Assembly: GCF_036014215.1 (NCBI RefSeq)
Contig: NZ_CP107921.1
Span: 7,189,501 to 7,253,500, forward strand
Reading direction: 5' to 3'
Length of the DNA: 64,000 nucleotides
From: Streptomyces sp. NBC_00440
GTDB lineage: Bacteria > Actinomycetota > Actinomycetes > Streptomycetales > Streptomycetaceae
In this document: piece by piece, positions 1 through 64,000 of the stretch
How positions within the stretch are numbered: position 1 is the stretch's first letter
Layout of the letters: every line of letters begins with the position of its first letter
Notes under the pieces: model-generated
Told to the model about the DNA's origin: nothing
What the model saw: the letters and a program-made list of their open reading frames with translations, nothing else
Database searches by the model: none
Position numbers and translations under genes: made by a program

Positions 1-486
1 GCGGCGGGTGGCTGGCAGGACAGGCGCGGGGCGAACCTGCTCGACGGGGGCTGCCCGTTCTACGGCAGCTACGAGACGTCGGACGGCGAGTACATGGCCG
101 TGGGCGCCCTGGAGCCGCAGTTCTACGACGAGTTCGTGCAGCTGCTCGATATCGCGTCCGAAGCCCCGGCACGCAAGGACTTCGCTCGCTGGGACGGACT
201 GCGCGAGACCATCGCCGCCCGCTTCCTGACCCGGACCCGGGCGGAGTGGACGGCGCTCTTCGAGGGGTCCGACGCCTGTGTGGCGCCGGTGCTCTCGCTG
301 CGTGAGGCGCCGGAACACCCGCATCTCGCCGCCCGCGGGACGTTCATCGAGCACAGCGGGATCACCCAGCCCGCGCCGGCGCCGCGCTTCTCCGCCACCC
401 CCGGTTCCGTACGGCTCGGACCCGCCCAGCCCGGTGCCGACACAGCGGAGGTCGCCCGGGACTGGGACGTACAAGGACTCACCTGA
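1..486 (+). CDS. CaiB/BaiF family, alpha-methylacyl-CoA racemase-like (5' truncated)
   Basis: This is the C-terminal 161 residues of a CaiB/BaiF-superfamily enzyme whose start lies before the window. The stretch [16 protein letters not shown], followed by [14 protein letters not shown], is characteristic of alpha-methylacyl-CoA racemases (Mcr/AMACR), and the late [11 protein letters not shown] segment fits the family's C-terminal domain. These enzymes epimerise 2-methylacyl-CoA esters so that beta-oxidation can proceed, which suits the thiolase and FadB-like genes directly downstream. The 97-base gap to the thiolase suggests possible co-transcription. A formyl-CoA-transferase-like role cannot be excluded because the N-terminal catalytic Asp region is not in the window. 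Confidence 0.85.
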
Positions 487-513
487 CCGGCATTCCGGCC
501 CGCCTCAACCCGA

Positions 514-556
514 CCCGCACCCGCACATCACCCGCACCCGCACCCGCACCCGCATT
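514..556. repeat. CCCGCA hexamer tandem repeat
   Basis: The short gap between the racemase-like gene and the thiolase contains near-perfect tandem CCCGCA units, interrupted once by an ACAT tetramer. It is non-coding and lies about 28 bases before the thiolase start, so its copy number could vary between strains without harming a protein. No function is evident. Confidence 0.7.
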
Positions 557-583
557 CGATCCGCATCCCGAAAGGCCGCTGTC

Positions 584-1798
584 TTGAGTACCGAAGCGTT
601 TGTGTACGACGCGATCCGCACCCCACGCGGGCGCGGGAAGGCCAATGGCGCCCTGCACGGCACCAAGCCCATCGACCTGGTCGTCGGGCTGATCCATGAG
701 CTGCGCCGCAGGTTCCCCGGTCTCGACCCGGCGGCCATCGACGACATCGTGCTCGGTGTGGTCAGCCCGGTCGGCGACCAGGGCTCCGACATCGCCCGCA
801 CGGCGGCCGTCGCGGCCGGCCTCCCCGACACGGTGGCCGGTGTCCAGGAGAACCGCTTCTGCGCCTCCGGCCTGGAAGCCGTCAACCTGGCCGCCGCGAA
901 GGTCCGTTCCGGTTGGGAGGACCTGATCCTGGCGGGCGGCGTCGAGTCGATGTCCCGCGTCCCGATGGCCTCCGACGGCGGGGCCTGGGCGATGGACCCG
1001 ATGACCAACTGGGACACCGGCTTCGCACCCCAGGGCGTCGGCGCCGACCTCATCGCCACCATCGAGGGCTTCACCCGGCACGACGTCGACTCCTACGCCG
1101 CGCTCTCGCAGGAGCGGGCCGCCGAGGCGTGGAAGGACGGCCGGTTCGCCCGCTCCGTCGTCCCCGTCACCGACCGCAACGGGCTGGTCGTCCTCGACCA
1201 CGACGAGCACCTGCGGCCGGGCACCACCGCCGACTCGCTGGCCGCCCTCAAGCCGTCCTTCGCCACCATCGGCGAGATGGGCGGTTTCGACGCGGTGGCG
1301 CTGCAGAAGTACCACTGGGTCGAGAAGATCAACCACGTCCACCACGCGGGCAACTCCTCCGGCATCGTGGACGGCGCCTCGCTGGTCGCCATCGGCTCGG
1401 GCGAGGTCGGCGAGCGGTACGGGCTGACGCCCCGAGCCCGCATCGTCTCGGCCGCGGTCTCGGGATCGGAACCGACGATCATGCTGACCGGGCCCGCGCC
1501 CGCCACCCGCAAGGCGCTCGCCAAGGCCGGTCTGACCATCGGCGACATCGACCTCGTGGAGATCAACGAAGCCTTCGCCGGCGTCGTGCTGCGCTTCGCC
1601 CGGGACATGGAACTCCCGCTGGACAAGATCAACGTCAACGGCGGAGCCATCGCACTCGGACACCCGCTCGGCGCCACCGGCGCGATGATCCTCGGCACCC
1701 TCATCGACGAACTGGCCCGCCGCGACCAGCGGTACGGCCTCGCCACGCTCTGCGTCGGCGGCGGCATGGGCATCGCCACCGTCGTCGAGCGTCTCTGA
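584..1798 (+). CDS. fadA: acetyl-CoA C-acyltransferase (thiolase)
   Basis: This 404-residue thiolase carries out thiolytic cleavage of 3-ketoacyl-CoA in beta-oxidation. The nucleophilic Cys sits in [10 protein letters not shown] (about residue 93). [36 protein letters not shown] (catalytic His) and the C-terminal CVGGGMGIA (second Cys) complete the active site. The start is TTG at 584, preceded by GAAAGG at suitable spacing; the frame stays open further upstream, but that extension is low-complexity and gives a protein too long for the family. The FadB-like partner starts 46 bases downstream, so the two probably form a trifunctional-type pair in one operon. Confidence 0.93.
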
Positions 1799-1844
1799 CC
1801 GCGTCCCCTCCCACGACCCACGGCCCTCACGGAGCAGCCACACC

Positions 1845-4016
1845 ATGAGCGAGAACACCACCATCCGCTGGGAACAGGACGGGACCGGCGTCGTCACCCT
1901 CGTCCTCGACGACCCCAACCAGTCCGCGAACACCATGAACCAGGCCTTCAAGGAGTCGATCGCGGCCGTCGCCGACCGCGCGGAGGCCGAGAAGGACTCC
2001 ATCCGCGGCATCATCTACACCTCCGCGAAGAAGACCTTCTTCGCGGGCGGCGACCTCAAGGACATGATCCAGGTCGGGCCCGCCCAGGCCCAGCAGGCCT
2101 TCGACACCGGTACGGCCATCAAGAACTCGCTGCGCCGCATCGAGACCCTGGGCAAGCCGGTCGTCGCGGCCATCAACGGCTCGGCGCTCGGCGGCGGTTA
2201 CGAGATCGCCCTCGCCAGCCACCACCGCATCGCCCTCGACGCGCCGGGCTCCAGGATCGGCCTGCCCGAGGTCACCCTCGGTCTGCTGCCGGCCGGCGGC
2301 GGTGTCACCCGGACCGTACGGCTGATGGGCATCGCCGACGCGCTGCTCAAGGTGCTCCTCCAGGGCACCCGGTACAACCCGCGGCGCGCCCTGGAGAACG
2401 GCCTCGTCCACGAAGTCGCCGCCACCGCCGACGAGATGCTGGCCCAGGCGCACGCCTTCATCGACGCCCACCCCGAGTCGCAGCAGCCGTGGGACGTCAA
2501 GGGGTACAAGATCCCCGGCGGGACCCCGTCCAACCCGAAGTTCGCCGCCAACCTGCCCGCCTTCCCCGCCAACCTCAAGAAGCAGTTGCAGGGCGCCCCC
2601 TATCCCGCGCCGCGCAACATCCTCGCCGCGGCCGTCGAGGGCTCCCAGGTCGACTTCGAGACGGCACTGACCATCGAGGCCAGGTACTTCACCGAACTGG
2701 TCACAGGGCAGACCGCGAAGAACATGATCCAGGCGTTCTTCTTCGACCTCCAGGCGGTCAACTCCGGTGCCGGCCGCCCCCAGGGGATCGAACCCCGCGA
2801 GGTCCGCAAGGTCGCCGTGCTCGGCGCCGGGATGATGGGCGCGGGTATCGCCTACTCCTGTGCGCGCGCCGGGATCGACGTCGTACTCAAGGACGTGTCG
2901 GCCGAGGCCGCGCAGAAGGGCAAGGCGTACTCGGAGAAGCTGCTCGCGAAGGCCCTCTCGCGCGGCCGCACCACCGAGGCCCAGCGGGACGCGCTGCTCG
3001 CCCGCATCACCCCGACCGGCGACCCGGCCGACCTGGCGGGCTGCGACGCGGTGATCGAGGCGGTCTTCGAGGACGTGTCGCTCAAGCACAAGGTGTTCCA
3101 GGAGATCGAGGGCGTCATCGAGCCCGACGCGCTGCTCTGCTCCAACACCTCCACGCTCCCCATCACACTGCTCTCCGAAGGCGTCGAGCGGCAGAGCGAC
3201 TTCATCGGGCTGCACTTCTTCTCGCCCGTCGACAAGATGCCGCTCGTCGAGATCATCAAGGGCGAACGGACCGGCGACGAGGCGCTGGCCCGCGCTTTCG
3301 ACCTGGTACGCCGGATCAACAAGACCCCGATCGTCGTCAACGACTCCCGCGGGTTCTTCACCTCACGCGTCATCGGCCAGTTCATCAACGAGGGCGTGGC
3401 GATGGTCGGCGAGGGCGTCGAGCCCGCATCGGTCGAGCAGGCCGCCGCCCAGGCCGGCTACCCGGCCAGGGTGCTCTCGCTGATGGACGAACTGACGCTC
3501 ACCCTGCCGCGCAAGATTCGCAACGAGGCGAAGCGGGCCACCGAGGAGGCGGGCGGCACCTGGGCCGGGCACCCGTCGGACGCCGTCATCGACCGGATGG
3601 TCGACGAGTTCGGCCGGACGGGCCGTAGCGGGGGAGCGGGGTTCTACGACTACGAGGACGGCAGGCGGACCGGACTCTGGCCGGGGCTGCGCGAGCACTT
3701 CACGAAGTCCGGGGCGGACGTCCCCTTCACCGACATGAAGGAGCGGATGCTCTTCTCCGAGGCGCTGGACAGCGTCCGCTGCCTGGAGGAGGGCGTCCTG
3801 ACCTCGGTCGCCGACGCCAACATCGGCTCGATCCTCGGCATCGGCTTCCCGGGCTGGACCGGCGGTGTGCTCCAGTACATCAACGGTTACGAGGGTGGCC
3901 TGCCGGGCTTCGTGGCGCGCGCCCGTGAACTCGCCGGGCAGTACGGGGAGCGGTTCGCGCCGCCCGCGCTGCTGGTCGGGAAGGCCGAGCGGGGCGAGAC
4001 GTTCAGCGACAGCTGA
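1845..4016 (+). CDS. fadB: FadB-like enoyl-CoA hydratase / 3-hydroxyacyl-CoA dehydrogenase
   Basis: The 723-residue bifunctional enzyme performs the hydration and oxidation steps of fatty-acid beta-oxidation. The N-terminal crotonase domain (about 1-300) contains the oxyanion-hole stretch FAGGDLKDM and [13 protein letters not shown] Rossmann fold begins at [14 protein letters not shown] (about residue 325), and [16 protein letters not shown] carries the dehydrogenase catalytic His. The C-terminal dehydrogenase domains contain [20 protein letters not shown] at 1831 precedes ATG 1845 by ten bases. Length and domain order match the actinobacterial FadB family that pairs with FadA. Confidence 0.94.
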
Positions 4017-4084
4017 CGCCTGAGCCGAGTCCGGATCCCGGCGAGTCCGGCTCCCATCGGGGTGCCGGTTCCCGGCGGGACCGG

Positions 4085-4840
4085 TCAGGGGGCTGCGGGC
4101 CCGTCCACGTAACGGGCCCGCAGCTCATCCTTCAGTGACCGCTGGAACGCCGTCACCAGAGCCTGTACGACCATCGGCTGCATATCGGCGGAGAGCGACT
4201 TCATCGCCTCCACCGCCTCGGGGTCGCTCTCGCGCTCCCGGTAGGGCCCCCACACCTCGTCCTGGAAGAGCCGGGTCAGCTCCTTCGCGGCGGCCCGGGT
4301 GTGCTCCAGGACCACCGTGCGCGCGGCCAGGATCGTCTCGTGGGCGATCGGCACGTCGAGCAGCTGCACACCGAGCGCGAGCAGCCCGGGATCCACCCGG
4401 AAGGCGTCACTCCCGCCCTCCACCCGCTCCAGTACGTTCATCGCCGCGAGCCGGTCGATGTCCGGCTCGGGCAGCGGCCGCCCGGCCCGGCGCTCCAGCT
4501 CCGCCCTGGTCACGTCGTCCGCACCCTCCGGCGCCCACGAGGCCACCACAGCACGGTGGATGGCCAGATCGTGTGCGCTCAGGTCGTCGGGGAGCTGCCG
4601 GAGATAGCGCTCGATCGCGGCGAGCGTCATCCCGTGGTGCTGCAGCTCCTCGACGAGTGCGAGCCGGGAGAGGTGCGCGGGGCCGTAGAGGCCGACGCGG
4701 CGCGGCCCGATCACCGGCGGGGGGAGCAGGCCGCGCGCGCTGTAGAAACGGACCGTGCGGACGGTCACCCCGGCGCGCGCGGCCAGTTCGTCGACCGTGA
4801 GGGCCGAAGCCGTGGCTGTCCCGTCGGGGGCGGTCCCCAT
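4085..4840 (-). CDS. MerR family transcriptional regulator
   Basis: This 251-residue regulator has an N-terminal MerR winged helix-turn-helix (about residues 14-82: LTVDELAARAGVTVRTVRFY, then LLPPP, GLYGPAHLSRLALVEELQ). The longer C-terminal part of about 150 residues has no recognisable ligand motif. It is convergent with the beta-oxidation genes and divergent from the MpaB-family gene, so either could be its target; that is inference from position. An imperfect palindrome (4904-4916) lies in the divergent gap on its promoter side. Confidence 0.88.
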   Translation of the reverse strand: MGTAPDGTATASALTVDELAARAGVTVRTVRFYSARGLLPPPVIGPRRVGLYGPAHLSRLALVEELQHHGMTLAAIERYLRQLPDDLSAHDLAIHRAVVASWAPEGADDVTRAELERRAGRPLPEPDIDRLAAMNVLERVEGGSDAFRVDPGLLALGVQLLDVPIAHETILAARTVVLEHTRAAAKELTRLFQDEVWGPYRERESDPEAVEAMKSLSADMQPMVVQALVTAFQRSLKDELRARYVDGPAAP

Positions 4841-4903
4841 GCCTCTGCCTCTTTCCCGGACACCCGCCGGTCACCGGGTCGGTCACTCGGCTGATCCGGT
4901 ACA

Positions 4904-4916
4904 ACAGTATTGCTGT
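4904..4916. promoter_or_regulatory. possible MerR operator (ACAG-N5-CTGT)
   Basis: A short dyad, ACAG TATTG CTGT, lies in the most AT-rich part of the 245-base gap between the divergent merR-type gene and the MpaB-family gene. MerR proteins bind dyads inside promoters, so the position fits. The arms are only four bases, hence low confidence. Confidence 0.25.
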
Positions 4917-5085
4917 CCCACCATCCTTGTGAAAGCCCTGGCCGCAGGCCGGGGCTGCCGTTTGCCCCGCACCTCCGGGCCCCCGCGCCCCTCGGACCCC
5001 GGCCGTCGCATACTGGAACGCAGAGAGTGCGGGCTTGGGGCCCGAGCCCGCTACGGCCGACGGAAGCAGCGACGGGAGCCCGCGT

Positions 5086-6030
5086 ATGAGCAGCCGCACC
5101 ACGCCGACAGGGCCGCCACCGCCACCGCCGGGCGGTGTGCTGTGGAGCGAGGTCGGTGACATCCGGGTGCTGCTCACGCTGCCCGCGGCGCTGACCATGC
5201 AGGTGGCCCACCCGGCCGTCGGCGCCGGCGTCGACGCGTACTCCGTCTTCCGTACCGACCCATGGGGCCGCGGCGAGCGCTCGCTGCGCTCGATGCAGCT
5301 CTGGGTGTACGGCGGGGACGCCGCTACCGAAGAGGGGCGCAGGCTGCGCCGTATGCACCGGACCATCCGCGGCACCGACACCCGCGGCCGCCCGTACCAG
5401 GCCCTCGCTCCGGCCACCTTCTCCTGGGTGCACGCCACTGGTTTCCCGGTCTTCCTGCAGGGCCGGAAGTACCTCGGACGCCCCTACACCGACGCCCAGG
5501 AACGGCAGTTGTACGCGGAGTGGCTCCAGGTCGGGCGGGTCCTCGGCATCGCCGACCGGGACATGCCGCAGACCATCGAGGAGTTCTGGCCGTACTACCG
5601 GAAAATGCTGGCCGACGAGATCGAGGCCACCCCGGTGGTGCGGGAGCTGACCGACCCGGGCAGCCCCGTACCGCCCCCGGACCGCGGACCTCGTCCGCTG
5701 CGCTCGCTGCTCCGGCTGCTCTGGCCGGTGCTGCTGCCGCCGCTGGCCCGCTTCCGGCACTTCGTCACCGTGGGGCTGATGCCGCCGGAGGCACGTCAGG
5801 CGATCGGTCTGGAGTGGACGGACTCGCAGGAGCGGGCGCTGCGCCGTTTCGGCCGGTGTGTCCGGGCCGTCGTGCCCGTGCTTCCCGAGCGGGTGCGCTA
5901 TCTGCCGCTGGCCCGTGCGGCGCGGGCGGCCCACCGGGCGGCGATGTCCGGCGGCGCGCCGGCCGGCAGGGAGAGCGTCACACCGCAGGACGTCACGCGG
6001 AGACCCGGCGGACCAGGTCGGTCGGCATGA
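5086..6030 (+). CDS. MpaB-family oxygenase (DUF2236)
   Basis: This 314-residue protein belongs to the DUF2236/MpaB family, haem-dependent oxygenases related to the rubber oxygenase Lcp. Visible family features are MQVAHPAVGAGVDAYSVF with DPWGR near the N-terminus and a conserved His-rich central part (ATFSWVHATGF, then a YAEW segment). GGGAG at 5074 places the start at ATG 5086 rather than an in-frame codon 51 bases upstream. Its last 38 bases overlap the end of the convergent LacI-type gene. The substrate is unknown. Confidence 0.82.
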   Translation: MSSRTTPTGPPPPPPGGVLWSEVGDIRVLLTLPAALTMQVAHPAVGAGVDAYSVFRTDPWGRGERSLRSMQLWVYGGDAATEEGRRLRRMHRTIRGTDTRGRPYQALAPATFSWVHATGFPVFLQGRKYLGRPYTDAQERQLYAEWLQVGRVLGIADRDMPQTIEEFWPYYRKMLADEIEATPVVRELTDPGSPVPPPDRGPRPLRSLLRLLWPVLLPPLARFRHFVTVGLMPPEARQAIGLEWTDSQERALRRFGRCVRAVVPVLPERVRYLPLARAARAAHRAAMSGGAPAGRESVTPQDVTRRPGGPGRSA

Positions 6031-7027
6031 TCACGGAGTCGGGCGGTGTGACGCCCTCCCCGTCCAGGCCCCGGAGCAGCATCCGTACCATCAACCGCCC
6101 CATGCCCTCGATGTCCTGACGGACCGTCGTCAGTGGCGGGTCGGTGCACTCCGCCACCTTCTCCATGTCGTCGAACCCCACCACCGCCACGTCGTGGGGG
6201 ACCCGTCTGCCGTGTTCCCGCAGGACCTGGAGCGCCCCCGATGCCATCAGGTCGTTGGCCGCGAACACCGCGTCCACCTCCGGCCGCCGCTCAAGCAGTT
6301 CGGACATCGCCGCGGCGCCGCTCTCCACCGTGAAGGCACCGTGTGCGGTGAGCCCGGGGTCGACGTCCAGCAGGACATCCCGGTAGCCGTCCAGCCGGTC
6401 GATCCCCGATGTCTGGTCCTGCGGGCCCGCGATGTGCGCGATGTGCCGGCGTCCGAGCGAGACCAGATGCTGGACCGCCGTGCGGGCGCCGCCCCGGTTG
6501 TCGCAGTCGGCGTAGGGCAGCGCGAGACCGGACTCGGGGCCCGCCCACACCGGCCGGCCGCCGAAGACCGTGGGGATCCCGGCCCGGTGGATCACGGCGG
6601 GCAGCGGATCCTCGGTGTGCAGCGAGAAGGCCAGCGCGCCGTCCACATGGCCGCCCGCCAGATAACGCCCGATCCGGTCGTAGTCCTTCCGGCCCTCCAC
6701 CAGCAGCAGTACCAACTGCGAGTCGTGGGCCGTCAGTTCGCGGCTGATGCCGCGCAGCTGCTGGGAGAAGAACGGGTCCGAGAAGATCCGGATCTCCGGC
6801 TCGGCGATGATGACCGCGACCGCGCCGTTGCGCCGGGTGACGAGCGTCCTGGCCGCGTGATTCGGTACGTAGCCGAGTTCCTCGACAGCCTGCTGGACCC
6901 GGTCCACCAGCGGCTGCCGCACACCGGCACCGCCGTTGACGACGCGCGAGGCCGTCGCCCGCGACACACCCGCGCGGGCCGCGACGGCCTCCAGGGTCGG
7001 CCGGGAGCCGTGGATCGGATCGGTCAA
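5993..7027 (-). CDS. LacI family transcriptional regulator
   Basis: The 344-residue repressor has a LacI helix-turn-helix at the very N-terminus (LEAVAARAGVSRATASRVVNG, hinge NHAARTLVTRR) and a periplasmic-binding-protein-like sugar-sensing core (FFSQQLRGISRELTAHDSQ; DAVFAANDLMASGALQVL; VAVVGFDD). The start is TTG 7027, six bases after a GAGGAG box; the frame is open further upstream but that extension would displace the DNA-binding domain. No sugar transporter lies next to it, so the target is not apparent from context. It overlaps the convergent MpaB-family gene by 38 bases. Confidence 0.9.
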   Translation of the reverse strand: MTDPIHGSRPTLEAVAARAGVSRATASRVVNGGAGVRQPLVDRVQQAVEELGYVPNHAARTLVTRRNGAVAVIIAEPEIRIFSDPFFSQQLRGISRELTAHDSQLVLLLVEGRKDYDRIGRYLAGGHVDGALAFSLHTEDPLPAVIHRAGIPTVFGGRPVWAGPESGLALPYADCDNRGGARTAVQHLVSLGRRHIAHIAGPQDQTSGIDRLDGYRDVLLDVDPGLTAHGAFTVESGAAAMSELLERRPEVDAVFAANDLMASGALQVLREHGRRVPHDVAVVGFDDMEKVAECTDPPLTTVRQDIEGMGRLMVRMLLRGLDGEGVTPPDSVIMPTDLVRRVSA

Positions 7028-7131
7028 CGGGTACTCCTCGTCGGGCGCGGCAGCAGGGCGTACGGGTACTCGCTCCGCGGCGGTGCTCGGGCCGCGGTAT
7101 CGGAGCAGCGTAACCACCGCCCGCCGCGCGC

Positions 7132-7174
7132 AGGAAGCCGCGCCGCCCCGGTCGACGGGACGGCGCGGCCTCCT
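7132..7174 (-). terminator. hairpin terminator after the M1 peptidase gene
   Basis: Fourteen-base GC-rich arms (7132-7145 and 7161-7174, one wobble pair) lie nine bases beyond the peptidase stop and before the LacI-type gene on the same strand. There is no U tract, which is common in Streptomyces terminators. Confidence 0.7.
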
Positions 7175-7182
7175 GTCGCAGG

Positions 7183-8676
7183 TCAGCGGTCGTGGACGGT
7201 GTGCGTCCGCTCGATCTGCCGCCAGGACTTCGGCGCCACGGGCCGGGCGTCCGTATGCGCGATCCGGGCCTGCTTCGCCGCCCCCGCTGCGGGCTTGGAC
7301 GGGGTGAACAGCCAGGTGTCGAAGAAGGCGGCCAGCGGCTTCCCCGAGACCTGCTCGGCGTACTTCTCGAAGTCGGCCACCGACGCGTTGCCGTAGGCGT
7401 GCTCGGCGGGCCACCCCTTGAGGATCTTGAAGAACGCGGTGTCACCGATCTTGTCGCGCAGCGCCTGGATGGCGAGCGCGCCCCGGTCGTAGACGGCGTC
7501 GTCGAACTGGTTCGCCGCGCCGGGATCGCCCGGCTTCACCTTCCAGAACGCGTCGTCGGCCGGGTGCGAGGCGTACACATAGTCCGCCAGCTCCTGCGCG
7601 GTCCCGTCGCCCTGGTTCTCCGACCAGAGCCACTCGGCGTAGGACGCGAACCCCTCGTTGATCCAGATGTCCTTCCAGCCCTTGAGGGACACGTCGTCGC
7701 CGTACCACTGGTGCGCCAGCTCATGGACGACCACCGAGACATTGGCGCCGTTCGCGAACTGCTTCGGGCTGTAGAACGGCCGGGTCTCGGTCTCCAGCGC
7801 GTACCCGGTGGTGGTGTTCGGCACATAGCCGCCGAGCGCGCTGAAGGGATAGGGGCCGAAGTACCCGCTCAGCCAGTCGGCGACCTCCCCGGTCCGCTCC
7901 ACACTGGCGCGCGCGGCGCCGGCGTTGTCGCCCAGGTCCTTGCTGTACGCGTTGATGATCGGCACACCCGCCGCCGTGGTGCCGGTGGTGATGTCGAACT
8001 TGCCGACGGCGAGCGTCGTCAGATAGGTGGCCTGCGGCTTGTTCGACCGCCAGTTGTACGTGGTCCGGCCCAGCTGTGAACGCTGCGACTGGAGCACGCC
8101 GTTGCTGATCGCCTGGGTACCGTCGGGCACCGAGACCGACACGTCGTACGTGGCCTTGTCCAGCGGGTGGTCATTGCTCGGGAACCACCACCACGCCGAC
8201 TCGGGCTCGTCCGCCGCGACCGCGCCGTCCGGGGTGCGGTGCCAGGTGTTGAAGCCGTACGCCGACTTGGTGGACGGCACACCGCTGTAGCGGACCACGA
8301 TGGTCACCGCGGAGCCCTTGGCCAGCCCCTTGGCCGGGGTGACCACCAGCTCGTGCTGCCCCGATGTGGCGAAGGAGGCCTTGGCGCCGTTGACGCGCAC
8401 CTCGCTCACATCGAGCAGGAAGTCCAGATCGAACCGGGAGAGATCCTGGGTGGTGGTGGCCAGGATCGTCGCGGTGCCGTCCAGCCGGTCCGTCGACGGC
8501 TGGTACTTCAGCTTGAGGTCGTAGTGCGAGACGTCGTATCCGCCGTTGCCGTACGCCGGGTAGTACGGGTCGCCGATGCCCGGTGCCCCGGGCGTGAAGC
8601 CGGCCGCCGATGCCGGGATCGCCAGCAGAAGCGAGGCGGCCGAGAGCACGCTCGGGACGATGAGTCTGCGGTGCAC
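7183..8676 (-). CDS. secreted M1 family zinc metallopeptidase
   Basis: This 497-residue protein is an aminopeptidase of the M1 (gluzincin) family. It begins with a Sec signal peptide (MHRRLIVPS, a hydrophobic core and an ASA cleavage site at about residue 24). Zinc and catalytic residues are in HELAHQWYGD with the third ligand Glu in NEGFASYAEW 18 residues later. The M1 N-terminal saddle domain precedes it. It lacks the large C-terminal helical domain of PepN, as is usual for this shorter exported group. The protein is expected outside the cell or at the wall, releasing N-terminal residues from peptides. Confidence 0.92.
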   Translation of the reverse strand: MHRRLIVPSVLSAASLLLAIPASAAGFTPGAPGIGDPYYPAYGNGGYDVSHYDLKLKYQPSTDRLDGTATILATTTQDLSRFDLDFLLDVSEVRVNGAKASFATSGQHELVVTPAKGLAKGSAVTIVVRYSGVPSTKSAYGFNTWHRTPDGAVAADEPESAWWWFPSNDHPLDKATYDVSVSVPDGTQAISNGVLQSQRSQLGRTTYNWRSNKPQATYLTTLAVGKFDITTGTTAAGVPIINAYSKDLGDNAGAARASVERTGEVADWLSGYFGPYPFSALGGYVPNTTTGYALETETRPFYSPKQFANGANVSVVVHELAHQWYGDDVSLKGWKDIWINEGFASYAEWLWSENQGDGTAQELADYVYASHPADDAFWKVKPGDPGAANQFDDAVYDRGALAIQALRDKIGDTAFFKILKGWPAEHAYGNASVADFEKYAEQVSGKPLAAFFDTWLFTPSKPAAGAAKQARIAHTDARPVAPKSWRQIERTHTVHDR

Positions 8677-8887
8677 TGATGCTCCAAGTCGTGGGGGTCG
8701 TCGTTGTGTTCGACCCTATTCAGCCCACCCGCCACTAGTCATGTCCACGGTCACAGCTGTCACAGGATCGCCATTCGGCCGACATGGACTCTGCCGCACC
8801 ACCGCACCCCGCGCCGCCCGCCCCGCCGGGGGCACCGGCCGCCTGGTCAGGAGGGCACGGCGCGGCCCGATTAGGATCGGTTCCCTC

Positions 8888-10525
8888 ATGACTGCAACCC
8901 TTGTCGCCAAAGACCTCGCCGCGGGCCACGGTGACCGCTCGCTCTTCTCCGGCCTCGACCTCGTCGTGGCGCCGGGAGACGTGATCGGTCTCGTCGGTGT
9001 GAACGGCGCGGGCAAATCGACCCTGCTGCGCCTCCTGGCCGGGCTCGACACCCCGGAGGAGGGCGAGCTGAGGCTCTCGCCGCCCACCGCCACCGTCGGC
9101 CATCTCCCGCAGGAGCCGGAGCGCCGCGAGGGCGAGACCGTACGCGAGTTCCTCGCCCGGCGCACCGGGGTGGCCGCCGCCCAGAGCGCCATGGACGAGG
9201 CCACCCAGGGCCTGGTCGACGGGGTCGCGGGAGCCGATGACGCGTACTCCACCACGCTGGAGCGCTGGCTCGACCTCGGCGGAGCCGATCTCGACGAGCG
9301 TGCCGACGAAGTGGCGGCGTCGCTGGGTCTCACCGTCGGCCTCGACCAGCCGATGACCTCGCTCTCCGGCGGCCAGGCGGCCCGCGCCGGTCTCGCCTCG
9401 CTGCTGCTCTCCCGGTACGACGTGTTCCTCCTCGACGAGCCGACCAACGACCTCGACCTCGACGGCCTGGACCGTCTTGAGCGCTTCGTCGGCGGGCTGC
9501 GTGCGGGCACCGTCGTCATCAGCCACGACCGCGAGTTCCTCACCCGCACGGTGACCAAGGTCCTCGAACTCGACCTCGCCCAGCAGCAGATCACCCTCTA
9601 CGGCGGCGGGTACGCGGGATATCTGGAGGAGCGGGAGACCGCCCGCAGGCACGCCAGGGAGGAGTACGACGAGTTCGCCGACAAGAAGGCCGCTCTTGAG
9701 GGCCGGGCCCAGATGCAGCGCGGCTGGATGGACAAGGGCGTCAAGAACGCCCGCCGCAAGGCGTCCGACAACGACAAGCTCGGCCGTAAGTTCCGCAGCG
9801 AGGCGAGCGAGAAGCAGGCGGCCAAGGCCCGGCAGACGCAGCGCATGATCGAGCGCCTCGACGTCGTGGACGAACCCCGCAAGGAGTGGGAGCTGCGGAT
9901 GGAGATCGCGGCCGCTCCGCGCTCGGGATCCGTGGTGGCCACCCTGCGGGACGCAAGCGTCGTCCGCGGGGACTTCACCTTCGGCCCCGCGCACCTCCAG
10001 ATCGACTGGGCCGACCGGGTCGCCATCACCGGAGCCAACGGGGCGGGCAAGTCCACCCTGCTCGGTGCGGTGCTGGGCCGTGTGCCGCTGGACACCGGGC
10101 ACGCGGCGCTCGGCCCCGGCGTCGTGGTCGGCGAGGTCGACCAGGCCCGCGGCCTCTTCTACGGTACGGAGACCCTGCTGGCCGCGTTCTGCGCGGCGGT
10201 TCCCGACACCGAGCCCGCCGAAGTCCGCACGCTCCTCGCGAAGTTCGGCCTGAAAGCGGCGCATGTGCTGCGGCCCGCGACCACCCTCTCGCCGGGCGAA
10301 CGGACCAGGGCCGCCCTCGCGCTGCTGCAGGGCAGGGGCGTCAACCTCCTGGTGCTTGACGAACCCACGAACCACCTGGACCTGGAGGCCATCGAGCAGC
10401 TGGAATCGGCGCTCGACTCGTACGAGGGGACTCTGCTGCTGGTCACCCACGACCGCCGGATGCTGGCCGCGGTCCGTACGACGCGCCGTATCGAGGTGGC
10501 CGACGGCAAGGTCACGGAAGTCTGA
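8888..10525 (+). CDS. ABC-F family ATP-binding protein
   Basis: The 545-residue protein has two ABC ATPase domains and no membrane segments, the hallmark of ABC-F proteins that act on the ribosome (translation factors or antibiotic-resistance proteins). Domain 1 has Walker A GVNGAGKST, signature LSGGQAARA and Walker B VFLLDEPTNDLDLD. A charged linker of about 80 residues (around 255-335) follows, then domain 2 with GANGAGKST, LSPGERTRAALAL and LLVLDEPTNHLDLE. The linker is moderate in length, so the sequence alone does not decide between housekeeping and target-protection roles. A weak AGGA lies upstream of ATG 8888. Confidence 0.92.
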   Translation: MTATLVAKDLAAGHGDRSLFSGLDLVVAPGDVIGLVGVNGAGKSTLLRLLAGLDTPEEGELRLSPPTATVGHLPQEPERREGETVREFLARRTGVAAAQSAMDEATQGLVDGVAGADDAYSTTLERWLDLGGADLDERADEVAASLGLTVGLDQPMTSLSGGQAARAGLASLLLSRYDVFLLDEPTNDLDLDGLDRLERFVGGLRAGTVVISHDREFLTRTVTKVLELDLAQQQITLYGGGYAGYLEERETARRHAREEYDEFADKKAALEGRAQMQRGWMDKGVKNARRKASDNDKLGRKFRSEASEKQAAKARQTQRMIERLDVVDEPRKEWELRMEIAAAPRSGSVVATLRDASVVRGDFTFGPAHLQIDWADRVAITGANGAGKSTLLGAVLGRVPLDTGHAALGPGVVVGEVDQARGLFYGTETLLAAFCAAVPDTEPAEVRTLLAKFGLKAAHVLRPATTLSPGERTRAALALLQGRGVNLLVLDEPTNHLDLEAIEQLESALDSYEGTLLLVTHDRRMLAAVRTTRRIEVADGKVTEV

Positions 10526-10570
10526 ACCGGCCCGGCCGAACGGAAGACCCTGAGCACATCCCTGAGCACA

Positions 10571-10604
10571 TCGCCGGGCGGGCCCGAACAGGCCCGCCCG
10601 GCGA
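10571..10604. terminator. bidirectional hairpin terminator
   Basis: Perfect 14-base arms, starting TCGCCGGGCG and ending CGCCCGGCGA, surround a six-base loop between the convergent ABC-F and Tex genes. It can serve both strands. Confidence 0.85.
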
Positions 10605-10640
10605 TATGCGTCAGGTCATCCGGCGGTAGGAACCACGGGT

Positions 10641-13052
<2,412 letters not shown>

Positions 13053-13227
13053 GATCCCGTACCGCCTTCTCGCTGAGCTTGCCGCATTCTTCCGGAGCAG
13101 CCCCCGGACCCCGCGCGGTGATCGGGCCGCCGGTGGGAGCCGGACCGCTGCCGCGCGGGGAAACAGTGCATCAGCATTGTGGCAGGCGGGGCCGGCGGAG
13201 CGGGGATCACGCCCGCCCCGGACCGGG

Positions 13228-14082
13228 TCAGCTGAGGCCGGACGGGAAGGCGCCCGCCGCGACCGCGGCGGCGAGGAAGCCGCGTGCCAGCTCGATGAGG
13301 CGCTCCACGCCCTCGGCGCCCAGGTGTTCGTACGGTGCGAGGTCGAGGCGGTCGGTGTCCGACTCCACGTCCTGGCGCAGCTTGGTGCCCGCATCGGTGA
13401 GCCCGCTGTCCGCGTCCAGCAGCCCGCGCCCGCGCAGCCGCTCCACGGCCGCGTCCCAGTCGCTCCGGTGCCAGCCGCGCGTGGCGAGGATCCAGCGGGG
13501 TGCCATGCCCTTGCCGGTCGCCGTGTGGCTCACCAGCGCCTCCAGCGGGTCGAGCCCGGCGGCGAGCAGCACGGCGAGATGGCCGTCGCCCCGGTGCTCG
13601 CGGAGCAGCGTCGCCGCGTGCCAGAACGCGAGATGGGGCTGCTCGGGGACCGGCAGGTCGGCGTGGGCGGAGTACAGCGGCCGGGCGTGCCGGGTGCAGG
13701 CCTCGGCCGCGCGCAGCGCGAGCCGCGCCGCCTCGGCCATCGCGTCGGACGCCACCGCCTCCTCGCCGAGCAGCCGCCGCAGCGTGGCGTCGGCGGCCCG
13801 CAGCCGGGCGTCGAGCACGGTCCGCGGTGAGGCCGTCTCCCACACGGCGGGGACATGCCGGGCGATCAGCTCGGGGTTGAAGTTGTAGAAGGTGGCGGCG
13901 ATCGTGCCGGGGCCCACAGCCCCCATCGCCGCACCGCGCCCGGCGAAGTAGGCGGCGCCCGCGTCGTCGATCCCGACACCGGCGAGCTGCTCGGTGAAGT
14001 CGGGGGAGAAGTAGAGCGTCGAGTGCAGCGGGTTGACGGAGTTGTGGCAGCGACGGCCGGCGCGCGGCTGGAGCGAGGTCAT
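13228..14082 (-). CDS. SCO6745 family protein (winged-helix-like)
   Basis: The 284-residue protein fits the SCO6745 family of actinomycetes. RRCHNSVNPLHSTLYFSPDF opens the conserved N-terminus. The C-terminal third (GWHRSDWDAAVERLRGRG, LTDAGTKLRQDVE) looks like a winged-helix segment. No enzymatic motif is seen and the function is unknown. The start at ATG 14082 gives the usual family N-terminus, although no good Shine-Dalgarno box is present. A near-palindrome lies 12-27 bases upstream. Confidence 0.75.
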   Translation of the reverse strand: MTSLQPRAGRRCHNSVNPLHSTLYFSPDFTEQLAGVGIDDAGAAYFAGRGAAMGAVGPGTIAATFYNFNPELIARHVPAVWETASPRTVLDARLRAADATLRRLLGEEAVASDAMAEAARLALRAAEACTRHARPLYSAHADLPVPEQPHLAFWHAATLLREHRGDGHLAVLLAAGLDPLEALVSHTATGKGMAPRWILATRGWHRSDWDAAVERLRGRGLLDADSGLTDAGTKLRQDVESDTDRLDLAPYEHLGAEGVERLIELARGFLAAAVAAGAFPSGLS

Positions 14083-14093
14083 GGCCTGAATGT

Positions 14094-14109
14094 TACCGAC
14101 TGGTTGGTA
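14094..14109. promoter_or_regulatory. possible operator, TACCGAC-N2-GTTGGTA
   Basis: Seven-base arms matching at six of seven positions flank TG immediately upstream of the SCO6745-type gene. The shape resembles TetR-family operators, but no TetR gene is adjacent, so the binding protein is unknown. Confidence 0.35.
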
Positions 14110-14272
14110 CGTGGGGAAGGGAGGGGGCGGAGAGGGCGGCGGATGCGGGGCGCGAGACCGGCGGAGAAGGGGCGGCGGGCGGCGCGCCACGGCAGCGAGT
14201 GAGGCGGGTGGTGCGGCAGGTATGGCAGGAAAGGTGGGACATTCGTCATTGCAGACACGTCGCTCGGCGCCA

Positions 14273-15283
14273 ATGATGAGTCGTATGCCGCAGAGATCCT
14301 TGCTGATCGTCTTCTTCGACGAGCTGCAGAGCCTTGATGTGACCGGCCCCCTGGAAGTGTTCACAGGGGCCGGCCGTCTCGGCGGGGACGCGTACACCGT
14401 CCGTACGGCCTCGCTCGACGGATCGGCCGTCCGCACGTCCAGCGGCCTCACGCTCGTACCGGACGGCGCGCTGACCGATGCCGGGGACCCGCACACGCTG
14501 CTGGTCCCCGGTGGCCAGGGCACCCGCACGCCCGACCCCCGGCTGATCGACTGGCTGCGTGAGCACGCCCCGCGCGCCGAGCGCATCGTCTCGGTGTGCA
14601 CCGGCGCGCTGCTGCTCGCCCGGGCCGGCCTGCTGGACGGCCACCGCGTCACCACGCACTGGTCGGTCTGCGACCACCTGGCGCGGACCTACCCGGCCGT
14701 CGACGTCGACCCCGAGCCGATCTTCGTGCGGGACGGGAAGCTCGCCACCTCCGCCGGAGTCACCGCCGGTATCGATCTGGCTCTCGCACTGGTCGAGGAG
14801 GACCTGGGCCGCGACATCGCGCTGACCGTCGCCCGCCATCTGGTGGTCTTTCTCCGACGCCCGGGAAACCAGGCCCAGTTCAGTGTCCAGCTCGCCACCC
14901 AGACGGCGCGGCGCGATCCGCTGCGCGAAGTCCAGCAGTGGATCAGCGAGCACCCCTGCGGCGATCTGTCGGTCGAATCCCTCGCGGACCGCGCCCGTCT
15001 CTCGCCCCGCCACTTCGCCCGCGCCTTCCGCGCGGAGACCGGGACGACACCGGGACGCTACGTCGAAGGCGTCCGGCTGGAACACGCCCGGCGACTTCTC
15101 GAAGACACGGCGGACTCGGTCGCGGAGATCTCCCGCACCTGTGGCTACGGCACACCGGAGGCCATGCGCCGCGCCTTCCTGAAAGCACTGGCCACCGCGC
15201 CTGCCGAGTACCGCCGCCGCTTCCGCTCACCCGCCGCCCACCGTTCGGGCGCCCCGTCCGTCACCCCGTCGCAGCCTGACTGA
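14273..15283 (+). CDS. GlxA family transcriptional regulator (DJ-1/PfpI domain + AraC HTH)
   Basis: This 336-residue protein has an N-terminal DJ-1/PfpI-like amidotransferase domain (LLIVFFDELQSLDVTGPLE, VSVCTGALLLARAGLLDG) and a C-terminal AraC-type double helix-turn-helix (SVESLADRARLSPRHFARAF, DSVAEISRTCGYGTPEAMRR). GlxA-type proteins are sensors and regulators; some control morphological or catabolic genes in Streptomyces. ATG codons at 14273, 14276 and 14285 are all possible starts and none has a good ribosome-binding site. The DJ-1/PfpI gene begins 11 bases after it, so it is probably co-transcribed and perhaps a target. Confidence 0.88.
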   Translation: MMSRMPQRSLLIVFFDELQSLDVTGPLEVFTGAGRLGGDAYTVRTASLDGSAVRTSSGLTLVPDGALTDAGDPHTLLVPGGQGTRTPDPRLIDWLREHAPRAERIVSVCTGALLLARAGLLDGHRVTTHWSVCDHLARTYPAVDVDPEPIFVRDGKLATSAGVTAGIDLALALVEEDLGRDIALTVARHLVVFLRRPGNQAQFSVQLATQTARRDPLREVQQWISEHPCGDLSVESLADRARLSPRHFARAFRAETGTTPGRYVEGVRLEHARRLLEDTADSVAEISRTCGYGTPEAMRRAFLKALATAPAEYRRRFRSPAAHRSGAPSVTPSQPD

Positions 15284-15293
15284 GAGGCACACC

Positions 15294-15929
15294 ATGCAGA
15301 TCGCGATCGTTCTCTTCGACCGTTTCACCGCACTGGACGCGGTCGGCCCCTACGAGATGCTCTGCCGCATCCCGGATGCCGAGACGATTTTCGTCGCCGA
15401 GCGGACCGGCCCCGTACGCAATGACGCAGGCAGCCTCCAGCTTGTCGCGGACCGGACACTCGACGAGGTGCCGCGACCCGACATCGTCGTGGTGCCGGGC
15501 GGGCCCGGGCAGACCGCTCAGATGGAGAACGAGGAGCTCCTCGGCTGGCTGCGTGCCGCCGACGCGGCGAGCACCTGGACGACCTCCGTCTGTACGGGGT
15601 CGCTGCTGCTGGCGGCAGCGGGTCTGCTCGACGGCCGCCGCGCCACGTCCCACTGGCTGGCGCTGGACAGCCTGGCCGCGTTCGGGGCCGAACCGACGGG
15701 CGAACGGGTCGTCACCGACGGCAAGTTCATCACGGCGGCCGGGGTGTCGTCCGGTATCGACATGGCACTCACCCTGGTCGGCCGGGTCGCCGGGGACCGG
15801 CATGCGCAGGCGGTCCAGCTGGGCGCCGAGTACGACCCGCAGCCGCCCTACGACGCGGGCTCGCCGCTGAAGGCCCCGGCCGACCTGGTCGAGGAGATGC
15901 GCGGGAGGAGCCGCTTCATCCTCCGGTAG
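15294..15929 (+). CDS. DJ-1/PfpI family protein
   Basis: The 211-residue protein consists of a single DJ-1/PfpI domain: IAIVLFDRFTALDAVGPYE at the N-terminus and the nucleophile elbow TSVCTGSLLLAAAGLLDGRR with the conserved Cys. The GAGAGG ribosome-binding site lies at the stop codon of the preceding GlxA-type gene. These proteins include isonitrile hydratases, proteases and glyoxalases; the ALDAVGPYEML start resembles isonitrile hydratase (InhA), but this is only a resemblance. Its end overlaps the convergent enoyl-CoA hydratase gene by 14 bases. Confidence 0.85.
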   Translation: MQIAIVLFDRFTALDAVGPYEMLCRIPDAETIFVAERTGPVRNDAGSLQLVADRTLDEVPRPDIVVVPGGPGQTAQMENEELLGWLRAADAASTWTTSVCTGSLLLAAAGLLDGRRATSHWLALDSLAAFGAEPTGERVVTDGKFITAAGVSSGIDMALTLVGRVAGDRHAQAVQLGAEYDPQPPYDAGSPLKAPADLVEEMRGRSRFILR

Positions 15930-16707
15930 TGCCCCGCAACACCGCCCCGGGACGCGGGGTCCAGGTGAAGTGGGGCTCCCGCCGCTCCAGGAACGCCGTG
16001 ACCCCCTCCACCGGGTCGTCGGAGTCCCGCGCCGCCGCCCGCCAGTACGCGCCCCGGTCGTCCCGGCCCGCGGCGAACTCCTTGGCCGCCGTCTGCGTCA
16101 GCTGCGAGCGGGACACCAGCACCCGGCTGAACTCCGCCACCCGCGGGCCGAGCTGGTCCCTGGGCACCACCTCGTCCAGCAGGCCGCTCCGCAGCGCGTG
16201 GTCCGTGCCGATCAACTCGGCCGAGAACAGGAGGTACTTGGCGGTCGCCGGGCCCACCAGGGAGACCAGCCGTGCGGTGGAGGCCGCCGGATAGACGATC
16301 CCGAGCTTTGCCGGAGTCACCCCGAACAGGGAGCCCTCCTCGGCGAACCGCAGGTCGCAGGCTGCCGCCAGCTGGCAGCCGCCGCCCACGCAGTACCCGC
16401 GCACGGCGGCGAGTGTCGGCTTCGGGAAGGCGGCGAGGGCCTCCTCGGCCCGGACCGCGAGTCGCTGGGGGTCCTCGCGGGGGTCCTCGTGGGGGTCCCG
16501 GAGTGTCAATATGTCGGCCCCGGCGCAGAAGGTGTTCCCGGCTCCGGTCAGGACCAGGACGCGGACGCCGGTGTCGTCCGCCAGCCGGTCGAGCAGCGCC
16601 GGCAGGGCCCGCCACATGGCAGCCGTCATGGCATTGCGCTTGGCGGTGTTGCTGATCACGACGGTGGCGACCCCGTCGGCGACGGTGTGCTTCAGCTGCG
16701 GCTCCAT
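15916..16707 (-). CDS. enoyl-CoA hydratase/isomerase family protein
   Basis: This 263-residue crotonase-fold protein has the oxyanion-hole segments NTFCAGADI and VRGYCVGGGCQLAAACDLRF, followed by LGIVYPAAST. The usual catalytic Glu of the first site is replaced in the GGGCQLA stretch, as in several crotonases that are not simple hydratases, so the exact reaction is uncertain. The start at ATG 16707 (MEPQLKH) gives family length; the frame stays open for 49 codons upstream, but that extension is low-complexity. A tandem DPHEDPREDP stretch follows the first oxyanion segment. Confidence 0.87.
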   Translation of the reverse strand: MEPQLKHTVADGVATVVISNTAKRNAMTAAMWRALPALLDRLADDTGVRVLVLTGAGNTFCAGADILTLRDPHEDPREDPQRLAVRAEEALAAFPKPTLAAVRGYCVGGGCQLAAACDLRFAEEGSLFGVTPAKLGIVYPAASTARLVSLVGPATAKYLLFSAELIGTDHALRSGLLDEVVPRDQLGPRVAEFSRVLVSRSQLTQTAAKEFAAGRDDRGAYWRAAARDSDDPVEGVTAFLERREPHFTWTPRPGAVLRGTTGG

Positions 16708-17030
16708 GAGCCGGATGCTATCGGCCCGGCCGAGCCGGTGATCAGCCGCTGCCCGGAACGGTCTCCGGTGGCCCGCAGTGGTTCTCCGGTGGTCTCCGGT
16801 GGTCTCCGATGGTCTCCGGCGGGCTGAAGGACGGTCCGCGGACATCTCTGTCACCCGTCACTAAAGCCGCCAATAGACACCAGAAATAGACACGCCCTTA
16901 ACGGGATCGGTCACATTCCTTCGAATAGCGACGATTAGCGCTGACTTCTGTTCAGCTGCACGGTGCGGACCGGCTCATTCCCAACACTCGATGCGTGGTC
17001 ACCATCGAGAGCGAGGGCGGGAGCCGGGAT
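16708..17030. other. intergenic region with promoter-like AT-rich segment
   Basis: This 323-base gap separates the divergent enoyl-CoA hydratase and ATPase genes. It holds a decamer repeat (16760-16820) and then a distinctly AT-richer stretch (16860-16960), which includes two copies of AATAGACAC 13 bases apart (16872 and 16885). That segment is the best candidate promoter region for the ATPase gene. I see no additional gene. Confidence 0.5.
16760..16820. repeat. GGTCTCCGGT decamer repeat
   Basis: Five near-identical decamers (GGTCTCCGGT and one- or two-base variants) lie at 16760, 16781, 16791, 16801 and 16811 upstream of the enoyl-CoA hydratase gene. It looks like slippage-derived sequence with no evident function. 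Confidence 0.65.
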
Positions 17031-17534
17031 ATGGAGAGCCGCGGGAGCAACAGCCCGCCCGACCCGGCGGTCGCCGGCTCCCTGCCCTACGAAGGCGTCT
17101 GGCGGTTCACCGCCCCGTCGGTCGACGTCTCCGTACCGCAGGCCCGGCACGCCGTACGCGATCTGCTGGCGCGCCAGCAGGTCCCGGTCGGCCCGGACAC
17201 CGTCCAGGGCCTGCTGCTGATCGTCTCCGAGCTGGTCACCAACGCCGTACGCCATGCCGCGCTGCTCTCCCCGGAGGTGGCCGTGGAGGTCGCCGTCGGG
17301 GCCTCCTGGATCCGGGTGTCGGTCGAGGACAACCACCCCTACCGGCCGAGGGCGCTGGACGCGGACCAGGGGCAGACCGGGGGGCGCGGCCTGATGCTCG
17401 TACGCGAGATCACCGCGGAGGCCGGCGGGACCTGCGGGGTGGAACAGACGGCGAGCGGCGGCAAGGTCATCTGGTCCGCGCTGCCGCTCGCCCCGGTCGT
17501 TACCAGCCCCCGTTCGGCCCCGTCAGCTCTCTGA
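17031..17534 (+). CDS. RsbW-like ATP-binding protein (HATPase_c anti-sigma type)
   Basis: The 167-residue protein is a stand-alone GHKL ATPase of the type abundant in Streptomyces, related to anti-sigma factor kinases. The N-box is LIVSELVTNAVRHA, the G1 region is VEDNHPYRP and the G2 loop is TGGRGLMLV. A GGGAG box ends eight bases before ATG 17031; a GTG 36 bases upstream lacks a ribosome-binding site. No sigma factor or antagonist gene lies next to it, so its partner is unknown. Its final 35 bases overlap the convergent idi gene. Confidence 0.86.
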   Translation: MESRGSNSPPDPAVAGSLPYEGVWRFTAPSVDVSVPQARHAVRDLLARQQVPVGPDTVQGLLLIVSELVTNAVRHAALLSPEVAVEVAVGASWIRVSVEDNHPYRPRALDADQGQTGGRGLMLVREITAEAGGTCGVEQTASGGKVIWSALPLAPVVTSPRSAPSAL

Positions 17535-18060
17535 CCGCGGGGCGCGCCGCGTCGAGCACCGTCATGAACCACGAGGAGAACGGCGCGGACGAATGCCGCT
17601 CGGCCAGTTCGGTGGCGGTGACGAACGCCGTGTCGTCCACCTCGTCGGGGTCGGGCCGCAGTTCCGCCTGGGCGAGTCCGACGAACAGATGGTTGAACTC
17701 CTGCTCCACCAGGCCCGAATCGGGGTCCGGGTGGTTGTAACGCACCGTGCCCGCCTCGGCGAGAAGCGCCGGGGAGATGCCCAACTCCTCATAGGTGCGC
17801 CTGGCCGCCGCCGCGAAGGGGGATTCGCCCGGATAAGGGTGCCCGCAGCAGGTGTTGGACCACACGCCGGGGGAGTGGTACTTACCGAGTGCCCGACGCT
17901 GGATCAGCAGCCGTCCCGCTCCGTCGAAGAGGAACACCGAGAAGGCCCGGTGCAGCTGGCCGGGTGCCTGGTGTGCGGCGAGCTTCTCCGCCGTTCCGAT
18001 GGTCCTGCCGCTCTCATCGACCAGTTCGAGCATGATCGCTTCTGCTGCGCCGTTCGACAT
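17500..18060 (-). CDS. idi: isopentenyl-diphosphate delta-isomerase, type 1
   Basis: This 186-residue Nudix-fold enzyme interconverts IPP and DMAPP. The active-site Cys is in SNTCCGHP; a degenerate Nudix box follows (PYPGESPFAAAARRTYEELGI), and QEFNHLFVG and APFSSWF are typical of type 1 Idi. AAGGA five bases before ATG 18060 decides the start over an ATG 15 bases upstream. Enzymes of the MEP route make both isomers, so Idi adjusts their ratio. Its place about 10 kb before the hopanoid genes, which include a dxs copy, suggests support of C5 supply, though it is not in that operon. Confidence 0.93.
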   Translation of the reverse strand: MSNGAAEAIMLELVDESGRTIGTAEKLAAHQAPGQLHRAFSVFLFDGAGRLLIQRRALGKYHSPGVWSNTCCGHPYPGESPFAAAARRTYEELGISPALLAEAGTVRYNHPDPDSGLVEQEFNHLFVGLAQAELRPDPDEVDDTAFVTATELAERHSSAPFSSWFMTVLDAARPAVRELTGPNGGW

Positions 18061-18188
18061 AACCATCCTTCGCATCGGGCGTCACCGGCTCCTCAGTCTG
18101 CCGTACAAAAGCGGCTTGTCCGCACTTCGGAGCGCAGGACGTGTCGGTGCCCCCGCCACACTGCGTGGCGGGGCCACCGACCGGAATA

Positions 18189-18458
18189 TCAGAATTCGGC
18201 GCCTGCCGGGAAACCGGCCCCGTGCATCGGGCGCAGCGCATATGCTGCACAGCCGTATTCGCCACCGTGCTCCCGGTGCATGGTGAGTTCCTCGCGGCTG
18301 CCCGCAAGCGCCTGCCCCATGGCGGCCTCGCCCGCGGTGCGCAGCGGGGAGCCGGCGGACTCCCGGAAGGCGCGGCACTCCGCCGCGCCGATGATGTACC
18401 CGGACCCCTCGGCCCGGACAAGATCGAACATACCGTCGGAGAGGGGGAGTTCGGCCAT
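18189..18458 (-). CDS. small hypothetical protein
   Basis: This 89-residue reading frame has a strongly GC-rich third-position pattern like its neighbours, which supports it as a real gene. The protein (MAELPLSDGMFDLVRAEGSG...) has no motif I recognise, no signal peptide and no membrane segment. GTG 18467 is an alternative start. It lies between idi and the cation-efflux gene on the same strand. Confidence 0.55.
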   Translation of the reverse strand: MAELPLSDGMFDLVRAEGSGYIIGAAECRAFRESAGSPLRTAGEAAMGQALAGSREELTMHREHGGEYGCAAYALRPMHGAGFPAGAEF

Positions 18459-18538
18459 GCCGGCCACGAGTGTACGGATCGATCCGCTCGGCCCGCGGCC
18501 CGGTGGCAGGGCTCAGCGGCACGGTTGAGTGGCAGAGC

Positions 18539-19480
18539 TCAGTGACAGAGCTTCGCCTCGTGCTCCGCGTGGCCGCCCGGCTCCAGCTGGAAGGTGCAGT
18601 GCGCGACGTCGAAGTGGGCGCCGAGGCAGCCCTGGAGGTCGTGCAGCATCTTCTCGTGACCGATCGCGCCCAGGGTGTCGGGGCTGACCACCACGTGCGC
18701 GGAGAGGACCGGCATCCCCGAAGTGATCGTCCACGCATGCAGGTCGTGGACGTCGGCCACTCCGGGGAGGTCCAGGATGTGGGCCCTGACCTCGCCCATG
18801 TCGACGTTCTTCGGGGCCGCTTCCAGCAGTACGTCGAGTGTCTCGCGCAGCAGCTTGACCGTACGCGGGACGATCATGAGGCCGATGACGAGCGAGGCCA
18901 CGGGGTCGGCCGCCTGCCAGCCCGTCGTCAGGATCACGGTGGCCGAGATCAGCACGGCGACCGAGCCGAGCGCGTCGGCCATCACTTCCAGATAGGCGCC
19001 GCGGACATTGATGCTCTCCTGCTGCCCCCGGACGAGGATGGAGAGCGAGATCATGTTGGCGACCAGGCCGATGAGGCCGAAAACGATCGTCAGGCCGCCC
19101 GCTGTCTCGGCCGGCGTGATGAAGCGCTGGATCGCCTCGTACAGGACGTAACCGCCCACGCCCAGCAGCAGAAGGCAGTTGGCGAGTGCGGCCAGGATCT
19201 CCGCCCGTGCGTAGCCGAAGGTCCGGTTCTCGCTGGCCGGGCGGTTGGCGAAGTGGATCGCCAGGAGCGCCATCGCAAGCCCGAGCGCGTCCGTCGCCAT
19301 GTGCGTCGCGTCCGCGAGCAGCGCCAGCGAGTCGGCCAGCAGACCGCCGGCGATCTCCACCACCATCACGGTCAGCGTGATGCAGAGTGCGATGCGCAGG
19401 CGGACCCGGTGAGCGGCCCCGGCAGTCCCCGTCGGCGGCGGTCCGCCGTGCGCATGCCCGTGGTCGTGCCCAGCCCCCAT
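18539..19480 (-). CDS. cation diffusion facilitator transporter (CzcD/ZitB type)
   Basis: The 313-residue membrane protein exports divalent metals, typically zinc, in exchange for protons. The N-terminus is His-rich (GHDHGHAHGG). Six membrane segments follow, with the transport-site pattern DATHMATDALG in helix 2 and LEVMADALGSV in helix 5. A cytoplasmic C-terminal domain (VHDLHAWTITSGMPVLSAHV) and a His/Cys-containing tail complete it. GGAGGGG precedes ATG 19480. No metal-responsive regulator is adjacent. Confidence 0.93.
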   Translation of the reverse strand: MGAGHDHGHAHGGPPPTGTAGAAHRVRLRIALCITLTVMVVEIAGGLLADSLALLADATHMATDALGLAMALLAIHFANRPASENRTFGYARAEILAALANCLLLLGVGGYVLYEAIQRFITPAETAGGLTIVFGLIGLVANMISLSILVRGQQESINVRGAYLEVMADALGSVAVLISATVILTTGWQAADPVASLVIGLMIVPRTVKLLRETLDVLLEAAPKNVDMGEVRAHILDLPGVADVHDLHAWTITSGMPVLSAHVVVSPDTLGAIGHEKMLHDLQGCLGAHFDVAHCTFQLEPGGHAEHEAKLCH

Positions 19481-19577
19481 GAGAGCCCCTCCCGATCGTG
19501 AGCGTGCCGGTCCGAGAGGTCAGCCAACTACGGGGCAGGGGTATCGGGCAACACGAGACCGAACACCATTGTCAGCT

Positions 19578-19611
19578 ACTCTGACCTGCGGAAATAATGG
19601 CAGGTCAGAGT
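19578..19611 (-). terminator. hairpin after galE
   Basis: Perfect 12-base arms (ACTCTGACCTGC and its complement) with a ten-base AT-rich loop start 12 bases beyond the galE stop. The position suggests a terminator; an operator role for the cation-efflux gene downstream is possible. Confidence 0.65.
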
Positions 19612-19622
19612 GGGGCGCGAGA

Positions 19623-20612
19623 TCATTTGCGGCGCGCGCCGGGGTGTCGCAGGCACCAGCCTTCCCAGGCCGACTCGACCATCTCGCGCACCCCGCGCGA
19701 GGCCTTCCAGCCGAGTTCCCCGGCGATCAGCTCGTCCGACGCGACGGCCTTCGCCGCGTCGCCCGGACGGCGCGGTCCGACCACGGGGGACATCGGCAGC
19801 CCGGTGACCGAGGCGACGAGGTCCGCCAGTTCGCGCACCGATACGCCCGCGCCGCGGCCGACATTGAGCGTGAGATCCCCCGCACCGCCGTCGGCGGAGA
19901 GCCTGCGGGCCACGGCGACATGGGCGTCGGCGAGATCGGCGACATGGATGTAGTCACGGATACAGGTGCCGTCGGGTGTGGGGTAGTCGGCGCCGAAGAT
20001 CCGCGGGTCCTCACCGCGGGTCAGCCGGTCGAAGAACATCGGGATGACGTTGTGGACCCCGATGTCGGCCAGCCCGGGCGCGGCCGCACCCGCCACATTG
20101 AAGTAGCGCAGGCAGGCGGTGGACAGGCCGTGCGCCGTGCCCGCCGCCCGCACCAGCCACTCGCCGGCCAGCTTCGTCTCGCCGTACGGATTGATGGGCG
20201 CGCAGGGCGTCGACTCGGTGATCAGCTCCGCTTCGGGGACGCCGTAGACGGCGGCCGACGAGGAGAACAGGAAGCGCCGCACCCCGGCGGCGACCACGGC
20301 CTCCAGCACCACGGTCAGGCCGTGCACGTTGTCCCGGTAGTAGCTCAGCGGGTGCTCGACGGACTCCCCGACCTGCTTCTTGCCCGCGAGATGCACGACC
20401 CCGGTGATGTCACCTCCGTGAGCGGTCAGGGTGGCGTCCAGGAGGCCGCGGTCGAGCACCGAGCCGCGCACCAGCTCGACCCCGGCCGGAAGGCGTTCGG
20501 CGAGCCCGCTCGACAGGTCGTCCAGGACGACCACCCGCTCGCCGTCCGCCACCATCGCCCGCGCCACATGCGCTCCGATGTACCCCGCCCCACCTGTGAT
20601 CAGCCACGTCAT
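19623..20612 (-). CDS. galE: UDP-glucose 4-epimerase
   Basis: This 329-residue extended short-chain dehydrogenase interconverts UDP-glucose and UDP-galactose. It shows the NAD-binding motif TGGAGYIGAHV, the SSSAAVYG segment with the catalytic Ser/Thr region, YGETK (catalytic Tyr-Lys) and the substrate-side RYFNVAGA. AGGGTGG precedes ATG 20612. It is divergent from the glycerol-1-phosphate gene run and may supply a nucleotide sugar to its glycosyltransferase; this link is positional only. Confidence 0.93.
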   Translation of the reverse strand: MTWLITGGAGYIGAHVARAMVADGERVVVLDDLSSGLAERLPAGVELVRGSVLDRGLLDATLTAHGGDITGVVHLAGKKQVGESVEHPLSYYRDNVHGLTVVLEAVVAAGVRRFLFSSSAAVYGVPEAELITESTPCAPINPYGETKLAGEWLVRAAGTAHGLSTACLRYFNVAGAAAPGLADIGVHNVIPMFFDRLTRGEDPRIFGADYPTPDGTCIRDYIHVADLADAHVAVARRLSADGGAGDLTLNVGRGAGVSVRELADLVASVTGLPMSPVVGPRRPGDAAKAVASDELIAGELGWKASRGVREMVESAWEGWCLRHPGARRK

Positions 20613-20761
20613 ACCGGCCACCCTAAGACACCCCGGAGAGGCCCCGGAGACACCGCGGCTCTGCCTCTTCCGAGCGGAACGGGAGCACGGTTTGTGGGGC
20701 GAGGCATGGATCGATCATGATGACCGCAGCAGGTGGCGCGGGGTCATGCCCGGTCGGATCG

Positions 20762-20796
20762 GGACGTAAACGGCCCGTGAACGCCTGCTTACGTCC
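20762..20796. promoter_or_regulatory. inverted repeat GGACGTAA-N19-TTACGTCC in a promoter region
   Basis: Perfect eight-base arms enclose 19 bases in the 274-base gap between galE and the seven-gene run. The distal arm ends about 90 bases before the presumed CTG start, a sensible position for an operator or promoter element of that run. Confidence 0.4.
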
Positions 20797-20886
20797 ATCA
20801 GATAGCCTCTGCCGACATGCCGCCCGCCCCTGCCGGGACCGGGCCGTCTCCGCGTGTGTTACGCCAGCTCCAAGGAGTGAGTTCGT

Positions 20887-22662
20887 CTGTCGACCGCCAT
20901 CCTCGCCGGTGCGCCGGTACCCGGATCGTCGCTGGAGGGCGATCTGCGGTCGCTGGGCTTCGATGTACGCATCGCATCCGACGCGGCAGAGACCGCGCAG
21001 CTGCTCACCGCCGCACCGGCCGACGAACGCGTGGCGGTCGTCGACACCCGTTTCGTCGGCCATCTCCACTCGCTCCGCCTGGCGCTGACCGATCCCCGCT
21101 TCGCGGCGGCCGCGGTCCCCGGCGCGCTCGCGGTCCAGCCGGAGGCGCGCCCCGCGCTCAACCGCGTACTGGCGGCCGCGGAACCGCGCCCCGACACCCT
21201 GGCCGCGGCGCTGGACAGCGCCGGGACCCCCGTGCAGCGCCCCGAGCTGGGCACGCTGGTCGCCTCGGTCCCGCAGGACCCGCAGTCCCGCCACGAGGCC
21301 AGGGCCGCCGTCGCCGCCGTCGATGACGAGGCCGTGCGGCTCCGTACGGCGGTGAAGTCCCGGGACGGCTTCTTCACGACGTACTGCATCAGCCCCTACT
21401 CGCGGTACATCGCACGCTGGTGCGCCCGCCACGGGCTGACCCCGAACCAGGTCACCACCGCCTCGCTGATCACCGCGCTGATAGCGGCGGCCTGCGCCGC
21501 GACCGGCACCCGCGGCGGATACATCGCCGCCGGAGTGCTGCTGCTCTGCTCCTTCGTCCTGGACTGCACGGACGGTCAGCTCGCCCGGTACTCGCTCCAG
21601 TACTCGACGCTCGGCGCCTGGCTGGACGCGACCTTCGACCGGGCCAAGGAGTACGCCTACTACGCGGGGCTCGCGCTGGGTTCGGCCCGCAACGGCGACG
21701 ACATCTGGGTGCTGGCCCTCGGCGCGATGGTCCTCCAGACCTGCCGGCACGTCGTGGACTTCTCCTTCAACGAGGCGAACCACGACGCGACAGCCAACAC
21801 AAGTCCCACCGCCGCCCTCTCCGACAAGCTCGACAGCGTCGGCTGGACGGTCTGGGTGCGCCGCATGATCGTGCTCCCGATCGGTGAACGCTGGGCCATG
21901 ATCGCCGTGCTCACCGCCGTGACCACCCCCCGGATCGTCTTCTACGCGCTCCTCATCGGCTGTGCCCTGGCCGCCTGCTACACCACGGCCGGCCGGATCC
22001 TGCGCTCGCTGACCCGCCGGGCCACCCGCACGGACCGCGCCGCCCAGGCACTGGCCGACCTCGCCGACTCGGGACCGCTCGCCGAGCTCTTCGCACGGTT
22101 CCTCAAGGGACCGCGCGGTGCCCTGCCGGTGATCGCGTTCGTGGGCGGCGCCCTCGTGGTGGCCGTGTCGCTCTTCGCGCCGGTCGGCAGCTGGTGGCCC
22201 GCCGCGGCCGCCGCCGTGTACTGCGTACTCTCCGGAACGGCCGTCTCGCGCCCGCTCAAGGGCGCGCTCGACTGGCTGGTGCCCCCGGTCTTCCGGGCGG
22301 CCGAATACGTCACGATCCTCGTGCTCGCGGCCCGCTCCGACGTCCACGAGGCGCTGCCCGCGGCCTTCGGACTGGTGGCGGCCGTCGCCTACCATCACTA
22401 CGACACGGTGTACCGCATCAAGGGCGGCACCGGCGCGCCGCCCCGGTGGCTCGTGCGTACGATCGGCGGCCACGACGGCCGGACCCTGGTGGTCGCCGTA
22501 CTCGCCGCCCTGCTCACGGCGGAGCACACCGCCGGTGACGGTTTCGCAGTCGCGCTCACGGTGCTCGCCGTGGCCGTGGCGATCGTGGTCCTCGCGGAGA
22601 GCATCCGCTTCTGGGTGTCCTCCGGAGCACCCGCTGTACATGACGAAGGAGAACCCGCATGA
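20887..22662 (+). CDS. DUF5941/CDP-alcohol phosphatidyltransferase family membrane protein
   Basis: The 591-residue protein transfers a phosphoalcohol from a CDP-alcohol. A soluble N-terminal part (1-160) precedes a linker (KSRDGFFTTYCISPYSRYIA) resembling that of inositol-phosphate cytidylyltransferase/DIPPS fusions. The membrane domain carries the full DxxDGxxARx8Gx3Dx3D motif (DCTDGQLAR to DATFD), and further membrane helices follow. An in-frame TGA at 20878 and the AAGGAG box at 20872 leave CTG 20887 as the likely start; the first conventional codon, GTG 21031, would delete conserved-looking sequence and has no ribosome-binding site. It overlaps the cytidylyltransferase gene as ATGA. Confidence 0.85.
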   Translation: MSTAILAGAPVPGSSLEGDLRSLGFDVRIASDAAETAQLLTAAPADERVAVVDTRFVGHLHSLRLALTDPRFAAAAVPGALAVQPEARPALNRVLAAAEPRPDTLAAALDSAGTPVQRPELGTLVASVPQDPQSRHEARAAVAAVDDEAVRLRTAVKSRDGFFTTYCISPYSRYIARWCARHGLTPNQVTTASLITALIAAACAATGTRGGYIAAGVLLLCSFVLDCTDGQLARYSLQYSTLGAWLDATFDRAKEYAYYAGLALGSARNGDDIWVLALGAMVLQTCRHVVDFSFNEANHDATANTSPTAALSDKLDSVGWTVWVRRMIVLPIGERWAMIAVLTAVTTPRIVFYALLIGCALAACYTTAGRILRSLTRRATRTDRAAQALADLADSGPLAELFARFLKGPRGALPVIAFVGGALVVAVSLFAPVGSWWPAAAAAVYCVLSGTAVSRPLKGALDWLVPPVFRAAEYVTILVLAARSDVHEALPAAFGLVAAVAYHHYDTVYRIKGGTGAPPRWLVRTIGGHDGRTLVVAVLAALLTAEHTAGDGFAVALTVLAVAVAIVVLAESIRFWVSSGAPAVHDEGEPA

Positions 22663-23411
22663 TCGGCCTCGTACTGGCGGCCGGCGCAGGCAGGCGTCTG
22701 CGTCCCTACACCGACACGCTGCCCAAGGCCCTCGTGCCCGTCGGCCCCGAGGGGGAGGGCGAGCCGACCACCGTTCTCGACATCGCGCTGAGCAACTTCG
22801 CCGAGGTCGGACTCACCGAGGTCGCGGTCGTCGTCGGCTACCGCAAGGAGGCGGTGTACGCGCGCCGTGCGGAGTTCGAGGCCAAGTACGGCGTCACGAT
22901 CACGCTGATCGACAACGACAAGGCCGAGGAGTGGAACAACGCCTACTCCCTCTGGTGCGCCCGTGAGGTGCTCAAGCAGGGTGTGATCCTCGCCAACGGC
23001 GACACCGTGCACCCGGTCTCCGTCGAGAAGACACTGCTGGCCGCGCGCGGCGAAGGCCGGCGGATCGTCCTCGCCCTCGACACGGTGAAGCACCTCGCCG
23101 ACGAGGAGATGAAGGTCATCACGGACGGCACCGACGCGGTGACCAGGATCACCAAGCTGATGGACCCCTCGACCGCCACCGGCGAGTACATCGGGGTCAC
23201 CCTCATCGAGCCCGAGGCCGCCGAGGAGCTCGCGGACGCGCTCAAGGTCACCTTCGAGCGCGACCCCGACCTCTACTACGAGGACGGCTACCAGGAGCTG
23301 GTGAACCGCGGCTTCCGGATCGACGTGGCTCCGATCGGGGACGTCGCCTGGGTCGAGATCGACAACCACGACGACCTCGCGAAGGGCCGTGGCATCGCGT
23401 GCCAGTACTGA
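22659..23411 (+). CDS. LicC-like phosphoalcohol cytidylyltransferase (NTP transferase domain)
   Basis: The 250-residue protein is a sugar-phosphate nucleotidyltransferase-fold enzyme: GLVLAAGAGRRLRPYTDTLP with Lys in PKALVPV forms the NTP-binding loop. The segment EEWNNAYSLWCARE matches the NNxYSL pattern of phosphocholine and inositol-phosphate cytidylyltransferases, and LANGDTVHP is the metal-binding position. Its neighbours point to activation of an alcohol phosphate, most simply sn-glycerol-1-phosphate, to a CDP form; this is inference. GAAGGAGAA precedes the ATG, which overlaps the upstream stop. The 3' end overlaps the next gene by 13 bases. Confidence 0.85.
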   Translation: MIGLVLAAGAGRRLRPYTDTLPKALVPVGPEGEGEPTTVLDIALSNFAEVGLTEVAVVVGYRKEAVYARRAEFEAKYGVTITLIDNDKAEEWNNAYSLWCAREVLKQGVILANGDTVHPVSVEKTLLAARGEGRRIVLALDTVKHLADEEMKVITDGTDAVTRITKLMDPSTATGEYIGVTLIEPEAAEELADALKVTFERDPDLYYEDGYQELVNRGFRIDVAPIGDVAWVEIDNHDDLAKGRGIACQY

Positions 23412-24460
23412 CGAGGCTCATCCCGTCCCCGGTCGTCGTCGACATCAGCAGCGGCGCCCTCGACGACTTGGCGGGGCTCCTCGCCGACCAGCGGATCTCG
23501 GCCTCCGGCAAGCTCGCCCTCGCCGTCAGTGACGGCTCGGGCCGGGCGCTGCGCGAGAAGCTCGCGCCGGTGCTGCCCGGGGCCGACTGGTACTCCGTCG
23601 CCGACGGCACCATCGACTCCGCGGTGCGGCTGGCCGACGGGATCAAGGGCAAGCGGTACGACGCGGTGGTCGGCCTCGGCGGCGGCAAGATCATCGACGT
23701 GGCGAAGTACGCGGCGGCCCGGGTGGGGCTCCCGATGGTCGCCGTAGCGACGAATCTCTCGCACGACGGCATCTGCTCGCCGGTATCCACCCTGGACAAC
23801 GACAACGGACGCGGCTCCTACGGGGTCCCGACCCCCATCGCGATCGTCGTCGACCTCGATGTGATCCGTGAGGCACCGCCCCGCTTCATCCGCTCCGGCG
23901 TCGGTGACGCGATCTCCAACATCTCGGCCATCGCCGACTGGGAGCTCTCGCACAAGGTCAACGGCGAAGCGGTCGACGGACTGGCGGCGGCCATGGCCCG
24001 CACCGCGGGCGAGGCGGTCCTGCGCCACCCCGGCGGGGTCGGCGACGACGAGTTCCTGATGGTGCTCGCCGAGGGGCTCGTCCTCTCCGGCATCGCGATC
24101 TCGATCAGCGGCGACACCAGGCCCTCGTCCGGTGCCTGCCACGAGATCTGCCACGCCTTCGACCTGCTCTTCCCCCAGCGGGCCGGCAGCCACGGCGAGC
24201 AGGTCGGTCTCGGCGCCGCCTTCGCGATGCACCTGCGCGGCGCGGCCGACGAGGCCGGGCTCTTCGCGGACGTCCTGCGCCGGCACGGCCTGCCCGTGCT
24301 GCCCGGCGAGCTGGGCTTCAGCGTGGACGAGTTCGTCCAGGCCGTGCAGTACGCCCCGCAGACCCGCCCCGGACGCTTCACGATCCTGGAACACCTCAAC
24401 CTGTCCGCAGACCAGATCAAGGACGCTTACGCCGACTATGCAAAAGCCATCGGTAGCTGA
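23399..24460 (+). CDS. sn-glycerol-1-phosphate dehydrogenase (EgsA/AraM family)
   Basis: The 353-residue iron/zinc-type alcohol dehydrogenase fold reduces dihydroxyacetone phosphate to sn-glycerol-1-phosphate in known relatives. Diagnostic features are the nucleotide-binding GLGGGKIIDVAKYAA, the ATNLSHDGICSPVS stretch containing the family's SHDG signature, and the metal site in SGDTRPSSGACHEICHAF and QRAGSHGEQVG. These separate it from ordinary iron alcohol dehydrogenases and phosphonoacetaldehyde reductases. The start is GTG 23399, inside the previous gene. Glycerol-1-phosphate is the archaeal-lipid enantiomer and unusual in bacteria; no PcrB-like prenyltransferase is present in the window. 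Confidence 0.85.
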   Translation: MPVLTRLIPSPVVVDISSGALDDLAGLLADQRISASGKLALAVSDGSGRALREKLAPVLPGADWYSVADGTIDSAVRLADGIKGKRYDAVVGLGGGKIIDVAKYAAARVGLPMVAVATNLSHDGICSPVSTLDNDNGRGSYGVPTPIAIVVDLDVIREAPPRFIRSGVGDAISNISAIADWELSHKVNGEAVDGLAAAMARTAGEAVLRHPGGVGDDEFLMVLAEGLVLSGIAISISGDTRPSSGACHEICHAFDLLFPQRAGSHGEQVGLGAAFAMHLRGAADEAGLFADVLRRHGLPVLPGELGFSVDEFVQAVQYAPQTRPGRFTILEHLNLSADQIKDAYADYAKAIGS

Positions 24461-25217
24461 ACTCCGCCCGGTCGTTCACCCTCCGGGCGTCAAGGACCGG
24501 CGGAGCGGCGAGCACTGGGGCGGCCGGCTCTACATGCGCGAGATTTCGCTGCGCGTGGACCGGCACCTGGTGAACACGCGGATCACGCCCAACCAGCTGA
24601 CCTACGTGATGACCGTCGCCGCCGCCTTCGCCGCCCCTGCCCTCCTCGTGCCGGGGATCTGGGGCGCGGTGCTCGGCGTGCTGATGGCTCAGCTCTATCT
24701 GCTTCTCGACTGCGTCGACGGCGAGGTCGCCCGCTGGAAGAAGCAGTACTCGATGGTCGGCGTCTACGTGGACCGCGTAGCCGCCTATGTACTCGACGCC
24801 GCGGTCCTCGTCGGCTTCGGTCTGCGCGCGGCCGACATCTGGGGCTCCGGGCGGATCGACTGGCTGTGGGCCTTCCTCGGCACCCTCGCGGCCCTCGGCG
24901 CCGTCATGATCAAGTCCGAGACCGACCTCGTCGGCGTCGCCCGCCACCAGCAGGGACTGCCGCCGGTCAAGGAGACGGCGTCCGAGCCGCGCTCCTCCGG
25001 CATGGCGCTGGCCCGCAGGGCGGCCGCGGCGCTGAAGTTCCACCGGCTCGTCCTCGGCATCGAGGCGTCGCTGCTCATCCTGGTCCTCGCGATCGTGGAC
25101 CAGATCAGGGGCGACCTGTTCTTCACGCGGCTCGGCGTCGCCGTGCTGGCGGGCATCGCGCTCCTGCAGTCCCTGCTCCACCTCGTGTCCGTCCTCGCCT
25201 CCAGCAGGCTCAAGTGA
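24438..25217 (+). CDS. CDP-alcohol phosphatidyltransferase family membrane protein, variant motif
   Basis: This 259-residue integral membrane protein has the start of the CDP-alcohol transferase motif intact (DCVDGEVAR, eight residues, G, three residues, D). The last Asp of the pattern, the proposed catalytic base, is replaced by Ala (DRVAA). The ITPNQLTY segment before it is typical. The ATG at 24438 overlaps the dehydrogenase gene by 23 bases, indicating translational coupling. The altered motif suggests either another residue acting as base, possibly Asp four positions later (YVLD), or a non-catalytic partner of the first transferase. Confidence 0.85.
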   Translation: MQKPSVAELRPVVHPPGVKDRRSGEHWGGRLYMREISLRVDRHLVNTRITPNQLTYVMTVAAAFAAPALLVPGIWGAVLGVLMAQLYLLLDCVDGEVARWKKQYSMVGVYVDRVAAYVLDAAVLVGFGLRAADIWGSGRIDWLWAFLGTLAALGAVMIKSETDLVGVARHQQGLPPVKETASEPRSSGMALARRAAAALKFHRLVLGIEASLLILVLAIVDQIRGDLFFTRLGVAVLAGIALLQSLLHLVSVLASSRLK

Positions 25218-26113
25218 CGGCCCCCGGCGGGGGCGGCTCCGCGAAGGTCGGCGCGGTCATCATCACGATGGGCAACCGCCCCGACGAGCTGCGCGCACTG
25301 CTGGATTCCGTCGCCAAGCAGGACGGCGATCCGGTCGAGACGGTCGTCGTCGGCAACGGCGCACCCGTGCCGGACGTCCCCGAAGGCGTACGGACCGTCG
25401 AGCTGCCCGAGAACCTGGGCATCCCCGGCGGCCGCAACGTCGGCATCGAGGCCTTCGGCCCGGCCGGCACCGACGTCGACATCCTGCTCTTCCTCGACGA
25501 CGACGGGCTGCTGCCCAACACCGACACGGCCGAGCTGTGCCGCCAGGCCTTCGCGGCCGACCCCGAGCTGGGCATCATCAGCTTCCGGATCGCCGACCCC
25601 GACACCGGGGTCACCCAGCGCCGCCACGTCCCCCGGCTGCGCGCATCCGACCCCATGCACTCCTCGCGCGTCACGACCTTCCTCGGCGGGGCCAACGCCG
25701 TACGGTCCAAGGTCATCGCCGAGGCCGGACCGCTCCCCGGCGAGTTCTTCTACGCGCACGAGGAGACCGACCTGGCGTGGCGGGCCCTCGACGCCGGCTG
25801 GATGATCGACTACCGGTCCGACATGGTGCTGCACCACCCCACCACGGCCCCGTCCAGGCACGCGGTCTACCACCGCATGGTGGCCCGCAACCGTGTCTGG
25901 CTGGCCCGCCGGAATCTGCCCGCACCGCTGGTGCCGGTCTACCTGGGGGTGTGGATGCTGCTCACGCTGGTCCGCCGCCCCTCCGGAGCCGCGCTCAAGG
26001 CATGGTTCGGCGGGTTCAAGGAGGGCTGGACGACTCCCTGCGGAACACGCCGACCGATGAAATGGCGTACGGTCTGGCGGCTGACCCGACTGGGCCGGCC
26101 ACCGGTGATCTGA
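25214..26113 (+). CDS. family 2 glycosyltransferase
   Basis: The 299-residue GT-A fold protein begins VGAVIITMGNRPDELRALLD, has the nucleotide-sugar/metal motif in LLFLDDDGLLP and the acceptor-side FFYAHEETDLAWRALDAGW, as in rhamnosyl- and galactofuranosyl-type GT2 enzymes. A single hydrophobic stretch near the C-terminus (PVYLGVWMLLTLV) could anchor it to the membrane. GTG 25214 overlaps the previous stop as GTGA. It probably decorates the product of the two phosphoalcohol transferases before export by the ABC transporter that follows. Confidence 0.88.
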   Translation: MTAPGGGGSAKVGAVIITMGNRPDELRALLDSVAKQDGDPVETVVVGNGAPVPDVPEGVRTVELPENLGIPGGRNVGIEAFGPAGTDVDILLFLDDDGLLPNTDTAELCRQAFAADPELGIISFRIADPDTGVTQRRHVPRLRASDPMHSSRVTTFLGGANAVRSKVIAEAGPLPGEFFYAHEETDLAWRALDAGWMIDYRSDMVLHHPTTAPSRHAVYHRMVARNRVWLARRNLPAPLVPVYLGVWMLLTLVRRPSGAALKAWFGGFKEGWTTPCGTRRPMKWRTVWRLTRLGRPPVI

Positions 26114-26210
26114 GAAGCTCGATTCTGAGAGCATCGGACGTACTCCGGGGCCCGGCATCCGAGCCCGGTCCCGATCCAGCAGCGCATCTTGAACACGAAA
26201 GTTTCAACTT

Positions 26211-27140
26211 GTGAGTGACACAACCCATGACGGAGCGGTCGCGCTGAGCGACCGCCCGTCTCCCGACGACGGTCTGTCCTCGGCCGAGCTGGCCGGGAAG
26301 TACGGCCTGTCGGTGAGCGGTGCCCGGCCTGGACTCATGGAGTACGTCCGCCAGATCTGGGGACGGCGCCACTTCATCCTGGCCTTCTCGTCCGCGAAAC
26401 TGTCGGCCCAGTACAGCCAGGCCAAGCTGGGCCAGGTCTGGCAGGTGGCGACCCCGCTGCTCAACGCGGCGGTCTACTACTTCATCTTCGGCCTGCTCCT
26501 CAACACCAGGCGGGGGCTGCCGCACGACGTCTTCATCCCCTTCCTGGTGACCGGGGTCTTCGTCTTCACCTTCACGCAGAGCTCGGTGATGGCCGGTGTC
26601 CGGGCGATCTCGGGGAACCTCGGTCTGGTGCGGGCGCTGCACTTCCCGCGGGCCTCGCTGCCCGTCTCGTTCGCGCTCCAGCAGCTCCAGCAGCTGCTGT
26701 ACTCGATGATCGTGCTGATCGTGGTCGCCGTCTGCTTCCACAGCTATCCGTCGCTGTCCTGGCTCCTGGTCATCCCCATCCTCGCGATGCAGTTCGTGTT
26801 CAACACGGGCCTGGCCCTGATCATGGCCAGGCTCGGCAGCAAGACGCCCGACCTCGCGCAGCTGATGCCGTTCATCATGCGTACCTGGATGTACACGTCG
26901 GGCGTGATGTTCTCCATCACGGTCATGCTCAAGGGCAAGCCGCCGTGGATCGCCCATGTGCTCCAGTGGAATCCGGCCACCGTCTACATGGACCTGGTCC
27001 GGTTCGCTCTGATCGACGGTTACGGCGCCGAGAACCTGCCTCCGCACGTCTGGGCGGCCGCAGCGGCCTGGGCGGTCCTGCTGGGCCTCGTGGGCTTCGT
27101 GTTTTTCTGGAAGGCTGAGGAGCGGTACGGCCGTGGCTGA
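26211..27140 (+). CDS. ABC transporter permease, TagG/Wzm-like (ABC-2)
   Basis: The 309-residue ABC-2 permease has an N-terminal cytoplasmic segment and six predicted membrane helices. SSAKLSAQYSQAKLGQVWQV and LLNAAVYYFIFGLLL are typical of polysaccharide and teichoic-acid exporters (Wzm, TagG), as is the late NPATVYMDLVRF. GTG 26211 is used; the upstream box is weak. It overlaps its ATPase gene by eight bases. The type implies export of a lipid-linked glycan or phosphopolymer rather than a small molecule. Confidence 0.9.
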   Translation: MSDTTHDGAVALSDRPSPDDGLSSAELAGKYGLSVSGARPGLMEYVRQIWGRRHFILAFSSAKLSAQYSQAKLGQVWQVATPLLNAAVYYFIFGLLLNTRRGLPHDVFIPFLVTGVFVFTFTQSSVMAGVRAISGNLGLVRALHFPRASLPVSFALQQLQQLLYSMIVLIVVAVCFHSYPSLSWLLVIPILAMQFVFNTGLALIMARLGSKTPDLAQLMPFIMRTWMYTSGVMFSITVMLKGKPPWIAHVLQWNPATVYMDLVRFALIDGYGAENLPPHVWAAAAAWAVLLGLVGFVFFWKAEERYGRG

Positions 27141-27918
27141 GCAAACCAATCAGGGGTACATCCCCACGGTCATCGCGGACGACGTGCACATCGTGTACCG
27201 CGTCAACGCCGGCGGCGGCGGCAAGGGCGCGGCCACCGCAGCGCTCAGCCGCATCGTGGGCAAAGACAAGAGCGCCGCGCGCGGTGTCCGCAAGGTGCAC
27301 GCCGTACGCGGGGTGACCTTCACGGCCTACCGGGGCGAGGCCATCGGCCTCATCGGCTCCAACGGCTCCGGCAAGTCCACCCTGCTGCGGGCCATCGCCG
27401 GGCTGCTGCCGACGGAGAGCGGCAAGGTCTACACCGACGGCCAGCCGTCGTTGCTCGGTGTCAACGCCGCACTGATGAACGACCTGACCGGCGAGCGCAA
27501 TGTGATCCTCGGCGGTCTGGCCATGGGCATGTCGCGCGAGGAGATCCGCGAGCGGTACCAGGGGATCGTCGACTTCTCCGGCATCAACGAGAAGGGCGAC
27601 TTCATCACCCTGCCGATGCGGACGTACTCGTCGGGCATGGCGGCGAGGCTCCGGTTCTCCATCGCGGCGGCCAAGAACCACGACGTCCTCATGATCGACG
27701 AGGCGCTGGCCACCGGCGACCGCAAGTTCCAGATCCGTTCGGAAGAGCGCATCCGCGAGCTGCGGAAGGAGGCCGGCACGGTCTTCCTCGTCAGCCACAG
27801 CAACAAGTCGATCAGGGACACCTGCGACCGCGTCCTGTGGCTGGAGAAGGGCGAACTGCTGATGGACGGCCCGACCGAGGAGGTCGTCAAGGCGTACGAG
27901 AAGGAGACCGGCAAGTAG
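27133..27918 (+). CDS. ABC transporter ATP-binding protein, TagH/Wzt-like
   Basis: The 261-residue ATPase has Walker A GSNGSGKST, signature TYSSGMAARLRFSI and Walker B DVLMIDEALATGD. YSSGM and ALATGD are diagnostic for the TagH/Wzt subfamily. It lacks a C-terminal carbohydrate-binding extension, so it resembles the short form that does not recognise a chain-terminating modification. It is the last gene of the seven-gene run, followed by a strong hairpin. Confidence 0.92.
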   Translation: MAEQTNQGYIPTVIADDVHIVYRVNAGGGGKGAATAALSRIVGKDKSAARGVRKVHAVRGVTFTAYRGEAIGLIGSNGSGKSTLLRAIAGLLPTESGKVYTDGQPSLLGVNAALMNDLTGERNVILGGLAMGMSREEIRERYQGIVDFSGINEKGDFITLPMRTYSSGMAARLRFSIAAAKNHDVLMIDEALATGDRKFQIRSEERIRELRKEAGTVFLVSHSNKSIRDTCDRVLWLEKGELLMDGPTEEVVKAYEKETGK

Positions 27919-27955
27919 CCGCCCCGTCGGCCCTTCCCGCCTTCCCGCAGCACCA

Positions 27956-27994
27956 CAGCGGCCCCCCGCCGGAACCTCCGGCGGGGGGCCGCTG
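27956..27994 (+). terminator. strong hairpin ending the exporter operon
   Basis: Perfect 17-base arms (beginning CAGCGGCCCC and ending GGGGCCGCTG) with a five-base loop start 38 bases after the ATPase stop. It separates this run from the hopanoid operon. Confidence 0.88.
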
Positions 27995-28336
27995 CCCTGC
28001 GGTCACCCGCTGCCCGCAACATCCCGACACGCCGGTGCGAGCAGGCTGTTCAGGCCAATGACGGACCGTTGTGCACAGGTCCGGGTGAGTCAAGTGATCG
28101 TCAAGTACTGTGCCTGCGGGGAAGGTTGCGGAGGATTGAAGTGTTCTTGTAATGCGCACTGCACCCCGCTGACGTGCCAGTCGTTGTACAACGTAAGCTG
28201 TACCGGTGCTGATTCACGGCAAGCGGGGCCAATACCCTGCGTCGCCAACCCGGCGTCGCCTTGCCTGACAGTCTGCGCGGCGTGTCCGAAATGGGTTGTA
28301 TTGAGTCAGCAGTGTAGAACGGGAGATGTGACGGCA
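27995..28336. other. leader/promoter region of the hopanoid operon
   Basis: After the terminator, about 340 bases without a convincing gene precede the hopanoid operon. The stretch 28090-28330 is notably AT-richer than its surroundings, as expected for a promoter, and contains the palindrome at 28183. A Cys-rich reading frame crossing it has no coding-like codon pattern. Confidence 0.5.
28183..28192. promoter_or_regulatory. palindrome GTTGTACAAC upstream of hpnC
   Basis: A perfect ten-base palindrome lies in the AT-rich leader 207 bases before the hpnC start. It could be an operator for the hopanoid operon, which is developmentally regulated in S. coelicolor. No regulator is assigned. Confidence 0.35.
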
Positions 28337-28402
28337 ATGGCAACGGACGTGTCCCAGCTCCGCGATGTTTCCGCCGTTCCCGCGCCTGGCAGTATGCGGT
28401 GA
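28337..28402 (+). CDS. possible leader peptide coupled to hpnC
   Basis: A 21-residue frame (MATDVSQLRDVSAVPAPGSM plus R) starts at ATG 28337 behind GGGAG (28321-28325) and ends at TGA 28400-28402, overlapping the GTG of hpnC as GTGA. hpnC itself has no visible Shine-Dalgarno box, so translation may be delivered by termination of this leader. Whether the peptide is conserved is unknown. Confidence 0.35.
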   Translation: MATDVSQLRDVSAVPAPGSMR

Positions 28403-29319
28403 CGGGCGTCCGGGACGCGGGCACCGACAGCCATGCGCGCACCACACTCGACAAGGCGTCCGGGGAGAACTTCCCGGTAGCCCCGTTCTTCCTGCCGCGC
28501 GCCTGGCGCGACGACCTGATGGCGGTCTACGGCTACGCCCGGCTCGTCGACGACATCGGCGACGGGGACCTCGCGTCCCCCGCGACCGAGGCCCGGCTCC
28601 TGGGGCTCGACCCCGCGCGCGCCGACGACCGCCTCGCGATGCTCGACGCGTTCGAGGCCGACCTGCAGCGCGTCTTCGCCGGACCGGGCGAGCAGCCGCG
28701 CCACCCCATCCTGCGCACGCTCCGGCCGACCGTCCGCCGCTGCGCCCTCACCCCTGAGCCGTTCCTCGGGCTGATCGCGGCCAACCGCCAGGACCAGACG
28801 GTCCGGCGCTACGAAACCTACGAGGACCTCCTCGCGTACTGCGAGCTCTCGGCCAACCCCGTCGGCCGTCTCGTCCTGCAGATCACGGGCACGGCGAGCC
28901 CCGAGCGCATCCGGCGCTCCGACGCCGTCTGCACGGCGCTGCAGATCGCCGAGCACCTCCAGGACGTCGCCGAGGACCTCGGCCGCGACCGCATCTACCT
29001 TCCCGCCCGGGACATGAAGGAGTTCCACGTCCAGGAGGCGGATCTGGCGGTCCCGAGCGCGGGCGCATCGGTGCGCGCGCTCATCGCCTACGAAGCCGAA
29101 CGCGCCCGGGGCCTGCTGAATGAAGGCGCCCCGCTGGTGGGTAGCGTCCATGGCAGGCTCAAGCTGCTGCTCGCCGGGTTCGTGGCCGGTGGAAGCGCCG
29201 CCCTCCAGGCGGTCTCCGCCGCCGGATTCGACGTGCTTCCCGGACCGCCCAAAGCCACCAAGTTCGGCCTGTTGCGCGAAACGGGAGCCGTCCTGCGAGG
29301 AACGCGTAGAGAGGGGTGA
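28399..29319 (+). CDS. hpnC: squalene synthase HpnC (hydroxysqualene synthase)
   Basis: The 306-residue trans-isoprenyl diphosphate synthase relative carries the two Asp-rich motifs DDIGD (residues 51-55) and DVAED (189-193). In the three-enzyme route, HpnC converts presqualene diphosphate to hydroxysqualene. The start GTG 28399 lacks a ribosome-binding site and overlaps a small leader frame. The next gene overlaps it by four bases. Position at the head of the hopanoid operon and the motif spacing match HpnC of Streptomyces. Confidence 0.93.
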   Translation: MTGVRDAGTDSHARTTLDKASGENFPVAPFFLPRAWRDDLMAVYGYARLVDDIGDGDLASPATEARLLGLDPARADDRLAMLDAFEADLQRVFAGPGEQPRHPILRTLRPTVRRCALTPEPFLGLIAANRQDQTVRRYETYEDLLAYCELSANPVGRLVLQITGTASPERIRRSDAVCTALQIAEHLQDVAEDLGRDRIYLPARDMKEFHVQEADLAVPSAGASVRALIAYEAERARGLLNEGAPLVGSVHGRLKLLLAGFVAGGSAALQAVSAAGFDVLPGPPKATKFGLLRETGAVLRGTRREG

Positions 29320-30266
29320 GCCGGACCGTGGAGGGACAAACGCCGGTTTCGGGGCCCGTGATGGCCGCGTACACGTACTGCGAGGCCGTCACGGGACAGC
29401 AGGCGCGGAATTTCGCGTACGGCATCAGGCTGCTGCCCGCCGACAAGCGGCAGGCCATGTCCGCGCTGTACGCCTTCTCGCGACGTGTGGACGACATCGG
29501 CGACGGGGAACTGGCCCCCGACGTCAAGCGGGAGCGGCTGGAATCGACGCGCGACCTCCTCGGACGGATCCGCGAAGGAGCCGTGGAGGAGGACGAAACC
29601 GATCCGGTCGCGGTGGCCCTGACCGACGCGGCACGCCGGTTCCCGATCCCGCTCGGCGGGCTCGACGAACTCATCGACGGCGTACTGATGGACGTACGCG
29701 GCGAGACCTATGAGACCTGGGACGACCTGGAGGTCTACTGCCGTTGCGTCGCGGGTGCCATCGGCCGGCTCTCGCTCGGAGTCTTCGGCAACGCCGCGAG
29801 CACGGCGGCCGCCGACCGGGCGTCCCAGTACGCCGACACGCTCGGCCTCGCACTCCAGCTCACCAACATCCTCCGGGACGTCCGCGAGGACGCGGGCAAC
29901 GGCCGCACCTATCTCCCCGCTGAAGACCTCGCCAAGTTCGGCTGCTCGGACGGCTTCCACAGTGCGACGCCGCCGGCGGGCTCCGACTTCGCCGGTCTTG
30001 TGCACTTCGAGGTCCGCCGCGCCCGCGCCCTGTTCGCCGAGGGCTACCGGCTGCTGCCCTTCCTCGACCGCCGCAGCGGGGCATGCGTCGCCGCGATGGC
30101 CGGTATCTACCGGCGCCTCCTGGACCGCATCGAGCGCGACCCCGAGGCGGTCCTGCGCGGCCGGGTCTCGCTGCCCGGCCGGGAGAAGGCGTACGTCGCG
30201 GTCCGCGGTCTCTCCGGTCTCGACACCCGGAACATCACACGTCAGAGCGCCCGGAGGCGCGCCTGA
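29316..30266 (+). CDS. hpnD: presqualene diphosphate synthase HpnD
   Basis: The 316-residue head-to-head synthase condenses two farnesyl diphosphates to presqualene diphosphate. Motifs are DDIGD at 59-63 and DVRED at 188-192; YGIRLLPADKRQAMSALYAF and RTYLPAEDLAKFG are typical of HpnD/phytoene-synthase-like proteins. The GTGA overlap with hpnC shows coupling. A 127-base gap with the strong box GGAAGGGGGG precedes hpnE. Confidence 0.93.
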   Translation: MSRTVEGQTPVSGPVMAAYTYCEAVTGQQARNFAYGIRLLPADKRQAMSALYAFSRRVDDIGDGELAPDVKRERLESTRDLLGRIREGAVEEDETDPVAVALTDAARRFPIPLGGLDELIDGVLMDVRGETYETWDDLEVYCRCVAGAIGRLSLGVFGNAASTAAADRASQYADTLGLALQLTNILRDVREDAGNGRTYLPAEDLAKFGCSDGFHSATPPAGSDFAGLVHFEVRRARALFAEGYRLLPFLDRRSGACVAAMAGIYRRLLDRIERDPEAVLRGRVSLPGREKAYVAVRGLSGLDTRNITRQSARRRA

Positions 30267-30393
30267 TGCCCCTCGACAGACCCGCTCCGCAACGGTCCGC
30301 CGAGCGGTACTCAACCTCCGGGGAAGATCACGCGTCCCTGACTTCGACAACCTGCCGTCCTCACCGGGACGGCCGGTCCTGGAAGGGGGGCGT

Positions 30394-31782
30394 ATGACAG
30401 CCGACGCGGCGCGGCCGACGCGCGCGGTCGTGGTCGGCGGGGGGCTGGCCGGTACCACCGCCGCACTCGAACTCGCCGGCGCGGGCGTACGCGTGACCCT
30501 GCTCGAAGGCCGGCCCCGGCTGGGGGGTCTCGCCTTCTCCTTCCAGCGCGGCGAACTGACCGTCGACAACGGCCAGCACGTGTACCTGCGCTGCTGCACC
30601 GCGTACCGCTGGTTCCTCGACCGGATCGAAGGGGCCGCCCTAGCGCCCCTCCAGGACCGGCTCGACGTGCCCGTGCTCGACATCGCGCCCGCGAGCGGCC
30701 CGCGTCTTGGCCGGCTGCGCCGCAGCGGACTGCCGGTGCCGCTGCACCTGGCCCGGAGCCTCGCGACGTACCCGCATCTCTCGCTCGCCGAGCGGGCGAG
30801 TGTCGGCCGCGCCGCGCTGGCGCTCAAGGGACTCGACCTCGCCGATCCCGCCCTGGACGACACCGACTTCGCGAGCTGGCTGCGCGCGCACGGGCAGTCC
30901 GACCGCACCATCGAGGCCCTCTGGGACCTGGTGGGCGTCGCGACGCTCAACGCGACCGCGCCGCACGCCTCGCTGGGTCTCGCCGCGATGGTGTTCAAGA
31001 CCGGGCTGCTCTCCGAAGCGGGCGCGGCCGACATCGGCTGGGCCCAGGTGCCGCTCGGCGCCCTGCACGACACGCTCGCCCGCAAGGCCCTCGACGCGGC
31101 GGGGGTGCGCACCGAACTGCGCGCCAGGGCCGCCGGTGTCGGCCGGGCCGCGGACGGGAGCTGGCGGGTGGAGACCGACGGCGAGACGCTGGAGGCCGAC
31201 GCCGTGGTGCTCGCCGTACCGCAGCGCGAGGCCCATGCGCTGCTCCCCGAAGGGGCGCTCGACGAGCCGGAGAGGCTGCTGGAGATCGGTACGTCACCGA
31301 TCCTCAACGTCCATGTCGTGTACGACCGCAAGGTGCTCCGCCGGCCCTTCTTCGCCGCGCTCGGCACCCCGGTCCAGTGGGTCTTCGACCGTACGGACTC
31401 CTCGGGTCTCCAGGGCGGCGGGCAGTACCTGGCGCTGTCCCAGTCCGTCGCCGACGACGACATCGACCAGCCCGTCTCCGTTCTCAGAGAGCGCTATCTC
31501 CCGGAGCTGGAGCGCCTGTTGCCCGCGGCGCGCGGCGCCGGTGTACGGGACTTCTTCGTCACCCGTGAGCGCACCGCGACCTTCACTCCGGCCCCCGGTG
31601 TCGGACGGCTGCGTCCCGGCGCCCGTACCCGCATCCCCGGCCTCTGCCTGGCCGGGGCGTGGACCGCCACTGGCTGGCCCGCGACCATGGAGGGCGCGGT
31701 GCGCAGCGGTCTCAGCGCCGCCGGTGCCGTGCTCACCACGCTCGGCCGTACCCACGACCATCCGCTTCAGGAGGCGGCATGA
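30394..31782 (+). CDS. hpnE: hydroxysqualene dehydroxylase HpnE
   Basis: The 462-residue FAD-dependent amine oxidase-fold enzyme reduces hydroxysqualene to squalene. AVVVGGGLAGTTAALELAGAG is the FAD-binding dinucleotide fold, VDNGQHVYLRCC the typical HpnE segment, and LCLAGAWTATGWPATMEGAV the C-terminal FAD motif. ATG 30394 follows an excellent ribosome-binding site; the frame is open upstream through hpnD, but that is antisense-free overlap of GC-rich coding sequence. It ends overlapping the polyprenyl synthase gene by four bases. Confidence 0.93.
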   Translation: MTADAARPTRAVVVGGGLAGTTAALELAGAGVRVTLLEGRPRLGGLAFSFQRGELTVDNGQHVYLRCCTAYRWFLDRIEGAALAPLQDRLDVPVLDIAPASGPRLGRLRRSGLPVPLHLARSLATYPHLSLAERASVGRAALALKGLDLADPALDDTDFASWLRAHGQSDRTIEALWDLVGVATLNATAPHASLGLAAMVFKTGLLSEAGAADIGWAQVPLGALHDTLARKALDAAGVRTELRARAAGVGRAADGSWRVETDGETLEADAVVLAVPQREAHALLPEGALDEPERLLEIGTSPILNVHVVYDRKVLRRPFFAALGTPVQWVFDRTDSSGLQGGGQYLALSQSVADDDIDQPVSVLRERYLPELERLLPAARGAGVRDFFVTRERTATFTPAPGVGRLRPGARTRIPGLCLAGAWTATGWPATMEGAVRSGLSAAGAVLTTLGRTHDHPLQEAA

Positions 31783-32861
31783 GCACTGTTACTGGAACAA
31801 GAGGAGAGCCTGTGACCCCGGCCGCAGACACCGTCGATATTGTCGCGCTCCTGGAGCGCGGACGGACCCTGTCCTCACCGGTGCTGCGCGCTGCCATTGA
31901 CCGGCTCGCACCGCCCATGGACACGGTCGCCGCCTATCACTTCGGCTGGATCGACGCCGAGGGGCGCCCCGCGGACGGGGACGGCGGCAAGGCCGTACGC
32001 CCCGCGCTCGCGCTGCTGTCGGCCGAGGCAGCCGGAGCCTCGGCCGAAGCCGGGATCCCCGGCGCCGTCGCGGTGGAACTCGTGCACAACTTCTCGCTGC
32101 TGCACGACGACCTGATGGACGGTGACGAACAGCGCCGCCACCGGGACACCGTCTGGAAGGTGCACGGCCCCGCGCAGGCGATCCTCGTCGGCGACGCGCT
32201 CTTCGCGCTCGCGAACGAGATCCTGCTGGAGCTCGGCACCGTGGAGGCCGGCCGCGCCACGCGCCGTCTGACCACCGCCACCAGGAAACTGATCGACGGT
32301 CAGGCCCAGGACATCTCCTACGAGCACCGCGAACGGGTCACCGTCGAGGAGTGCCTGGAGATGGAGGGCAACAAGACGGGCGCCCTGCTGGCCTGCGCCG
32401 TCTCCATCGGTGCGGTGCTCGGCGGCGCCGACGACCGCACGGCCGACACGCTGGAGGCGTACGGCTACCACCTCGGCCTGGCGTTCCAGGCCGTCGATGA
32501 CCTGCTCGGCATCTGGGGCGACCCGGAGGCCACCGGAAAACAGACCTGGAGCGATCTGCGCCAGCGCAAGAAGTCCCTGCCCGTCGTCGCGGCTCTCGCG
32601 GCCGGCGGACCGGCGTCGGAACGGCTGGGCGAACTGCTCGCAGCCGACGCCAAGAGCAGTGACTTCGACACGTTCTCCGAGGAGGAGTTCGCCGTACGGG
32701 CGGCTCTGATCGAGGAGGCGGGCGGCCGGGAGTGGACCTCGCAGGAGGCCCGCAGGCAGCACGCGATCGCGATCGACGCGCTCACCGGGGTCGAGATGCC
32801 GGAAAGGGTGCGGGCGCAGCTCATCGCGCTCGCCGACTTCGTCGTAGTACGGAAGAGATGA
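31779..32861 (+). CDS. polyprenyl diphosphate synthase (probable farnesyl diphosphate synthase)
   Basis: The 360-residue trans-prenyltransferase has the first Asp-rich motif HDDLMDGD (DDLMD at 110-114) and the second DDLLG (240-244), with KQTWSDLRQRKKSLPVV after it. It elongates DMAPP with IPP; in the hopanoid operon the useful product is farnesyl diphosphate for HpnD. AGGAGG precedes the ATG, which overlaps the hpnE stop. Chain length cannot be stated with certainty from sequence alone; residues before the first motif (HNFSLLHDD) allow C15 to C20. Confidence 0.9.
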   Translation: MSTVTGTRGEPVTPAADTVDIVALLERGRTLSSPVLRAAIDRLAPPMDTVAAYHFGWIDAEGRPADGDGGKAVRPALALLSAEAAGASAEAGIPGAVAVELVHNFSLLHDDLMDGDEQRRHRDTVWKVHGPAQAILVGDALFALANEILLELGTVEAGRATRRLTTATRKLIDGQAQDISYEHRERVTVEECLEMEGNKTGALLACAVSIGAVLGGADDRTADTLEAYGYHLGLAFQAVDDLLGIWGDPEATGKQTWSDLRQRKKSLPVVAALAAGGPASERLGELLAADAKSSDFDTFSEEEFAVRAALIEEAGGREWTSQEARRQHAIAIDALTGVEMPERVRAQLIALADFVVVRKR

Positions 32862-32963
32862 TCACCATCGCCACATAACTCGCGGTCGCCGGCCGGTGTC
32901 CCCGGGACACCGGCCGACGGAGACCCCAGCACAGCAGAGGAAGCACTGCACGAAGGGGAAGCC

Positions 32964-34991
32964 ATGACAGCGACGACCGACGGAAGCCCCGGAGCCATGG
33001 AGCCCCGCGCAGCCTCGGCAACGGGAACAGCTGAGACAACTACAGCAACTGCACCTACTGAAACCACCGAAACGATTCTTGCCGGTCACCCGGTGCATGA
33101 CGCCGCCGAGCGGGCCGCAGAGCGCTCGGTCACATACCTGCTGGAAGCCCAGGACGCCCAGGGCTGGTGGAAGGGCGACCTGGAAACAAACGTGACCATG
33201 GACGCCGAAGACCTGCTGCTGCGGCAGTTCCTCGGAATCCAGGACGAGCGCACCACGAAGGCCGCCGGACAGTTCATCCGGGGCGAGCAGCGCGCGGACG
33301 GCACCTGGGCCACCTTCTTCGAGGGCCCCGGCGAACTCTCCACCACCATCGAGGCGTACGTGGCGCTGCGGCTCGCCGGGGACGCCCCCGACGCCCCGCA
33401 CATGGCGCTGGCGTCCGCCTTCATCCGCGCCAACGGAGGCGTGGCCGCGAGCAGGGTGTTCACCAGGATCTGGCTCGCCCTCTTCGGTTGGTGGAAATGG
33501 GATGACCTCCCCGAGCTACCACCTGAGATGATTTTCCTGCCCAAGTGGTTCCCGCTCAACATCTACGATTTCGGCTGCTGGGCCCGGCAGACGATCGTGC
33601 CGCTCACCGTCGTCTCGGCGAAGCGCCCGGTCCGCCCGGCCCCCTTCGCACTCGACGAGCTGCACACCGACCCGGCCGACCCGAATCCGGCCAAGCGGCC
33701 TGCCCCGCTGGTCAGTTGGGACGGGGCGTTCCAGCACCTCGACAAGGCGCTGCACATCTACCACAAGGTCGCCCCTCGAAGACTCCGCAAGGTGGCCATG
33801 AACGCGGCGGCCCGGTGGATCATCGAGCGGCAGGAGAACGACGGCTGCTGGGGCGGCATCCAGCCGCCCGCCGTGTACTCGGTCATCGCACTCCATCTGC
33901 TCGGTTACGACATCGACCACCCCGTGATGCGGGCGGGCCTGGAGTCGCTGGACCGGTTCGCCATCTGGCGCGAGGACGGCGCCCGCATGATCGAGGCCTG
34001 CCAGTCCCCGGTGTGGGACACCTGTCTGGCCACGATCGCGCTGGCCGACGCGGGCCTGAGCCCCGACCACCCGGCCCTCGTCAGGGCCGCCGAGTGGATG
34101 CTCGCCGAGGAGATCGACCGGCCGGGCGACTGGGCGGTCCGCCGCCCCGGACTCGCCCCCGGTGGCTGGGCGTTCGAGTTCCACAACGACAACTACCCCG
34201 ACATCGACGACACCGCCGAGGTCGCCCTCGCGCTGCGCCGGGTCCGGGTGCCGGACCGGGCGCGGCTGGAAGGGGCCATCGCGCGCGGTGTGCGCTGGAA
34301 CCTCGGTATGCAGTGCAAGGACGGTGGCTGGGGCGCCTTCGACGCCGACAACACCAGCCCGTTCCCCAACCGGCTGCCGTTCTGCGACTTCGGCGAGGTC
34401 ATCGACCCGCCGTCGGCCGATGTCACCGGCCATGTCGTGGAGATGCTCGCCGTCGAGGGCAAGACGCACGACCCGCGCACCCGGCGCGGCATCGAGTGGC
34501 TGCTCGCCGAACAGGAGGCGACCGGCGCCTGGTTCGGGCGCTGGGGCGTCAACTACATCTACGGCACCGGGTCGGTGGTCCCGGCCCTCACCGCGGCCGG
34601 GCTGCCCGTCTCCCATCCGGCGATCCGCCGTGCGGTCTCCTGGCTGGAGTCCGTACAGAACGAGGACGGCGGCTGGGGCGAGGACCTGCGCTCGTACAAG
34701 GAGGAGGAGTGGATCGGGCACGGCGCTTCGACGCCCTCCCAGACCGCCTGGGCGCTGCTGGCGCTGCTCGCGGCGGGGGAGCGGGAGAACAAGGCCGTGG
34801 AGCGGGGTGTCTCCTGGCTCGCCGAGACGCAGCGCCAGGACGGCTCATGGGACGAGCCGTACTTCACCGGCACCGGCTTCCCCTGGGACTTCTCGATCAA
34901 CTACAACCTGTACCGGCAGGTCTTCCCGCTGACCGCGCTGGGACGGTACGTCAACGGTGAGCCCTTCGCCGGAACCCGGCAGGGGAGCTGA
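32964..34991 (+). CDS. shc: squalene-hopene cyclase
   Basis: The 675-residue class II triterpene cyclase turns squalene into hopene and hopanol. The catalytic acid motif DxDD is DIDD at residues 413-416. Several QW repeats are visible, for example GWWKGDLE, DGCWGGIQPPAVYSV, DGGWGAFDADN, DGGWGEDL and DGSWDEPYF. The Ala/Thr-rich N-terminal 35 residues are poorly conserved in the family. ATG 32964 follows GAAGGGGAAG. The stop overlaps the hpnG start (TGATG). The enzyme sits on the inner face of the cytoplasmic membrane. Confidence 0.97.
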   Translation: MTATTDGSPGAMEPRAASATGTAETTTATAPTETTETILAGHPVHDAAERAAERSVTYLLEAQDAQGWWKGDLETNVTMDAEDLLLRQFLGIQDERTTKAAGQFIRGEQRADGTWATFFEGPGELSTTIEAYVALRLAGDAPDAPHMALASAFIRANGGVAASRVFTRIWLALFGWWKWDDLPELPPEMIFLPKWFPLNIYDFGCWARQTIVPLTVVSAKRPVRPAPFALDELHTDPADPNPAKRPAPLVSWDGAFQHLDKALHIYHKVAPRRLRKVAMNAAARWIIERQENDGCWGGIQPPAVYSVIALHLLGYDIDHPVMRAGLESLDRFAIWREDGARMIEACQSPVWDTCLATIALADAGLSPDHPALVRAAEWMLAEEIDRPGDWAVRRPGLAPGGWAFEFHNDNYPDIDDTAEVALALRRVRVPDRARLEGAIARGVRWNLGMQCKDGGWGAFDADNTSPFPNRLPFCDFGEVIDPPSADVTGHVVEMLAVEGKTHDPRTRRGIEWLLAEQEATGAWFGRWGVNYIYGTGSVVPALTAAGLPVSHPAIRRAVSWLESVQNEDGGWGEDLRSYKEEEWIGHGASTPSQTAWALLALLAAGERENKAVERGVSWLAETQRQDGSWDEPYFTGTGFPWDFSINYNLYRQVFPLTALGRYVNGEPFAGTRQGS

Positions 34992-35635
34992 TGACCGAGG
35001 CTCCGGGCAGCGCCCCGCTGCTGATCGCCTGTGCGCTGGGCATCGAGCGGTTCGCCCTGCGCACGGGCGGCCGCCGCGGCGGCGCACCGGGCCCGGTGAC
35101 CGTACTCCGTACGGGCATGGGGCCCGAGGCGGCCGCGTACGCCGTCACCCGCACACTCGGTGAGCTCCCCTCGCGGGAGTCCGCCGTGATCGCTTCCGGC
35201 TTCTGCGCCGGTCTCGCACCCGGAATGCATCCGGGTGATGTGATCGTCGCCGATGAGACCAGGGACAGCAGGGGCGCCACCGCCTGCGTGGGCACCGAGG
35301 TGCTCGCAAAAGCACTCGCCGCCGCCCTGCCCGGGCGTACTGTGCACACCGGTCCGCTGACCGGGTCAGACCATGTTGTACGCGGCCACGAAAGGGCCGA
35401 GCTGCGTGCCACAGGGGCGATCGCCGTGGACATGGAATCCGCGGCGACGCTCTGGAGTGCTGTACGGACCGGGCCCCGCCCGGTTGCGGCCGTACGAGTG
35501 GTCGTGGACGCTCCAGAACATGAACTCGTCCGTATTGGGACGGTACGCGGTGGAATATCGGCCTTCCGCGTACTCCGTGCCGTCCTTCCAGCTTTCTATG
35601 AATGGCACCGTTCTTTGCTGCTCCCCAGGAGGTGA
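34991..35635 (+). CDS. hpnG: hopanoid-associated phosphorylase HpnG
   Basis: The 214-residue nucleoside phosphorylase-fold protein removes adenine from adenosylhopane to give a ribosylhopane. The family features are RTGMGPEAAAYAV and VASGFCAGLAPGMHPGDVIVA-like sequence here (IASGFCAGLAPGM), with AVDMESAATLW as the ribose/purine-binding segment. It starts within the shc stop codon, and hpnH begins five bases after it. Confidence 0.9.
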   Translation: MTEAPGSAPLLIACALGIERFALRTGGRRGGAPGPVTVLRTGMGPEAAAYAVTRTLGELPSRESAVIASGFCAGLAPGMHPGDVIVADETRDSRGATACVGTEVLAKALAAALPGRTVHTGPLTGSDHVVRGHERAELRATGAIAVDMESAATLWSAVRTGPRPVAAVRVVVDAPEHELVRIGTVRGGISAFRVLRAVLPAFYEWHRSLLLPRR

Positions 35636-35640
35636 GCTAG

Positions 35641-36663
35641 ATGGCCATGCCGCTCCGTCAGACCATCAGGGTCGGGACGTATCTCTTCGAACAGAAGCTC
35701 CGCAAGCGTGAGAAGTTCCCGTTGATCGTCGAGCTGGAGCCGCTCTTCGCGTGCAACCTCGCATGTGAGGGCTGCGGGAAGATCCAGCATCCGGCGGGAG
35801 TGCTCAAGCAGCGCATGCCGGTGGCGCAGGCAGTGGGGGCCGTCCTTGAATCGGGTGCTCCGATGGTTTCCATCGCGGGTGGTGAGCCCCTCATGCACCC
35901 GCAGATCCATGAAATCGTGCGCCAGCTGGTGGCAAAGAAGAAATATGTCTTCCTTTGCACCAACGCGATGCTGATGCGCAAGAAGATGGACAAGTTCACG
36001 CCTTCGCCCTACTTCGCGTTCACCGTGCACATCGACGGGCTGCGCGAGCGGCACGACGAGTCGGTGGCGAAGGAGGGAGTGTTCGACGAAGCCGTGGAGG
36101 CGATCAAGGAGGCCAAGAGGCGCGGTTTCCGCGTCACGACCAACTCCACCTTCTTCAACACGGACACCCCGCAGAACATCATCGAGGTGCTCAACTACCT
36201 CAATGACGATCTGGAGGTGGACGAGATGATGATCTCGCCCGCCTATGCCTACGAGAAGGCCCCGGACCAGGAGCACTTCCTGGGGGTCGAGCAGACCCGG
36301 GAACTCTTCAAGAAGTCCTTCGCCGGCGGGAACAGGGGCCGCTGGCGCCTGAACCACTCGCCGCTCTTCCTGGACTTCCTGGAAGGCAAGGTGGACTTCC
36401 CCTGCACCGCGTGGGCCATTCCCAACTACTCGCTCTTCGGCTGGCAGCGCCCCTGCTATCTGATGAACGACGGGTATGTCCCCACGTACAAGGAGCTGGT
36501 CGAGAAGACCGACTGGGACAAGTACGGCCGGGGCAAGGACGACCGCTGTGCCAACTGCATGGCGCACTGCGGTTACGAGCCGACTGCCGTACTCGCCACG
36601 ATGAGCTCCCTCAAGGAGACCATCCGGGCCGCCCGCGAGACGGTTTCAGGAAACCGCGGGTGA
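35641..36663 (+). CDS. hpnH: hopanoid radical SAM protein HpnH (adenosyl-hopene synthase)
   Basis: The 340-residue radical SAM enzyme joins the 5'-deoxyadenosyl radical to diploptene, forming adenosylhopane, the entry to extended hopanoids. The cluster-binding Cys38, Cys42 and Cys45 (CNLACEGC) form the CxxxCxxC motif; SIAGGEPLMHP follows. The C-terminal DUF3463 region has Cys-containing segments (PCYLMNDGYVPTYKELV, CANCMAHCGY). AGGAGGTGA directly precedes the ATG, one of the best ribosome-binding sites here. Confidence 0.95.
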   Translation: MAMPLRQTIRVGTYLFEQKLRKREKFPLIVELEPLFACNLACEGCGKIQHPAGVLKQRMPVAQAVGAVLESGAPMVSIAGGEPLMHPQIHEIVRQLVAKKKYVFLCTNAMLMRKKMDKFTPSPYFAFTVHIDGLRERHDESVAKEGVFDEAVEAIKEAKRRGFRVTTNSTFFNTDTPQNIIEVLNYLNDDLEVDEMMISPAYAYEKAPDQEHFLGVEQTRELFKKSFAGGNRGRWRLNHSPLFLDFLEGKVDFPCTAWAIPNYSLFGWQRPCYLMNDGYVPTYKELVEKTDWDKYGRGKDDRCANCMAHCGYEPTAVLATMSSLKETIRAARETVSGNRG

Positions 36664-36705
36664 CGTGACGGTCGCAGGAGAGCCTGCCGCACCCGGGCTC
36701 CCCGA

Positions 36706-36741
36706 GCCGCCGGCCCGACCTGTCCAGGTCGGGCCGGCGGC
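36706..36741 (+). terminator. hairpin between hpnH and dxs
   Basis: Perfect 16-base arms starting GCCGCCGGCC with a four-base loop lie 42 bases beyond hpnH. It may terminate or attenuate the upstream transcript, making dxs-hpnO at least partly independent. Confidence 0.8.
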
Positions 36742-36744
36742 CGT

Positions 36745-36798
36745 AGAGCCTTTCGGGTGACCTTCGATCGCCCGATCAGAGGCCGGCCGAAAGGCTCT
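36745..36798. promoter_or_regulatory. 12-base inverted repeat upstream of dxs
   Basis: Perfect arms AGAGCCTTTCGG (36745-36756) and its complement (36787-36798) enclose 30 bases containing a smaller GATCGCCCGATC dyad. A separate perfect 14-base palindrome, GGCGCGTACGCGCC, follows at 36801. The location 110-160 bases before dxs suggests a leader structure or operator. Confidence 0.4.
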
Positions 36799-36906
36799 CA
36801 GGCGCGTACGCGCCGGTTCCGGTGCTGTCGATGACCCGGGCGCCGGCTCCGTCACCGACCGGCACCGGATGTGTGAGCGATACAAAATCCGAGAGGGGGC
36901 CCAAGC

Positions 36907-38787
36907 GTGTCGATCTTGGAGAATATCCGGGGACCGCACGACCTGAAGGCGCTCGCCGAGGCGGAACTCGGTGAACTGGCCGTAGAAATAAGGGAGTTCC
37001 TGATCCAGGCGGTAGCCAGGACCGGGGGACACCTGGGGCCGAACCTGGGGGTGGTCGAACTCGCCGTCGCGCTGCACCGGGTCTTCGACTCACCCGTCGA
37101 CCGCATCCTGTGGGACACCGGCCACCAGAGCTATGTGCACAAGCTGCTCACCGGCCGGCAGGACTTCTCCAAACTGCGCAGCAAGGGCGGCCTCTCCGGC
37201 TACCCCTCCCGCGAGGAGTCCGAGCACGACGTCATCGAGAACTCGCACGCCTCCACGGTGCTGGGCTGGGCCGACGGCCTCGCCAAGGCCAACGAGGTGC
37301 TCGGCAGGACCGGCCATGTGGTCGCCGTGATCGGTGACGGCGCGCTCACCGGCGGCATGGCCTGGGAGGCGCTCAACAACATCGCGGCCGCCAGGGACCG
37401 CCCGCTGATCATCGTCGTGAACGACAACGGCCGCTCGTACGGCCCGACGATCGGCGGCCTGGCCAACCACTTCGCCACCCTCCGCACGACCGACGGCTAC
37501 GAGCGGGCCCTCGCCTGGGGCAAGGACATGCTCCGGGCGGCCCCCGTCGTGGGACAGCCGCTGTACGAGTCGCTGCACGGCGCGAAGAAGGGGTTCAAGG
37601 ACGCCTTCGCACCGCAGGGCATGTTCGAGGACCTGGGGCTGAAGTACGTCGGCCCGGTCGACGGGCACGACCTGACGGCCGTGCAGTCGGCACTGAACCG
37701 GGCCAAGCGCTTCCACGGTCCTGTGCTCGTGCACTGCCTCACCGAGAAGGGGCGCGGCTACCGGCCCGCGCTGGAGGACGAAGCGGACCGCTTCCACACC
37801 GTCAGCGTCATGGACCCGCTGACCTGCGCCCCGCTCGCCCCGCCCGGCGGACCCTCCTGGACCTCGGTGTTCGGCGCCGAGATCGCCGCGATCGGAGCCG
37901 AACGCCCCGATGTCGTCGCCATCACGGCGGCGATGCTGCACCCGGTCGGCCTCACCGAGTTCGCCGAGCGCTTCCCCGACCGCGTCTGGGACGTCGGGAT
38001 CGCCGAACAGCACGCGGCGGTCTCGGCCGCCGGACTCGCCACCGGGGGTCTGCACCCGGTGGTCGCCGTGTACGCGACCTTCCTCAACCGGGCACTCGAC
38101 CAGCTCCTGATGGACGTGGCCCTGCACCGGTGCGGGGTGACGTTCGTCCTCGACCGGGCCGGGGTCACCGGCGTCGACGGGCCCTCGCACAACGGCATGT
38201 GGGACATGTCCGTCCTCCAGGCCGTACCGGGACTGCGGATAGCCGCGCCCCGGGACGCCGACCAGCTCCGCGCCCAGCTGCGGGAGGCGGTCGACGTGGA
38301 CGACGCGCCGACCGTACTGCGCTTCCCCAAGGAGTCGGTGGGCGAGCCGCTCCCGGCGGTCGGCCGGGTCGGCGGTATGGACGTACTGCACCGGGCGGAC
38401 CGGCCTCAGGTGCTGCTGGTCGCCGTCGGGGTGCTCGCCCCGGTCTGCCTGCAGGCGGCCGAACTCCTCGAAGGCGGCGGCGTCGGCTGTACGGTCGTCG
38501 ACCCGCGCTGGGTCAAACCGGTGGACGCCGAACTCCCCGAACTCGCCGCCGGACACCGGCTGGTCGCGGTCGCCGAGGACAACAGCCGCAGCGGCGGCGT
38601 GGGTTCGGCGGTCGGTCAGGCGCTGCGGGACGCCGGGGTCGACGTACCGCTGCGGACCTTCGGAATCCCCGAGCAGTTCCTCCCGCACGCCAAACGTGCC
38701 GAAGTGCTGGCCGACATCGGGCTCACGCCCGTCGAGATCGCAGGACGGATCAGCGCCGCCCTGAAAGCCAAGGAGAAGACGGAATGA
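36907..38787 (+). CDS. dxs: 1-deoxy-D-xylulose-5-phosphate synthase (hopanoid-linked copy)
   Basis: The 626-residue thiamine-diphosphate enzyme condenses pyruvate with glyceraldehyde 3-phosphate, the first MEP-pathway step. [18 protein letters not shown], the TPP motif [41 protein letters not shown] and [15 protein letters not shown] are all in order. GTG 36907 follows GAGAGGGGG. The C-terminal stretch [16 protein letters not shown] differs somewhat from housekeeping Dxs, fitting a second, specialised copy. The aminotransferase gene overlaps it by four bases. Confidence 0.93.
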
Positions 38788-40181
38788 CGGAAGGCGCACC
38801 CAAGGGTTTCGACCTGACGACCCTGCTGGCCGAACGAGGTGCCGAGCGCTACGAGCTGCACACCCGGTACCTCAACCACCAGCTGCCGAGAATGCTGCAC
38901 ACCATCGGCTTCGACAACGTCTACGAGCGTGCCGAGGGCGCCCACTTCTGGGACGCGGACGGCAACGACTACCTCGACATGCTCGCGGGCTTCGGGGTCA
39001 TGGGGCTCGGCCGGCACCATCCGGTCGTCCGCAAGGCGCTGCACGACGTCCTGGACGCCTCGCTCGCCGACCTGACCCGCTTCGACTGCCAGCCGCTGCC
39101 CGGCCTGCTCGCCGAGAAGCTGCTGGCCCACTCGCCGCACCTGGACCGGGTGTTCTTCGGCAACAGCGGTACGGAAGCCGTCGAGACGGCGCTGAAGTTC
39201 GCCAGGTACGCCACAGGTAAGCCCAGGATCCTCTACTGCTCGCACGCCTTCCACGGGCTGACGACCGGCTCGCTCTCGGTGAACGGCGAGGACGGCTTCC
39301 GGGACGGATTCGCACCGCTGCTGCCCGATACGGCGATCAGCATGGGCGATCTGGCCGCGCTGGAACGCGAGTTGAAGCGCGGGGACGTGGCGGGCTTCGT
39401 CGTCGAGCCGATCCAGGGCAAGGGGGTCCTGGAGTCCCCGCCCGGCTTCCTGCGGGCGGCCCAGGAGCTGCTGCACCGGCACAAGGCCCTGCTGATCGCC
39501 GACGAGGTGCAGACGGGACTCGGGCGGACCGGTGACTTCTACGCCTACCAGCACGAGGAGGGCGTCGAACCGGACCTGGTCTGTGTGGCCAAGTCGCTCT
39601 CCGGCGGGTACGTACCGGTCAGCGCGACCCTGGGCAAGGACTGGATCTTCAAGAAGGTCTACTCGTCCATGGACCGGGTGCTGGTCCACTCGGCGAGCTT
39701 CGGCTCCAACGCCCAGGCGATGGCCGCCGGGCTCGCCGTACTCTCGGTGATGGAGGACGAGGAGACCGTCGCCCACGCCCGCACGACCGGCGAGCTGCTG
39801 AAGTCCCGGCTGGCCGCGCTGATTCCCCGCTACGAGCTGCTCCACGACGTACGCGGCCGGGGGCTGATGATCGGCATCGAGTTCGGCCGCCCCACGTCGC
39901 TGAAGCTCCGCAGCCGGTGGACCATGCTCCAGGCGGCCCGCAAGGGGCTCTTCGCGCAGATGGTCGTCGTACCGCTGCTCCAGAAGCACCGCATCCTCAC
40001 CCAGGTCTCCGGGGACCATCTGGAAGTGATCAAACTGATCCCGCCGCTGGTCATCGGTGAGGCGGACGTGGACCGTTTCGTCGAGGCGTTCACCGCTGTC
40101 ATGGACGACGCGCACGGCGGTGGCGGACTCATGTGGGACTTCGGGCGGACCCTGGTGAAGCAGGCGGTCGCCAACCGCTGA
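38784..40181 (+). CDS. hpnO: hopanoid aminotransferase HpnO
   Basis: The 465-residue class III PLP-dependent aminotransferase probably aminates the bacteriohopane side chain (ribosylhopane to aminotriol), as shown for HpnO in other bacteria. [14 protein letters not shown] binds the PLP phosphate, [13 protein letters not shown] carries the PLP-contacting Asp, and Lys270 in [11 protein letters not shown] forms the Schiff base. It starts within the dxs stop behind AAGGAGAAG. The C-terminal extension [17 protein letters not shown] is seen in hopanoid-linked members. Confidence 0.92.
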
Positions 40182-40196
40182 GGGCCGACGGCTTTT

Positions 40197-40229
40197 TGCC
40201 TCAGAGGCAAGAAAGTTGCCTCTGAGGCA
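40197..40229. promoter_or_regulatory. doubled palindrome TGCCTC(A/T)GAGGCA: likely operator, possibly also hpnO terminator
   Basis: Two 13-base palindromes, TGCCTCAGAGGCA (40197-40209) and TGCCTCTGAGGCA (40217-40229), have centres exactly 20 bases apart, about two helical turns. Together they also form one perfect hairpin with 14-base arms and a GAAAG loop. The site lies 16 bases after the hpnO stop and 23 bases before the XRE-cupin gene. Confidence 0.7.
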
Positions 40230-40251
40230 TTCTGCTGTCCCAATGGTGGGT

Positions 40252-40818
40252 ATGAGCACCCCAGCGGAGGATCTGCCCGATGTCGCCCCGCGCCTGCGCG
40301 AACTGCGCCGGCGCGGACGGCTCACGCTGGAGGCCGCCGCCCGCAGGGCCGGTCTCTCCCCGGCGCACCTCTCCCGGCTGGAGACCGGAGCACGGCAGCC
40401 GTCGCTGCCCATGCTGCTCTCGCTGGCCCGCATCTACGGTACGTCGGTCTCCGAGCTGCTCGGCGAGGTGCCGCCCGAGCGGGACCCGATCATCCGGGGC
40501 GACCGCCGGGACTCCGTCGAGGCCGACGGCTGGACGTACCACACGGCGGGCTCCCCGGGCCGGGCGATGCAGGCCCTGCGCGTGGAAGTGCCGTACGGGG
40601 CGCAGGGCGAGCTCGTCCGGGTCCATCCCGGCGAGGAGTGGATCTACGTCCTCAGCGGCAAGCTGCGGCTGACCCTGGGGGACGCGGCGCACGACCTCGA
40701 CCCCGGGGACAGCGCCCACTTCGACTCGCTCACCCCGCACCGGATCGCCGCGGCGACCCGAGGCGGGACCGAGCTGCTCTTCATGCACACCCTGCTGCAG
40801 AGCCCCGACCTGCACTGA
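40252..40818 (+). CDS. XRE family regulator with C-terminal cupin
   Basis: The 188-residue protein has an N-terminal HTH_XRE domain (LRELRRRGRLTLEAAARRAG, LSPAHLSRLETGARQPSLPM) and a C-terminal small cupin (VHPGEEWIYVLSGKLRLTLG, DPGDSAHFDSLTPHR). This architecture is a ligand-sensing repressor type. The start at ATG 40252 gives the usual family N-terminus; ATG 40243 is the alternative. The doubled palindrome just upstream is a good autoregulatory site. It may or may not control the hopanoid genes that end before it. Confidence 0.88.
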   Translation: MSTPAEDLPDVAPRLRELRRRGRLTLEAAARRAGLSPAHLSRLETGARQPSLPMLLSLARIYGTSVSELLGEVPPERDPIIRGDRRDSVEADGWTYHTAGSPGRAMQALRVEVPYGAQGELVRVHPGEEWIYVLSGKLRLTLGDAAHDLDPGDSAHFDSLTPHRIAAATRGGTELLFMHTLLQSPDLH

Positions 40819-40866
40819 GCCCGGTCCTGCACTGAGCCCTGAGCCGCACTGAGCCCGGTCCTGCAC
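40812..40866. repeat. 21-base direct repeat
   Basis: A 21-base sequence starting GCACTGAGCCCGGTCC occurs at 40812-40832 and again at 40846-40866, with a partial copy between. The first copy includes the stop codon of the XRE-cupin gene. It probably arose by local duplication. Confidence 0.7.
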
Positions 40867-40893
40867 GCGATCCGTTCCGAAGAGAGGCCGACC

Positions 40894-41073
40894 ATGCCGG
40901 AAACAGAAACAGACCCGGAGAAGCCGCATCGCGAGAGCGCGCACCCGGAGAAGTCGAGCGAGGAGAAGAAGTTCCCCCGGGGGCTCGTCATCCGGCTCTT
41001 CGCCTATCTGGTGGCGGGCCACCTCTTCGCCGGTTTCCTCTATCTGCTGTTCACGCTCGGCGGTCAGCAGTAG
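40894..41073 (+). CDS. small membrane protein, DUF6126-like
   Basis: The 59-residue protein has a charged N-terminal half (MPETETDPEKPHRESAHPEK) and one membrane helix (LVIRLFAYLVAGHLFAGFLY and on). It resembles the DUF6126 family, whose genes often follow XRE-cupin regulators; that pairing is from memory. GAAGAGAGG precedes the ATG. Its function is unknown; the regulator just upstream may control it. Confidence 0.72.
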   Translation: MPETETDPEKPHRESAHPEKSSEEKKFPRGLVIRLFAYLVAGHLFAGFLYLLFTLGGQQ

Positions 41074-41099
41074 CCGTCCGGCCGTCCTCGCCCGGTGGC

Positions 41100-41915
41100 T
41101 CAGGCGGCGTCTTCGAGCAGCCGCGCGCGCAGCTTCTCGCGCGTCTCCGGGCTGAGCTTCAGACCCTCGGTGAGATAGCGGCCGGTGGTGCCCCACGTCT
41201 CGTCGATGGCCGCGAAGGCCATCTCCAGATACTCGGCGCGGGCCTCGAAGAGCGGGCTCAGCAGCCGCATGACCTCGTCGGAGTTCGCGTCGGGCGACTT
41301 GTCACTGCGCTTGTACAGGTAGCGCCGCCGGGGGTCGTTCGACTTGAGGTAGTCCGCCTCGACGGCGTCGCGCTCCACCCCCACCGCGAGCAGCGTCACC
41401 GCTATCGAGAGTCCCGCCCGGTCCTTGCCCGCCGCACAGTGCATCAGGGCAGGCACGCTGTCCTCGGCGAGAGCGTGCAGCACTCGGCTGTGCTCGGCGG
41501 TCCTGGTGGTGATGATCGACCGGTACGAACTGGCCATCCGGCCCGCGGCCCGGTCATCGGAGAGGACCTGGCGCAGCTGGTCCAGATCGCCGTCGCTGAC
41601 CATGCGCCAGAACTCGGAACCGTCCGCCGGGTCCGTCAGCGGGATGTTGACATTGCGGACGCCCGCCAGCTCGACGTCCCGTCCGTCCAGGGCCACGTCG
41701 GAGGCGTTGCGGAAGTCGAAGATCGTGTGGAGCCCGAGTGAGGACAGGAAAGCCGCGTCCTCGGCGGTCGCGTGCGCGAGGTGACCGCTGCGGAACAGCC
41801 TGCCCTGTCGCACCCGCCGTCCGTCCACGGTCGGCAGTCCGCCCACATCGCGGAAATTGCGGACTCCGGCAAGCTCGGGTTCTGCCGACGGGACCTGCGG
41901 AAGTTGCTGCGTCAC
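41100..41915 (-). CDS. tyrosine phosphatase family protein
   Basis: The 271-residue protein belongs to the Y_phosphatase3 group (protein tyrosine or phosphoinositide phosphatases such as MptpB). NFRDVGGLPTVDGRRVR with LFRSGHL is the conserved N-terminal part and HCAAGKDRAG is the P-loop with the catalytic Cys and Arg (Cx5R). GAGGAG a few bases before GTG 41915 supports that start; upstream in-frame sequence is low-complexity. It is convergent with the small membrane protein gene. Confidence 0.9.
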   Translation of the reverse strand: MTQQLPQVPSAEPELAGVRNFRDVGGLPTVDGRRVRQGRLFRSGHLAHATAEDAAFLSSLGLHTIFDFRNASDVALDGRDVELAGVRNVNIPLTDPADGSEFWRMVSDGDLDQLRQVLSDDRAAGRMASSYRSIITTRTAEHSRVLHALAEDSVPALMHCAAGKDRAGLSIAVTLLAVGVERDAVEADYLKSNDPRRRYLYKRSDKSPDANSDEVMRLLSPLFEARAEYLEMAFAAIDETWGTTGRYLTEGLKLSPETREKLRARLLEDAA

Positions 41916-42187
41916 GGGGCTCCTCGGTGTCCTGCCGGCGCGGCTGGTCGCCGCCGTCGGCGCGTGGTGGACCAGTGCCGTGGCACCGGCCGTCCGGCCG
42001 TGTCGTAACGGCCCTGGATTTTTGACGATACGACATCGGTGCGCCATGCAGGCATCGTGCCCCGGAGAAGCGCGGACGCTTGCCTTATTCCGTCTTTAGA
42101 CAAACTGCCCAGGTGGCCTTTCTCACGGCCCGTCACCCCCTTAATACGGTCGCGTAGGTCACATCGCGAGGTGCAGGATTGGCCGTT

Positions 42188-42988
42188 GTGGCAGACGATT
42201 CGGCAATTTCGGCAATCAAGAACAGAGACATCATCGGGTCGTACGCGGCGATCGGCGACAGCTTCACCGAGGGAGTCGGAGACCCCGGACCCGACGGGAA
42301 GTTCGTCGGCTGGGCCGACCGGCTCGCCGTACTCCTGGACGACCGCGTCCCCGAACACACCTTCCGTTACGCGAACCTCGCGGTGCGCGGACGCCTCCTC
42401 GACCAGATCGTCGAGGAGCAGGTCCCGCGGGCCAAGGAGCTCGCCCCCGACCTGGTCAGCTTCTCGGCGGGCGGCAACGACATCATCCGGCCGGGCTCCG
42501 ACCCGGACGACGCGGCCGAGCGCTTCGAGCGGGCGCTCGTCGATCTGACCGGCTCGGTCGGCACCGTCATGGTGACCACCGGGTTCGACACCCGCGGTGT
42601 GCCGGTCCTGCGCCATCTGCGCGGCAAGATCGCCACGTACAACGAGCACGTGCGGGTCATCGCCGCCCGGCACGGCGCCCCGGTGCTCGACCTGTGGTCC
42701 CTCAAGACCATCCAGGACAGGCGCGCCTGGGACGACGACCGGCTGCACCTGTCGCCCGAGGGCCACACGCGTGTCGCGCTGCGGGCCGCGCAGGTGCTCG
42801 GTCTCGACGTACCCGCGGACCCGGACCAGCCGTGGCCCCCGGAGCCGCCGCGCGGCTCGGCCGAGGTACGGCGCGACAACATCCACTGGGCCCGTGAACA
42901 CCTGGTGCCGTGGATAGGCCGCAGGCTCCGCGGCGAGTCGTCCGGCGACCATGTGGAGGCCAAGCGCCCCGACCTGCTGCCGCTCTGA
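42188..42988 (+). CDS. SGNH/GDSL hydrolase family protein
   Basis: The 266-residue esterase or lipase-like enzyme has the nucleophile block GSYAAIGDSFTEGVGDP, block III FSAGGNDIIRP (Gly-Asn oxyanion) and the Asp-His pair in DDRLHLSPEGH. It lacks a signal peptide, so it is probably cytoplasmic. GTG 42188 lies nine bases after AGGA; TTG 42179 is a possible earlier start. It is divergent from the phosphatase gene, with 272 bases between. Confidence 0.9.
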   Translation: MADDSAISAIKNRDIIGSYAAIGDSFTEGVGDPGPDGKFVGWADRLAVLLDDRVPEHTFRYANLAVRGRLLDQIVEEQVPRAKELAPDLVSFSAGGNDIIRPGSDPDDAAERFERALVDLTGSVGTVMVTTGFDTRGVPVLRHLRGKIATYNEHVRVIAARHGAPVLDLWSLKTIQDRRAWDDDRLHLSPEGHTRVALRAAQVLGLDVPADPDQPWPPEPPRGSAEVRRDNIHWAREHLVPWIGRRLRGESSGDHVEAKRPDLLPL

Positions 42989-43005
42989 CGCGGGTCCGCA
43001 GGCCC

Positions 43006-43035
43006 GGCACGGATCCGGCGGGACAGATCCGTGCC
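43006..43035 (+). terminator. hairpin after the SGNH hydrolase gene
   Basis: Perfect ten-base arms GGCACGGATC and its complement with a ten-base loop start 18 bases after the stop codon. Confidence 0.65.
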
Positions 43036-43148
43036 CCGGCGGCGGCAGCGACCGTTCACGGGGCCGTTCCTCCACGGTCGTGCCCGCCGCACATAAGCGT
43101 CGTGCTCGCCGCACATAATGGATCGACATCGCACACCTGGAGGTCCTC

Positions 43149-44342
43149 GTGCCCGATTCCCGTTCTCTGTCGCCCCGGCTCCGCGCGCTGCGGCCGGAGA
43201 GCTTCGGTGCGGACCCGGCCGGAGAGCGGATGGCGCGTATCCGCCGCTCACCGAACTTCGCCGACGGCGTGTTCCAGAACCCGGTGGGCGCCAGGACCCG
43301 GCCGGCCGGCTCCATGACCGAGTTCGCGAAGGTCTACTTCCGCAAGGAGGAGCGGGCCCTCAGGTCCCCCGAAGGCACTGTGCCCGTCCACGCGACCACG
43401 GTCGCCGACCTCGCGAAGCCACCGGCCTCGGGGCTGCGGCTCACCTGGATGGGTCACTCCACCGTGCTCGCCGAGATCGACGGCCGGCGGGTGCTGTTCG
43501 ATCCGGTCTGGGGCAAGCGCTGCTCACCGTTCTCGTTCGCGGGGCCGAAGCGGCTGCACCCGGTGCCGCTGCCGCTCGCCGCTCTGGGGCCCGTCGACAC
43601 CGTGGTGATCTCGCACGACCACTACGACCACCTGGACCTCCCCACCATCAAGGCACTCGCCGGAACCGACACGGTCTTCGCCGTACCGCTCGGCGTGGGC
43701 GCCCACCTGGAGCGCTGGGGCGTGCCCGCGGCCCGGCTGCGCGAGCTGGACTGGAACGAGACCGCGGAAGTGGCAGGCATCCGGCTGACCGCCACGCCGG
43801 CCAGGCACTTCTGCGGCCGGGGGCTGCGCAACCAGCAGCACACGCTCTGGGCGTCCTGGGCCGTCGCCGGACCCGAGCACCGGATCTACCACAGCGGTGA
43901 CACCGGGTACTTCCCCGGATTCGTGGACATCGGCGCCGCGCACGGCCCCTTCGACGCCACGATGATCCAGATCGGCGCTTATTCGGAGTACTGGCCCGAC
44001 ATCCACATGACCCCGGCCGAAGGCGTGCGGGCCCATCTGGATCTCCAGGGCGGTAAGCCCGGTGGTGTGCTGCTGCCCATCCACTGGGGCACCTTCAACC
44101 TCGCCACGCACCCGTGGGCGGAGCCCGGCGAGTGGACGCGGGACGCCGCGGGGGAGGCCGGGCAGGCAGTGGCGCTGCCCAGGGCCGGGGAACCCTTCGA
44201 GCCCACCGGCAAGATCCCGTCCGAGCCGTGGTGGCGGGCGGTGTCCCCGCCGGTCGCCCACCCGTGGCGCGCCACCGTGGAACCGGACACCGCCCCGGCC
44301 GACCGGAGCGGACTCGGCCTCGCGGAGGAGCAGCACACCTGA
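43149..44342 (+). CDS. MBL-fold metallo-hydrolase, NAPE-PLD/UlaG-like
   Basis: The 397-residue metallo-beta-lactamase-fold protein has the metal motif SHDHYDHLD, a further His in TPARHFCGRG, and YHSGDTGYF with the bridging Asp. LTWMGHSTVLAEIDGRRVLF precedes the motif. The arrangement resembles the NAPE-hydrolysing phospholipase D group of the MBL superfamily, though the bacterial substrate is unknown. GGAGG precedes GTG 43149. No secretion signal is evident. Confidence 0.88.
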   Translation: MPDSRSLSPRLRALRPESFGADPAGERMARIRRSPNFADGVFQNPVGARTRPAGSMTEFAKVYFRKEERALRSPEGTVPVHATTVADLAKPPASGLRLTWMGHSTVLAEIDGRRVLFDPVWGKRCSPFSFAGPKRLHPVPLPLAALGPVDTVVISHDHYDHLDLPTIKALAGTDTVFAVPLGVGAHLERWGVPAARLRELDWNETAEVAGIRLTATPARHFCGRGLRNQQHTLWASWAVAGPEHRIYHSGDTGYFPGFVDIGAAHGPFDATMIQIGAYSEYWPDIHMTPAEGVRAHLDLQGGKPGGVLLPIHWGTFNLATHPWAEPGEWTRDAAGEAGQAVALPRAGEPFEPTGKIPSEPWWRAVSPPVAHPWRATVEPDTAPADRSGLGLAEEQHT

Positions 44343-44400
44343 GCACTGGGCCCCTGCTCACCGCCCGGCGAGAGCCCGCCGGTGAGCGGGGGCCGAGTGC
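44343..44400. terminator. long bidirectional hairpin
   Basis: Imperfect arms of about 27 bases pair across a four-base loop (outer GCACT/AGTGC, inner GCTCACCG/CGGTGAGC) between the convergent MBL-fold and DUF1203 genes. It almost fills the 61-base gap. Confidence 0.85.
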
Positions 44401-44403
44401 GCC

Positions 44404-44922
44404 CTACGGCCGCCGTACCGCGAACTGGAAGCAGCCGTATTCCACGGCGCGTACGTGCACCATCGCCACCTCCGGGATCGCGAACGCATCGTCGAAGGCC
44501 CGGTCGAAACCGGCCCCGGCGTCCTCGGGGATTTCGAAGAGACGGCCGCCGATGATGTGCCCCTCGGCGTTGTAGCGCCGGATGGTGCGCTGCGCCCCGG
44601 GACGTGCGAAGGGGTAGCCGTGGGCGTCGCGCGGACCCTCGCACTCGTCGGCGTGGATGAACACCGGCCCCGCTTCGTCGTACGCCCCTGGGGCGGCGCC
44701 CGTCGCAGCCGCCCACCGCCGCAGGGGTGCGTACGAGACAAGAGCCACCCGCTCGCCGGGCTCGACGGCCCGCAGACAGCAGCGCAGCGGGCTGCCCACG
44801 GAGTCGACGGGAATGCCGTCCTCACGGGCGGTGTACGGCCGCAGGGGCCGGCCCGAGTCGTCGGAGACGCGGAGTTCCCGCAGGGCGGCGGGCGGAATGG
44901 GAAGAGCTGCGAAGGCGGTCAT
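44404..44922 (-). CDS. DUF1203 domain-containing protein
   Basis: The 172-residue protein matches DUF1203: PLRCCLRAVEPGERVALVSY and VFIHADECEGP, ending VHVRAVEYGCFQFAV. The family has no assigned function. The start at ATG 44922 follows GTGGAG; further in-frame sequence upstream is not coding-like. It is monocistronic by position. Confidence 0.82.
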   Translation of the reverse strand: MTAFAALPIPPAALRELRVSDDSGRPLRPYTAREDGIPVDSVGSPLRCCLRAVEPGERVALVSYAPLRRWAAATGAAPGAYDEAGPVFIHADECEGPRDAHGYPFARPGAQRTIRRYNAEGHIIGGRLFEIPEDAGAGFDRAFDDAFAIPEVAMVHVRAVEYGCFQFAVRRP

Positions 44923-45012
44923 GGCTCCACTCTCGGCGGCGCGCCCCGAAGGCGCTGGCGGGATTCTGACGCCGAGGCCGACACGATCCGAACGACAGGA
45001 CCCGGGCATCCG

Positions 45013-45060
45013 GCCGCTCAGCCGCTCAGCCGCTCAGCTGCTCAGCCGCTCAGCCGCTCT
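45013..45060. repeat. 8-base tandem repeat, six units
   Basis: Six units of GCCGCTCA (two with one substitution each) run exactly 48 bases and cross the stop codon (45050-45052) of the adjacent regulator gene. Because the unit is not a multiple of three, copy-number change could alter the C-terminus of that protein. Confidence 0.8.
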
Positions 45061-45400
45061 GCCCGGCCTGCTCGCGGGTGCTGGCCTGCCGGGCCGCGGC
45101 CACGATGTCCTGGAGCGCGGTGAGGTGGTCGTCCAGGGCCTGCCGGCCGACGGGGGAGAGGGACAGCCAGGTCCGGGGCCGCTTGCCCACATGGCCCTTG
45201 CGGATGTCCAGATATCCGGCTGCCTCCAGCGCGGAAGCGGTCTTGCTGAGGACCGAGTCGGACACCTGACAGCCGTCGCGTACGGCGGCGAACTCGGCCT
45301 CGTCGCACGCGGAGAGGAACGCGGCGACGGCCAGCCGGGTCGGATGCTGGATCGTCTCGTCCAGCGCCGGCCGCCCCTGGCCCGGTGGAGCGCCGGTCAC
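45050..45400 (-). CDS. winged-helix transcriptional regulator
   Basis: The 116-residue protein is a single winged helix-turn-helix domain of the MarR/ArsR-like type found in actinomycetes: HPTRLAVAAFLSACDEAEF, the recognition region VSDSVLSKTASALEAAGYLD, the wing HVGKRPRTWLSLSPVG and a C-terminal dimerisation helix. GTG 45400 overlaps the stop of the preceding membrane-protein gene. The two form an operon, and the palindrome at 45970 upstream of it is a good binding site. Such pairs often regulate their own expression. Confidence 0.85.
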   Translation of the reverse strand: MTGAPPGQGRPALDETIQHPTRLAVAAFLSACDEAEFAAVRDGCQVSDSVLSKTASALEAAGYLDIRKGHVGKRPRTWLSLSPVGRQALDDHLTALQDIVAAARQASTREQAGQSG

Positions 45401-45912
45401 GCCAACTCCGCCAGGGTCCGCCTGATCATCGCGTTCCGGACCAGGCACGTCACCCACACACCGATCCCGAACACGACGAACGCCGTGAGCTGCGCCGTGC
45501 CCTGGCTCGCTCCGAGGAACCAGCACAGCCCCCCGGCCAGGGCGCCCGCCACGAAGACGGCCGGCAGCGCGACCCGGCTCCGCCACAGACGTGCGGGCCA
45601 GGACCGGTCGATCAGAACCCCGGCTCCCCTGCGCGCTGCCCGTACGAGCAGGGCGATGACGACGACCGCCAGAACCGCCACCAGAAGCGCCACCAGAGTT
45701 GCCTGACCGCCCTTGCCGTCGCTCCAGGCCCGGACCGCGCTCGGCACTATCACGGCCACGGCCGCTGCCGGTCCGTACCAGGCCGGGAGGAGGCCGGCCT
45801 TGAGGCGGGCCCGCTCCTGTGCCGTCTCCACGTCACGCAGGGCGTCCGCGGCGTACTCCACCGAGCCGACGGTCGACTTGAGACGTACGGACTCGTTCTC
45901 CTGCGGCGGCAT
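45397..45912 (-). CDS. four-helix membrane protein, unknown function
   Basis: The 171-residue protein has a charged N-terminus (PPQENESVRLKSTVGSVEYA) followed by four predicted membrane helices (around AAAVAVIVPSAVRAW, LVALLVAVLAVVVIALLV, VFVAGALAGGLCWFL and FVVFGIGVWVTCLV). AGGAAGGT ten bases before ATG 45912 supports this start; ATG 45960 is an alternative. I do not recognise the family. It is translationally coupled to the winged-helix regulator. Confidence 0.78.
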   Translation of the reverse strand: MPPQENESVRLKSTVGSVEYAADALRDVETAQERARLKAGLLPAWYGPAAAVAVIVPSAVRAWSDGKGGQATLVALLVAVLAVVVIALLVRAARRGAGVLIDRSWPARLWRSRVALPAVFVAGALAGGLCWFLGASQGTAQLTAFVVFGIGVWVTCLVRNAMIRRTLAELA

Positions 45913-45969
45913 GAGCACACGGACCTTCCTGGGGCACACGATCGGGCTGTCGCTTGCCATCGTGCCACA

Positions 45970-45990
45970 TACTTTCCAGGATGGAAAGTA
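45970..45990. promoter_or_regulatory. operator TACTTTCCA-GGA-TGGAAAGTA
   Basis: Perfect nine-base arms separated by GGA form a 21-base inverted repeat 58 bases before the membrane-protein start. The AT-rich dyad in GC-rich DNA and its position make it the probable operator of the winged-helix regulator operon. Confidence 0.75.
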
Positions 45991-46116
45991 CTTGCGCTCC
46001 CGCTGGGCGGGGAGCGCCGGAGGTCCGTGCGCTGACGATCTGCTGGCAGGCTGCGCCGTGGCGGTGAGGACCGGACCGGGATATTCGGTGTTCGGCCCGC
46101 CCCATGAGGACGCACC

Positions 46117-46719
46117 ATGGTGCGCATGACTTTGGCCACTCCCGTACTGCACACCGCTCGCCTGCGACTGCGCCCCTTCACCGACGCCGACGCGGACTCC
46201 CTCTTCGCGCTGCACAGCAGCGCCCACGTGCTGCGCTACTGGGACTCCGCGCCGTGGAACGACCGGGACCGTGCGGAGCGCTTCATCGCGAAGTGCCGGA
46301 CGATGGCGGACGAAGGCACCGGGGCCCGGGTGGCCATCGACCGTGCTTCTGATGGGGCCTTCGTGGGCTGGTGCGGTCTGACCCGATGGAACCCGGACTA
46401 CCGCAGCGCGTCGTTGGGCTACTGCCTCGGCGATGCGATGTGGGGCCACGGCTACGCGACGGAGACCGCGCACGCCTTGCTGCGTTGGGCATTCGACACA
46501 CTGGACCTGAATCGAGTTCAGGCCGAGACCGATACGCGCAACGTGGCATCTGCCCGAGTCCTGGAGAAGATCGGATTCGTACGGGAAGGGACGTTGCGGG
46601 AAGACTGCGTCGTGAACGGCGAGGTATCCGACTCGTGGGTGTTCGGGTTGATCAAGCGGGAGTGGCAGCCGTCGGCCGTGCCGATTTCGGCGCCGTCCGG
46701 GCAAGTTTCGCGCGGATAG
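46117..46719 (+). CDS. GNAT family N-acetyltransferase (RimJ/RimL type)
   Basis: The 200-residue acetyltransferase has TARLRLRPFTDADADSLFAL at the N-terminus, the acetyl-CoA loop YCLGDAMWGHGYATETAHAL and NRVQAETDTRNVASARVLEK, FVREGTLRE typical of RimJ/RimL-like enzymes that acetylate ribosomal protein N-termini or small amines. GAGGA precedes the ATG. It is divergent from the membrane-protein/regulator operon. Confidence 0.92.
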   Translation: MVRMTLATPVLHTARLRLRPFTDADADSLFALHSSAHVLRYWDSAPWNDRDRAERFIAKCRTMADEGTGARVAIDRASDGAFVGWCGLTRWNPDYRSASLGYCLGDAMWGHGYATETAHALLRWAFDTLDLNRVQAETDTRNVASARVLEKIGFVREGTLREDCVVNGEVSDSWVFGLIKREWQPSAVPISAPSGQVSRG

Positions 46720-46809
46720 GGCGTACATCTCCGCGAGGTCCTTGAGCGCGATGATCCGGTTGAGGCGGGCGAGCTGGGTGGCGGTGTAGTAGCGATAGCC
46801 GCTGTCCGC
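46705..46809 (-). pseudogene. MerR family regulator remnant
   Basis: The minus strand encodes a short MerR signature, DSGYRYYTATQLARLNRIIA then LKDLAEM, without a DNA-binding N-terminus or an effector domain. It overlaps the end of the acetyltransferase gene. A possible second piece (VEHVEAR) in another frame lies just upstream at about 46860-46885. I take this as debris of a deleted gene. Confidence 0.6.
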
Positions 46810-46910
46810 CGGCCGAGCCGAACAGCCGCACTTCGAGCTGATCCGACGCTGTGGGGCGGCGGGCCTCGACATGCTCCACGCTCACTTCGCCACGCCCTGT
46901 CCGACCACGT

Positions 46911-48083
46911 TCACCTATGGGCTGCCAGCACTGCCGCGAGGCCCTCTTGCAGATCTTTGACGAAATAGTCGGGAACCTCCAGCGACGGAAAATGTCCACC
47001 GTTTTCGGGCGACCTCCATCGGACGATCTGCCGGTACCGCTCCTGCGCCCAGGGGCGTGGACACTTCTCGATGTCACGGGGATACATAGTGATTGCTGAC
47101 GGGACGTCGACCCGTAGTCCGGGGTCCAGCGAGTTGTGGCTTTCGTAGTAGATGCGGGCCGCCGATGCGCCGGTCCGCGTCAGCCAGTACAGGGTGACGT
47201 CGTCGAGAACGCGGTCTATGGAAATCGTCTCGAACGGGCTGTCTTCGGTGTCTGACCACTCGGCGAACTTGTCGAGGATCCAGGCAAGAAGCCCGACCGG
47301 TGAGTCGACGAGCGAGTAGCCGATGGTCTGCGGTCGGGTCGCCTGCTGCTTCGCGTACGCCGCGCGGTGGCGCCAGAAATCGCGGGTGTCCTCGGTCCAT
47401 TGGCGCTCGACCGCCGTCAGCCCGTCCGTTGTCAACCCGGGTGGTGCCTCCGCGAAAGTGGTGTGGATGCCGAGAACGTGCGCCGGGAACCTGCCGCCGA
47501 GAACCGTGGTGATGTTCCCTCCCCAATCGCCGCCGTGGGCCGCGAACTTGGTGTAGCCGAGCCGTCCCATCAGTTCCACCCATGCGGCTGCGATCTTTTC
47601 GGTTCCCCACCCGGTGGTGGCCGGCCTGTCGCTGTAACCGAAGCCCGGTAGCGACGGGACCACGACGTGGAACGCCGGCGCGTCCGCGCCTTTCGGATCT
47701 GCCAGCTCGTCTACTGCGTCGATGAACCGAGCAATGCTGTCCGGCCAGCCGTGCGTCAAGATCAGAGGAGTGGCATCTGCGCGCGCGGATCGGCGATGCA
47801 GGAAGTGGATTCCCAGACCATCAATGGTCGTGCGGAACTGGCCGATCCGGTTAAGGCGCTCTTCGAACGACCGCCACTGGTACCCGGTGCGCCAGTAGTT
47901 CACGACATCGACGAGGTCGGCGAGAGGGACGCCCTGCTCCCATCGGCGAGGGCCTGGCGCGGCGCGATGGACCGTCTCGGCCTCCGGCAGTCGCGCCGCG
48001 GCCAGTCGCGCGCGCAGATCGTCGAGGTCAGCGTCAGTTGCGTGGGCTTCAAACGCCTGCACGTCGCTGGTCGGGCGGGGCAT
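46911..48083 (-). CDS. epoxide hydrolase family protein
   Basis: The 390-residue alpha/beta hydrolase starts with the epoxide hydrolase N-terminal domain (DVQAFEAHATDADLDDLRAR, DVVNYWRTGYQWR). Next come LILTHGWPDSIARF (oxyanion His-Gly-Trp-Pro), the nucleophile elbow AAHGGDWGGN (Asp) and a C-terminal His in NGGHFPSLEVPDYF. AGGAGG lies close before the ATG. Codon use is less GC-biased than in surrounding genes, consistent with acquisition. It is divergent from the CGNR regulator and shares its operator region. Confidence 0.93.
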   Translation of the reverse strand: MPRPTSDVQAFEAHATDADLDDLRARLAAARLPEAETVHRAAPGPRRWEQGVPLADLVDVVNYWRTGYQWRSFEERLNRIGQFRTTIDGLGIHFLHRRSARADATPLILTHGWPDSIARFIDAVDELADPKGADAPAFHVVVPSLPGFGYSDRPATTGWGTEKIAAAWVELMGRLGYTKFAAHGGDWGGNITTVLGGRFPAHVLGIHTTFAEAPPGLTTDGLTAVERQWTEDTRDFWRHRAAYAKQQATRPQTIGYSLVDSPVGLLAWILDKFAEWSDTEDSPFETISIDRVLDDVTLYWLTRTGASAARIYYESHNSLDPGLRVDVPSAITMYPRDIEKCPRPWAQERYRQIVRWRSPENGGHFPSLEVPDYFVKDLQEGLAAVLAAHR

Positions 48084-48124
48084 GAGACCTCCTGGCCATC
48101 GCGGAACCGGCTACGACCCATTGC

Positions 48125-48184
48125 GAACCGGCTAAGGCGGTTCTAGCAGTTCTCCATGCCGGCGTGCAACCAGCTAAGGTGGTT
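48125..48184. promoter_or_regulatory. two operator copies, AACC(G/A)-GCTAAGG-(C/T)GGTT
   Basis: Site A (GAACCG, GCTAAGG, CGGTTC; 48125-48143) and site B (AACCA, GCTAAGG, TGGTT; 48168-48184) share the same seven-base spacer, with centres 42 bases apart, four helical turns. A further half-site GAACCGGCTA is at 48114. They lie between the divergent epoxide hydrolase and CGNR genes. Confidence 0.7.
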
Positions 48185-48187
48185 CTT

Positions 48188-48763
48188 ATGCGTGCTGGAT
48201 TTCCTGACTTCCGCCTCGGTACCGTGTTGGCGACCAGCTTCACGGGGACTCTGTCGGAGCGTCATGGCGACGCTGTGGAGCGCATTCCCACGCCGCAGCG
48301 ACTCGTCGACTGGCTGGCGGTGAACGGCCTCGCCGTGGACTCCTGTACCACCGCCCAGCTCGATCTCGCTCGGGAGCTGAGGGAGTCGGTTCACGCCGCC
48401 GCGACAGCGGCCGCGACCCAGGACGCTCTCCCTGCGTCTGCTGTCCAAGTCATCAACGAGTGCAGCGCTCGGGGCCGGGCGGCGGCTGTTCTGACGCCTG
48501 AGGGGCAGCGGCGATGGCGGCTCGGCTCGGCATCCTGCGTGGAAGACGCCCTCGGCGTGATCGCCGCCGACGCGATCAGCATCGTCGCAGGCGAACGAGA
48601 CGGGAAATTGGCCCTGTGTGCATCGCCAACCTGCCAAGCCGCCTTCTTCGACACCAGCCGGAGTCGCACCCGCAAATGGTGTGACATGAACACGTGCGGG
48701 AATCGTCAGAAGAAGGCGCGCTTCCTTGCCAACCAGCGCAGAAACCCCAGTCCGGCGGAGTGA
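48188..48763 (+). CDS. CGNR zinc-finger (ABATE domain) regulator
   Basis: The 191-residue protein has an N-terminal ABATE domain and a C-terminal CGNR zinc finger: LCASPTCQAAFFD, RKWCDMNTCGNRQKKARFLA with four Cys as zinc ligands. These are presumed stress-linked transcription regulators. AAGGTGG five bases before ATG 48188 supports the start. The two repeated operator sequences immediately upstream suggest that it controls itself and the divergent epoxide hydrolase gene. Confidence 0.88.
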   Translation: MRAGFPDFRLGTVLATSFTGTLSERHGDAVERIPTPQRLVDWLAVNGLAVDSCTTAQLDLARELRESVHAAATAAATQDALPASAVQVINECSARGRAAAVLTPEGQRRWRLGSASCVEDALGVIAADAISIVAGERDGKLALCASPTCQAAFFDTSRSRTRKWCDMNTCGNRQKKARFLANQRRNPSPAE

Positions 48764-48798
48764 TCGCGACCTCGGTACGGCCAAGTGGCCTCCACGGT

Positions 48799-48962
48799 GA
48801 AGTCGTTGGGCGAGACGACCTTGCGCTGCACCATGGAGAAGTGGATCTCCACCTGGCTCCACCGGGAGGCGCGGACCATGACCGTGTTGGGGAACGCGTT
48901 GGCCAACACGGCGGCGGCCTTCTCGCCGCGGTGGGAGGAGCCGTTGCCGAGGATCCCGACAC
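48799..48962 (-). mobile_element. IS630-type transposase remnant
   Basis: The minus strand encodes ILGNGSSHRGEKAAAVLANA, FPNTVMVRA and QVEIHFSMVQRKVVSPNDF, the hallmark block of IS630-family DDE transposases. An internal stretch expected between the valine and the QVE segment is missing, the frame is broken near 48962, and both ends of the gene are absent. No terminal inverted repeats are recognisable. The element is inactive. Confidence 0.7.
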
Positions 48963-49059
48963 GCGGTTGGCGCTGACGTAGCGCTCGCGGCTCATGGGGT
49001 GGGCTCGGCAGTCGGGTCTATGCGGCTTCTGCCGCGTTGAGGCGCTGGAGCAGATCGAG

Positions 49060-49242
49060 CACGGTCGCGCGGTCCGCACTCCCGCGTACGGCGCGGCATA
49101 CGCCGAGGCCTTCGTCAACGGCGTACTCCACGTCATCCCCGGGGCGGGTCACCTTCCGCACATCGAACAGCCGGAAGCCATCATCGCCCTGATCGACGTC
49201 AACCTGCACGAGATGACCACGCGCTCCATCAACACTGAGTGA
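49060..49242 (+). pseudogene. alpha/beta hydrolase C-terminal fragment
   Basis: A 60-residue tail, AYGAAYAEAFVNGVLHVIPG then AGHLPHIEQPEAIIALI, matches the end of alpha/beta hydrolases with the catalytic His in GAGHLP. The N-terminal two thirds with the nucleophile are absent, replaced by the transposase remnant. Its end overlaps the convergent kinase-like gene by 14 bases. It is probably a deletion product linked to the insertion element. Confidence 0.65.
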
Positions 49243-49792
49243 CCGTTGGCGGCCAGATGCCTTCCCGCTGACCCAGGTGCTGAGCCGCGCCGATCACGTG
49301 CTCCACCACCTCGGCCACCGGCTTGGAGGTGTCGATGATCGTCGCGCCACGACGCTCGTAGACCGCTCGCATCCGAGGATTCCATTTGAGGGCTGCTGCC
49401 AGCTCTTCGGGATGCCGGCCGAACGTATTGGTAGTGCGGGTGGCGAGTCGGTGGCGGAGGGTGTCCTCGTCGATCACGAGGCACACGGTGAGGTCGAAAA
49501 GATCACGGACGTCTGCCTCGTTCTCCGCCGAACCGCACAGGAACGTGACTCGGGAACGAGAATCCTCAACGAGGGCCTCAACGCGCTCGCGCATGATCGC
49601 CCACCCGTATCGATCGAGCCACCCCTCCGGAACCGGACAGGGAGGGTCCGTCACGGCCTCGCCCGTGCCTCGGTCGATCCAGCGGCTGAAGCCCTCATCG
49701 GAGTCGAACGCGGCGTGGCCGAGAACTCGCAGCATCTCGCAGACCGTCGACTTACCAGTCCCTGAGTTCCCCGTCACCCACACCAACGACAT
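49229..49792 (-). CDS. AAA-type P-loop ATPase / small-molecule kinase-like
   Basis: The 187-residue P-loop protein has Walker A VTGNSGTGKSTVCEML at its N-terminus, an Asp in AFDSDEGFSRW where adenylate- or shikimate-kinase-like enzymes bind substrate, and LCGSAENEADVRDLFD before a lid-like Arg-rich part (LRHRLATRTTN). The family is common in Streptomyces and no substrate is known. The start ATG has only a weak upstream box. The MarR operon is divergent. Confidence 0.82.
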   Translation of the reverse strand: MSLVWVTGNSGTGKSTVCEMLRVLGHAAFDSDEGFSRWIDRGTGEAVTDPPCPVPEGWLDRYGWAIMRERVEALVEDSRSRVTFLCGSAENEADVRDLFDLTVCLVIDEDTLRHRLATRTTNTFGRHPEELAAALKWNPRMRAVYERRGATIIDTSKPVAEVVEHVIGAAQHLGQREGIWPPTVTQC

Positions 49793-49829
49793 GCCGCCAG
49801 TGTAGGCAAGGCCGTCCGGACCCCGGATT

Positions 49830-49861
49830 TACTAAGGCTGGTTGATAAAGTAGCCTTAGTA
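49830..49861. promoter_or_regulatory. MarR operator TACTAAGGCT-N12-AGCCTTAGTA
   Basis: Perfect ten-base arms enclose 12 bases and end one base before the MarR-type ATG. The AT-rich dyad in the divergent promoter region is a strong autoregulatory candidate. Confidence 0.75.
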
Positions 49862-49862
49862 T

Positions 49863-50303
49863 ATGAATGACGATCTGGACCCCGACGGAGTCGCCTCAGT
49901 CCTGCTGGCGAGTCTCAGTGTGCTGGTGCGGCGGGTACGGCAAGTGCCGGTCGAGGGTGGACTCACGATGCCCGAGCGGACCGCGCTGTCGCACCTGGAG
50001 CGCTCGGGCCCCACCACCTCGTCGGCGCTGGCCAGGGAAGTGCAGATCACCGCGCAGGCCATGGGGGCGACCCTCGGCGCGCTGCGGGCCCGTGGTCTGG
50101 TCGACCGCCGTCCGGACCCGGACGACGGTCGGCGTGTGGTGCTGACAGTGACCGATGCCGGTGTGCAGGCCCTGAAGGACAAGCGCAACGCGCGGGCCGA
50201 ACTCATCGCCCGGGCCCTCGCCGGCGACACGTTCACGCATACGGAGCTTCAGCAACTCGCGGCGGCCGCACCGCTGTTGGAGCGGCTGGCGCAGAACATC
50301 TGA
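49863..50303 (+). CDS. MarR family transcriptional regulator
   Basis: The 146-residue winged-helix protein has the MarR fold: LTMPERTALSHLERSGPTTS, recognition helix AQAMGATLGALRARGLVDRR and wing DPDDGRRVVLTVTDAG. No Shine-Dalgarno box precedes the ATG and the operator abuts it, so the transcript may be leaderless. It heads an operon with an MFS transporter and two small enzymes; MarR proteins usually repress such an operon until an aromatic or drug ligand binds. Confidence 0.92.
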   Translation: MNDDLDPDGVASVLLASLSVLVRRVRQVPVEGGLTMPERTALSHLERSGPTTSSALAREVQITAQAMGATLGALRARGLVDRRPDPDDGRRVVLTVTDAGVQALKDKRNARAELIARALAGDTFTHTELQQLAAAAPLLERLAQNI

Positions 50304-50333
50304 CACCCGACGGAACCGCGAGGACGCAAGCTG

Positions 50334-52172
50334 ATGGCAGATCCTCCCAAGACGCGCGCCCTGAACCGCCCGGCCGGTGACGACCGGTACAAGTGGACGG
50401 CGCTCACGAACACAACCGCCGCGGTCTTCATGTCCGCGCTGGACGGCTCCATCGTGCTGATCGCCCTGCCGGCGATCTTCCGTGGTGTGCACCTGGACCC
50501 GCTCGCTCCGGGCAATATCGCCTACCTGCTGTGGATGATCATGGGGTACCGGCTGGTACAGGCCGTCCTGGTGGTCACGGTGGGCCGCCTGGGCGACATG
50601 TACGGCCGGGTGCGGATCTACAACTCCGGGTTCGCGGTCTTCACCTTCGCCTCGGTCCTGCTGTCCTTCGATCCTTTCGACGGCGGCCACGGAGCGATGT
50701 GGCTGATCGCCTGGCGAGTGGTGCAGGCCGTCGGCGGCTCGATGCTCACCGCGAACTCGGCCGCGATCCTGACCGACGCCTTCCCCCAGGAGCAGCGCGG
50801 ATTCGCGCTGGGCATCAACCAGGTCGCGGGGCTGGGCGGGATGTTCATCGGCCTGGTCGCCGGGGGGCTGCTGTCGGCCTGGGACTGGCGGGCGGTGTTC
50901 TGGGTGAATGTGCCCGTCGGCGTGTTCTTCACGCTGTGGGCCTACCGCACCCTGCGGGAAACCGGGAAGCGCGGCGGAGGCCGGATCGACTGGTGGGGCA
51001 ACATCACCTTCGCAGTGGGCCTCAGCGCGGTCCTGATCGCGATCACCCTCGGCCTGCAACCCTACGGCGGGCACACCATGGGCTGGACCAACCCGCTGGC
51101 CGACGGGATGATCGCCGGCGGCCTGGTGCTCCTGGCGGCATTCGTCGCCATCGAGAAACGGGTCTCCGCGCCCATGATCCAACTGAGCCTCTTCCGCCAA
51201 CGGGCCTTCACCTTCGGCAATATGGCGGGCCTGGCCATCTCCATCGGCCGTGGCGGGATGCAGTTCGTGCTGATCATCTGGTTGCAGGGCATCTGGCTTC
51301 CGCTGCACGGCTACGACTACAGCGACACGCCACTGTGGGCCGGCCTCTTCATGTTGCCGCTGACCGCCGGGTTCCTCGCCGCGGGCCCCGTCTCCGGCTA
51401 CCTCTCCGACCGGTTCGGCTCCCGGGGCCTGGCCACCGGCGGCGCGTTGCTGTTCGGCGCCACCTTCCTGGGCCTGATGCTCCTGCCGATCAACTTCAGT
51501 TACTGGATCTTCGCGGTGCTGATCGCACTCAACGGAATAGCCAGCGGCATGTTCGCCTCCCCCAACTCCTCCTCGATCATGGGCAGCGTGCCCGCGCAGT
51601 TGCGCGGCGTCGCCTCCGGTATGCGTGCCACCTTCCAGAACTCCGGCACTGCTGTGTCCATCGGAGTGTTCTTCTCCCTCATGATCGCCGGGCTGGCCGG
51701 CAGTCTCCCGCACACCCTCACCAGCGGACTGCAACAGCAGGGCGTATCGGCCCACGTCGCCACCCAGGTCGGCAGCCTGCCCCCGGTGTCGTCCCTGTTC
51801 GCGGCCCAACTGGGCGTCAATCCGATGCGGCATCTGCTCCAGCCCAGCGGCGCCCTGTCCCACCTGACGGCAGCGCAGCAACAGAACCTGACCGGCAGTG
51901 AGTTCTTCCCGAACCTGATATCCGGGCCCTTCCACTCCGGGCTGGTCATCGTGTTCGCCTTCGGTGCCGTCCTCGCTCTCCTCGCCGCTGTCGCCTCCGC
52001 CCTGCGCGGCACCGGCACCGGCCCCGCCGCCAGGGCCCCGGGCCCGGTGGGGGCCGCCACCGGTGTCCCCTCGCGCGACCGGACAGGTGCGCCGGCGGCA
52101 GGGGCCACTTCACAGTCCGAACCGTCCGACCCCGGCAACCAGCCGACCTCCACTGGAGAAACCACCACATGA
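50334..52172 (+). CDS. MFS transporter, DHA2 (EmrB/QacA) family
   Basis: The 612-residue membrane protein shows the 14-helix DHA2 pattern. Motifs include FMSALDGSIVLIALPAI in helix 1, VGRLGDMYGRVRIYNSG (motif A) and GSMLTANSAAILTDAFP with motif C-like glycines (GINQVAGLGGMFIG). The hydrophilic Pro/Ala/Gly-rich tail is cytoplasmic. GAGGA precedes the ATG. It is expected to export drugs or metabolites by proton antiport and is coupled by ATGA overlap to the isochorismatase-like gene. Confidence 0.93.
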   Translation: MADPPKTRALNRPAGDDRYKWTALTNTTAAVFMSALDGSIVLIALPAIFRGVHLDPLAPGNIAYLLWMIMGYRLVQAVLVVTVGRLGDMYGRVRIYNSGFAVFTFASVLLSFDPFDGGHGAMWLIAWRVVQAVGGSMLTANSAAILTDAFPQEQRGFALGINQVAGLGGMFIGLVAGGLLSAWDWRAVFWVNVPVGVFFTLWAYRTLRETGKRGGGRIDWWGNITFAVGLSAVLIAITLGLQPYGGHTMGWTNPLADGMIAGGLVLLAAFVAIEKRVSAPMIQLSLFRQRAFTFGNMAGLAISIGRGGMQFVLIIWLQGIWLPLHGYDYSDTPLWAGLFMLPLTAGFLAAGPVSGYLSDRFGSRGLATGGALLFGATFLGLMLLPINFSYWIFAVLIALNGIASGMFASPNSSSIMGSVPAQLRGVASGMRATFQNSGTAVSIGVFFSLMIAGLAGSLPHTLTSGLQQQGVSAHVATQVGSLPPVSSLFAAQLGVNPMRHLLQPSGALSHLTAAQQQNLTGSEFFPNLISGPFHSGLVIVFAFGAVLALLAAVASALRGTGTGPAARAPGPVGAATGVPSRDRTGAPAAGATSQSEPSDPGNQPTSTGETTT

Positions 52173-52735
52173 CACTGACAACGATCGATCCCCTGTCCGC
52201 GCTCGTCGTGATCGACTTGCAGAAGGGCATCGTCGGGGCCCACACCGACGGACCGGCCGCCACCGTCGTCAAGCAGGCGGCCCTTCTGGCCGCCGAGTTC
52301 CGGCGGCACGACCTGCCCGTGGTACTGGTCAACGTCACCGGACGTGCGCCGGGACGCACCGAGGCCGGACGGTCCCGCAGCGGTGCGGCACTGCCGGACG
52401 GCTGGGCCGATCTCGTCGACGAACTCGATGTCCGGCCGAGCGACCACCTGATCACCAAGCGGCGGCGCAGTGCCTTCCACGACACCGGCCTCGACACCCT
52501 CCTGCGGGATCTGGGCGTCACCCAGGTCGTGCTCACCGGCATTTCGACCAGCTCAGGCGTCGAGTCGACCGCGCGCTCGGCCTCCGACTACGGCTACCAC
52601 GTCGTCCTGGCCACCGACGCCATGAGCGACCCGGACGCCGACGCACACCGCCACAGCATCGAGCGCGTCTTCCCCAAGCTCGGCGAAACCGCCACCACCG
52701 CTGAGGTCATCGACACGGTGGAGGCAACACGATGA
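52169..52735 (+). CDS. isochorismatase-fold protein lacking the usual Cys
   Basis: The 188-residue protein has the isochorismatase fold: ALVVIDLQKGIVGAHTDG (catalytic Asp), KRRRSAFHDTGLDTLLRDLG (Lys) and VVLTGISTSSGVESTARSAS. In cysteine hydrolases of this fold the last segment has Cys before VxxTA; here it is Gly (SSGVESTAR). True isochorismatases also lack this Cys, so hydrolysis of a vinyl ether without a covalent intermediate is possible. It is coupled to both neighbours by ATGA overlaps. Confidence 0.87.
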   Translation: MTLTTIDPLSALVVIDLQKGIVGAHTDGPAATVVKQAALLAAEFRRHDLPVVLVNVTGRAPGRTEAGRSRSGAALPDGWADLVDELDVRPSDHLITKRRRSAFHDTGLDTLLRDLGVTQVVLTGISTSSGVESTARSASDYGYHVVLATDAMSDPDADAHRHSIERVFPKLGETATTAEVIDTVEATR

Positions 52736-53304
52736 CCCTGCTCGGCCGACTCCTGAACAACCGCAGGGCAGGCGAGACCCACACGGCGTGGAACCTGCCC
52801 AACCTCCAGGGCCCCGAGCTGATGGCCCTCACCAGCCAGCGCTTCGGCGACGGCGACACCCTTCCGCTGGAGTGCTGTGCGAAGAACATCGGCGGCGACG
52901 ATCTCTCCCCTCACCTGGCCTGGTCCGCACCGCCACCCGGCACCGCCCAACTCCTCCTGGCCGTCGAAGACATCGACGTCCCGCTCACCAAACCCGCCGT
53001 GCACTGCCTCGCACTGATCGACCCGGCAATCGACCACCTCGGCCCCGGCGCCCTCGCTGCACGGAATCCAGCCACCGGAGTGCAGGTGCTGCGGTCCACC
53101 ATCGGGCGCGGCTACCACGGTCCCGGGCCCATCAAGGGCCACGGGCCGCACCGCTACACCTTCCAGCTCTTCGCTCTCTCCAGCCCCGTGGACAGCGCTC
53201 CCGGAGCGACGCCGGTGGACCGGGCACGGCCCCGAGCCCTCCTGCCCGCCATCACCGCACGCGTCCTCGACCGTGGCCGACTGACCGGCGTATACGAACG
53301 CTGA
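52732..53304 (+). CDS. YbhB/YbcL family PEBP-like protein
   Basis: The 190-residue protein belongs to the phosphatidylethanolamine-binding / Raf kinase inhibitor-like family. It has LSPHLAWSAPPPGTAQLLL, DIDVPLTKPAVHCLALIDPA and the anion-binding GYHGPGPIKGHGPHRYTFQL. The bacterial role is unknown; small-ligand binding is likely. It ends the MarR operon. No signal peptide is present. Confidence 0.88.
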   Translation: MTLLGRLLNNRRAGETHTAWNLPNLQGPELMALTSQRFGDGDTLPLECCAKNIGGDDLSPHLAWSAPPPGTAQLLLAVEDIDVPLTKPAVHCLALIDPAIDHLGPGALAARNPATGVQVLRSTIGRGYHGPGPIKGHGPHRYTFQLFALSSPVDSAPGATPVDRARPRALLPAITARVLDRGRLTGVYER

Positions 53305-53337
53305 CCCCAGGACGAAGCTGCGGACGACTGCTGCCAC

Positions 53338-53592
53338 TCAACCGGTGCCCGGCTCGGAGCGGCTGCGGGCGTTGGCCTCGGCGACGCGGGCCTGTAACAG
53401 TTCGGCCGGGCCGACCGGGCGTACGCGCGCCGGGTCGGCGTCCCACTCGCGGCCGCCGCCCAGCGGCCGGAGCTGGAGGTAGGGGCCCTCGTGCCCCATG
53501 ACGATGCCCACGCGGTTGCTCGCGATGTCGCGAACGGCCGTTCCGGGGCGGGGGAGTGCGGTGTCCGGGCCCGGTTGCCGGGTGGAGTTCAC
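53338..53592 (-). CDS. small hypothetical protein
   Basis: The 84-residue soluble protein contains DTALPRPGTAVRDIASNRVG, IVMGHEGPYLQLRPLGGGRE and WDADPARVRPV. This type often occurs beside Scr1-type regulators in Streptomyces. It has no assigned function. GTG 53592 overlaps the stop of the upstream gene and GAAGGG precedes it. Confidence 0.7.
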   Translation of the reverse strand: MNSTRQPGPDTALPRPGTAVRDIASNRVGIVMGHEGPYLQLRPLGGGREWDADPARVRPVGPAELLQARVAEANARSRSEPGTG

Positions 53593-53876
53593 CGGCCCGC
53601 ACCCTTCGCGATGACGGCGGCCAGCGCGAGCGCGACCGGCGCGGAGCACACCCCGAGGTACACGAGCGCGTACCGGGTGCTCGTCGGGATGTCGTCCTGT
53701 TCCGGCTCGGGCTCGAACCAGGGTGTGCGTACGTCCATGGCGGGGAGTTGGATGCCGGCACTGGTCAGAGCCGCTGCGAGCGTGTCGCGCGCGTCGAGCG
53801 CCTCCCGGACCTTCGGACTGTCGGTGGAGGGGCCGCCGTGGGGCGTACGGCGGGGGAGCGGAGGAGGCGTCGGCAT
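53589..53876 (-). CDS. small single-helix membrane protein, hypothetical
   Basis: The 95-residue protein has a soluble N-terminal part including VREALDARDTLAAALTSAGI and one C-terminal membrane helix (YALVYLGVCSAPVALALAAV). AAGGAG precedes the ATG. It is translationally coupled to the 84-residue hypothetical gene and divergent from the Scr1-type regulator gene. Function is unknown. Confidence 0.7.
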   Translation of the reverse strand: MPTPPPLPRRTPHGGPSTDSPKVREALDARDTLAAALTSAGIQLPAMDVRTPWFEPEPEQDDIPTSTRYALVYLGVCSAPVALALAAVIAKGAGR

Positions 53877-54138
53877 GGGGGGCTCCTTGCGGTCGGTTTC
53901 CGTGGATTGTGAGGTTTCGCTGCCCTGCCCACCAGCCGTGAATTACGGTGCGTAGTGGGGGTGTTACGAGAATGCCGCCCGGCTGGGCCGGGGTGCACCG
54001 ATGGCGCGATCTCGTTCTCCTGCGGTCCGGGTCGTTCCACACGTTCCACAGGGAATGCGGGGTCGGGCGGGCGCGCGTGTATGTGTACCGGTACGGGGGC
54101 GGATTCCGGGCAGGCCGGAGCGCCCTGGAAGGAGCGCA

Positions 54139-54981
54139 ATGCCGCAACGACGCCTCGTCACCAGCCGCAGCCAGGAGCCGCGTCAGCGGTTCGCGGAGGA
54201 GTTACGGAAACTGCGCGCCCAGCGTGGGGTCAACCTGCGGCAGCTCGGTGAACGGCTCGGCTGGGACTACTCGTTGTTCGGCAAGATGGAGAAGGGCGAG
54301 ACGCTGGGCGGGCCCGAGGTGGTCCAGGCATTGGACCATTACTTCGGCACTCAGGGGATGTTGCTCGTCCTCTGGGAGCTGGCCATGAGGGACCGTACGC
54401 AGTTCCGTGAGCGGTACCGGCAGTACATGGCGCTGGAGTCGGATGCGACCAGCCTGTGGCATTTCGCGGTGAGCGTTCTGCCAGGTCTGTTGCAGACGCC
54501 GGGGTATGCGCGGGATGTGCTGGCTGCTGGTGGACTCAAGGGAGTTGAGTTGGAGCAGCAGGTCGAGGCAAGGATGGGGCGCCGCGAACTGCTGTGGACA
54601 GACGATGCGCCGACGTTCCGAACGATTCTTTCCGAGGCTGCGCTGCGCACGCCCCTGCGGGATGCGGCGGAGTGGCGAGCGCAGTTGGAATATCTGCTGG
54701 AAGCGGTGGGGCGGGACAACATCACCGTCCACGTACTGCCCCAGGGCGCCGGTCTGCACGCGCTGATGGGCTTCGATGTGTGGTATCTGCTGCTGCCGGA
54801 AGGCCGGACGGTGGCCTACACCGAGAACGGATACCGGGGCGAACTCATCGAGGACAGTGCGCCGGTTGTGCGACTTCAGAAGGCGTACGATTCGGTGCGC
54901 GACCTGGCGCTGTCCCCCGCTGAGTCGCGAAAATACATCCTGCGCCTGTTGGAGGAAGTTTCGTGCGAATCGTCGACCTGA
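54139..54981 (+). CDS. Scr1-type helix-turn-helix regulator (DUF5753)
   Basis: The 280-residue protein has an N-terminal XRE helix-turn-helix (AEELRKLRAQRGVNLRQLGE, DYSLFGKMEKGETLGGPEVV) and a C-terminal DUF5753 domain (LWHFAVSVLPGLLQTPGYAR, RDNITVHVLPQGAG). GGAAGGAG precedes ATG 54139. Codon 22 is TTA, the rare leucine codon read by the bldA tRNA, so expression may be tied to development. It overlaps the DUF397 gene by 19 bases; in known pairs the two act as regulator and antagonist. Confidence 0.92.
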   Translation: MPQRRLVTSRSQEPRQRFAEELRKLRAQRGVNLRQLGERLGWDYSLFGKMEKGETLGGPEVVQALDHYFGTQGMLLVLWELAMRDRTQFRERYRQYMALESDATSLWHFAVSVLPGLLQTPGYARDVLAAGGLKGVELEQQVEARMGRRELLWTDDAPTFRTILSEAALRTPLRDAAEWRAQLEYLLEAVGRDNITVHVLPQGAGLHALMGFDVWYLLLPEGRTVAYTENGYRGELIEDSAPVVRLQKAYDSVRDLALSPAESRKYILRLLEEVSCESST

Positions 54982-55172
54982 ATGCCGCGACGTGGCGCAA
55001 GAGCAGCTACAGCAATCAGGATGGTGGTGCGTGCGTCGAGGTCTCCGACGACTTCGCCGCCATCGTCCCCGTACGCGACAGCAAGAACCCGCACGGCCCC
55101 GCGCTCACGTTCGCCGCGCACGGTTGGTCGGCGTTCGTCTCTGCCCTGTGCGACGGCGAGTTGAAGGCCTGA
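54963..55172 (+). CDS. DUF397 domain-containing protein
   Basis: The 69-residue protein is a single DUF397 domain: TWRKSSYSNQDGGACVEVSD, VPVRDSKNPHGPALTF and WSAFVSALCDGEL. It starts with GTG inside the upstream regulator gene. DUF397 proteins are the partners of Scr1-type regulators (as in the Scr1-Scr2 and WhiJ systems). Confidence 0.92.
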   Translation: MRIVDLNAATWRKSSYSNQDGGACVEVSDDFAAIVPVRDSKNPHGPALTFAAHGWSAFVSALCDGELKA

Positions 55173-55195
55173 CCGCACCCACGCCCCGAGTCACC

Positions 55196-55239
55196 GAGGC
55201 AGCCCCCGCCGACCGGCACCGGTCGGCGGGGGCTGCCTC
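55196..55239. terminator. strong bidirectional hairpin
   Basis: Perfect 19-base arms starting GAGGCAGCCC with a six-base loop lie between the convergent DUF397 and TetR genes. The inner GACCGG/CCGGTC could extend the stem. Confidence 0.9.
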
Positions 55240-55265
55240 GTCATGGCCACTGGTCGGCGGGCTGC

Positions 55266-55925
55266 TCAGTCGGCCGATGTCGCAGGTGCCAGCCAGATCG
55301 CGGTGATCGCGTCGATGAGGCCGGTCGCGTACGTCTGCCAGCTGGCGCGGGCTGTGTGGGCGCCGTCGGCGAGGGCGCGTTCGCGTTCCGCGAGCATGTG
55401 GACCAGCAGGTTGCGGGCCATGTCGCCGCGCTCGATCCGTACGGGCAGCGGCAGTCCGGGCAGACAGCGGTTGAGCCCGTCCAGGGTCCGCTGGATCGAC
55501 GGGCCGAACGACTCGTCGATCACCATCTCCCGCAGCACCGGATCGGTCATCAGCTGTGCGCCGAACCGCGCGTACCACGTGGGGTGGGTCAGCTCGGCCA
55601 GGTGCTCGGTGCTCGGACGGACCAGGCAGGCCACCCAGTCCCGTACTTCCGCCGAATCGCCGGTCGCGTCGACCATGCGGCGTCGCACGGTGTCGATCGG
55701 TTCGCTGTGTCTGCGGACGATCGCACGCAGCAGGTCGGTCTTCGTGCCGAAGTGGTAGCCGACTGCGGCGTTGTTGCCCTGCCCCGCCGCCTCGCTGATC
55801 TGGCGGTTCGAGACGGCGAACACACCGTGTTCGGCGAACATTCGCTCGGCCACGTCGAGAATGGCTTCCCTGGTCCCGTCGGCCCGCTGGGAGCGGGAGG
55901 TTCTCGCGGCGGGCACGGTCACCAC
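55266..55925 (-). CDS. TetR family transcriptional regulator
   Basis: The 219-residue repressor has the TetR helix-turn-helix (AILDVAERMFAEHGVFAVSN, RQISEAAGQGNNAAVGYHFG, TKTDLLRAIV). The C-terminal ligand domain contains HPTWYARFGAQLMTDPVLRE, seen in TetRs next to P450 genes. GTG 55925 or 55922 is the start; the latter overlaps the P450 stop as GTGA. The palindrome at 57214 before the P450 gene is the likely target. Confidence 0.9.
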   Translation of the reverse strand: MVTVPAARTSRSQRADGTREAILDVAERMFAEHGVFAVSNRQISEAAGQGNNAAVGYHFGTKTDLLRAIVRRHSEPIDTVRRRMVDATGDSAEVRDWVACLVRPSTEHLAELTHPTWYARFGAQLMTDPVLREMVIDESFGPSIQRTLDGLNRCLPGLPLPVRIERGDMARNLLVHMLAERERALADGAHTARASWQTYATGLIDAITAIWLAPATSAD

Positions 55926-57142
55926 CGCACCGGAAGCTCGCGGAGCCCGCCGACGACCAGACCCTCGACCCGGCGCAACTCATCCGCCGGGACGGCGAGT
56001 TCCAGGGTCGGCAGTCGATCGAGCAGGACATCCAGCACGGTCTGCAACTCGGTCCGCGCGAGCGACTGCCCCAGGCATGAGTGCGGGCCCGCGCCGAAGG
56101 CGAGGTGGGCGTTGGGGCGCCGGTCGAGCGCCATGGCGTCGGCCCCGTCGAACGCGGCCTCGTCCCGGTTGGCCGCGGCCATGCTGCACACCACGGTGGT
56201 GCCACGGGGCAGTACGGTGCCGGAGACCTCGATGTCCTCGTTCACGTAACGGGGCATCCCGAAACCGGGGTTGGCGTCGAACCGCAGTACCTCCTCCACC
56301 GCCGGACGCACCAGCGAGCGGTCGGCGACCAGACGCTCCCACCGCCCGCGGTCCGCGAGCAGCATCGCCATCATCTTGCCGATCATGTTGGCGGTCGTCT
56401 CATGACCGGCGACCAGCAACGCCTGTCCGGTGGCGACGAGCTGGTCGTCGGTGAGCCGGCCGCCGTCCGGGTCGACCGCCGTGATCAGCGCGCTGAGCAG
56501 GTCGTCACCCGGCTCGGCCCGCTTCGTCTCCAGGTGCTCCGCCAGATAGACGTGGAACTCGGCCTTCGCGGCGTCGATCTCGCTCTGGCCGTACCGCGTC
56601 AGATTCAGCAGCATGTCCGACCAGCGGGCGAAGCGGTCCCGGTCGGTGTCCGGGACGCCGAGGAGATCGCAGATCACCCAGACCGGCAGCGGGAACCCGA
56701 CGCTCGCCTTGAGGTCCGCGGTGCCGTCCCCGGCCGCCCCTTCGACCATCCCGTCGATCAGTTGATGGGTCATCGCCTCGATCCCCGGCCGCAGCGCGGT
56801 CATCCGCTTCGCCGTGAACCACTTGGTCAGCATCCGTCGCCAGCGGGCCTGCCCGGCGGAGTTGATGGACTCCGCCATCGAGTCGTTGAAGACTCCGCCG
56901 GAATCGCTCTCCGAGATCCTGGCGGCGTCGTCCGCGTCCATCCGGCGCGTGCAGCGCGGATCGGACAGGACCAGCCGGACGTCGTCGTAGCGCGTCAGCA
57001 GCGACGCCTCGTCCCCGCTGGGCAGTCTGATGCCCGCCACCGGGCACTTGTCCCGCAGCTCCGCCCACTCCGCCGGCGGTTCCAGTGCGCCCGCCATCTC
57101 CAGCGGGTAGTTGAGCGTGCCCTCGCGGAAGTCCTGTGTCAT
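55919..57142 (-). CDS. cytochrome P450
   Basis: The 407-residue bacterial class I P450 has I-helix LLVAGHETTAN, the ExxR motif EEVLR and the haem loop FGAGPHSCLGQSLARTEL. The ATG at 57142 follows GAAGGGA; the adjacent GTG codon is less well placed. It is co-directional with another P450 gene upstream and coupled to the TetR gene downstream. The substrate is unknown; no ferredoxin gene is nearby. Confidence 0.94.
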   Translation of the reverse strand: MTQDFREGTLNYPLEMAGALEPPAEWAELRDKCPVAGIRLPSGDEASLLTRYDDVRLVLSDPRCTRRMDADDAARISESDSGGVFNDSMAESINSAGQARWRRMLTKWFTAKRMTALRPGIEAMTHQLIDGMVEGAAGDGTADLKASVGFPLPVWVICDLLGVPDTDRDRFARWSDMLLNLTRYGQSEIDAAKAEFHVYLAEHLETKRAEPGDDLLSALITAVDPDGGRLTDDQLVATGQALLVAGHETTANMIGKMMAMLLADRGRWERLVADRSLVRPAVEEVLRFDANPGFGMPRYVNEDIEVSGTVLPRGTTVVCSMAAANRDEAAFDGADAMALDRRPNAHLAFGAGPHSCLGQSLARTELQTVLDVLLDRLPTLELAVPADELRRVEGLVVGGLRELPVRW

Positions 57143-57213
57143 CACGGTCCCTTCGCCATCCCGTGCCCGGGTCGTCTCCGGCGTACGCGATCAGTGAAGG
57201 GAGCCCACCGGCA

Positions 57214-57233
57214 TAAGTCAAGCGCGTGACTTA
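57214..57233. promoter_or_regulatory. TetR-like operator TAAGTCA-N6-TGACTTA
   Basis: Perfect seven-base arms with a six-base spacer form a 20-base dyad (18 of 20 symmetric) 72 bases before the P450 start. On the minus strand it contains TTGACT, which could be the -35 element, so a bound repressor would block transcription. Confidence 0.75.
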
Positions 57234-57308
57234 AAAGGGAGGGCGCCCCTTCGCCGGCCCCGCCCGCCCCTGCTCCGGCGGGACCGGACCGCGCGCGACC
57301 GGCGCCGG

Positions 57309-58694
57309 TCAGCCCAGGTTTACGGGCAGGGAGTCGACACCGAAGACGGCGGAGTACTTGCGGAACGCGAGCTCCTCCTCCGGTACGGCCAGCGACATGG
57401 CCGGAAACCGTCGGAGCAGGGCCGGGTAGGCCGCGCACAGTTCCATCCGGGCGAGTTCGGCGCCGATGCAGCGGTGGATGCCGTAACCGAAAGCGACGTG
57501 CGACGAGGTCGGGCGGGTGGGGTCGAACGTGTCCATGTGCGGGCCGAGGGACGCGTCCCGGTCCGCGCCGCTGAGGGAGCAGAGCACTATGTCGCCGGCG
57601 GCGATCCGGGTACCGGCGATCTCCATGTCCTCGCGGGCGAAGCGCGGGAAGGCGACCTGGACCACCGTGAGATAGCGGAGCAGCTCCTCCACGAAGGGGC
57701 TCACGGCCGCGTCGTCCTCGCGGAGGGTCTTGAAGTGGTCCGGGTTCTGGAGGAGTACCAGGGTGCCCAGGGCGAGCATGCTGGCGGTGGTCTCCAGGCC
57801 GCCGGTCAGCACGCCGTCGGCGAGGCCGGTCAGCTCCTCGTCGTCGATGGCGTCGCCGTGCTGCTTGATCAGCATCCCGAGCAGTCCGTCGCCCGGGTTC
57901 TCGCGCTGCTTCTTGACGATGTCGCGGAGGTAGGAGAGGGATTCGGAGATCGCGCCGAACGAGGCGTCGGCCCCGGCGAAGAGGTCGAAGCGGGTGGTGC
58001 CCAGGCGCTGGAAGTCCTCCCGGTCCTCGTAGGGGACGCCGAGGAGTTCGCAGATGACCAGGGAGGGGATCGGCAGTGCGAAGGCCTGGACGAGGTCGAC
58101 CGGGCCCGGTGTCCGCGCCATCTCGTCGAGCCGGTCCTCGACGATCTCGTGGATGCGCGGGGTGAGCCGGGCGAGCCGGCGCATGGTGAACTCCGGCGTG
58201 AGCAGCCGGCGCAGACGCGTATGGACGGGCGGGTCGGAGAAACCGAGGCCGCCGGGGTGCTGCTGGTCCTCGGTGACGCCGCCGCTGCCTATCAAATTGG
58301 TGAAGTCATTACTGAAGCCCTTGGTGCGGCCCAGTACCGCCTTGGTCTCCTCGTAGCCCGTGACCAGCCAGATGTTCATTCCGAGCGGTACGGACAGCTT
58401 GCTGACCGGTTCCCTCTCCCGCAGTTCGCCGAGGTCGGCCACCGGGTCGAGGCCGGTGCGGCGCAGCGGCATGAGGGTCGCCTCGGGAAGCATCGAGGCG
58501 CGGGACAGGTCGAAGCCCTTCTTGCGGATATTCGCCAGATACCGGCGGCCCAGCCACGTGGTCATGCGTGAACGGATATTCGTCATGCGCGCAATACTGC
58601 CCGGACCATATGCCCAGCCGTTCCGCAGGCCCGATGCCTGGTCGGCCCCGGCAGTTCTGCCGGCACTGTCAGCTATGTCGGTCCTGTCAGCCAT
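57309..58694 (-). CDS. cytochrome P450
   Basis: The 461-residue P450 has an N-terminal extension of about 60 residues compared with the family, I-helix LTGGLETTASM, ExxR in EELLR and the haem loop FGYGIHRCIGAELARMEL. The start ATG 58694 has a GGAG box at proper spacing; ATG 58586 would remove the extension but lacks one. It is divergent from the conservon, as in several Streptomyces conservons associated with P450 genes. The substrate is unknown. Confidence 0.93.
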   Translation of the reverse strand: MADRTDIADSAGRTAGADQASGLRNGWAYGPGSIARMTNIRSRMTTWLGRRYLANIRKKGFDLSRASMLPEATLMPLRRTGLDPVADLGELREREPVSKLSVPLGMNIWLVTGYEETKAVLGRTKGFSNDFTNLIGSGGVTEDQQHPGGLGFSDPPVHTRLRRLLTPEFTMRRLARLTPRIHEIVEDRLDEMARTPGPVDLVQAFALPIPSLVICELLGVPYEDREDFQRLGTTRFDLFAGADASFGAISESLSYLRDIVKKQRENPGDGLLGMLIKQHGDAIDDEELTGLADGVLTGGLETTASMLALGTLVLLQNPDHFKTLREDDAAVSPFVEELLRYLTVVQVAFPRFAREDMEIAGTRIAAGDIVLCSLSGADRDASLGPHMDTFDPTRPTSSHVAFGYGIHRCIGAELARMELCAAYPALLRRFPAMSLAVPEEELAFRKYSAVFGVDSLPVNLG

Positions 58695-58695
58695 G

Positions 58696-58731
58696 GTCAG
58701 CTCCGTCCGTCATGTCAGCTCCGTACGTCAT
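58696..58731. repeat. tandem 18-base duplication containing the ribosome-binding site
   Basis: Two 18-base units (58696-58713, 58714-58731; one mismatch) directly upstream of the second P450 gene. On the minus strand each contains a GGAGCTGAC box, the second unit followed by ATG of a frame only eight codons long. Confidence 0.75.
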
Positions 58732-58957
58732 GTCGGCGCCGCCAGTCATATCGGGGCCGTGACAGCAGCATAATTTTCGGCCGTGCGTACGAGCCCTCAT
58801 ACCAGAGCGGGACGCTCGGCGCGCAAGTTCGGCAACTAGACATCGGACGCCACGGCGTGGCGACTACTGTGAGTGGCTGCTGATCAACAGGGAGACGCGT
58901 CAGGTGAGTTGTATTCCCTGTCGGTGAGCCCTGGTATCCCACGTACCGAGGACGCTG

Positions 58958-60940
58958 ATGTCTCAACTTCGCGCACCTGAAGCGCGGAACGACCGGCCGG
59001 AAGGCGGACGGCACGGCCGGACGGGCAGCCGCCCGGCCTCCCGGCCGGGCCCTTCCCCGGCTCCGTCCGCCCGCCGCTCGCGGTCCGTACCGCCGACGCC
59101 CGAGGTCCGCATACGGCCGCAGCTGCTGCGTACCGCCATTCTTCCCACCGTCGTGGCGGCGCTGAGCGGCACCGCGGCCGTGGTCTACACGATCCACTCC
59201 GCCGGGGTACACCCCTCGGTGGCGCTGCGTGGGGTGCTGGCCGGATGTGCGGCTCTCGCGGCGGCCGCCATGGCCGCCGCCGCGCTGGGCGCCGACCGGG
59301 TCACCAGGACAGTGCTCGACCGGTGCACCGCGCTGCGCCGCTCCAGTGTGCGCGGCCAGGCCGACCTGCGGGGCGTGGTCGACCGGCTCAGCAGGGGGGA
59401 GGCGCCGCCCGGCGGACGGGGCGGTACCGCCGGGCCGTCGCGGGGCGACGCCTTCGACCTGCTCGCCCTTGAGCTGAACCGGGCCCAGGAAGCCGCCGTG
59501 GAGTCCGTGGTGCGGGCCGCGCGGATCGCCCCGCCCGCCGTGACCACTGTCGACGAGCAGAAGGTCGAGGTGTTCGTCAATCTCGCCCGGCGCCTCCAGT
59601 CGCTGGTGCACCGGGAGATCCAGCTGCTCGACGAGCTGGAGTACCAGGTCGAGGACCCCGAACTGCTCAAGGGCCTCTTCCAGGTGGACCATCTGGCCAC
59701 CCGTATCCGCAGGCACGCGGAGAACCTCGCGGTGCTCGGCGGAGCCATCTCCCGGCGCCAGTGGTCCAATCCGGTCTCCCTCACCGAGGTCATGCGCTCC
59801 GCTGTCGCCGAGGTCGAGCAGTACCCGCGCGTCAAACTGGTGCCACCGGTCGACGGAACGCTGCGCGGCCACGCTGTCGCCGACGTCATCCATCTGCTCG
59901 CCGAACTGGTCGAGAACGCCACGGTGTTCTCCGCCCCGCACACCCAGGTGCTGCTGCGTGCCCAGCACGTCACCGCCGGACTGGCCGTCGAGGTCGAGGA
60001 CCGGGGACTCGGTATGTCCGTGACCGAGACGGACCGGATGAACGCCCTGCTCGCCGAGCCGGACCAGGTCAATGTGGGCCATCTGCTCCAGGACGGACGG
60101 ATCGGGCTGTACGTGGTCGCCGCCCTGGCCCGCCGGCACGGTGTCTCGGTCCGGCTCCAGACCAATATCTACGGTGGGGTCCAGGCCGTACTCGTCCTGC
60201 CCGCCGCCCTTCTCGGCGCCGACGAGAACGGGCTCCAGACGGGGGCAGCCGGACGTATCCCCCATCCACCGCAGTCACAGCAGTCACAGCAGTCCCCCCA
60301 GGCGCAGCAGGTCTCGCAGGCGTACCAGGACCCACCGGCACATCCGGACCCACTGGCGCGCCAGGCCCCACTGACACCTCAGGACCCACTGACACACCCG
60401 GACCCGCTCCGCCCGGGGCCGCGGACGACCGACGCCCTGCTCCAGGCCGGGCCCCACTCGTCCATCGCCCCCGATGAGCTGACGGCTCCGTCCGGCCGTT
60501 CCGCCCCGCCGCTGCCCGTACGGGAGCCGGAGGGCACGCGGCCCAATCCGGCCGCGGCCCTCCCGGGCGCCCACCACGGGCCGCCGCCGGACACCGGAGC
60601 GGTGACCGACGGCGCGCGGTACGACACCGGGCCCGTACCGCTGCTCTCGCCCGCGCACCGGCCCGATCTGCCCCGGCGCAGAAGCCAGCAGCACCTGGTC
60701 CCCCAGCTCAAGGACGCGCCCGCACCCCGGACGGACGAGGAGCACCCGGCCGTCCACGATCCGGGCCTGATGGCGGCCTTCCAGCGCGGCATCAGCCTCG
60801 CCGAGGCGGAGCCCGAAAGGCCGGACCGCGAGATGCCGGACGGCGGCCGACTGCCGCACCGTGACGACGATTTTCCCGGCGGTTCCCCCGACGGATTCTC
60901 CGACGATTCCTCCAAGGAGGAGATGCACCATGGTGAGTGA
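58958..60940 (+). CDS. cvnA: conservon protein CvnA (sensor kinase-like ATPase)
   Basis: The 660-residue protein has a Pro/Arg-rich N-terminus, two membrane helices (TAILPTVVAALSGTAAVVY; GVLAGCAALAAAAMAAAAL) and a histidine-kinase-like ATPase core. The core has an N-box (HLLAELVENATVFSAP), EDRGLGMSV and GLYVVAALARRHG. A 220-residue Gln/Pro-rich tail includes short repeats. CvnA proteins are thought to act as receptor-like components for CvnB-D. GAGGA precedes the ATG and the end overlaps cvnB. Confidence 0.92.
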   Translation: MSQLRAPEARNDRPEGGRHGRTGSRPASRPGPSPAPSARRSRSVPPTPEVRIRPQLLRTAILPTVVAALSGTAAVVYTIHSAGVHPSVALRGVLAGCAALAAAAMAAAALGADRVTRTVLDRCTALRRSSVRGQADLRGVVDRLSRGEAPPGGRGGTAGPSRGDAFDLLALELNRAQEAAVESVVRAARIAPPAVTTVDEQKVEVFVNLARRLQSLVHREIQLLDELEYQVEDPELLKGLFQVDHLATRIRRHAENLAVLGGAISRRQWSNPVSLTEVMRSAVAEVEQYPRVKLVPPVDGTLRGHAVADVIHLLAELVENATVFSAPHTQVLLRAQHVTAGLAVEVEDRGLGMSVTETDRMNALLAEPDQVNVGHLLQDGRIGLYVVAALARRHGVSVRLQTNIYGGVQAVLVLPAALLGADENGLQTGAAGRIPHPPQSQQSQQSPQAQQVSQAYQDPPAHPDPLARQAPLTPQDPLTHPDPLRPGPRTTDALLQAGPHSSIAPDELTAPSGRSAPPLPVREPEGTRPNPAAALPGAHHGPPPDTGAVTDGARYDTGPVPLLSPAHRPDLPRRRSQQHLVPQLKDAPAPRTDEEHPAVHDPGLMAAFQRGISLAEAEPERPDREMPDGGRLPHRDDDFPGGSPDGFSDDSSKEEMHHGE

Positions 60941-61364
60941 AGCGCCGACCGCGCAGGTGTCCGATCTCGACTGGCTGCTGAGCGGCCTGGTCCAGCGCGT
61001 CCCCTTCACCCGCAACGCCGTCCTGCTCTCCGCCGACGGGCTGGTGAAGTCCGTGCACGGGCTCGACGCCGACAGTGCCGACCACATGGCGGCCCTCGCC
61101 TCCGGCCTGTACTCGCTCGGCCGCAGCGCCGGAACACGCTTCGGCGACAGCGGAGAGGTCCGGCAGGTGGTGGTCGAACTCGACTCCACCCTGCTGTTCG
61201 TCTCCACCGCGGGTTCGGGCACCTGTCTCGCCGTACTGGCCGGGCGCGAGACGGACGCGGCGGTGCTCGGATACGAGATGGCCATGCTGGTGAAGAGCGT
61301 GCGGCCCTATCTGGTGACACCGGCCCGCAGCCGGGTCGGCGCATCGAGCGCCACGGGGCGCTGA
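60930..61364 (+). CDS. cvnB: conservon protein CvnB (roadblock/LC7 domain)
   Basis: The 144-residue protein is a roadblock/LC7 domain: LDWLLSGLVQRVPFTRNAVL, SADGLVKSVHGLDADSADHM and SLGRSAGTRFGDSGEVRQVV. It works with the GTPase CvnD, probably as its regulator. AAGGAGGAG lies before ATG 60930, which is inside cvnA; GTG 60933 is an alternative start. Confidence 0.93.
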   Translation: MVSEAPTAQVSDLDWLLSGLVQRVPFTRNAVLLSADGLVKSVHGLDADSADHMAALASGLYSLGRSAGTRFGDSGEVRQVVVELDSTLLFVSTAGSGTCLAVLAGRETDAAVLGYEMAMLVKSVRPYLVTPARSRVGASSATGR

Positions 61365-61366
61365 AC

Positions 61367-61738
61367 GTGCCGTTCCAGCAGGACAGCCCATGGCTCGACG
61401 ATGCGGCCGGCCGGCTGATCCGCCCGTACGCCGTGAGCAACGGCCGCACCCGGCCCACAGCCCAGCTGGACCTGCTCTCCCAGGTGATGGCGACCGGGGT
61501 GCCGCTCCCGTCCCACCTCGGCCCCGACCACGCGCAGACACTCGGGCTCAGTGAGCGGCCCACTTCGGTGGCGGAGATCGCGGCCCATCTGCGGCTGCCC
61601 GTGGTCGTCACCAAAGTGCTGCTCTCGGACCTGATGGACAGCGGGGCGGTCTCCACGCGCGCGCCCCGCCCCGACGAAGACCCCACCGACCTTTCCTTGC
61701 TGGAGGCAGTGCTCGATGGCCTACGACGACGGCTCTGA
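61367..61738 (+). CDS. cvnC: conservon protein CvnC (DUF742)
   Basis: The 123-residue DUF742 protein has RLIRPYAVSNGRTRP near the N-terminus, then a winged-helix-like part (RPTSVAEIAAHLRLPVVVTK, LLSDLMDSGAV). The biochemical role is unknown. It starts at GTG 61367, two bases after cvnB, and overlaps cvnD by 23 bases. Confidence 0.93.
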   Translation: MPFQQDSPWLDDAAGRLIRPYAVSNGRTRPTAQLDLLSQVMATGVPLPSHLGPDHAQTLGLSERPTSVAEIAAHLRLPVVVTKVLLSDLMDSGAVSTRAPRPDEDPTDLSLLEAVLDGLRRRL

Positions 61739-62369
61739 TCTCTTTCCCACCGCGCTGAAGATCCTGGTCGCGGGCGGTTTCGGGGTCGGCAAGACAACCT
61801 TCGTGGGAGCGGTCAGCGAGATCTCACCGCTGAGCACGGAGGAGATGCTCACCCAGGCCGGTGAGCAGACGGACAGCCTGGAGGGCGTCGAGTCCAAGTC
61901 CACGACCACCGTCGCCATGGACTTCGGCAGGATCACCCTCGACCCGCAGCATGTGCTCTACCTCTTCGGGACGCCCGGCCAGGAGCGCTTCTGGTTCATG
62001 TGGGACGAACTCTCCGCCGGCGCGCTCGGCGCCGTGGTGCTCGCCGACACCCGCCGCCTCGCCGAATGCTTCGGCGCGATCGACTTCTTCGAGCAACGGG
62101 GCATCGGATTCATCGTCGCCGTCAACGAGTTCGACGGCGCGTTCCGCTACGGGGCGGACGAGGTGAGGGCAGCACTCGACCTGCGGGCGGAGATCCCCGT
62201 GGTGCTGTGCGACGCCCGTATCGCCAGTTCGGGAATCCGCACGCTGGTCACCCTCGTGGGCCATCTGCTCGACACCGCGCCGGAGGCCGGTCCGGCAACA
62301 GACCAGGCAACAGAACCGGTTACCGGCCAGGTGCCGGGTCCGGTCACCACCCAGGGAGTCCACCCATGA
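61716..62369 (+). CDS. cvnD: conservon protein CvnD (small GTPase)
   Basis: The 217-residue Ras-like GTPase has the P-loop VAGGFGVGKTTFVGAV, the G3 region YLFGTPGQERFWF and a G4 region VNEFDG (NxxD rather than NKxD, usual for this family). CvnD is the signalling component of the conservon. A Thr/Val/Pro-rich tail closes the protein. The stop overlaps the GAF gene as ATGA. Confidence 0.94.
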   Translation: MAYDDGSDLFPTALKILVAGGFGVGKTTFVGAVSEISPLSTEEMLTQAGEQTDSLEGVESKSTTTVAMDFGRITLDPQHVLYLFGTPGQERFWFMWDELSAGALGAVVLADTRRLAECFGAIDFFEQRGIGFIVAVNEFDGAFRYGADEVRAALDLRAEIPVVLCDARIASSGIRTLVTLVGHLLDTAPEAGPATDQATEPVTGQVPGPVTTQGVHP

Positions 62370-62935
62370 CGTACGACCCGACCGGGCGGCTGCTGCTGAC
62401 CCCCGTCGACCGGGACGCGCCCGTCCGGGGGCGGCGGCTGCGCAGACTCGGCCTGGGGCAGCACCCCGACCCGGTCTTCGACGAGTTCGCCCGACGGCTC
62501 GCCGAGGCGACCGGGGCGCCGTACGGCCTGGTCAACTTCATCGACGAGAACCGGCAGTTCTTCGCCGGACTGCACACCCCGGCCGGGACGCACTCGGGCA
62601 GCGACCTGAGCGCGGTGGCCGCGGCCTGCGGGATCAACCGCGTCATGGCCCGCGACCACGGGTACTGCCCGCATGTCGTCGCCCGCCGCAAGGCGCTCGT
62701 CCTGGAGGACGTCTGCGACTACCCGCGGTTCGCCGGGAATCCGGTGGTGGACGAGATCGGCATCCGCTCGTATCTGGGGGCACCTCTGATCGACCGTACG
62801 GACACCGCACTGGGCGCGGTGTGCGTCGTGGACACCGTGCCGCGGCAGTGGGGGCTCGCCGGTCTGGAGACCATCAAAGCGGCGGCGGCGGAGCTGGTCG
62901 CGCAGATCCACCACCGGGAGGACGGCGGGATCTGA
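62366..62935 (+). CDS. GAF domain-containing protein, conservon-linked
   Basis: The 189-residue protein has a single GAF domain (APYGLVNFIDENRQFFAGLH, ARDHGYCPHVVARRKALVLE, SYLGAPLIDRTDTALGAVCV). It resembles the GAF sensors that follow several conservons and could sense a small ligand or redox state; the two Cys residues (AAACGINR, GYCPH) are candidates for such a role. GGGAG precedes the ATG, which overlaps cvnD. Confidence 0.9.
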   Translation: MTYDPTGRLLLTPVDRDAPVRGRRLRRLGLGQHPDPVFDEFARRLAEATGAPYGLVNFIDENRQFFAGLHTPAGTHSGSDLSAVAAACGINRVMARDHGYCPHVVARRKALVLEDVCDYPRFAGNPVVDEIGIRSYLGAPLIDRTDTALGAVCVVDTVPRQWGLAGLETIKAAAAELVAQIHHREDGGI

Positions 62936-62952
62936 CCAGCCGCCGCCTCCTG

Positions 62953-63012
62953 TTCAAACCCTTCGTGTTCAAACCCCTCGTGATCAAGCCTCTCGTGTCC
63001 AAGCCCAGCGCC
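62953..63012. repeat. 15-base tandem repeat after the conservon
   Basis: Four diverging copies of TTCAAACCC(T/C)TCGTG run in exact 15-base register between the GAF stop and the convergent DUF2264 gene. In one plus-strand frame they read FKPFV, FKPLV, IKPLV, SKPSA, a pentapeptide pattern out of frame with the GAF gene. Confidence 0.75.
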
Positions 63013-63028
63013 CGCCGCGGCGGTTCGG

Positions 63029-64000
63029 TCAGGCGGTCACGGTCGTGCCGTCCGGGAACAGCAGCTCGACCGTGCCGTCCGTGACCGTGACGGAGATCGA
63101 CTCCTGGAGCGCCCCGGGGTGCACCGCGTCCCGCGAGAGGGCGACCAGGCTGACGTGCACGCTCCGCCCGCCCGGGTGTTGGCCGCGGCTCAGAGACGGT
63201 GTCGCGGAGTGCGGGCCGTACGCGTTGGCCTGCACATCTCGTGCGACCGACGCCTGTGCCCCGTCCCAGCCGTGCAGCCCCACGAGCGCACTCGTCAGCC
63301 CGTCCGCCGTACGGGCCAGCGCCCACCCGGCGCCCTCGTCGGACGAGGGACGTTCCTGGGCGGCCACCGGGTGGCCGCCCTCGCGTACGGTCACGCCCTG
63401 TGCGGCGTCCACCCGGTGCACCCGGATCTCCCAGGGGCCGTGCAGCACACTCGTCGTCTCGACCCGGGCCCCCGCGTCCTCGTACCAGGACGACGCGGTC
63501 CGGCCCTCGCAGGCCAGCCTGTTGATGCGCCGCCGCCGCGACGGCACACCGTCCGGGCCGAGCACCGCGAGATGGTTGTCCACGGCCCGTTCCCGGGCGT
63601 GCGGCGCCGCATCGGGGGCGGTCGCCGTCGAGTAGCCGAACGTGGCGTAGTGCGGGTCGTCCTCCGCTTCGCCCTGCGGCGGATTGTGGTCGCTCCCGTG
63701 GTTGATGAGCCGGACGATGCCGTCGTGCCGGGTCCCGTGCAGCAGCCAGCCGGGTGCGGGCAGCGCGGTGTACTGGTCCGACTCCTCGATGGGCAGGGCC
63801 TGTTCGCGGGCCGTCCAGGTCGGGTGATCGGCCGGGAGCAGCAGCCCCAGGAAGCCCTTCGACGCCCAGTACGGGGAAGCGGGTCCCGAGTACGGCTGGG
63901 TGGTGGGCAGGAACGTGTCGTACCAGCCCAGTGTGAGCAGCCCGCGCTCGTCGGGCACCCCGCGCTCCGCGAAGTGCCGCAGGGTGCCCGACGCGAGGCG
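63029..64000 (-). CDS. DUF2264 domain-containing protein (5' truncated)
   Basis: The 323 visible residues are the C-terminal part of a DUF2264 protein whose start lies beyond the window. TQPYSGPASPYWASKGFLGL and HPTWTAREQALP are typical. The family is found near polysaccharide-degradation genes and is thought to contain an alpha/alpha toroid, so a carbohydrate-active role is possible but unproved. The remaining part (ERAVDNHLAVLGPDGVPSRR onward) is beta-rich. It converges on the conservon. Confidence 0.8.
   Translation of the reverse strand, partial: RLASGTLRHFAERGVPDERGLLTLGWYDTFLPTTQPYSGPASPYWASKGFLGLLLPADHPTWTAREQALPIEESDQYTALPAPGWLLHGTRHDGIVRLINHGSDHNPPQGEAEDDPHYATFGYSTATAPDAAPHARERAVDNHLAVLGPDGVPSRRRRINRLACEGRTASSWYEDAGARVETTSVLHGPWEIRVHRVDAAQGVTVREGGHPVAAQERPSSDEGAGWALARTADGLTSALVGLHGWDGAQASVARDVQANAYGPHSATPSLSRGQHPGGRSVHVSLVALSRDAVHPGALQESISVTVTDGTVELLFPDGTTVTA

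Follow-up and report, generated by a model that had tools for sequence, protein, structure and literature searches.

We propose, at a probability of about 60%, that the operon at positions 20887-27918 of the window (the whole 64,000-nucleotide stretch analysed) provides a route, independent of TagD and based on glycerol-1-phosphate, by which a teichoic-acid-type glycerol-phosphate envelope molecule is made and exported. In the soil bacteria concerned, Streptomyces and its relatives, the product of this seven-gene set would probably be such a teichoic-acid-type molecule. The core of the system is a LicC-like cytidylyltransferase together with an EgsA/AraM-like dehydrogenase, and the synteny counts in relatives place the seven-gene arrangement far beyond chance.

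Results

Profile searches of the window recovered seven genes on the + strand, belonging to the seven expected families and in the expected order. They are given here with their neighbours:

20887..22662, + strand: CDP-alcohol phosphotransferase 1 (P0001), 591 aa, CTG start, CDP-OH_P_transf and DUF5941
22659..23411, + strand: LicC-like cytidylyltransferase (P0002), 250 aa, proposed CTP:glycerol-1-phosphate cytidylyltransferase
23399..24460, + strand: EgsA/AraM-like, putative sn-glycerol-1-phosphate dehydrogenase (P0003), 353 aa, G1PDH-like
24438..25217, + strand: CDP-alcohol phosphotransferase 2 (P0004), 259 aa, Ala instead of Asp at the fourth motif position
25214..26113, + strand: GT2 glycosyltransferase, 299 aa, GT2 36.4 bits
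26211..27140, + strand: ABC-2 permease of the Wzm/TagG type (P0006), 309 aa, ABC2_membrane 55.5 bits
27133..27918, + strand: ABC ATPase of the Wzt/TagH type (P0007), 261 aa, ABC_tran 69 bits
19623..20621, - strand: UDP-glucose 4-epimerase GalE, divergent, TIGR01179 314.5 bits (cut-off 262.3)
28399 on, + strand: hopanoid genes, downstream neighbours of the set

Five of the six gene junctions overlap (by 4, 13, 23, 4 and 8 bp), the sole gap being the 97 bp before the permease. The initial annotation, which described seven co-directional, mostly overlapping genes of these families with galE divergent beside them and hopanoid genes after them, was therefore accurate.

The same annotation had staked its pathway on the seven genes being conserved together across actinomycetes, and the gene set is indeed conserved. 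In all 66 named loci with full flanks, the dehydrogenase is joined by the LicC-like gene, phosphotransferase 2 and the GT2 gene, and in 64 of the 66 also by the exporter genes. The window and the g1 genomes are assigned to Streptomyces from named proteins at least 95% identical to P0001 and P0004. Within the class sample, P0002 and P0003 were both present in 46 of the 48 genomes having either, and adjacent in 45 of these 46 (Fisher value for co-occurrence 1.0e-42, genome kinship ignored). All synteny and co-occurrence counts are raw, with shared ancestry left in. The coupling of the LicC-like and G1PDH-like genes supports a putative conversion of DHAP to sn-glycerol-1-phosphate (G1P) and on to CDP-1-glycerol, and the suggested succession from DHAP through G1P to a CDP-activated glycerol, with export, is consistent with the conserved gene set.

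In family f3, galE sits between the genes for phosphotransferase 1 and LicC and shares their strand (L052, L053, L055), or it immediately precedes LicC (L054), so GalE is possibly a sugar supplier of the pathway. Hopanoid genes adjoin the cluster in 69 of the 80 named loci; since they are missing beside it in Streptacidiphilus (L115, L118, L164), Embleya (L116), Actinopolymorpha (L133) and other families read, they probably lie outside the system.

P0002 scored 48.5 bits against NTP_transferase and had LicC (1jyk) as its top PDB match, with matches to several NTP-transferase families, each below cut-off. P0003 scored 106.6 bits against Fe-ADH_2, and its best NCBIfam match was NF002022 (G1PDH) at 234.4 bits, followed by GldA at 81.1 bits; we call it G1PDH-like because the NF002022 equivalog cut-off of 413 bits is not reached. 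Its top PDB matches were the G1P dehydrogenases 4rgq/4rfl: G1PDH entries scored 146, 146, 128 and 81 bits and glycerol dehydrogenases at most 65 bits, except 3ce9, deposited as glycerol dehydrogenase, at 143 bits. Aligned against 4rgq, P0003 keeps the DG..SP stretch and the Asp/His/His residues, which we take to be the metal site. Alignment A1, of ten G1PDH-like proteins, showed no variation at the His positions or in DG..SP, and had Glu in place of the GD aspartate in two sequences (L052, L043). Judged by its sequence, P0003 is closer to G1PDH than to glycerol dehydrogenase.

P0001 scored 42.4 bits against CDP-OH_P_transf (cut-off 22) and 323.5 bits against DUF5941 (cut-off 27). Residues 1 to about 145 are predicted to fold as a truncated IspD/TarI-like nucleotidyltransferase domain, residues 185-328 form the CDP-AP core with an intact D1-D4 motif, and residues 383-591 constitute the DUF5941 C-terminal membrane module. 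The Class I motif D1xxD2G1xxAR...G2xxxD3xxxD4 is present, and D4 was Asp in 60 of the 66 P0001 frames of relatives, the other six having no pattern match. P0001 has extra C-terminal TM helices beyond the six-TM core, as in the CEPT1/CHPT1 type, and the predicted fold of residues 157-582 is CEPT1/CHPT1-like with these helices included; Foldseek alone ranked CEPT1 only 15th (E 0.013). This predicted resemblance suggests that at least one pathway step uses a lipid acceptor, although a shared fold does not reveal the substrate.

The CTG start of P0001 at 20887, where the program's ORF list begins at 21031 instead, was compared with relatives. In a survey of 92 loci, the window's own included, 30 gave no pattern match, and the 62 starts found at the equivalent place were all CTG (42) or TTG (20), although ATG and GTG were also allowed, which supports the start at 20887.

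P0004 (CDP-OH_P_transf, 35.2 bits) departs from the same Class I motif, with Ala in place of the fourth Asp. This alteration, already noticed in the initial annotation, is fixed in relatives, where the orthologues have Ala or His. In the exporter, the best NCBIfam match of P0007 was TagH at 171 bits, below the cut-off of 320, versus 155 bits for a galactan ATPase, and P0006 came nearest to a galactan permease, at 54 bits against a cut-off of 380.

We found PF04464 (TagF family) beside the cluster in L052, L054, L085, L086, L112 and L116, with GT2-TagF fusions in L052, L054, L085, L086 and L116; among L052-L055, the scan covered L052 and L054 only. L086 carries a LicC-G1PDH-Wzm-Wzt-TagF run without CDP-alcohol phosphotransferases. 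The rate of 4 TagF-bearing regions out of 20 picked from search hits is biased, because these four (G278, G293, G266, G352) were selected for a nearby TagF. TagF-family proteins at E<=1e-15 occurred in at least 44 of the 47 genomes with P0003 (Fisher value 8.8e-21, genome kinship ignored); among the matches listed, the P0003-bearing genomes G000 (that of the window), G319 and G379 had none. A profile search of its own genome found no PF04464 in the window. Elsewhere, G000 has two divergent PF04464 proteins, at 31.0 and 26.5 bits against a cut-off of 22.1 and with no individual segment reaching significance by itself, along with a CDP-ribitol-synthase-like protein. The initial annotation had reasoned from the missing TagF-type polymerase to a product unlike teichoic acid: the gene is indeed missing from the window, but the inference is not supported, given the fusions in relatives, the TagF content of P0003 genomes and the two proteins of G000 itself.

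TagD (TIGR01518) exceeded its cut-off in 0 of 197 class genomes, with matches in 7 of 14 controls, 2 of them over cut-off. The TagD-like match of G000 is weak (67 bits, cut-off 165.4), and this protein might be a source of CDP-3-glycerol. Twelve TagF-positive genomes had no other donor enzyme among those searched, and 29 of the 44 genomes with both TagF and P0003 also carry a CDP-ribitol-synthase-like or TarI-like match. Since 21 TagF-positive genomes have neither P0002/P0003 nor a strong TagD or TarI(J)-like match (8 of the 21 have a weak TagD-like match), TagF presence does not itself demand a G1P route.

The reported absence of a PcrB-like prenyltransferase extends to the class. PcrB/GGGPS was over cut-off in 0 of 197 class genomes (controls: matches in 7 of 14, 5 over cut-off), and the 14 weak matches (E<=0.001) all fell in genomes lacking P0003. 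G000 gave no match at E<=0.001, and the cluster contains no such gene.

Discussion

Sequence comparison shows which genes are present and that they are conserved, that LicC and G1PDH are coupled, and that the set is linked to teichoic-acid genes; the folds are model predictions, and all reactions, the stereochemistry, the acceptor and the final product are what we infer. The AraM-like dehydrogenase would reduce DHAP to G1P, and the LicC-like enzyme would convert G1P into CDP-1-glycerol, the enantiomer opposite to TagD's product. The CEPT1/CHPT1-like P0001 may then transfer glycerol-1-phosphate from CDP-1-glycerol onto a membrane lipid acceptor, the GT2 enzyme would add a sugar, likely galactose because galE is nearby, and the Wzm/Wzt pair would export the product. 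In relatives, TagF-family polymerases encoded next to the cluster or at other genomic sites may also draw on CDP-1-glycerol.

The exported molecule could instead be a non-teichoic glycan, of the capsule or O-antigen-like kind, to which the operon adds single glycerol-1-phosphate groups; TagF would then use other CDP-polyols, and its association would reflect lineage history. The lack of PF04464 in the window, the ribitol-type matches in 29 of 44 genomes and the galactan-like scores of P0006 and P0007 favour this unlikely though credible reading, while the L086 run and the twelve genomes without another donor speak against it. A Kennedy-type route, in which P0001 moves glycerol-1-phosphate to diacylglycerol or a glycolipid and yields a phosphatidylglycerol-like or phosphoglycolipid end product without any polymer, would suit the predicted fold of P0001. 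Transfer from CDP-1-glycerol to diacylglycerol would also give the ordinary sn-1' head-group configuration. We consider it unlikely, however, as a polymer fits better with the conserved GT2, the Wzm/Wzt exporter and the linkage to TagF and TarI-like genes.

We regard it as quite improbable that P0002 and P0003 use other substrates (e.g. inositol phosphate or another ketose), 'G1P' being annotation by resemblance. The below-cut-off scores of both proteins and the close match to 3ce9 would allow it, but the top P0003 matches are G1P dehydrogenases, an excerpt of PMC5059525 shows a Streptomyces EgsA/AraM sequence aligned with the G1PDH family, and glycerol fits the pairing with TagF/TagGH-type genes. 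Very improbable is a supply of G1P to archaeal-type prenyl ether lipids, proposed for Streptomyces from gene presence in an excerpt of PMC6431249, which lists the genus among those with G1PDH, GGGPS and DGGGPS. Hopanoid/isoprenoid genes do adjoin the cluster, but the PcrB/GGGPS searches argue against this proposal.

The teichoic-acid-type route we favour resembles the Bacillus subtilis tag wall-teichoic-acid system (TagD, TagF, TagGH) in its proposed CDP-glycerol donor, its putative TagGH/Wzm-Wzt-type exporter and its association with TagF-family polymerases, encoded next to the cluster in some relatives or at another site in the genome. It differs in that no TagD over cut-off was found, the donor would come from G1P via G1PDH and a LicC-type enzyme and should be the opposite enantiomer, and the window's operon has two CDP-alcohol phosphotransferases and no TagF. 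With the Bacillus AraM/PcrB heptaprenylglyceryl-phosphate route it would share G1P from an AraM-type dehydrogenase, here paired with a cytidylyltransferase and not a prenyltransferase. Eukaryotic CEPT1/CHPT1 of the Kennedy pathway is matched in predicted fold, whereas P0001 is bacterial, has an N-terminal domain and presumably uses CDP-1-glycerol.

In Archaeoglobus fulgidus IPCT-DIPPS/AF2299, the phosphotransferase likewise has a nucleotidyltransferase-like domain at its N-terminus and takes a CDP-alcohol as donor, but the glycerophosphoinositol-type products are intracellular solutes. P0001 has a truncated version of the nucleotidyltransferase-like domain and carries an additional CEPT1-like C-terminal module, and its operon includes GT2 and exporter genes. 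According to a 2021 paper (PMC8262930), a glycerol-phosphate cytidylyltransferase activity of A. fulgidus favours Gro1P; the Discussion of that paper took CDP-1-glycerol as likely absent from bacteria.

A 2026 Streptomyces pan-proteome synteny list (PMC13118837) groups a CDP-alcohol transferase, a GT2, a sugar phosphate nucleotidyltransferase, araM, tagG, tagH and crtB as a single syntenic region and files it under teichoic acid biosynthesis; the excerpt in question (section 3.10) mentions neither a pathway nor stereochemistry nor the absence of TagD, and does not go beyond Streptomyces. A G1P-based envelope route as such appears not to have been described in the literature.

More tentatively, CDP-1-glycerol may be present in actinobacteria and serve as the source of their glycerol-phosphate envelope polymers, with both wall and lipid teichoic acids of sn-glycerol-1-phosphate configuration and a first unit placed onto lipid by a bacterial CEPT1-like enzyme without LtaS. 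Its companion P0004, in which the catalytic base is missing, might act on a phosphate nucleophile (e.g. undecaprenyl phosphate), which needs none, or be a partner subunit.

If our main proposal is correct, 'archaeal' G1P would head a widespread bacterial envelope pathway, which would account for the G1P dehydrogenase retained by many actinobacteria that have no archaeal-lipid prenyltransferase and would provide a CDP-glycerol source for TagD-less actinomycetes. It would also bear on lipoteichoic acid synthesis in Streptomyces, where there is no clear LtaS, and it predicts mirror-image teichoic acids.

Results

Gene calling, translation and profile searches bear out the seven plus-strand genes at 20887-27918 of the initial annotation: CDP-alcohol phosphotransferase 1 (P0001), a LicC-like cytidylyltransferase (P0002), an EgsA/AraM-like glycerol-1-phosphate dehydrogenase (G1PDH; P0003), CDP-alcohol phosphotransferase 2, a GT2 and the two exporter genes. 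The first four junctions overlap by 4, 13, 23 and 4 bp; the permease gene is then set off by 97 bp and overlaps the ATPase gene by 8 bp. Gene-by-gene reading likewise upheld the neighbours, namely a divergent galE 265 bp upstream and, downstream, hopanoid genes (hpnC, hpnD, squalene-hopene cyclase, hpnH) together with dxs. Within the hopanoid cluster, the polyprenyl synthetase (31659-32861) scored 410.6 bits (cut-off 450) against the model for family 2 encapsulin cargo polyprenyl transferases.

P0001 starts with CTG at 20887, preceded by AAGGAG, and an ORF finder blind to CTG loses 48 of its codons. The start pattern was matched in 62 of the 92 loci scanned (L110-L189, L001-L012), the window's own included, with CTG in 42, TTG in 20 and ATG or GTG in none. 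An AAGGAG/AGGGAG-like stretch lies upstream in nearly all 62; an in-frame stop closely precedes the start in 54, with two codons between, and lies 19-55 codons back in the other eight. Matches to nearly all of P0001, in at most three pieces, were obtained in 25/25 genomes of the genus (G000-G024) and in four from f3, another family of the order. Named proteins with at least 95% identity to P0001 and to phosphotransferase 2 (P0004) come from Streptomyces. The predicted DUF5941 fold agrees with the C-terminal module seen in CEPT1-type proteins. Streptomyces has DUF5941 and the phosphotransferase in a single gene; in other families DUF5941 has its own gene, placed between those for phosphotransferase 1 and LicC:

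L041:7320-8195, stand-alone DUF5941
L090:10222-10974, stand-alone DUF5941
L093:10056-10706, stand-alone DUF5941
L104:11075-12013, stand-alone DUF5941

Twenty regions from other genomes (L040-L059) were read gene by gene, and in part of them the expected synteny across actinomycetes was found beyond the genus, as the full set or its core. All four same-genus loci (L056-L059) carry the seven genes in order, adjoining hpnC/hpnD. The f3 loci L052, L053 and L055 hold the same set with galE within the run, while L054 has its P0001 relative on the opposite strand and ends after GT2; hopanoid genes were not found in these four regions. Among deeper actinobacteria, LicC-G1PDH-phosphotransferase 2-GT2 is kept in L040, L041 and L043, and the same without LicC in L042. 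A more distant LicC-type gene adjoins G1PDH in L045-L049 and L051, lies 3 kb away in L044 and was not found in the region read of L050; a CDP-alcohol phosphotransferase frame lies 6.5-8.3 kb away in L046, L047, L048 and L051.

Gene content of the best 80 of 569 named loci, mostly Streptomycetaceae (all 80; the 66 with full flanks)
LicC: 79/80; 66/66
Phosphotransferase 2: 78/80; 66/66
GT2: 77/80; 66/66
Exporter genes: 74/80 each; 64/66
P0001-like: 64/80; 57/66
hpnC: 69/80; 60/66

The G1PDHs of L110 and L111 share 97% identity; one contig is labelled 'MAG: Bifidobacterium breve', the other comes from actinobacterium acAMD-2, and the former label looks wrong.

Across 197 class genomes, P0003-like proteins (E<=1e-30) occur in 47 and P0002-like proteins in 47, together in 46; in the discordant G306 and G318 the gene sits at a contig end. 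The two genes lie within 50 bp in 45 of the 46 and 10 kb apart in G303. This coupling is the chief ground for proposing the P0003 product as the P0002 substrate, and the putative step from G1P to CDP-glycerol is well supported by genome context. Second copies occur in two genomes of the same genus: in G352 (L100) a G1PDH that lacks a LicC partner lies close to two TagF genes, and in G382 (L101) a LicC-G1PDH pair is followed by galE.

TagF-family genes (PF04464, E<=1e-15) are present in 73/197 class genomes and 3/14 control genomes; 44 of the 73 fall among the 47 with P0003, the three P0003 genomes without one being G000 (the window's own), G319 and G379. TagF lies nearby in L087, L100 and L112, as well as in L116, the complete operon of Embleya hyalina; in L085 it stands opposite the whole set. 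L086 reads LicC-G1PDH-Wzm-Wzt-TagF(GT2 fusion)-GT4, and GT2-TagF fusions also occur in L052 and L054. Two PF04464 proteins of divergent sequence (31.0 and 26.5 bits) are encoded in the own genome, both outside the window:

L106:5931-9909, divergent PF04464 protein adjoining a CDP-ribitol-synthase-like IspD-SDR fusion
L105:3447-9049, divergent PF04464 protein near a GT2 with TarS linker domain

These genes may possibly constitute a second, ribitol-type teichoic acid system.

Discussion

Could TagF draw on another CDP-polyol donor? TagD (TIGR01518) exceeded its cut-off in 0/197 class genomes; matches of at least 100 bits occur in 13, none with P0003. Weak matches (about 59-67 bits) appear in 6/16 same-genus genomes, the other 10 having none at 1e-10; they carry little information, since the model also matches 7/14 control genomes, E. 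coli included. In the own genome, a TagD-like CTP_transf_like gene (L108, 7390-8076, minus strand; 67 bits) is convergent with a CDP-alcohol phosphotransferase gene (6681-7430, plus strand). Matches to the IspD-SDR protein, whole or in its IspD part alone, were found at E<=1e-60 in 41/197 genomes; among the 44 with TagF and P0003, 21 have the full protein, eight the IspD part and 15 neither. Twelve of the 44 lack both these and a TagD match at 1e-10, eight of them being at least 90% complete. An IspD-like gene lies 2.3-4.0 kb from LicC in 14/15 P0003 genomes of family f70, five being of the full type. Against a simple account speak the 28 TagF genomes without P0002/P0003: strong TagD occurs in seven, four also with IspD-SDR, and 21 have none of the searched donors, eight of these with a weak TagD-like match.

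In the literature, PMC8262930 takes CDP-1-glycerol as likely absent from bacteria and gives the A. fulgidus glycerol-phosphate cytidylyltransferase activity as preferring Gro1P. GlpQ identified B. subtilis WTA as Gro3P and LTA as Gro1P (PMC7086022), and Streptomyces has LTA with no clear LtaS (PMC3196553). Actinobacterial G1PDHs are treated as family members in PMC6431249 and PMC5059525; the archaeal-like lipids suggested for them in PMC6431249 are unsupported by our PcrB search. PMC13118837 lists this region as syntenic in Streptomyces. The initial claim that the set is undescribed as a pathway agrees with our searches of open-licence literature, in which we found no description.

Altogether, the operon is a real, conserved pathway, apparently without a description in the literature, and its destination is probably a teichoic-acid-type molecule.
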